Shown: one piece after another, positions 1 to 23,265 of the stretch
Position numbering within the stretch: the first letter of the stretch is position 1
Layout: every line of letters begins with the position of its first letter
Assembly: GCA_030040475.1 (NCBI GenBank)
Contig: JASHTQ010000234.1
Coordinates: forward strand, 1-23,265
Direction of reading: 5' to 3'
Length of the DNA: 23,265 nucleotides
Source of the DNA: Streptosporangiaceae bacterium
GTDB taxonomy: Bacteria > Actinomycetota > Actinomycetes > Streptosporangiales > Streptosporangiaceae
Position numbers and translations under genes: made by a program
The notes under the pieces: model-generated
Databases searched by the model: none
Seen by the model: the letters and a program-made list of their open reading frames with translations, nothing else
What the model was told of the DNA's origin: nothing

Positions 1-1273
1 CCAGCGGCAGGCCGCGGGCGGCGAGCGCGTGCATCGGACCCTTGGCGTCGTGCAGGACCTTCGGGCACCCGGTGTCGGCCAGCCACGCGGCCAGGGCCCG
101 GTCGTCGTCCTCGGTGAGCTGCGTCGGGTCGAGGTGGGCACCGTGCCCGTCGGGAGCGGCGATGGCGACGCCCGTCAAGTTCCCCGTGCCACGGCCCCAC
201 GTGCCCGTGACTGCCACGCCCGCTCGTTCTGCCGAAGAATGGGCGGCCAGCCAGGCACCGACCTGATCGGGTCCGAGCAGGACGGCAACCACTTCGAAAG
301 CTGATTTTCCCGGCTCGCCCGCCTCCGGCGCGGCGACGGCCCCGTCGGAGCCGATCGCGCTGATCAGGCCGTGCGGCAGGGTCTGGTACAGGCGATCGCG
401 CAGGACGCGGAACTGGAGCGTGTCGAACAGCTGGTGGATCTTCTCCCGGTCCCAGGCGACCGGCAGCAGGTCGTGCGGCACCGCGCCGACCGTCTCCGCC
501 GGCAAGTCGGTGACCAGCTCGGTGAGCTGGCGGTTGCGCAGCACGCCGGCCAGGTGCTCGCGCAGCGAGTCGCCTGCCTTGCCCTTGACCTCGTCCACCC
601 GGTCGACGAGTGCGGCCAGCGAGCCGAACTCCGCGATCCACTTGGTCGCGGTCTTCTCCCCCACGCCCGGAATGCCGGGCAGGTTGTCGCTCGGGTCGCC
701 GCGGACGGCGGCGAAGTCGGGGTACTGGGCCGGCGAGAGCCCGTACTTCTCCAGCACGGCCGCCGGGGTGAAACGAGTCATCTCGGTGATGCCGCGGCGG
801 GTCATCAGCACCGTCACCCGGTCGGAGACAAGCTGCAGCACGTCGCGGTCGCCGGTGACGATGAGCACGTCCATGTCCTCGGCGGCGGCCTCGGTGGCCA
901 GCGTGGCGATGAGGTCGTCGGCTTCGTAGCCGGGCGCGGACAGCCGCCTGATGCCGAGCGCGTCGAGCACCTCGAAGATGAGGCTGAGCTGGCTGCGGAA
1001 GTCCTCGGGGGTCTCCCGCCTGTTCGCCTTGTACTCGACCCACTGCTCGTGCCTGAACGTCGGCTCGCCCCGGTCGAAGGCGACCGCGATGTGCGTCGGC
1101 CGCTCGTCACGCAGCACGTTGATGAGCATGGCGGTGAACCCGTACACCGCGTTTGTGGGCTGCCCCGTGGTGGTGGAGAAGTTCTCCACGGGCAACGCGA
1201 AGAACGCCCTGTAAGCCAGGGAATGACCGTCTAGCAGCAGCAACCGGTCCTGAACGGTTTCTTGTGACGCCAC
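1..1273 (-). CDS. polA: DNA polymerase I, N-terminal part (cut by window edge)
   Basis: This is the 5' end of DNA polymerase I, which processes Okazaki fragments and fills repair gaps. About 424 codons are present and the gene runs off the left edge. The 5' nuclease domain is complete: LLLLDGHSLAYRAFFAL at residues 11-27 carries the first metal-binding Asp, AVAFD follows near residue 67, then the acidic cluster in YEADDLIATLA and VTGDRDVLQLV, and the helix-3-turn-helix GDPSDNLPGIPGVGEKTA. The last ~130 residues enter the degenerate 3'-5' exonuclease region. GTG at 1273 is the only start in frame, because a TAG lies four codons upstream. The polymerase domain is outside the window. It follows the aldose epimerase on the same strand by 65 bases, separated by a strong hairpin. 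Identification is near certain. Confidence 0.96.
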   Translation of the reverse strand, partial: MASQETVQDRLLLLDGHSLAYRAFFALPVENFSTTTGQPTNAVYGFTAMLINVLRDERPTHIAVAFDRGEPTFRHEQWVEYKANRRETPEDFRSQLSLIFEVLDALGIRRLSAPGYEADDLIATLATEAAAEDMDVLIVTGDRDVLQLVSDRVTVLMTRRGITEMTRFTPAAVLEKYGLSPAQYPDFAAVRGDPSDNLPGIPGVGEKTATKWIAEFGSLAALVDRVDEVKGKAGDSLREHLAGVLRNRQLTELVTDLPAETVGAVPHDLLPVAWDREKIHQLFDTLQFRVLRDRLYQTLPHGLISAIGSDGAVAAPEAGEPGKSAFEVVAVLLGPDQVGAWLAAHSSAERAGVAVTGTWGRGTGNLTGVAIAAPDGHGAHLDPTQLTEDDDRALAAWLADTGCPKVLHDAKGPMHALAARGLPL

Positions 1274-1279
1274 CCATCG

Positions 1280-1285
1280 ATCCTA
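1280..1285 (-). promoter_or_regulatory. Possible -10 element of a leaderless polA transcript
   Basis: On the minus strand TAGGAT is followed by six bases and then the GTG start of polA. Actinobacterial -10 boxes of the TANNNT type, seven bases before a start codon, typically give leaderless mRNAs. No good -35 box is seen, because the hairpin at 1287-1320 occupies that space. The motif is short, so chance occurrence is possible. Confidence 0.35.
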
Positions 1286-1286
1286 T

Positions 1287-1320
1287 GGGCCGGACGGGGC
1301 ATGGTGCTCCCGTCCGGCCC
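1287..1320 (-). terminator. 12-bp perfect hairpin between the epimerase gene and polA
   Basis: GGGCCGGACGGG at 1287-1298 pairs perfectly with CCCGTCCGGCCC at 1309-1320 around a 10-base loop. It lies 19 bases after the epimerase stop and 13 bases before the polA start. There is no T-tract, as is common for actinobacterial terminators. It most likely ends the epimerase transcript, but it could also be a 5' UTR structure of polA. Confidence 0.65.
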
Positions 1321-1338
1321 GATGGGTCCTGCCGCGAG

Positions 1339-2712
1339 CTATGAAGAGAACTGGAAGATGGTGGTGGAGGTGAAGGTCGCGCCCGCGTCCAGCTCGGTGG
1401 ACGGGAAGTTGGGCTGGTTCGGGGAGTTCGGGAAGTGCTGGGTCTCGAACGTGTAGCCCGCGCCCTGCCGGTAGGTGTCGCCGCTGATGCCAACCAGCGT
1501 GCCGGTGAGGAAGTTGCCGCTGTAGAACTGCACGCCGGGCTGGTCGGTCCAGACGGTCAGCTCACGGCCGCTGGACGGGTCCCAGGCACGGGCGGCCAGG
1601 TTGAGACCGTCGGGGCCGGTGCTGGCGGGGGTCTGCGCATTCAGCACCCAGTTGTGGTCGTAGCCCTGGGCGATGAGCAGCTGGTTGTATCCGGGCGAGT
1701 TGTCCGGGGCGCTGACGTCATCGATCCTGGCGCCGATCGCGGTCCCGTTGGGGTTCGTAAAGTCGAACGGCGTGCCGAACACGCTGGCCTCGTAGCCGAG
1801 CGGGATCTGCGTGGTGTCGGTCGGGGTGTACTTGTCGGCGTTGATGTACACCTTCTGGCTGTAGGCCGAGCCCGCGGGCGAGTTCTCGCCGGCCAGGTTG
1901 AAGTAGCTGTGGTTGGTCAGGTTGAGGACCGTGTTGAGGTTGGACGAGTCGTTGTGCGCCGAGTAGTGGATGCGGTACTCGTTGTTGTTGTTCAGCGTGT
2001 ACGTGACGTCCACGGTGAGCTGGGCCGGGTAGCCGGTGCAGCCGTTCGGGCAGCCCGGGCTTCCCGCCGCGCCGCTGCTATCGCCGTTGGGGCTGACAAG
2101 CTGCAGTTCGACGCCGACCTCGGTGGCGTTGTCGATGACCTTGACGGTGCTCCAGATGTGGTTGCCGAAGCCGACGAGCCCGCCGTGCAGGCTGTTCACG
2201 CCGTTGTTGATGGGCACGGTGTAGGTGACCGGGCCGACGCCTGGCTGGTTCAGGGTGAACGTGCCCTTGGCGATCCTGTTGCCGTACCTGCCGATCGTCT
2301 CGCCGAAGTAGGGGCCGCCGTTGGCGGTCACCGGCGGGCTGACGTAGGTGACGTAGTCCTGCAGGGTCTTGAAGCCGAGGACAACGTCGGCGACCTGGCC
2401 GTTGGCGCCCGGCACGTCGATCGCCTGGGTGATGCCGCCGTAGGTCAGCAGGTCGATCTTCATGCCGTTTGCGTTCGTCATGACGTACCGGTAGGTCGGG
2501 GTTTCCTTGCCGGTGTAGGGCTCGACCGCGTCGCCGAAGAACTCCTTGGTAATGGACAGCGCGCCGTACCCTTGAGCCGGGCGCGTGCTGGCGGCGCTTG
2601 CCGCGACCGCCTGGCTGGCCGCTAGCGAGCCGCCGAGAGCCACCGCTACCGCAGCCGACAGGCCGATTACGGCAGGCCTGGACAGACGCCGCTGTCTTCC
2701 GTCCTCGCGCAT
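1339..2712 (-). CDS. Secreted aldose 1-epimerase (mutarotase)
   Basis: This 457-residue protein belongs to the GalM family, which interconverts the alpha and beta anomers of aldoses such as galactose or glucose. The family signatures are present: GRYGNRI (141-147), NSLHGG with His176, LTNHSYFNL with His268 (general acid), YDHNW with Asp352, and ETQHFPNSPNQ with Glu423 as the likely base. Residues 1-37 form an export signal: a basic start (RQRRLSRP), a hydrophobic stretch, then AVA before the mature region. The enzyme is therefore probably extracellular or lipid-free secreted; the RR pair could allow Tat export but the motif is weak. A CPNGC insertion at 221-225 might form a disulfide. ATG at 2712 is chosen over an upstream ATG because AAGGGAG sits just before it and the signal peptide begins there. 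A lac-operator-like site overlaps its promoter. Confidence 0.92.
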   Translation of the reverse strand: MREDGRQRRLSRPAVIGLSAAVAVALGGSLAASQAVAASAASTRPAQGYGALSITKEFFGDAVEPYTGKETPTYRYVMTNANGMKIDLLTYGGITQAIDVPGANGQVADVVLGFKTLQDYVTYVSPPVTANGGPYFGETIGRYGNRIAKGTFTLNQPGVGPVTYTVPINNGVNSLHGGLVGFGNHIWSTVKVIDNATEVGVELQLVSPNGDSSGAAGSPGCPNGCTGYPAQLTVDVTYTLNNNNEYRIHYSAHNDSSNLNTVLNLTNHSYFNLAGENSPAGSAYSQKVYINADKYTPTDTTQIPLGYEASVFGTPFDFTNPNGTAIGARIDDVSAPDNSPGYNQLLIAQGYDHNWVLNAQTPASTGPDGLNLAARAWDPSSGRELTVWTDQPGVQFYSGNFLTGTLVGISGDTYRQGAGYTFETQHFPNSPNQPNFPSTELDAGATFTSTTIFQFSS

Positions 2713-2747
2713 GTGCGCTCCCTTCACGAGAAGTGTCCAAGACCAAA

Positions 2748-2763
2748 TTGTGAGCGTTAACAA
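2748..2763. promoter_or_regulatory. LacI/GalR-type operator candidate upstream of the epimerase
   Basis: TTGTGAGCGTTAACAA is an imperfect palindrome with the central CG typical of LacI/GalR operators. With its flank (AATTGTGAGCG) it strongly resembles the left half of the E. coli lac operator. It starts 36 bases upstream of the epimerase ATG and touches the proposed -10 box, a good place for repression. The regulator gene is not in the window, and the effector sugar is unknown. Confidence 0.55.
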
Positions 2764-2789
2764 CATAAAAGTCACCCCTTATCGCACAA
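2762..2789 (-). promoter_or_regulatory. Possible promoter of the epimerase gene
   Basis: On the minus strand, TTGTGC (2784-2789) and TATGTT (2762-2767) are spaced by 16 bases in a locally AT-rich stretch. The -10 box overlaps the operator-like palindrome by two bases. The elements match the consensus only partly. The rest of the 2713-2899 spacer holds no other clear site. Confidence 0.4.
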
Positions 2790-2899
2790 AATATTGCAAG
2801 GGATCTTGCGCTGTCGGATATGTCCAGCGTGCGTGCGGTGTGCCCGCGGGCCGCGGCCCGTGGGAACCTGTAGAAGGACCGAGCGCAGCGGAGGTACGG

Positions 2900-3367
2900 A
2901 TGGATCAGGAGATCCTGGACAGGATCGTGGCGACCACGGTTGCCGAGGGCACGCTCGCCGACCGCATGGGAATCAAGATCCTTTCGGCCTCCGCTGCGCA
3001 GGTGGTGGGGACGATGCCGGTCGACGGCAACACCCAGCCGTACGGGCTGCTGCACGGCGGGGCGTCCTGCGTGCTCGCCGAGACCATCGGGTCGCTCGGC
3101 GCGGTCCTGCACGCCGGCCTCGACCGGGTCGTGGTCGGCATCGAGATCAGCGCCACGCACCACATGGGCGCGAGGGACGGGGAGGTCACCGGCGTCGCCA
3201 CGCTCGCGCATGGCGGCCGGACGCTGGTCAGCTATGAGATCGTCATCACTGACGCGGCCGACCGCCGCGTGTGCACGTCCCGGCTTACCTGCCTGATCAG
3301 GGACCAGGTTCCGGGAGAGTCCGGAAATGGCGTCGATCATCTGGGTAAACGGCGAGTTATCGGTTAA
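2900..3367 (+). CDS. Hotdog-fold acyl-CoA thioesterase, PaaI/YdiI (MenI-like)
   Basis: This 155-residue protein is a single hotdog domain that hydrolyses acyl-CoA thioesters. The core QPYGLLHGGASCVLAETIGS (46-65) carries the family HGG (52-54) and the catalytic acid Glu61. VVVGIEISATHH and the C-terminal CTSRLTCLI also line up with E. coli YdiI, a 1,4-dihydroxy-2-naphthoyl-CoA thioesterase of menaquinone synthesis. A MenI role is possible, but the family is broad and phenylacetyl- or other aryl-CoA substrates cannot be excluded. The ATG at 2900 follows GGAGG by five bases; the frame stays open upstream into the epimerase region, but no homology begins there. It is one of the few plus-strand genes and diverges from the epimerase. 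About 20 residues after the fold are an unremarkable extension. Confidence 0.9.
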   Translation: MDQEILDRIVATTVAEGTLADRMGIKILSASAAQVVGTMPVDGNTQPYGLLHGGASCVLAETIGSLGAVLHAGLDRVVVGIEISATHHMGARDGEVTGVATLAHGGRTLVSYEIVITDAADRRVCTSRLTCLIRDQVPGESGNGVDHLGKRRVIG

Positions 3368-3702
3368 TGATCGTGCGCTGATCATGCGCCGTCCGGCGGC
3401 CGACCCGGCTTTGCGCCATCCGGCGGCGGGTCGCTAACGTGGGACGGCGGACCCGGGGGGTCCAAGTAGACAACGTGCCGGCCGGGGAAGGCGGGCACGG
3501 CACCAACGGCCCCCCGGGTTCCGGCCCCCCGGGTTCCGGCCTCTCGGCTTGGCTCCGGCCTCTGGGGTTCCGGCCTCTCGGCTTGGCTCCGGCGCGCCGG
3601 CCCTGCCCGGCCTGGCCCTACCCAGCTCTGTCCGGCCTGGCCCGTCCGGCCTGGCCCTGCCCGGCTCGCGGCTTTCGGTGATTTTCGGGGGGTTGCCCGG
3701 AC
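3368..3702. repeat. GC-rich spacer with several short direct repeats
   Basis: This 335-base spacer lies between the ends of the convergent thioesterase and pdtaR genes. It holds a 16-base repeat TGCGCCRTCCGGCGGC at 3385-3400 and 3412-3427 (one mismatch). A perfect 29-base repeat occurs at 3531-3559 and 3565-3593 (period 34), preceded by two copies of CCCCCCGGGTTCCGG-like sequence. Three CCGGCCTGGCCC copies follow between about 3607 and 3656. An open 80-codon frame here (3439-3681) encodes only low-complexity Pro/Gly/Leu/Arg and is judged non-coding. The repeats are GC-rich and may fold into terminator-like structures for both convergent genes; no T-tract is seen. Confidence 0.6.
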
Positions 3703-4308
3703 TCAGGGTTGCGATGTTTCCGCGGGCATGTTCATGCTGCCCTCGATGACCGCCTCCGCCACCTTGCGCATCGTCAGGCGCCGGTCCATCGAGGTCTTCT
3801 GGATCCAGCGGAAAGCCTCGGGCTCGGTGAGCCCGTGCTGCGACTGGAGCAGGCCCTTGGCCCGGTCGAGCAGCTTGCGCACCTCAAGCCGCTCGCGCAG
3901 CGTGCCTATCTCCCCGTCGAGCGCCCGGATCTCGGCGAACCTGCTGACCGCCATCTCGATGGCCGGTATGAGGTCCGCCTTGGTGAACGGCTTGACCAGG
4001 TAAGCCATCGCCCCCGCGTCGCGTGCCCGCTCCACCAGTTCGCGCTGGGAAAAGGCGGTCAGGATAACGACGGGCGCGATCCGCTCGGCCGCGATCCGCT
4101 CGGCCGCGGAGATTCCGTCGAGCACCGGCATCTTGACGTCGAGGATGGCCAGATCCGGGTTCAGGCTGGTCACCCGCTCCACGGCCGATTCGCCGTCGCC
4201 GACCTCGGCGACGACCGAGTAGCCCTCCTCTTCCAGCATCTCCTTGAGGTCGAGGCGGATCAGCGCCTCATCCTCGGCGATGACGACACGCAACGGGTTC
4301 CTGGTCAC
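3703..4308 (-). CDS. pdtaR: ANTAR-domain response regulator (PdtaR-like)
   Basis: This is a 201-residue two-component regulator that acts on RNA rather than DNA. The receiver domain (8-122) is canonical: acidic patch AEDE at 10-13, phosphoacceptor Asp57 in ILDVKMP, Thr84 in ILTAF, and Lys106 in LVKPF. A helix leads to the ANTAR RNA-binding domain (about 137-190), with LLDRAKGLLQ and RKVAEAVI. In mycobacteria PdtaR is phosphorylated by the histidine kinase PdtaS, which is not in this window. ANTAR proteins bind paired-hexaloop RNAs to antiterminate. GTG at 4308 is used because the longer frame would begin inside the neighbouring tRNA gene, and this start gives the usual length of about 205. 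A 15-base tandem duplication at 4076-4105 encodes AAERI twice in the receiver domain; it looks tolerated. Confidence 0.93.
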   Translation of the reverse strand: MTRNPLRVVIAEDEALIRLDLKEMLEEEGYSVVAEVGDGESAVERVTSLNPDLAILDVKMPVLDGISAAERIAAERIAPVVILTAFSQRELVERARDAGAMAYLVKPFTKADLIPAIEMAVSRFAEIRALDGEIGTLRERLEVRKLLDRAKGLLQSQHGLTEPEAFRWIQKTSMDRRLTMRKVAEAVIEGSMNMPAETSQP

Positions 4309-4309
4309 G

Positions 4310-4338
4310 CTGACGAGCCTACCGTTGCCAGGTACATT
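4310..4338 (+). promoter_or_regulatory. Probable promoter of the tRNA gene
   Basis: CTGACG (4310-4315) and TACATT (4333-4338) are separated by exactly 17 bases, and a start near 4345 would precede the mature tRNA by about nine bases. The -35 box overlaps the 5' end of the divergent pdtaR coding region, so the two genes share a very short 45-base control region. Confidence 0.5.
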
Positions 4339-4353
4339 GTCATTCGTGCGTAC

Positions 4354-4427
4354 GCCCCGGTATGCCAATTGGTAGAGCACGCGGCCTCAAAAACCGTGCA
4401 GTGTGGGTTCGAGTCCCACCCGGGGCA
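4354..4427 (+). tRNA. tRNA with anticodon CAA (Leu by codon), short variable loop
   Basis: The 74-base gene has a perfect 7-bp acceptor stem (GCCCCGG / CCGGGGC), a T arm GTGGG-TTCGAGT-CCCAC, and the D-loop motif AATTGGTAG. The anticodon loop CTCAAAA (4386-4392) places CAA at 4388-4390. The discriminator is A, and CCA is not encoded. CAA would read the leucine codon UUG, but the variable region is only five bases (4398-4402), whereas tRNA-Leu normally has a long type II variable arm. The D stem is weak (three good pairs), and the anticodon stem has one G-U pair and a C-A mismatch next to the loop. It may be an unusual leucine tRNA, a non-translational tRNA-like gene, or a decaying copy. Its own promoter and terminator flank it, which suggests it is expressed. 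Confidence 0.8.
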
Positions 4428-4454
4428 CCCCGTGATCTCTCAAGACACGGAGGA

Positions 4455-4490
4455 CACCGCGAACCCTCATCGGGTCGCGGTGTTTTCCTT
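4455..4490 (+). terminator. Rho-independent terminator of the tRNA gene
   Basis: CACCGCG and ACCC (with one bulged A) pair with GGGT and CGCGGTG around a short TCAT-type loop, giving an 11-bp stem. It is followed directly by TTTTCCTTT. It begins 27 bases after the tRNA end. The T-tract is notable in such GC-rich DNA. Confidence 0.85.
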
Positions 4491-4581
4491 TCGGTCGAGC
4501 CACGGTGCCCGCGCGGCCTGATGCACACGGAAAGTGTCAACTTAACTCCATGTCGTGACGAATCCTGGTACTTTCCGTGAT

Positions 4582-4740
4582 ATGGACTCTACCGACAGTG
4601 ATAGCACGCAGGTCCCGCTTGCGCGGAGACTCCCTGTCGCCGCTGACCCGATTCGCAACGGTTGCCCGGTCTACCGGCGAGCGTGGGACTCAGGCGACAG
4701 GTGGGAGACGCCGGCCGGGGGGATAGGGATCCGGCCGTGA
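4582..4740 (+). CDS. Small unrecognised ORF before the HNH-like gene
   Basis: A 52-codon frame begins at ATG 4582 (a GTG at 4555 would add nine codons). Its product begins MDSTDSDSTQVPLARRL and contains no domain I recognise. Its TGA overlaps the GTG start of the next gene as GTGA, the arrangement of translationally coupled genes. No good ribosome-binding site is visible before either start. It may be a leader peptide, an upstream extension lost by frameshift, or chance. The 4491-4581 stretch before it is relatively AT-rich and could hold a promoter, but I cannot define one. Confidence 0.25.
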   Translation: MDSTDSDSTQVPLARRLPVAADPIRNGCPVYRRAWDSGDRWETPAGGIGIRP

Positions 4741-5234
4741 CGGCCGCCCGCCCCGAGGGCTGGGAATCCGCGCTCGGGGTCCGGGCCGATCCGGTGACCC
4801 TTACCGGATTCCAGCTCGCGCCCCAGCGGCCGGACGCCGCGACGCGCAGGCTCGTGCTCGCGCGCGACGGCTGGCGGTGTGTCTGCTGCGGCGTGTCCGT
4901 CATCGGGAAGCCCTACAGCCTCCAGCCCAGAAAGAGCATGAGCCAGGGCGGCGACAACTCGCCGTCGAACCTGATCACGGTCCTGGGACGCAGCGGGCAG
5001 CTGTGCTGCGGTCGTATTGAGTCCCGCCGCGACCCGGCCGACGAGGCGGCTGGCTTCTGGATCGGGCCCGGGGAGGAACCCCGCTCCGACCCCCGTTGCA
5101 TCCCGATCGCGCTTGCCAGCCCCGGAGGACCCCGGATCACGGTGTGGCTGACTCCTGACGGCCACTACAGCACCCAGACGCCGGAAGTGCGTCCCCGGCC
5201 AGGCCGGCCAGGCCGGCCAGCGCCTGGCGGATGA
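4737..5234 (+). CDS. HNH-nuclease-like protein with the key His replaced
   Basis: This 165-residue product has a core LARDGWRCVCCGVSVIGKPYSLQPRKSMSQGGDNSPSNLITVLG followed by CC-GRIESR, which matches the layout of small HNH endonuclease-like proteins common in actinobacteria and their phages. Cys48, Cys50, Cys51, Cys90 and Cys91 could bind zinc, and Asn79 sits at the expected N position. Where relatives have the first catalytic His (LQHR) this copy reads LQPR, so Pro64 probably abolishes metal-dependent cleavage. GTG at 4737 is chosen because AGGGA lies seven bases upstream and because the preceding small frame stops there with a 4-base overlap. An ATG at 4662 in the same frame is possible. 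The C terminus is a low-complexity RPGRPGRP tail. Function is unknown; it may be a relic of a mobile element. Confidence 0.55.
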   Translation: MTAARPEGWESALGVRADPVTLTGFQLAPQRPDAATRRLVLARDGWRCVCCGVSVIGKPYSLQPRKSMSQGGDNSPSNLITVLGRSGQLCCGRIESRRDPADEAAGFWIGPGEEPRSDPRCIPIALASPGGPRITVWLTPDGHYSTQTPEVRPRPGRPGRPAPGG

Positions 5235-5269
5235 TCGCGGCCTCCGACACGGTGTGACGGATTCCCGGC

Positions 5270-5284
5270 CCGGCCTCGAGCCGG
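5270..5284. terminator. Short hairpin between convergent genes (weak terminator candidate)
   Basis: CCGGC and GCCGG pair around a five-base CTCGA loop in the 51-base gap between the convergent HNH-like and PP2C genes. There is no T-tract and the stem is only 5 bp, so support is positional. Confidence 0.25.
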
Positions 5285-5285
5285 A

Positions 5286-6164
5286 TCACTCGGCGGTGTA
5301 CGCCTTAACGGACACGGTGGGCGTGTATGCGGGGTCCGGCGCGTCCGGCCTCGGATACGTGATCAGGACGACGGTGATGTTGTCGGCACCGCCGGCGTCG
5401 ATCGCGAACTGCACCAGCCGCACGGCGGTGCCGTGCGGATCGGTCAGCGCGGCCGACGTCGCCAGCCCGGCCAGGTCGGCCGCCTCGGGCAGGTAGTTCC
5501 ACAGGCCGTCCGAGCACACCATGAGGACCCCGGGACCCGGCGGCGAGAACCGCTCCACGTGCGGCGCGCGGTCGGGGTCGTCGGCCAGGTCGCTGGCGTC
5601 TCCGCCGAGCCACCGGGTCAGCACGTGCGCGTGCGGGGAGGCCATCGCGGTCGCCTGGTCGGCCAGGCCGGCCGCGATCATCCCTCCCGCGACCGAATCG
5701 TCCATGGTCAGCTGGCGCGACTCGGAGGCCGACCAGGCGAGCCAGTAGGCGCGGCTGTCGCCCAGCCAGCACAGGGTCACCTCGTCTGCGGTCGCGACAG
5801 CCGAGACGAACGTGGTGGCCGCCGTGTCGCCAGAGGGTCCCTGCAGCCCGGCGATCGTTTCCCGCGCCGCCTGCACCGCGGCCCGTGACGCCTCGGTCAG
5901 GTCCTCCCCCGCCTGCGCCGCGGCCAGCAGGCGCGGCACCGTGACCCGGGCCGCGGCGAGCGACGCCTCGTCGGGCCTGGCCGCAGTGGAGACTCCGTCG
6001 CAGACCACGGCTACCAGCACCGGGCCATTCGGGGTCTGCTGTGCCTCCAGCGCCATCGCGTCCTCGTTGCGGGCATGCCGCAACCCACGGTCGCTGACTC
6101 CGGCGGCGGCATCGAGGGCGATTTCGGCCCGGTCGCGCGACGGCGAGATGTCGATCATGTGCAT
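5286..6164 (-). CDS. PP2C-family Ser/Thr protein phosphatase (intact)
   Basis: This 292-residue metal-dependent phosphatase removes phosphate from Ser/Thr residues. All the PP2C motifs are in order: RNED (32-35), VVCDGVS with Asp56-Gly57, GDSRAYW with Asp136, CSDGLW with Asp219, and GADNITVVL with Asp261-Asn262. There is no membrane segment, so it acts in the cytoplasm. It is the last gene of the signalling operon, but it is separated from the upstream FHA gene by 196 bases that include AT-rich sequence, so it may also have its own promoter. ATG 6164 is preferred because GAGG lies nine bases upstream; ATG 6158 is an alternative. Its intactness contrasts with the gutted PP2C gene at 8307-8759, so it probably supplies the phosphatase function of this cluster. 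Confidence 0.93.
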   Translation of the reverse strand: MHMIDISPSRDRAEIALDAAAGVSDRGLRHARNEDAMALEAQQTPNGPVLVAVVCDGVSTAARPDEASLAAARVTVPRLLAAAQAGEDLTEASRAAVQAARETIAGLQGPSGDTAATTFVSAVATADEVTLCWLGDSRAYWLAWSASESRQLTMDDSVAGGMIAAGLADQATAMASPHAHVLTRWLGGDASDLADDPDRAPHVERFSPPGPGVLMVCSDGLWNYLPEAADLAGLATSAALTDPHGTAVRLVQFAIDAGGADNITVVLITYPRPDAPDPAYTPTVSVKAYTAE

Positions 6165-6360
6165 ACGTTAGTGCCTCGGAACGCCCCGGTTGTGCGCCGA
6201 TGCGCCATCGCTCACTTCCGTGTCGTGGACAACCCCTGAATCCGGGCCGGCCTGGTCCGTCGATCGCCTGGGACCACATGTTTCGGTCACGTGTTCGATG
6301 ATACGGCATATTCAGCAGAAAAGTAGTGCCTGACAGAGATTTTGCGGCCCTTTTGCAGTG
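6165..6360. other. Non-coding gap with possible promoter before the PP2C gene
   Basis: This 196-base gap follows the FHA stop. It is AT-richer than its surroundings near 6300-6360. On the minus strand TATCAT (6298-6303) could be a -10 box, but I see no convincing -35 box at 16-18 bases. No T-tailed hairpin is evident after the FHA gene. Confidence 0.35.
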
Positions 6361-6963
6361 CTAGCCGCGGTGGACGGTGATCGCGGTCCAGGCGCCGAGG
6401 TTGATGCAGTCGCCGTCGTGCAGCGGAACCTGATCGCCGACCCGCACTTCCGTGCCGTTGAGCAGGGTGCCGTTGGCGGAGCCTGGATCGAGGACGGCCC
6501 AGCCGCCGTCGAGCGCGATCAGGACCGCATGCAGGCGGCTGATACCCGGGTCGACCGGCGGACCGGTCAAGTCGATCTCCGGCTCCAGCCCGCGGGACAC
6601 GCTGTGGCGCCCGATCCGCATCTGGGCCCCGGCGAGGCGGAAGCGGCGTTCGGCGTAGTAGGCGGGGAAGCCGATGGCCGCACCCTCGGTTCCGCTGGCC
6701 GCCCGGACCTGGTCGTAGTAGGCGCGATCCGCGGCCACCACCGCGGTCCAGGTGACGCAGGCGTCCGCACCGGGCGCCGGCGCCTGCGGCGCGCCCTGAC
6801 CGGCCGCGAGGCCGCCGGTGGGCATCGCGCCGGTCGGGAATGCGCCGGTAGCGGAGGAGGGTGCCGGCGCCTGCGGGTTGCCGGGACTGGCGGCAATGCG
6901 TATGCCGCACACATCGCAGAAGTCATCGCTCGCCGAATCATGACCGTTCTGGCATACCGCCAT
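6361..6963 (-). CDS. Zinc-ribbon FHA-domain protein (short paralogue)
   Basis: This 200-residue protein has three parts. An N-terminal zinc ribbon (Cys4, Cys16, Cys19 in CQNGHDSASDDFCDVCG) is followed by a Pro/Ala/Gly linker (25-68) and a C-terminal FHA phosphothreonine-binding domain. The FHA core shows GRHS (118-121), SRLHA (143-147) and GSANGTLLNG (161-170). FHA domains dock onto proteins phosphorylated by Ser/Thr kinases. ATG 6963 is chosen because GGAGG lies five bases upstream; a GTG at 6987 is possible. It sits 33 bases after the VWA gene in the operon. Its FHA half is close to that of the longer protein at 11019-12185 (shared LDPGSANGTLLNG, NLGAWT.ITVHRG), so one arose by duplication. 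It lacks the phosphorylatable ETTS-type N terminus of mycobacterial GarA. Confidence 0.92.
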   Translation of the reverse strand: MAVCQNGHDSASDDFCDVCGIRIAASPGNPQAPAPSSATGAFPTGAMPTGGLAAGQGAPQAPAPGADACVTWTAVVAADRAYYDQVRAASGTEGAAIGFPAYYAERRFRLAGAQMRIGRHSVSRGLEPEIDLTGPPVDPGISRLHAVLIALDGGWAVLDPGSANGTLLNGTEVRVGDQVPLHDGDCINLGAWTAITVHRG

Positions 6964-6996
6964 CGCCGCCTCCGACCCTTCTGCCACCTCGCCGCG

Positions 6997-8310
6997 TTAG
7001 GACTGGACCTTCTTTACCCTGACCGTCTTCGTCGACCTCGTGTCCAGGGCCATCTCGTCCACGTCCTCGACCTTCTTCTTCAGCCGGACGGTACCGGTCT
7101 GCGCGTCGACGACGTCGACCACCTTGGCGAGAAGCCTGGCGGTGTCCTCGTTGCCCGACTGGTGGGCCAGCGCCACGGCCCGGCCCAGCTTGGCGGCGGC
7201 GACCTCCTCGCTGCCCTGCTTGCGGGCCTCCAGGCCCTCCTGTATCGCGTCGGCGAGTTCGGCCTGGCCGGTGTAGTGGGCGACCAGTGGGTTGATCTTG
7301 GTGGACAGCGCCTCGTCGTCGGTCCAGATGGCGCGGACAAGCCCCTGTCCGAGGACTTCGGCGGCCGACGGCGGGCCGACCACCAGGCTGACCCGCGCGG
7401 CCAGCATCTCCTGCCCGACCCCCGCCGGGTTGACCTCGACGCCGACGTGATAGTCGCGGCTCTCCCCCGGACCCCACGCCCCCGTCGGGTAGTCGCCGGC
7501 CTGCGGGCCGGACGGCGTGCGCCTGGCGGTCAGGTCGTCCACCGTCGGCGCGACCTGCTTGACGAACCGGAGGGTCGCGTGCTGCGGCGTCCACACCCGC
7601 AGGGCCACGTCGGCAACCTGCTTGCCCATCGCGCTGCGCATCATGGCCGCGAAGTCGGCGGCCAGCCCGGACGGGTCGGGCACGATGTCCACCGTGCCGA
7701 GCAGCGCGGTCGATATCGTGCGCAGCTCGCCGACTTCCCAGTCGGTTCCCACGCCGCGGCAATCGCAGCTGAAGATGCCCTCGCACTGCCGGAGCGCGGC
7801 GAGGAGCTGATCGGGGGTCTCGTGCTGGTTCTTCCCGTCGGTCAGCAAGATGGCGTGCCGCAGCTGAGCCGGGTACGCCGAGAGGATCTGGCGGGCCAGG
7901 CTCAGCCACTGGCCGATCGCGGTGCCGCCGCTGGCTCGCAGGCCCGTCACCGCCTGCCTGGCCGCCGCTCGCGAGGAGGCGTCCGCGATCGCCATGCTCC
8001 CGTCGGGAGGGAAGACGGGCCAGGCGGTATTGGTGCCCGCGATGACCGAGAACCACACGCCGTCGCGGACGACATCGATCGCGGCGGCGGTGGCTGCCCG
8101 CGCCTCGGCGATCTTGGTGTGCGGATACTCCATCGACCCGGAGCAGTCGATGATGATGATCTCCGCGCTGGCCGGGGTCCCCGCCGCAGCGGCAGGAACA
8201 GCGGCGGCGTCGGCCGAGGAGGTCACGGTGACGATCGCGCTGACGTCTCGCCCGCCTTCTGGCAGGTACTGGTTCTGGTCGACATCCACGGTGAAGCCGG
8301 ACTGGGTCAT
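6997..8310 (-). CDS. VWA-domain protein with intact MIDAS
   Basis: This 437-residue protein carries a von Willebrand factor A domain (about 49-230). Its metal-ion-dependent adhesion site is complete: Asp55-x-Ser57-x-Ser59 in IDCSGSM, Thr130 in GGTAIG, and Asp158 in LLTDGK. A beta-rich middle and a helical C-terminal region follow (GRAVALAHQSGNEDTARLLAKV), ending with a very basic tail (VRLKKKV, KTVRVKKVQS). No signal peptide or membrane helix is visible, so it is cytoplasmic and probably a scaffold for protein complexes. The ATG overlaps the stop of the upstream PP2C remnant by four bases (ATGA), and GAGGAG lies nine bases before it. In related actinobacterial clusters such VWA genes accompany PP2C, FHA and PknG-type kinase genes; here it is one of the few full-length members. 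Confidence 0.9.
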   Translation of the reverse strand: MTQSGFTVDVDQNQYLPEGGRDVSAIVTVTSSADAAAVPAAAAGTPASAEIIIIDCSGSMEYPHTKIAEARAATAAAIDVVRDGVWFSVIAGTNTAWPVFPPDGSMAIADASSRAAARQAVTGLRASGGTAIGQWLSLARQILSAYPAQLRHAILLTDGKNQHETPDQLLAALRQCEGIFSCDCRGVGTDWEVGELRTISTALLGTVDIVPDPSGLAADFAAMMRSAMGKQVADVALRVWTPQHATLRFVKQVAPTVDDLTARRTPSGPQAGDYPTGAWGPGESRDYHVGVEVNPAGVGQEMLAARVSLVVGPPSAAEVLGQGLVRAIWTDDEALSTKINPLVAHYTGQAELADAIQEGLEARKQGSEEVAAAKLGRAVALAHQSGNEDTARLLAKVVDVVDAQTGTVRLKKKVEDVDEMALDTRSTKTVRVKKVQS

Positions 8311-8759
8311 TGCGCAGTTCTCCTCGGTGACGTCTGCGGCCTGGCGAGCGGGAACGGTGCCAGCACCACGGTGATGTTGTCCATGCCGCCGGCGTCGAGC
8401 GCGACCTTCAGCAGCGCGGCGGCCTGCGTCAGCGACCCCTGAGCGACCTGCACCGCGGCCCGGGCCGCGGCGGGCGAGGCGTCGTCGGGGCGGGGAGAGC
8501 TCGACACGCCGTCGCAGACCACCGTGATCGCGACCGGGCCGGACGGGGTCTGCGCCGAGGCGAGCGCCATCGCGTCCTCGTTCCGCTGATGCCGCAGGCC
8601 GCGGTCGGTGACCCCGGCGAGCGGGCCGAGGTCGAGCTCGGCGTGGTCGCGTCCGGTGGGCTCCTTGCGGCCGCACGACTCGCAGAAGCCGTCGCCCGCG
8701 TCGACCGGCTCCCCGCAGGCCGGGCAGCTGCCCCCGGTCGGGTTGCCCGGCGCGGTCAT
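8307..8759 (-). pseudogene. PP2C phosphatase with catalytic middle deleted (zinc ribbon plus two ends)
   Basis: The 150-residue product starts with a zinc ribbon (CPACGEPVDAGDGFCESCG, 15-33) and then the PP2C N-terminal motifs GLRHQRNEDAMAL and VVCDGVS. After only about 35 more residues it jumps to the PP2C C-terminal end, ALDAGGMDNITVVL. Compared with the intact paralogue at 5286-6164, roughly 150 residues are missing, including the GDSRAYW and SDGLW motifs that hold metal and substrate. The frame is kept through the junction. It is probably not a phosphatase, but the zinc ribbon and the open frame remain, so it may still be translated. It overlaps the upstream PknG remnant and the downstream VWA gene by four bases each (ATGA). 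An assembly collapse is another explanation. Confidence 0.75.
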
Positions 8760-9007
8760 GTCAGCAGCCCGGCCCCGAGCCTGCCCCGTGCGGCGCGGCT
8801 GGTGGCGTGCCGGGAGCGCGTGGACCGGCCGCCCGCCGCCCTGCTGCCGCCGCTTGCCGTGGGCTGGGACCCCGAGGAGGTGGACGCCGCGGGCGCGGGA
8901 GCCGGCGGGCCCGCGACGGCAGGCGCCATCCCGCACGTGTCGCAGTAACCGTCCTGTATCGTCCCGCCGCAGCCGGGCTGGGTGCAGCCGACCGCGGCCG
9001 CGCTCAC
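8756..9007 (-). pseudogene. N-terminal remnant of a PknG-like kinase (zinc ribbon only)
   Basis: The 83-residue product begins with CTQPGCGGTIQDGYCDTCGM (8-27), a four-Cys ribbon. A low-complexity Pro/Ala/Ser/Arg linker follows, ending in RGRLGAGLLT. In actinobacterial PknG-like kinases, as I recall the family, exactly this ribbon and an Arg/Ser linker ending in RLGAGL precede a second zinc ribbon, the kinase domain and TPR repeats. None of that follows here: a TGA ends the frame and overlaps the ATG of the PP2C remnant. GTG at 9007 overlaps the stop of the coiled-coil gene (GTGA). The simplest reading is a large deletion that removed the kinase and joined its first exon-like segment to the PP2C gene. 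A genuine small zinc-ribbon protein is the alternative. Confidence 0.65.
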
Positions 9008-10242
9008 CGCGTGCCTCCGATCGCCAGGACGGCCTGCTGGTAGCCGGTCACCGCGGCCTCCGCGGCCGCGAGGTCGCACGGCGCCGTCCACAGCAGGCCG
9101 TGAGCGCGGTTGTAGCGTTCGGTCAGTCCGGAGTCTTCGGCGGCGCCCAGCCTGGCCGCCTTGGCCTGGTAGGCCTCGAGCAGCCCGCGCAGTTCCTCGC
9201 GCCGGTTCAGCAGGGCCAGCGCCGCTCGTTCGGTATCGCGGAACTGGGCCGTGGCCGCGGCCAGCCCGTGTTCGACCTGGTCGAGCTCGGCGGACAGCCT
9301 GGGCCAGCGGCCGGCCGCCAGCAGCGCGTCGAGGCCGGCCAGCCGGGCGGACAGGTCCGCGATGTCGGGAGGCTGCGGGGGAAGCGCCTCGGCGGCGAAC
9401 TTCTCCGCCGCCCGCTGCCGAGCCGCGACGGCGTCGTCGCGGGCGGCGCGGGCGGCCGCGGCGGCGGCCACTGCCTCGGCGAGGCGATCCCTGGCGTCGT
9501 CCCGCAGCCGGACCAGCTCGTCCATCCGCGCCGCGACGGCGGCGACCCGCTCTCGCAGCTGGTCAGCGCCGGAGGTATCGACGCTCGCGCGGCCCTGGTC
9601 CGAATTGCCCCGCCACAGGGAGAGCGGATCGGTGTTCAGCACGTCGCGCAGCCGGGCCAGCGTGCCCTCCGCCGCCGACAGGTTGCCTGCCAGGGCCTCG
9701 TCCCCGAGCGTGCTGCCCAGCCGCGGCATCCGGGCGAGCTGCTCGGCGGCGGCGTCAAGCGGCCCCGCCATCTCGTTCCATACCCGCTCCGCCGCGGTGA
9801 CCACCTCGGTGAGGTCGGCGAAGGACCGCCTCATCCTGGCGACCGTCTGCGTCAGGGTCAGCTGCTCGCGGCCGCTGTCGGCCAGGTCGCGCCCGGCCAG
9901 CGGGGCCAGCGGGTCCGGACTGCGGTCGAGCCGGACGGACGTCCCGGCGAGCAGCTCGGTCACCTGCACAAGTTCCTTGGGCCCGAGCCGTCCCGCGACG
10001 ACCTCTGCGGCCCGGTCGACAACCCCCGAGTACGCCGAGTACAGATCCCACAGGTTGGCCAGCGTCCGCGCGGCCTTGTCCCAGCGCACCTTGGTCTGGC
10101 CGGTGAGCGCCGCGCCCGCGAGCAGCCGCTTGCCGAAGCTCCCGTCGAGCTCGAGCAGGTTCGCCTGGATGACGTCGCGCTCGCTGACCGCTCCCTGCAC
10201 CGCGGCGGCCGCCTGCTCCTTGGTCAGCGGCTGGATGCTCAT
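9004..10242 (-). CDS. Coiled-coil protein of GlnX/PknG-type clusters
   Basis: This 412-residue, Ala/Arg/Leu/Glu-rich protein is almost wholly helical. There is a long heptad-like stretch at about 230-300 (LRERVAAVAARMDELVRLRD and following) and another at 300-370. It has no signal peptide, membrane helix or catalytic motif. The C-terminal EAYQAKAARLG and GLLWTAPCDLAAAEAAV match, from memory, a hypothetical protein found again and again beside GlnX-like and PknG-like genes in Streptomyces and relatives. Its role is unknown; an adaptor between the membrane sensor and the kinase is a reasonable guess. ATG 10242 overlaps the upstream gene's stop (ATGA), and its own TGA overlaps the next GTG. It appears full-length, unlike both neighbours. 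Confidence 0.8.
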   Translation of the reverse strand: MSIQPLTKEQAAAAVQGAVSERDVIQANLLELDGSFGKRLLAGAALTGQTKVRWDKAARTLANLWDLYSAYSGVVDRAAEVVAGRLGPKELVQVTELLAGTSVRLDRSPDPLAPLAGRDLADSGREQLTLTQTVARMRRSFADLTEVVTAAERVWNEMAGPLDAAAEQLARMPRLGSTLGDEALAGNLSAAEGTLARLRDVLNTDPLSLWRGNSDQGRASVDTSGADQLRERVAAVAARMDELVRLRDDARDRLAEAVAAAAAARAARDDAVAARQRAAEKFAAEALPPQPPDIADLSARLAGLDALLAAGRWPRLSAELDQVEHGLAAATAQFRDTERAALALLNRREELRGLLEAYQAKAARLGAAEDSGLTERYNRAHGLLWTAPCDLAAAEAAVTGYQQAVLAIGGTR

Positions 10243-10892
10243 CGGTACTCCGCGAGCCGACGGGACAGCCCCCACGCGCAGCCGGCCGCCATCCCGAGCG
10301 CCAGCACGATGACGCCGGCCTCCAGGCCGGCGAACGCGCCGCGGCCTGCGTCCGCGTTCGACGCGAAGACGGCCTGGTTCGACGCGATCGCGGCGTCCAG
10401 GTCGCCGGAGAGCTTGCCGAACAGGGTCGCGGCGGTGCCCGGGCCCGACCCGATGACGAGCTGGGTCTCCGCGCCGTAGCTGCTTGCCTTGTCGAGCGCC
10501 TGCACCCGCTCGTTGACCGCGAACCAGGCGTCGGCCTCGCTCCTGGCTGCGGCGACCGGGCCGGCACCCGCGGCCGCGCTGTGCGCCGAGGCGTCCGCGA
10601 GCAGCGCGTTCAGCCTGCTCTGGTCCGGGAAGCCCAGCGAGTTGCAGATCTCGCCGTCCTCGACATAGCCGGTGTAGACGGGCAGCGCCTGGGTCAGCGC
10701 GGCAAGGCTTGCGCCGACGCTCGAATTGCCGCTCGCGGCCGTCGCCGCCCTCAGGTCGGCTGCGGCCACCGCCACGTCGTGCTGATAGCGCTCACGGTCG
10801 CTGAACGGCGGTGTCCGGCCGACCAGGTACCCGGCGGACACGGCCCCTCGTCCGGGGGAACGTTGCGGACCCCGGGTAGCCGTCGCGCTCAT
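10239..10892 (-). pseudogene. Shortened GlnX-like membrane sensor
   Basis: The 217-residue product carries pieces of the GlnX-like family that, in mycobacteria, works with GlnH and PknG in amino-acid sensing. One piece is GYLVGRTPPFSDRERYQHD followed by LTQALPVYTGYVED (an extracytoplasmic helical segment). The other is the C-terminal VQALDKASSYGAETQLVIGSGPG region with one membrane helix (LEAGVIVLALGMAAGCAWGL) and RRLAEYR. Full-length relatives, from memory, have an N-terminal membrane helix and further helices in the middle; both are absent. Two in-frame deletions are inferred, near residue 20 and near residue 88 (NSLGFP|DQSRLN). Without the first helix the sensor segment may not be exported. 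ATG 10892 is used; its ribosome-binding site is weak. Its stop overlaps the coiled-coil gene by four bases. Confidence 0.6.
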
Positions 10893-11018
10893 TTCCGATC
10901 CGCCATGCCCCGCTCCCGCCACCGGAAAGGCACCCGCAATGACGCCTCTATTTTGCCCGCACTTAAGTACTCCTTGGGGTCAACGGGGAGAGACGTATCG
11001 GGGTTCACGCCGGTGCGG
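10893..11018. other. Gap between the FHA gene and the GlnX-like gene
   Basis: The 126-base gap includes an AT-rich part near 10945-10985. On the minus strand TTGACC (10979-10984) could be a -35 box, but the nearest AT-rich -10-like sequence (AAAATA) is about 22 bases away, so I do not call a promoter. Confidence 0.25.
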
Positions 11019-12185
11019 CTAGCCGCGGTGCACCGTGATCACGGTCCAGGCGCCGAGGTTGATGCGGTCGCCGTCCTGAAGCGGGACCAGGTCCCCCACC
11101 GGTATCTCGCGCCCGTTGAGGAGCGTGCCGTTGGCCGAGCCCGGATCCAGAACTCCCCAGCTGCCGTCCGCGGTGGCGATAAGGACCGCGTGCAGGCGGC
11201 TGACGCCCGGGTCGGTGGGCGGGTCGGCCAAGTCGATCTCCGGCCTGAGACTGCGTGCCGCGCTGCGCCGGCCGATCCGCATCTGCTTTCCACCGAGCGC
11301 CAGCCGCCGTTCGCCGCTCTGCGCGGGAAACTCGACCGATGGGCCGTACAGGCTCCTGGTGGACTGCATGCTGTCGTAGTAGGCACGATCCGTGCCGACC
11401 ACGATGGTCCAGCTGTGCGGGGTGAACACCGGTATGGGCGTGGTCGGTGAGGCCGATGACGTAGACGGCACCCGAGGCACCGGCGGCGCGGGCTGGCCCT
11501 TGGGCGGCGGGGGCGGCACCAGGCGATCCGGCGCGGCAGGCGGCGATTCCGGCCTGGCCAGCGGCGGTGCCTCGGCCGGAAGCGCGGCCTCGGGTGGGGA
11601 TGGCGGCCGCGGTTGCGCCGAACCCGTGGGCTCCTCGGCCGGTACCGGCTGAGCGGGCGGTGACGGCGGCTCAGCCGGAAACGTCCGGGCGAACTGGGCC
11701 CGCGGCGGCATCGGCGGCGGTACCGACGGCGGCTCAGGCGGGACGGTGCGGGCGAACTGAGCCGGCGGCGGCATCGGCGGCGGCTCCGGGGGGACGGTGC
11801 GGGCGAACTGGGCAGGCGGCAACGGCCTGGCTACGGGCGGGAACAGAGACTCGGGCGGACGGGACCGGGAGACCGGCGCGGCAGGCATGGGCGGGACGGT
11901 GGACGGCGACGGCACCGCAGACTCAGACGGGACTTGGCGGGGGCTCGTTGCGGTGGCCTCGTGCGTTCCGACACGGAAGCCGCACCAGTCGCAGTACTCG
12001 CCGGACACGGCGGAACTGCAACGGGGACAGGACGCCGCCGCGGCCGCGGCAGCGGCCGGCCTGGGCGCGTGGTGCTTCCCTGCCAGCCGGGCCTGGCCGG
12101 AAGCCGGGCTTGCGGGCATCCGCGTTCCGCAGACGTCACAGAAGTCAGCGCTCGCCGACTCGTGACCATTCGGACATGCATTCAT
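11019..12185 (-). CDS. Double zinc-ribbon, proline-rich FHA-domain protein
   Basis: This 388-residue protein has an N-terminal zinc ribbon (CPNGHESASADFCDVCG, 4-20), an Ala run (44-51), and a second ribbon (Cys53, Cys56, Cys65, Cys68). A Pro-rich linker of about 170 residues then contains AQFART three times (starting at 125, 142 and 163). A C-terminal FHA domain has GRRS (305-308), SRLHA (329-333) and GSANGTLLNG (349-358). The FHA domain should bind phosphothreonine proteins; the linker suggests a flexible tether or a scaffold. ATG 12185 is used; GTG 12191, six bases after AAAGGG, is an alternative. It is the first gene after gltD on the same strand, 146 bases away. In mycobacteria the FHA protein GarA activates glutamate synthase, so this gene is a candidate regulator of GltBD. 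Confidence 0.92.
   Translation of the reverse strand: MNACPNGHESASADFCDVCGTRMPASPASGQARLAGKHHAPRPAAAAAAAASCPRCSSAVSGEYCDWCGFRVGTHEATATSPRQVPSESAVPSPSTVPPMPAAPVSRSRPPESLFPPVARPLPPAQFARTVPPEPPPMPPPAQFARTVPPEPPSVPPPMPPRAQFARTFPAEPPSPPAQPVPAEEPTGSAQPRPPSPPEAALPAEAPPLARPESPPAAPDRLVPPPPPKGQPAPPVPRVPSTSSASPTTPIPVFTPHSWTIVVGTDRAYYDSMQSTRSLYGPSVEFPAQSGERRLALGGKQMRIGRRSAARSLRPEIDLADPPTDPGVSRLHAVLIATADGSWGVLDPGSANGTLLNGREIPVGDLVPLQDGDRINLGAWTVITVHRG
11663..11816. repeat. In-gene repeat encoding AQFART/PPEPP units
   Basis: Three coding repeats in the FHA linker begin 51 and 63 bases apart. Each encodes AQFART followed by VPPEPP or FPAEPP and a Met/Pro spacer. The first two copies are nearly identical, so the expansion looks recent. 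Confidence 0.7.
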
Positions 12186-12331
12186 CCCCACACCGGACCC
12201 TTTAGACCAAAATCGCGCCTTCGCCACCTTCAGACTACGTATCCACCGGTTTTTCGCCGGGTGTTCGTTAGATTACGTCCTGCCCGAACTCGCTCGGGTC
12301 GCAGGCGGCGGGATCCGTCAGGCCGCGGGGA
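12186..12331. other. gltD to FHA-gene spacer, presumed operon promoter
   Basis: This 146-base spacer has two weak inverted repeats: CCCGA/TCGGG at 12283-12298 and CACC-GG/CCGGGTG around a T5 loop at about 12244-12263. The 12186-12275 part is AT-richer than the genes and is the natural place for the promoter of the signalling operon, but no consensus pair can be named with confidence. Confidence 0.3.
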
Positions 12332-13786
12332 TCAGGCCAGCGGGCGGGCGGTCGGCGGAATCGGGGCCGGCAGCGCGGCGTCGCCGCCATCTGCGGCCAG
12401 GTAGCGGTCGACGGCGGCGGCGGCGCTGCGCCCCTCGGCGATCGCCCAGACGATCAGCGACTGGCCCCGGCCCATATCGCCGGCGACGAACACGCCGGGC
12501 ACCGACGTTGCGTACGAGCCGTCCCTGGCCACGTTGCCCCGCTGGTCGAAGTCGACGCCGAGGCCGGCGAGCAGGCCGGGTCGTTCGGCTCCGGTGAACC
12601 CCATGGCCAGCAGCACGAGGTCGCAGGGCAGCTCGCGCTCGGTGCCAGGCACCGGGTCGAACCCGGCGGCGTCGGCGAGCCGCAGCGCCCGCAGCCTGCC
12701 CGCGTCGCCGAGGAACTCAAGCGTGGTCACCGCGTAGGCGCGCTCGCCACCCTCCTCGTGCGCGCTCGAGACACGGTAGGTCATCGGGTAGGTCGGCCAG
12801 GGCTGGTGACCGGGCCGCGAGGCGGGCGGCCGCGGCAGGATTTCCAGCTGCGTCACCGACGCCGCCCCCTGCCGGTGCGCGGTGCCCAGGCAGTCCGCGC
12901 CGGTGTCGCCGCCGCCGATGATGACCACGTGCCGCCCGCGCGCGCTGATGGCGGGCTCGGCAGGGTGCACCGGGTCGGCGGCCACCACCCGGTTGGCCAG
13001 CGGCAGGTACTCCATGGCCTGGTGAATCCCGTCCAGCGAGCGTCCCGGCAGCGGCAGGTCCCTGGGAACGCGGGCACCGCCGCACAGCACCACCGCGTCG
13101 AAGGACGCCCGCAGTTCGCCGGCCGTGATGTCGGTGCCTGCCTCAACGCCGCAGCGGAACTCGGTGCCCTCGGCGCGCATCTGGCCCAGCCGCCGGTCCA
13201 GGTGCCGCTTCTCCAGCTTGAACGCGGGAATTCCGTACCGCAGCAGCCCGCCGGGCGCGTCGTCCCGCTCGAAGACCGTCACCGCGTGCCCGGCCCTGGT
13301 CAGCTGCTGGGCCGCCGCGAGCCCGGCCGGACCCGATCCGATCACCGCTGCCGAGCGGCCCGACCGGATGGCCGGGGGCAGCGGGACCACCCACCCCGAC
13401 GCGAAGGCCCGGTCGATGATCTCCACCTCGACCTGCTTGATCGTGACGGGCTCTGAGTTGATGCCGAGCACGCAGGCGGCCTCGCACGGCGCTGGGCAAA
13501 GCCGCCCGGTGAACTCGGGGAAGTTGTTGGTAGCGTGCAGCCGGTCCGCCGCGTCCCGCCAGTCGTGCCGCCAGACCAGGTCGTTCCATTCCGGGATCAG
13601 GTTCCCCAGCGGGCAGCCGTTGTGGCAGAACGGGATGCCGCAGTCCATGCACCGGCCCGCCTGCCGTTCCAGCCGGCTCGCGGGGAACGGCTCGTACACC
13701 TCGCGCCAGTCCCGCAGCCGCAGGTCGACCGGGCGCCGGGCCGGGGTCTCTCGCGACGTTGACATGAAGCCCTTCGGGTCAGCCAT
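12332..13786 (-). CDS. gltD: Glutamate synthase (NADPH) small subunit
   Basis: This 484-residue FAD/NAD(P)H flavoprotein passes electrons from NADPH through iron-sulphur centres to GltB, so that glutamine plus 2-oxoglutarate becomes two glutamates. The N-terminal 4Fe-4S region has CMDCGIPFCHNGC (Cys46, 49, 54, 58) and GRLCPAPCEAAC (Cys97, 101, 105). The FAD-binding GSGPAG (150-155), the NADPH-binding IIGGGDTGADC, and the closing FAD motif VFVAGDMGRGQSLIVWAIAEGR are all present, so the subunit looks complete at the usual length. ATG 13786 lies nine bases after the gltB stop, with GTGAGG seven bases upstream overlapping that stop, so the two are translated together. Identification is certain. 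Confidence 0.97.
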   Translation of the reverse strand: MADPKGFMSTSRETPARRPVDLRLRDWREVYEPFPASRLERQAGRCMDCGIPFCHNGCPLGNLIPEWNDLVWRHDWRDAADRLHATNNFPEFTGRLCPAPCEAACVLGINSEPVTIKQVEVEIIDRAFASGWVVPLPPAIRSGRSAAVIGSGPAGLAAAQQLTRAGHAVTVFERDDAPGGLLRYGIPAFKLEKRHLDRRLGQMRAEGTEFRCGVEAGTDITAGELRASFDAVVLCGGARVPRDLPLPGRSLDGIHQAMEYLPLANRVVAADPVHPAEPAISARGRHVVIIGGGDTGADCLGTAHRQGAASVTQLEILPRPPASRPGHQPWPTYPMTYRVSSAHEEGGERAYAVTTLEFLGDAGRLRALRLADAAGFDPVPGTERELPCDLVLLAMGFTGAERPGLLAGLGVDFDQRGNVARDGSYATSVPGVFVAGDMGRGQSLIVWAIAEGRSAAAAVDRYLAADGGDAALPAPIPPTARPLA

Positions 13787-13795
13787 TGCCGCGCC

Positions 13796-16700
13796 TCACC
13801 CGTGCGCCGCGGCCATGACGGCCTCGTCGACGTCCCGGCCCTCGCGCTGCGCCTGCGAGGCGGCGGACAGGACCCGCTTGTAGTCCTTCGGCATGACCTT
13901 GGTGAACCGGCTGACGTCCCAGTCTGCGAGCAGCCGCGCCGCGACCGCCGAGCCCGTCTGGTCGAGATGGCGCTCGACCACATCGCGCACGAACGTTGCG
14001 TCGTCGATCGAGTCGAGCGGCTCCAGGTCGACCATCTCCATGTTCACCCGAATCTCCGGCAGGTCGAGCACGTAGGCGATGCCGCCCGACATGCCGGCCG
14101 CGAAGTTACGCCCGACCGGGCCGAGGATCACCACTCGACCTCCCGTCATGTACTCGCAGCCGTGGTCGCCGGTGCCCTCCGCGACCGCGAGCGCGCCGGA
14201 GTTCCGGACGCAGAACCGCTCGCCGACGATGCCGCGCAGGAACATCTCCCCGCTCGTCGCGCCGTAGCCGATCACGTTGCCGGCGATGATCTGCTCCTCG
14301 GCCGCGAACGCCGCCTCACCCAGGGGCCGGACGACAAGCCGGCCGCCGGACAGCCCCTTGCCGAGATAGTCGTTGGCGTCGCCGTGCAGCCGCAGCGTGA
14401 TGCCGCGCGGCAGGAAGGCGCCGAAGGACTGGCCGGCCGAGCCGCGGAACGAGATGTCGATCGTGCCGTCAGGCAGCCCCTCACCGCCCCAGCGGCTGGT
14501 CACCTCGTAGCCGAGCATGGTGCCCACGGTCCGGTTCACGTTCCGTATCGGCAGCTCGAGCCGGACCGGGGTGCCGTCGGCGAGCGCCCCCTCGGCGAGC
14601 TGGATCAGCGTGTTGTCCAGCGCCTTGTCCAGCCCGTGATCCTGCCCGGTGACGCAGCGGGTGGCCGCTCCCTCCGGCAGCGACGGCTGGAAGAGCACCG
14701 GCGACAGGTCCAGGCCCGAGGCCTTCCAGTGGTCGACGGCAAGCGCCGCGTCCAGCAGGTCCACCCGGCCGACGATCTCCTCGATCGACCGGAAGCCCAT
14801 CATGGCCAGGTACTCCCTGACCTCCTCGGCGACGAACTCGAAGAAGTTCACCACGAACTCCGGTTTCCCGCTGAACCTGGCCCGCAGCTCCGGGTTCTGG
14901 GTGGCCACGCCGACCGGGCAGGTATCCAGGTGGCAGACCCGCATCATGATGCACCCAGAGACCACGAGCGGCGCGCTGGCGAACCCGAACTCCTCCGCGC
15001 CGAGCAGCGCCGCGATGATCACGTCCCGGCCGGTCTTCAGCTGCCCGTCGGCCTGCACGACGATCCGGTCGCGCAGCTTGTTGCGCAGCAGCGTCTGCTG
15101 GGTTTCCGCCAGGCCGAGCTCCCACGGCGCGCCGGCGTGCTTGATCGAGGTCAGCGGCGCCGCGCCGGTGCCGCCGTCGTGCCCGCTGATCAGGACGACG
15201 TCGGCGTGCGCCTTGGACACCCCGGCGGCCACCGTGCCGACCCCGACCTCGGCCACCAGCTTGACGTGCACCCGGGCGGCCGGGTTGGCGTTCTTAAGGT
15301 CGTGGATCAGCTGGGCGAGGTCCTCGATCGAGTAGATGTCGTGGTGCGGCGGCGGCGAGATCAGGCCCACGCCCGGCGTGGAGTACCGCGTCTTGGCGAT
15401 CCACGGGTACACCTTGTGCCCGGGCAGCTGGCCGCCCTCCCCCGGCTTGGCGCCCTGCGCCATCTTGATCTGCAGGTCGTCGGCGTTGACCAGGTACTCG
15501 CTCGTCACGCCGAACCGGCCGCTTGCGACCTGCTTGACCGCGGACCTGCGCAGGTCGCCGTGCCCGTCCGGGACGAACCGCTCCGGGTCCTCGCCGCCCT
15601 CCCCGGTGTTCGACCGCGCGCCCAGCCGGTTCATCGCGATCGCCAGCGTCTCGTGCGCCTCGGCCGAGATCGACCCGTAGGACATGGCCCCCGTCGCGAA
15701 CCGCCGTATGATGCTGGCGGCCGGCTCCACATCATCAATTTTCAGCCGAACGGGAGGTGGCGCGCCGGCCGGGTCCGCGGCCTGCGCCGAGGGGTCAACG
15801 CCGCGGATGCGCAGCAGCCCGCGCAGCGTCATCAGCCGCCGGGACTGGTCGTTGACCAGCGACGTGTACTCCTTGAAGATCTCGTACCTGCGGCTGCGGG
15901 TGGCGTGCTGGAGCTTGAAGACGGCCTCCGGGCTGAACAGGTGCGGCTCGCCCTCCCGGCGCCACTGGTACTCGCCTCCTGTGTCGAGCCGGCGGTAGGC
16001 CATGCCCGCGCTGCCCAGGGCGCGGCCGGTGCGCAGGGCGGTCTCGGCGGCGAGCGCGTCGAAGCCGACGCCGGACAGCCGCGACGTCGTGCCCGCGAAA
16101 CAGGTGTCGACCACCTCGGCGCCCAGGCCGATGGCCTCGAAGATCTGCGCGCCGGTGTAGGACGCGACGGTGGACACGCCCATCTTGGACATGATCTTGA
16201 GTAGCCCCTTGCCCAGCGCCTTGAGCAGGTTGGCCTCCGCCTTCTTCTCGCTGACCCCGGTGATCACGCCGCGCCTGACCAGGTCCCTGACCGACTCGAT
16301 GGCCAGGTACGGGTTGACCGCCGCCGCGCCGTAGCCGATCAGCAGCGCCACGTGATGACACTCGCGGACGTCCCCCGCCTCGACCACGAGACCGGCCCGG
16401 GTCCGTGACTTCTCCCTGATCAGGTGGTGATGCACGGCACCAGTGAGGAGCAGCGACGGAATCGGGGTGAGGGAGTCGGCGGGGACGCGCATCCGGTCGG
16501 AGAGGATGATGAGGCGGGCGCCGGCGGTTATGGCGGCGGAGACTTCGGCGCAGATCCCGGCCAGGCGGGCGCGGAGGGCCCGGCCGCCGCCGCGGGGGTC
16601 GTAGCGGCCGTCGACCACGTGCGAGGCCAGGCCGGGCAGGTTGCCGCCGTCGTTGATGTGCACGATCTTGGCCAGGTCCTGGTCGCCGATGACCGGGAAG

Positions 16701-18406
16701 GGCAGCACGATCTGGCGGCAGGACGCCGGGATCGGGTCAAGCAGGTTCTGCTCGGGGCCGGCGATCGTGCCGAGCGAGGTGACGAGCTCCTCCCGGATCG
16801 CGTCCAGCGGCGGGTTGGTGACCTGGGCGAACAGCTGGGTGAAGTAGTCGAACACGAGCCGCGGCCGATCCGACAGCACCGCGACGGGCGTGTCCGTGCC
16901 CATCGACCCGATCGCCTCCGCCCCGGTGCGCGCCATCGGCGCGAGGATGACCCGCAGCTCCTCCTCGGTGTACCCGTGCATCCGCTGCAGGGCGACGAGA
17001 TTGGAATGAAACCCCGGATCCAGCACACCAGGAGGTGCTGAATCCCCGTTTTCATTGCGCGGGCTGCGGGCGGCTAGCACGTCGGGGAGGTCGTCTAGGT
17101 GGACCAGGCCGGCGTGCAGCCAGGACTCGTAGGGGTGCTCGGCGGCCAGGGCGGCCTTGACGTCCTCGTCTTCGACGATGCGGCCCGACGCGGTGTCGGC
17201 GAGGAAGACCCGGCCGGGCTGGAGGCGGCCCTTCCTGACCACGGTGGCGGGGTCGAGGTCGAGCACGCCGACCTCGCTGGCCAGCACGACGAGCCCGTCG
17301 CTCGTCACCCAGTACCTGCCGGGGCGCAGGCCGTTGCGGTCAAGCACCGCGCCGATCACCGAGCCGTCGGTGAACGCGATCAGCGCCGGGCCGTCCCACG
17401 GCTCCATCAGCGCGGCGTGGAACTGGTAGAACGCGCGGCGCTCGGGAGTCATCTCCTCGTGGTTCTCCCACGGCTCGGGGATCATCATGAGCACCGCGTG
17501 CGGCAGCGAGCGGCCGCCCATGTGCAGCAGCTCGAGGCACTCGTCGAAGCTGGCCGAGTCGCTGGCGGACTCGTCCAGGATGGGGAACAGCCGCTCGAGG
17601 CCCTTCCCGTCCCGCGAGGCGGGGATCAGGTCGCTGGCCAGCATCGCCTCCCTGGCCCGCATCCAGTTGCGGTTCCCCCTGATCGTGTTGATCTCGCCGT
17701 TGTGGGCCACGTAGCGGTACGGGTGGGCGAGCGGCCAGGAGGGGAACGTGTTGGTGGAGAACCTGGAGTGCACGAGCGCCAGCGCGGAGCCGTAGCGGGG
17801 ATCGGCCAGGTCGGGGTAGAACGGCCCGAGCTGCGTGGCGGACAGCATGCCCTTGTACCCGATCGTCCGCGCGGAAAGGCTGGCGAAGTACGCCCCCGCC
17901 TCGTGCTCGGCGCGCTTGCGCAGGCAGAACACCATCCGCTCGAGCTCGATACCGGACTGGCCCGCGTCGCCAGCCACGAACAGCTGGACCAGCTCCGGCA
18001 TGACCGCGCGGGCGCCCGCCCCGCAGGCCGAGGCGTCGTGCGGGACGTCGCGCCAGCCGAGCACGGTCAGCCCCTCGGCCTCGGCGAGCCTTTCGACGGC
18101 GCGTGTCACCACCGCTCGTTCGGCAGCAAAAATAAAGGCCATGCCGGCCGCGTACGTGCCAGCCGCGGGCAGCGCGAAACCACAGGCGGCGCGGAAGAAC
18201 TCGTCGGGAACCTGCGTCAGGATGCCCGCGCCGTCCCCGGTGTCCGGGTCGCCGCCCTTGGCCCCCCTGTGATCGAGGTGGCGCAGCACCCGCAGGGCGC
18301 GGTCCACCACGTCGTGACCGCCGCGGCCGGACAGGTCCGCGACGAAACCGACGCCGCACGCGTCGTGCTCAAACCGGGGATCGTAAAGGCCAGCAGCAGC
18401 CGCCAT
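13796..18406 (-). CDS. gltB: Glutamate synthase large subunit
   Basis: This 1536-residue subunit does the chemistry: glutamine hydrolysis, ammonia tunnelling and reductive amination of 2-oxoglutarate on FMN. A short propeptide ([15 protein letters not shown]) precedes the catalytic Cys17 in [16 protein letters not shown]. The type II amidotransferase domain covers about 1-420, followed by the central domain, then the FMN barrel with [10 protein letters not shown] and [19 protein letters not shown]. The 3Fe-4S cluster motif [15 protein letters not shown] is near residue 1160, and the C-terminal beta-helix domain has GEMFLRG and [24 protein letters not shown] 18406 is chosen over 18457 because AGGAGA lies a few bases upstream and the propeptide begins there. 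It starts 59 bases after the lgt-like gene. No frameshift or missing motif is seen. Confidence 0.97.
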
Positions 18407-18465
18407 GCGCTCTCCTGTCGTCTCGATACGCCTGTTCACGTGCGTCCGGGACGACATTGGCCCTG

Positions 18466-19353
18466 TTACGTAGACATTACATCACCCGGCGAATCGTCTA
18501 CCAGGGTGATCGGCGCAGGCTGGAGTGCCGTGGGGTGCGGGCGCGGCGGAGGCGGACGCCTGGACCTCGGCCTGGTCGCGTACAGGCCGACGACGGCCAG
18601 CACGAACACCACGATGTCGCCCAGTGCCCCGTACCTCAGGCCAAGCGCGTGCGGCAGCGGGCCGATGCGCACCGACTCGACCCAGTAGCCGCCGGCCGCG
18701 TAGCCCGCCGCGCACAGCATGAACGTCCGCTCGCCGGCCAGCGCGAGCCTGCGCGCCGCCACCATCACCCCGAAGCCCACGGCGATGTCCCACAGCGACT
18801 GGTAGGCGAACGCGGGCTGGAACGTGGCGTAGTTCTCGTAACCGGGCACCCGGTGCACGGGCGAGATCTGCACCGCCCACCACCACGACGAGGGCTTGCC
18901 GTAGAACTGCTGCGCCCACCAGTTGCCGAGGCCGCCGATCGCCAGCCCGAACGCCACCCCGGGTGCCGCCGCGCCCGCGACGGGACCCAGCGGGACCCGG
19001 TCCCTGCGGCAGGCGATCCACGCCCCGACCGCCCCGAGCGCGACCGCGCCTGGCACGCCGATGGCGGCCACCGCCACGGTCGCGACGTGCCATGCCCGGT
19101 GCACGCCGGTGAAATCGTGCCTGGTGTCGATCAGGACTGCGTGCGCGAAGGCCCCGGCAAGGCCGAACGGGACGGCCCAGGCGGCGACGTCAAGGATGAC
19201 GCCGGGCCTGCCGCCGGCGCGCCGGTACCTGTAGCTGGTCACCGCCACCGCGACGACGATCCCGGCGACTATGCACAGCGCATAGGCCCGGATCGAGAGC
19301 GGCCCCAGGCGCCACGAAGCGGGACCGGGGCTTGGTATCGACGCAAGCGGCAC
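18466..19353 (-). CDS. lgt: Lgt-family membrane protein lacking key arginines
   Basis: This 295-residue protein with about seven membrane helices aligns throughout with prolipoprotein diacylglyceryl transferase, which lipidates the Cys of lipoprotein precursors. Start ([23 protein letters not shown]), core ([18 protein letters not shown], 138-154) and end ([15 protein letters not shown]) are all recognisable. However, the active-site Arg of the usual IGRxGN is Gly141, the Arg of YxxGRxWxE is Gly222, the Arg of GARLYHV is Phe69, and the GGLGIWG loop is lost. Tyr24, Asn144, Gly152, Glu226 and Arg229 remain. It is therefore probably a divergent or inactive homologue. GTG 19353 lies 10 bases after the trpA stop with GGAAG touching it, so translation is likely coupled. 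The tail is Pro/Arg-rich. A true Lgt should exist elsewhere in the genome. Confidence 0.82.
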
Positions 19354-19363
19354 CTTCCGGACA

Positions 19364-20176
19364 TTACCGCGTAAGCCGGCGAACGCCGGCGCAAAGCTCG
19401 GCGGTCAACTCGCTCACCGCGGGTATGCCCTGGTCGGCCGCGTGAGCGTCGGCCGCGTCAAGCAGCCTGCGGACGAAGGCCGAGCCCACGATCACGCCGT
19501 CCGCGAAGCCGGCCACCTGGGCGGCCTGGTCGCCGCTGCTGACGCCCAGCCCGACGGCGACCGGCAGGTCCGTGTGCTCGCGGATCCTGCGGACCAGGCC
19601 GGGTGCCTCGGAACTGACCGCGGACCTGGTGCCTGTGATGCCCATCAGCGAGGCGGCGTAGACGAAGCCGCGGCAGGCCTTCGTGACCGCGGCCAGCCGC
19701 TGGCCGGTGGAGCTCGGCGCGGCAAGGAACACCCGGTCAAGGGCGAACTCATCGGAGGCCTCGAGCCACGGGCCGGCCTCCTCAGGTATCAGGTCGGGCG
19801 TGATCAGGCCGCAGCCGCCCGCCCGGGCCAGGTCGCGGGCGAAGGCGCGCACGCCGTACCTGTCCACCGGGTTCCAGTAGGTCATGACCAGGGCGGGCAC
19901 GCCGGCGGACGCGACCGCCTCGACGGTGCGCAGCGTGTCGGCGACCCGGGTCCCGTTCGCCAGCGCCCGGTAGACGGCCTCGGCGATCACCGGGCCGTCC
20001 ATCAGCGGGTCGGAGTACGGCAGGCCGATCTCGAAGATGTCGACGCCCGCCGCCGCCATCGCCATGGCCGCCTCGATCGCGACCCCGACGGTGGGGAACC
20101 CGGCGGGCAGGTAGCCGACAAGGACGGCGCGGTCCTCCGCACCCGCCTTGGCGAAGGCGTCTGCCGCGGCCGTCAT
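19364..20176 (-). CDS. trpA: Tryptophan synthase alpha subunit
   Basis: This 270-residue TIM barrel cleaves indole-3-glycerol phosphate to indole, which is channelled to TrpB. The catalytic acids fall at the canonical positions Glu49 and Asp60 in [15 protein letters not shown], and [13 protein letters not shown] and [14 protein letters not shown] form the phosphate site. Met59 replaces the usual Ala in ADGP, a mild change next to Asp60. ATG 20176 overlaps the trpB stop (ATGA), preceded by a GGGG stretch. The gene is complete. Confidence 0.97.
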
Positions 20177-21378
20177 ACCCCGAACCACTTCGACGCGGTG
20201 TCCACGTCCTTGTCGCCGCGACCGGAGAGGTTCACCACGATCAGGGCGCCCGGGCCGAGGTCGCGGCCGACGTCGAGCGCGCCGGCCAGCGCGTGCGAGG
20301 ACTCGATCGCCGGGATGATGCCCTCGGTGCGGCACAGCACGTCGAAGGCGTTCATGGCCTCGGCGTCCGTCACCGCGCGGTAGCTGGCACGGCCCGTTTC
20401 CATCAGCCAGACGTGTTCGGGGCCTACCCCCGGATAGTCGAGCCCGGCCGAGATGGAATGGGTGCCCCTGGTCTGGCCCTCGTCGTCCTGCAGCACGTAG
20501 GTGCGCATGCCGTGCAGGATGCCAGGGGAGCCGCCGGTGAGCGTCGCCGCGTGACGGCCGGTGTCGATGCCGTCGCCGCCCGCCTCGCAGCCGATGAGGC
20601 GGACCTGCGGGTCACCGATGAAGGCGTCGAACAGGCCGATGGCGTTGGATCCGCCGCCGACGCACGCGATCACCGCGTCCGGGAGCCGGCCCTGCTGGGC
20701 GAGGACCTGCTCGCGCGCCTCGCGCCCGATCACCCGCTGGAAGTCCCTGACCATCATCGGGAACGGGTGCGGGCCGCCGACGGACCCGATGCAGTAGTGA
20801 GTGTGCCCGACCGTGCTCACCCAGTCGCGGAAGGCCTCGTTCATCGCGTCCTTCAGCGTGCGGGTGCCGGTGGCGACGGGGATGACCTGCGCGCCGAGCA
20901 TCCGCATCCTGGACACGTTCAGCGCCTGCCTGTGGGTGTCCTCCTCGCCCATGTAGACGGCGCAGTCGAGGTCGAGCAGCGCGGCCGCGGTCGCGGTCGC
21001 GACGCCGTGCTGGCCGGCGCCGGTTTCCGCGATCACCCGCGTCTTGCCCATGTTCTTCGCGAGCAGGACCTGGCCGAGCACGTTGTTGATCTTGTGCGAC
21101 CCGGTATGGGTGAGGTCCTCGCGCTTGAGCAGCACGGTGGCCCTGCCGGCCTGGCTGCCGAACCGCTTCGCCTCGGTGAGCAGGGTCGGGCGGCCGGCGT
21201 AATCCTTCAGCAGGGCGGCTAGCTCTGCCTGGAAGGACGGGTCGGCGCTGGCCTGCTGGTAGGCGGCGGTGAGCTCGTCGAGCGCCGCGGTGAGGGCTTC
21301 CGGGGCGAAGCGCCCGCCGTACCCGATGCCGTTGGCGGTGAAATGACCGGAACTGTCCGGGACAGGGTCCCTGCTCAT
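20173..21378 (-). CDS. trpB: Tryptophan synthase beta subunit
   Basis: This 401-residue PLP enzyme condenses indole with serine to give tryptophan. The PLP lysine is Lys96 in HTGSHKINN. The phosphate-binding glycine loop is [10 protein letters not shown], and [13 protein letters not shown] and [10 protein letters not shown] are also present. COMM and lid regions look normal, and its length matches standard TrpB1. It overlaps both trpC (ATGA at 21375-21378) and trpA by four bases. The small trpX-type gene seen between trpC and trpB in some actinobacteria is absent. Confidence 0.98.
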
Positions 21379-22184
21379 CCGCGCTCACCGCGCAGTGCGG
21401 GGTGCGAGCCGGCCGTGACCAGGTCGGCGACCGCGCTCTGCGGGTCCTTCTCGCTGACCAGGCTCTCGCCGACAAGCACGGCGTCCGCGCCGGACGCGGC
21501 GTAGGCGAGCAGGTCACGTGGGCCGCGGACGCCGGACTCGGCGATCTTGACGATGCCCTCGGGAATCCGGCCCGCGAGCCGGCCGAAGATGCCCCTGTCC
21601 ACCTTGAGCGTGGCCAGGTTGCGCGCGTTGACGCCGACGACGGTTGCGCCCGCGTCCAGCGCGCGGTCGAGCTCGGGCTCGGCGTGCACCTCGACGAGCG
21701 GCAGCAGGCCGATCGAGGCCGCGCGCTCGACCAGCGAGATCAGCGCGCTCTGCTCGAGCGCGGCGACGATGAGCAGCACCACGTCGGCGCCGTGCGCGCG
21801 CGCCTCCCAGAGCTGGTAGGAGCTGACCACGAAGTCCTTGCGCAGCAGCGGCACCTGGACGGCCCTGCGCACCGCGTCCAGGTCGTCAAGCGACCCGCCG
21901 AAGTGCCGCGGCTCGGTCAGCACGCTGATCATCTTCGCGCCGCCGGCCTCGTACTGGCAGGCCAGCGCGGCCGGATCGGCAATGTCGGCCATCTTCCCCC
22001 GGGACGGGCTTGCCCGCTTCACCTCGGCGATGACGCTGACGCCTTCCGCCTTCAGCGCCGCCATGGCGTCCCGCGGTGACGGCGCCCGCCGCGCCATCTC
22101 CTTGAGCTGATCCAGAGAGACGCGCCTTTGCCGTTCGGCGAGATCGGCACGAACGCCGTCTAGGATCTCGTCGAGCACACTCAC
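21375..22184 (-). CDS. trpC: Indole-3-glycerol phosphate synthase
   Basis: This 269-residue barrel closes the anthranilate-derived ring to indole-3-glycerol phosphate, the substrate of TrpA. Motifs seen: [12 protein letters not shown] (52-63, with Glu54 and Lys56), LLRKDFVV (113-120, with Lys116), [20 protein letters not shown] and [12 protein letters not shown] 22184 gives the common [18 protein letters not shown] start; a GAGGGGA lies 12 bases upstream, and in-frame TTG 22205 is an alternative. About 99 codons at its 5' end are also open in the frame of the preceding response regulator. Confidence 0.97.
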
Positions 22185-22902
22185 GCGGTTCGCTCGTCCC
22201 CTCAAATCGGTACTGTTGCGCCACCGATGGTAGCCCGCTGCCCCCGGTGCCGTTGTGACTGGCCCCCGGTAATCGCTCCAGCGCGTAGCCGGCGCCGCGT
22301 ACGGTCCTGATTACCGCGGCCGTCCCGATCTTCGCCCTGAGCTGGGCCACATACACGTCTGCGGCCCGGTCGCCGGTGCCCGGCCGGCCCGCCGCGACCA
22401 GCAGCTGCCGCCGCGACAGGACCCGGCCCGGGTGATCCATCATGGCGGCGAGGATGGCGAACTCGGTCGCGGTCAGCGAGACGTGACGACCATCCACGAC
22501 CACGTTCGTGAGCGGGCCGGCTCCGGGCGGCTCGGCCAGGACTTCGCGGACCATGACGACCAGCTGGCGGGGGCTGAACGGCCGGGCGAGCCACCGGCGG
22601 GTCCCGCTGGTTACGGCGCCGGTACCGGTTCGCAGGGTCAGGCCGCGAGGCCTGGGCCCTGCCACCAGGAAGATGACGGGCGTGCGCAGCGCGCGCCTGA
22701 TGCGCCTGGGATCCAGGCCCGGCATCGTGAGGTCAAGCACGGCTGCCGCGTCGCAGCCGCCGGTCAGCTCGGCGATCACCTGCCCTGGGTCGGTGACCAG
22801 GTGCGCGCGCAGCCCGTCCCGGCGCAGGTAGCGGGCCGACATCTCGGCCACCTCTGGCTCGTGCTCGGCCAGCAGTACCGTGTCAGCCTCGGGTCCGGCC
22901 AT
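21886..22902 (-). CDS. Atypical OmpR-type response regulator running into trpC
   Basis: This frame encodes a receiver domain (8-125) and a winged-helix DNA-binding domain (131-211, with [26 protein letters not shown] and [11 protein letters not shown]). The phosphoacceptor Asp57 is kept (VLDLTMP), but the switch residues are changed: EHE in place of the acidic DD pair, Val in place of Thr near residue 80, and Arg107 in place of Lys in ARPF. It may thus work without normal phosphorylation. No histidine kinase is adjacent. After residue 211 no stop appears, and the frame continues to 21886, through roughly the first 300 bases of trpC in another frame; residues beyond ~235 look like a frame shadow. 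A single frameshift at about 22205-22265 would instead end the protein at a TGA at 22202. ATG 22902 overlaps the upstream gene by 20 bases; its RBS is weak. Confidence 0.8.
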
Positions 22903-23265
22903 CGACCTGCGTCGGGCCGGCGTGCGGGCCGGCCTGAGGATCGGCGTGCGGGCCGGCCTGAGGATCGGTCGGGTCGAGGTCGCGGCTGAGCGACTCCCAC
23001 ATCGTCGCGGAATCTGCCGCGCTCGCGGCGGATCTGGCCGCGGCCCGGGATCGCTCGAACCTGGCCGACATGACCGGCCAGCGGGGTCCTCGCCAGGCGG
23101 TCGTCAGGCCGGCCAGCACGATGGCGGCGGCCCCGCAGGCCGCTACCGCGTGCCAGGGCACGCCCGACATCACGACATGGCCGCCAGAGCCCGCGACGAT
23201 GATCGCATGCACCGGCCCGCCAGGCGTGGCGCCGCTGGTCGTCGACCCGCCGAGCGCGTCGGCCG
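22883..23265 (-). CDS. Trp-operon-associated membrane protein, C-terminal part (cut by window edge)
   Basis: The frame is open to the right window edge and about 127 codons are present. It shows one hydrophobic segment (WHAVAACGAAAIVLAGLTTAW) followed by RWPVMSARFERS and, later, MWESLSRDLDPT. This is the C-terminal signature of the Trp-region conserved membrane protein that sits between trpE and trpC in many actinobacteria. Function is unknown. The tail contains the tandem peptide DPQAGPHA, encoded by a 24-base tandem repeat. The start lies outside the window. Its stop lies inside the response regulator's first codons. Confidence 0.75.
   Translation of the reverse strand, partial: ADALGGSTTSGATPGGPVHAIIVAGSGGHVVMSGVPWHAVAACGAAAIVLAGLTTAWRGPRWPVMSARFERSRAAARSAASAADSATMWESLSRDLDPTDPQAGPHADPQAGPHAGPTQVDGRTRG
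22919..22966. repeat. 24-base tandem duplication in the Trp-associated gene
   Basis: Two perfect head-to-tail copies (22919-22942 and 22943-22966) encode the repeated AGPHADPQ-type tail. The unit is a multiple of three, so the frame is kept. Confidence 0.85.

What the first reader, a model, noticed from the sequence alone, without database searches (positions are those of the whole stretch)
5286..12185. A signalling operon whose core parts were cut out while frame and coupling were kept
In one run of minus-strand genes, the GlnX-like sensor lacks its first and middle membrane helices, the PknG-like gene keeps only its zinc ribbon, and one PP2C lacks its catalytic middle. Yet the coiled-coil, VWA, both FHA proteins and a second PP2C are intact. 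The damaged genes keep open frames, and five consecutive genes still overlap by four bases. Random decay would be expected to bring stops and frameshifts. Either selection preserves a reduced, kinase-less complex (zinc ribbons plus scaffolds), or in-frame deletions are very recent, or the assembly collapsed.
Basis: partly seen in the sequence, partly recalled or inferred. Interest (0 to 1): 0.75.

Follow-up and report, generated by a model that had tools for sequence, protein, structure and literature searches.

The report
A bacterial signalling operon being lost
In what looks like an uncultured actinomycete, a set of genes for sensing amino acids has lost large internal pieces; relatives at the same chromosome position carry it whole, differently broken, or not at all, so it looks like a dispensable operon decaying by deletions rather than a working slimmed-down machine.

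Summary
After gltB-gltD on the minus strand lie FHA, GlnX-like, coiled-coil, PknG-like, PP2C, VWA, FHA and a second PP2C. GlnX lacks TM1 and TM2-TM3. PknG keeps only an extra N-terminal zinc ribbon. The first PP2C lacks its catalytic middle and has a collapsed double zinc ribbon. That makes at least five deletions, frames open, with four 4-base overlaps kept.

Of 13 genomes I examined after gltD, 4 have the full operon, 2 show GlnX and then the contig ends, G049 is differently broken, G195 (closest) keeps only the last PP2C, and 5 show none in the stretch held. The parts kept differ, zinc ribbons included, and G049 also has frameshifts, so no fixed reduced complex is conserved. Shared words of 8 or more bases in these genes are mostly in frame, so in-frame joints are partly expected; at 3-6 bases the bias is weaker.

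Length-limited protein searches show many other in-frame-deleted GlnX and PknG alleles.

Best reading: stepwise, recent loss of a dispensable PknG/GlnX-type operon. Assembly artefact is not excluded: one MAG has four 'NN' joins in this operon, and no reads were available.

The parts
11019..12227 (-). FHA1: zinc-ribbon, Pro-rich linker, FHA domain; intact, directly after gltD
   Evidence: Pfam FHA 7.8e-13; an FHA gene also precedes GlnX in G196; not there in L001 or L005
10239..10892 (-). GlnX-like remnant; lacks the TM1 part and the TM2-TM3 part, keeps the last TM; two in-frame deletions
   Evidence: NCBIfam GlnX family 108.6 bits, below the 250 cut-off
9004..10242 (-). Coiled-coil protein, intact (coiled coil judged by eye)
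   Evidence: 56% to L001 over 407 aa; no NCBIfam name
8756..9007 (-). PknG-like remnant: extra N-terminal zinc ribbon and linker, then the last codons; rubredoxin, kinase and TPR missing
8307..8759 (-). PP2Ca remnant: collapsed zinc ribbon, PP2C N-part, last about 35 residues; catalytic middle missing
6997..8310 (-). VWA protein with VWA_3_C domain, intact
   Evidence: about 75% to L001 and L003
6361..6987 (-). FHA2, zinc ribbon plus FHA, intact
5286..6164 (-). PP2Cb, intact, about 200 bp after FHA2; the only one of these genes found in the slot of G195
   Evidence: Pfam PP2C_2 43.4 bits; 72% to G195; shared leader
12332..13786 (-). gltD, intact flank
13796..18457 (-). gltB, intact flank
3703..4380 (-). 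Response regulator (ANTAR type, recalled), other flank of the slot
   Evidence: 90% to G195

Best explanation
A PknG/GlnX-type signalling operon beside gltBD is dispensable in this lineage of Streptosporangiaceae-like actinomycetes and is being lost piece by piece through internal deletions. The window is an early, recent stage: sensor, kinase and one phosphatase are already inactive (inferred), the other genes are intact, and no stops or frameshifts have yet accumulated. In-frame joints come partly from codon-phase bias of short homologies in GC-rich genes, perhaps helped by selection against polar effects on the translationally coupled VWA and FHA genes (inferred). Shown: the missing pieces in the assembled sequence, the intact gltBD flank, and the slot series full / differently broken / PP2C only / absent. 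Inferred: that the DNA is truly deleted in cells, loss of function, and the deletion mechanism.
For: Slot series, 13 genomes chosen by me (of 47 of 52 handles with an orthologous GltD; G002 included). Full operon in 4: G001, G002 (PP2C in another order), G004, G336. G335 and G339 show GlnX and then the contig ends. G049 is differently broken: GlnX tail only, coiled coil lacking residues 83-222, half a PknG ribbon plus tail, frameshifted VWA, 22 residues of FHA. G195 has only PP2Cb between gltD and the response regulator. None in the stretch held of 5: G050, G194, G197 (gltD to regulator), G340 (1.8 kb) and G341 (4.5 kb). On a tree of flanking proteins, window, G195 and G001 (full) group at 0.995 and G049 groups with full-operon genomes at 0.998, so breakage probably arose at least twice (inferred). 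G195 has no coiled-coil, GlnX or PknG-tail match in its 4.3 Mb. Length-limited protein searches: 12 of 20 PknG-ribbon hits join ribbon to tail in frame; 24 of 63 scored GlnX hits have internal gaps of 20 or more columns, the window's own P0001 among them and several alignments ambiguous. P0203 is counted on 7 contigs. Control: orthologous GltD (69% identity or more) in 47 of 52 genomes; 42 are end to end, none shows an internal deletion, 3 lack one end (G035, G063, G210), 2 carry an insert (G052, G053). The PP2Ca remnant (83 residues) is more diverged than G001's intact copy in 4 of 5 comparisons, whereas intact VWA is less diverged in 4 of 4: a weak sign of relaxed constraint.
Against: All five window joints keep an open frame, and if junction homologies are only 3-6 bases the expected in-frame share is 0.39-0.54 each, so frame may be selected. 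No stops or small frameshifts in the window. None of 80 VWA-bearing loci, 70 of them from named strains and 10 MAGs, shows PknG core loss: 70 have coverage of at least 0.95, 5 on short contigs have no match, 4 are cut, 1 (L003) has NN joins. The sister placement of G195 has support 0.45 only. The 5 'none' genomes may never have had the operon there. Searches scored only part of the first-look candidates in each genome.
Confidence: 0.6

Rival explanations
1. Assembly or library artefact: short-homology joins during gap closing or amplification removed pieces from a full-length operon.
For: L003, a MAG of a relative, has four N runs in 14,686 bases, each 2 bases long, all within the coiled-coil to PknG stretch of this operon; at two of them parts of the genes are missing. 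No deletion allele among the 80 VWA loci. Several lesions per gene without point decay. The zinc-knuckle joint of PP2Ca lies in a repeated motif of about 20 bases (read by eye). In G336 the highest-GC stretch (0.86) is the PknG N-terminal linker, near one joint.
Against: gltB and gltD are untouched. In L001 the deleted kinase stretch is less GC-rich (0.65-0.68) than the kept coiled coil (up to 0.82). Most joints look shorter than assembler k-mers (inferred from distant relatives). G195 joins gltD to a conserved PP2Cb leader. In-frame-deleted GlnX forms lie on contigs of about 0.36 Mb (P0007, P0068) and, by eye, of 0.86 and 0.51 Mb (P0018, P0052).
Confidence: 0.27
2. Selection preserves a reduced, kinase-less complex of zinc ribbons, coiled coil, VWA and FHA proteins.
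For: Open frames, kept 4-base overlaps, intact coiled coil, VWA and FHA in the window; remnants still similar to relatives (82% to G001 over 83 residues of PP2Ca).
Against: No conserved reduced set: G049 lost half a ribbon, part of the coiled coil, most of FHA and has a frameshifted VWA; G196's second pknG lost its ribbon; G195 has only PP2Cb in the slot.
Confidence: 0.1

Closest known systems
PknG-GlnX-GlnH signalling system (GarA/OdhI control) of mycobacteria and corynebacteria
   Same: Full-length relatives carry GlnX (NCBIfam NF058618), PknG with rubredoxin, kinase and TPR (PF16919, PF00069, PF16918; PDB 2pzi) and a GlnH-like binding protein (PF00497). Titles and abstract starts of PMC9769921 and PMC6069109 seen.
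   Different: The window lacks kinase, TPR and rubredoxin and most GlnX helices, and has no GlnH match; relatives add coiled-coil, PP2C, VWA and FHA genes.
Operon loss by successive deletions in bacteria (pseudogene decay; recalled)
   Same: Same slot shows full, broken and absent states in related genomes.
   Different: Here the window lesions are large and keep frames open, without stops or small frameshifts.

Membership tests
PknG kinase | Rubredoxin, protein kinase and PknG TPR domains | tested here: not met
   Window 83-aa product: no Pfam family at E 1e-3; full-length L005 has all three
GlnX family | Score above NCBIfam NF058618 cut-off 250 over 413 positions | tested here: not met
   Window 108.6 bits; L005 331.1 bits
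PP2C phosphatase (PP2Ca) | Complete PP2C domain with middle motifs | tested here: not met
   Only zinc-ribbon models at E 1e-3 in Pfam; 32 bits against a cut-off of 230 in NF033484 (intact L001 PP2C also misses that cut-off with 97 bits)
PP2C phosphatase (PP2Cb) | Complete PP2C domain | tested here: met
   PP2C_2 43.4 bits, cut-off 24, profile 10-185 of 209
PknG-GlnX-GlnH system | GlnH solute-binding gene present | tested here: not met
   No GlnH match in the window; no whole genome held, so other loci untested
Decaying operon | Intact copies at the same slot in relatives | tested here: met
   G001, G002, G004, G336
Decaying operon | Different lesions or absence in other relatives | tested here: met
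   G049, G195 and others
Decaying operon | Relaxed selection on remnants | tested here: inconclusive
   Amino-acid identity only: PP2Ca remnant lower than G001's intact copy in 4 of 5 comparisons over 83 residues; GlnX remnant has no fair control; dN/dS not computed

The most novel reading that the evidence does not exclude
This operon is a hot spot of recurrent, frame-kept internal deletion across soil Streptosporangiaceae-like bacteria, with dozens of different GlnX and PknG alleles, because loss of this signalling is repeatedly favoured (for example by nutrient niche or phage pressure on the membrane sensor) while translational coupling to downstream genes must be kept.
Probability: 0.17. 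Interest if true: 0.62.

Novelty: new member of a known kind. Interest (0 to 1): 0.33.

Why it matters
It shows how a coupled signalling operon can be lost stepwise without frameshifts, and that in-frame internal deletions in GC-rich, codon-biased genes are weak evidence for selection. If the deletions are real, relatives of well-studied actinomycetes do without the PknG switch of glutamate metabolism. If they are artefacts, many GlnX and PknG protein records are wrong.

Tried and rejected
GC drop-out as the sole cause: not favoured, because in L001 the deleted kinase DNA is less GC-rich than the kept coiled coil, though G336 has a GC peak at the PknG linker. A second full PknG as the reason for relaxed selection: shown in G196; other genomes with more than two matches (G336 among them) were not examined, G049 has one match and G195 none. 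The in-frame excess in protein searches was not used as proof of selection, because those searches admit only 0.55-1.75 times the query length and so miss full-length and long out-of-frame products. PP2C hits are mostly cut or frame-shifted, with few in-frame internal deletions (120 of 231 hits listed); the output was cut, so P0107-P0141 were not read by eye. Exact junction homologies could not be read: no close DNA relative with full genes is held. Literature: 14 papers hold the terms, 10 listed; 0 papers; 12 papers, 10 listed; listings and abstract starts seen, no paper opened, so no claim is made that this is unpublished. Structure prediction was not used.

Full report
What is there. The window's minus strand runs trpC, trpB, trpA, lgt, gltB, gltD, then FHA1 (11019-12227), GlnX-like (10239-10892), coiled coil (9004-10242), PknG-like (8756-9007), PP2Ca (8307-8759), VWA (6997-8310), FHA2 (6361-6987) and PP2Cb (5286-6164), followed by a response regulator; a plus-strand thioesterase-like ORF, galM and a polA fragment lie beyond (flank names other than gltBD recalled). 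Four joints, GlnX-CC-PknG-PP2Ca-VWA, overlap by four bases.

What is missing. The named MAG records L001 and L005 have full-length GlnX (482 and 470 aa), PknG (824 and 841 aa) and, in L001, PP2C (385 aa); GlnX, coiled coil, PknG, PP2C and VWA follow in the same order, with a GlnH gene after GlnX in L001 only. Against these, window GlnX keeps residues 110-186 and 348-470 of L005. PknG keeps an N-terminal zinc ribbon that precedes the PknG rubredoxin, plus its final codons. PP2Ca has lost about 45 residues between two zinc knuckles and the catalytic middle. Frames stay open through all joints; for PknG the tail is too short to prove it. Family tests fail for the three remnants and pass for PP2Cb, FHA and VWA.

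Chance and frame. In intact GlnX, PknG, PP2C and coiled-coil genes of L001 and L005, the in-frame share of exact shared runs at least 150 bases apart is 0.33 at 1 base, 0.39 at 3, 0.54 at 6, 0.67 at 8 and 0.81 at 10 (per gene). Joints at long homologies would be in frame by default. Joints at 3-6 bases would not, so the five window joints leave room for selection on frame.

Relatives. In 341 genomes of one family, 237 match the coiled coil and 243 match a PknG ribbon-plus-tail query; each call scored only part of its first-look candidates. Of 52 chosen handles 14 match a full-length GlnX. After gltD the operon is full in G001, G002, G004 and G336, begins with GlnX and then the contig ends in G335 and G339, is broken in G049, is reduced to PP2Cb in G195, and is absent from the stretch held of G050, G194, G197, G340 and G341. 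G049 has only a GlnX tail not in frame with the start (read by eye; one search gives an open frame of 90 codons), an in-frame gap in the coiled coil, a PknG product with half a ribbon and the tail, frameshifts in VWA and 22 residues of FHA, beside intact gltB, gltD and PP2C. G196 has a full PknG, and after the coiled coil a second pknG cut to start and tail without the ribbon. A tree of flanking proteins puts window and G195 (support 0.45 together) with G001 (0.995), and G049 elsewhere.

Other alleles. Length-limited searches found 69 GlnX-like, 231 PP2C-like (120 listed) and 20 PknG-ribbon proteins. Of the 20, 12 join ribbon to tail in frame. Of 63 GlnX proteins scored, 24 have internal gaps of 20 or more columns, the window's own among them and some ambiguous. 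Fusions across genes also occur by eye: P0052 (GlnX to PknG tail) and P0171 (PP2C to FHA). Full-length forms cannot appear in these searches, so no frequency follows.

Constraint. Over 83 homologous residues the PP2Ca remnant is 79% to G049 (G001's intact copy: 77%), 73% to G336 (81%), 72% to G196 (81%), 68% to G004 (72%) and 56% to G005 (58%). Intact VWA of the window is higher than that of G001 in 4 of 4 comparisons, coiled coil in 4 of 5, GltD in 2 of 3. This hints at mild relaxation of the remnant but is weak.

Artefact or real. For artefact: the four NN joins of L003 in this operon and the absence of core loss in the 80 VWA loci. For real deletion: intact gltBD, the slot series, poor fit to GC peaks in L001, GltD without internal deletion in 47 of 47 orthologues, and P0203 counted on 7 contigs. 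I weigh this about 0.6 to 0.27.

Function. The parts kept differ between window, G049, G196 and G195, so I rate it 0.1. The most likely state is a dispensable operon in recent decay.

Noticed in passing
L145 (G196 contig C572), reverse strand 3453-7415: Two pknG genes in one operon: a full one (813 aa) before the coiled coil and a tail-only remnant after it.
   Followed up: partly
L003 1428, 1769, 2493, 2770: Four 2-base N joins, all in the coiled-coil to PknG stretch of the same operon in a public MAG.
   Followed up: yes
P0171 and P0052: In-frame gene fusions seen by eye: PP2C start joined to an FHA domain at a shared 'RAY' stretch, and GlnX start joined to the PknG tail on a 513-kb contig.
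   Followed up: no
window about 6164-6185 and L151 about 2575-2600: PP2Cb has a conserved short leader (GGCACTAACGTAT..CATGATC) in window and G195, suggesting its own promoter.
   Followed up: partly
window 4662-5234, plus strand: ORF with a CVCCG..SNLITVLG pattern resembling an HNH nuclease (recalled, not tested).
   Followed up: no
L111, minus strand, VWA region about 6735-8034: VWA of G049 carries frameshifts beside an intact PP2C and gltBD.
   Followed up: partly
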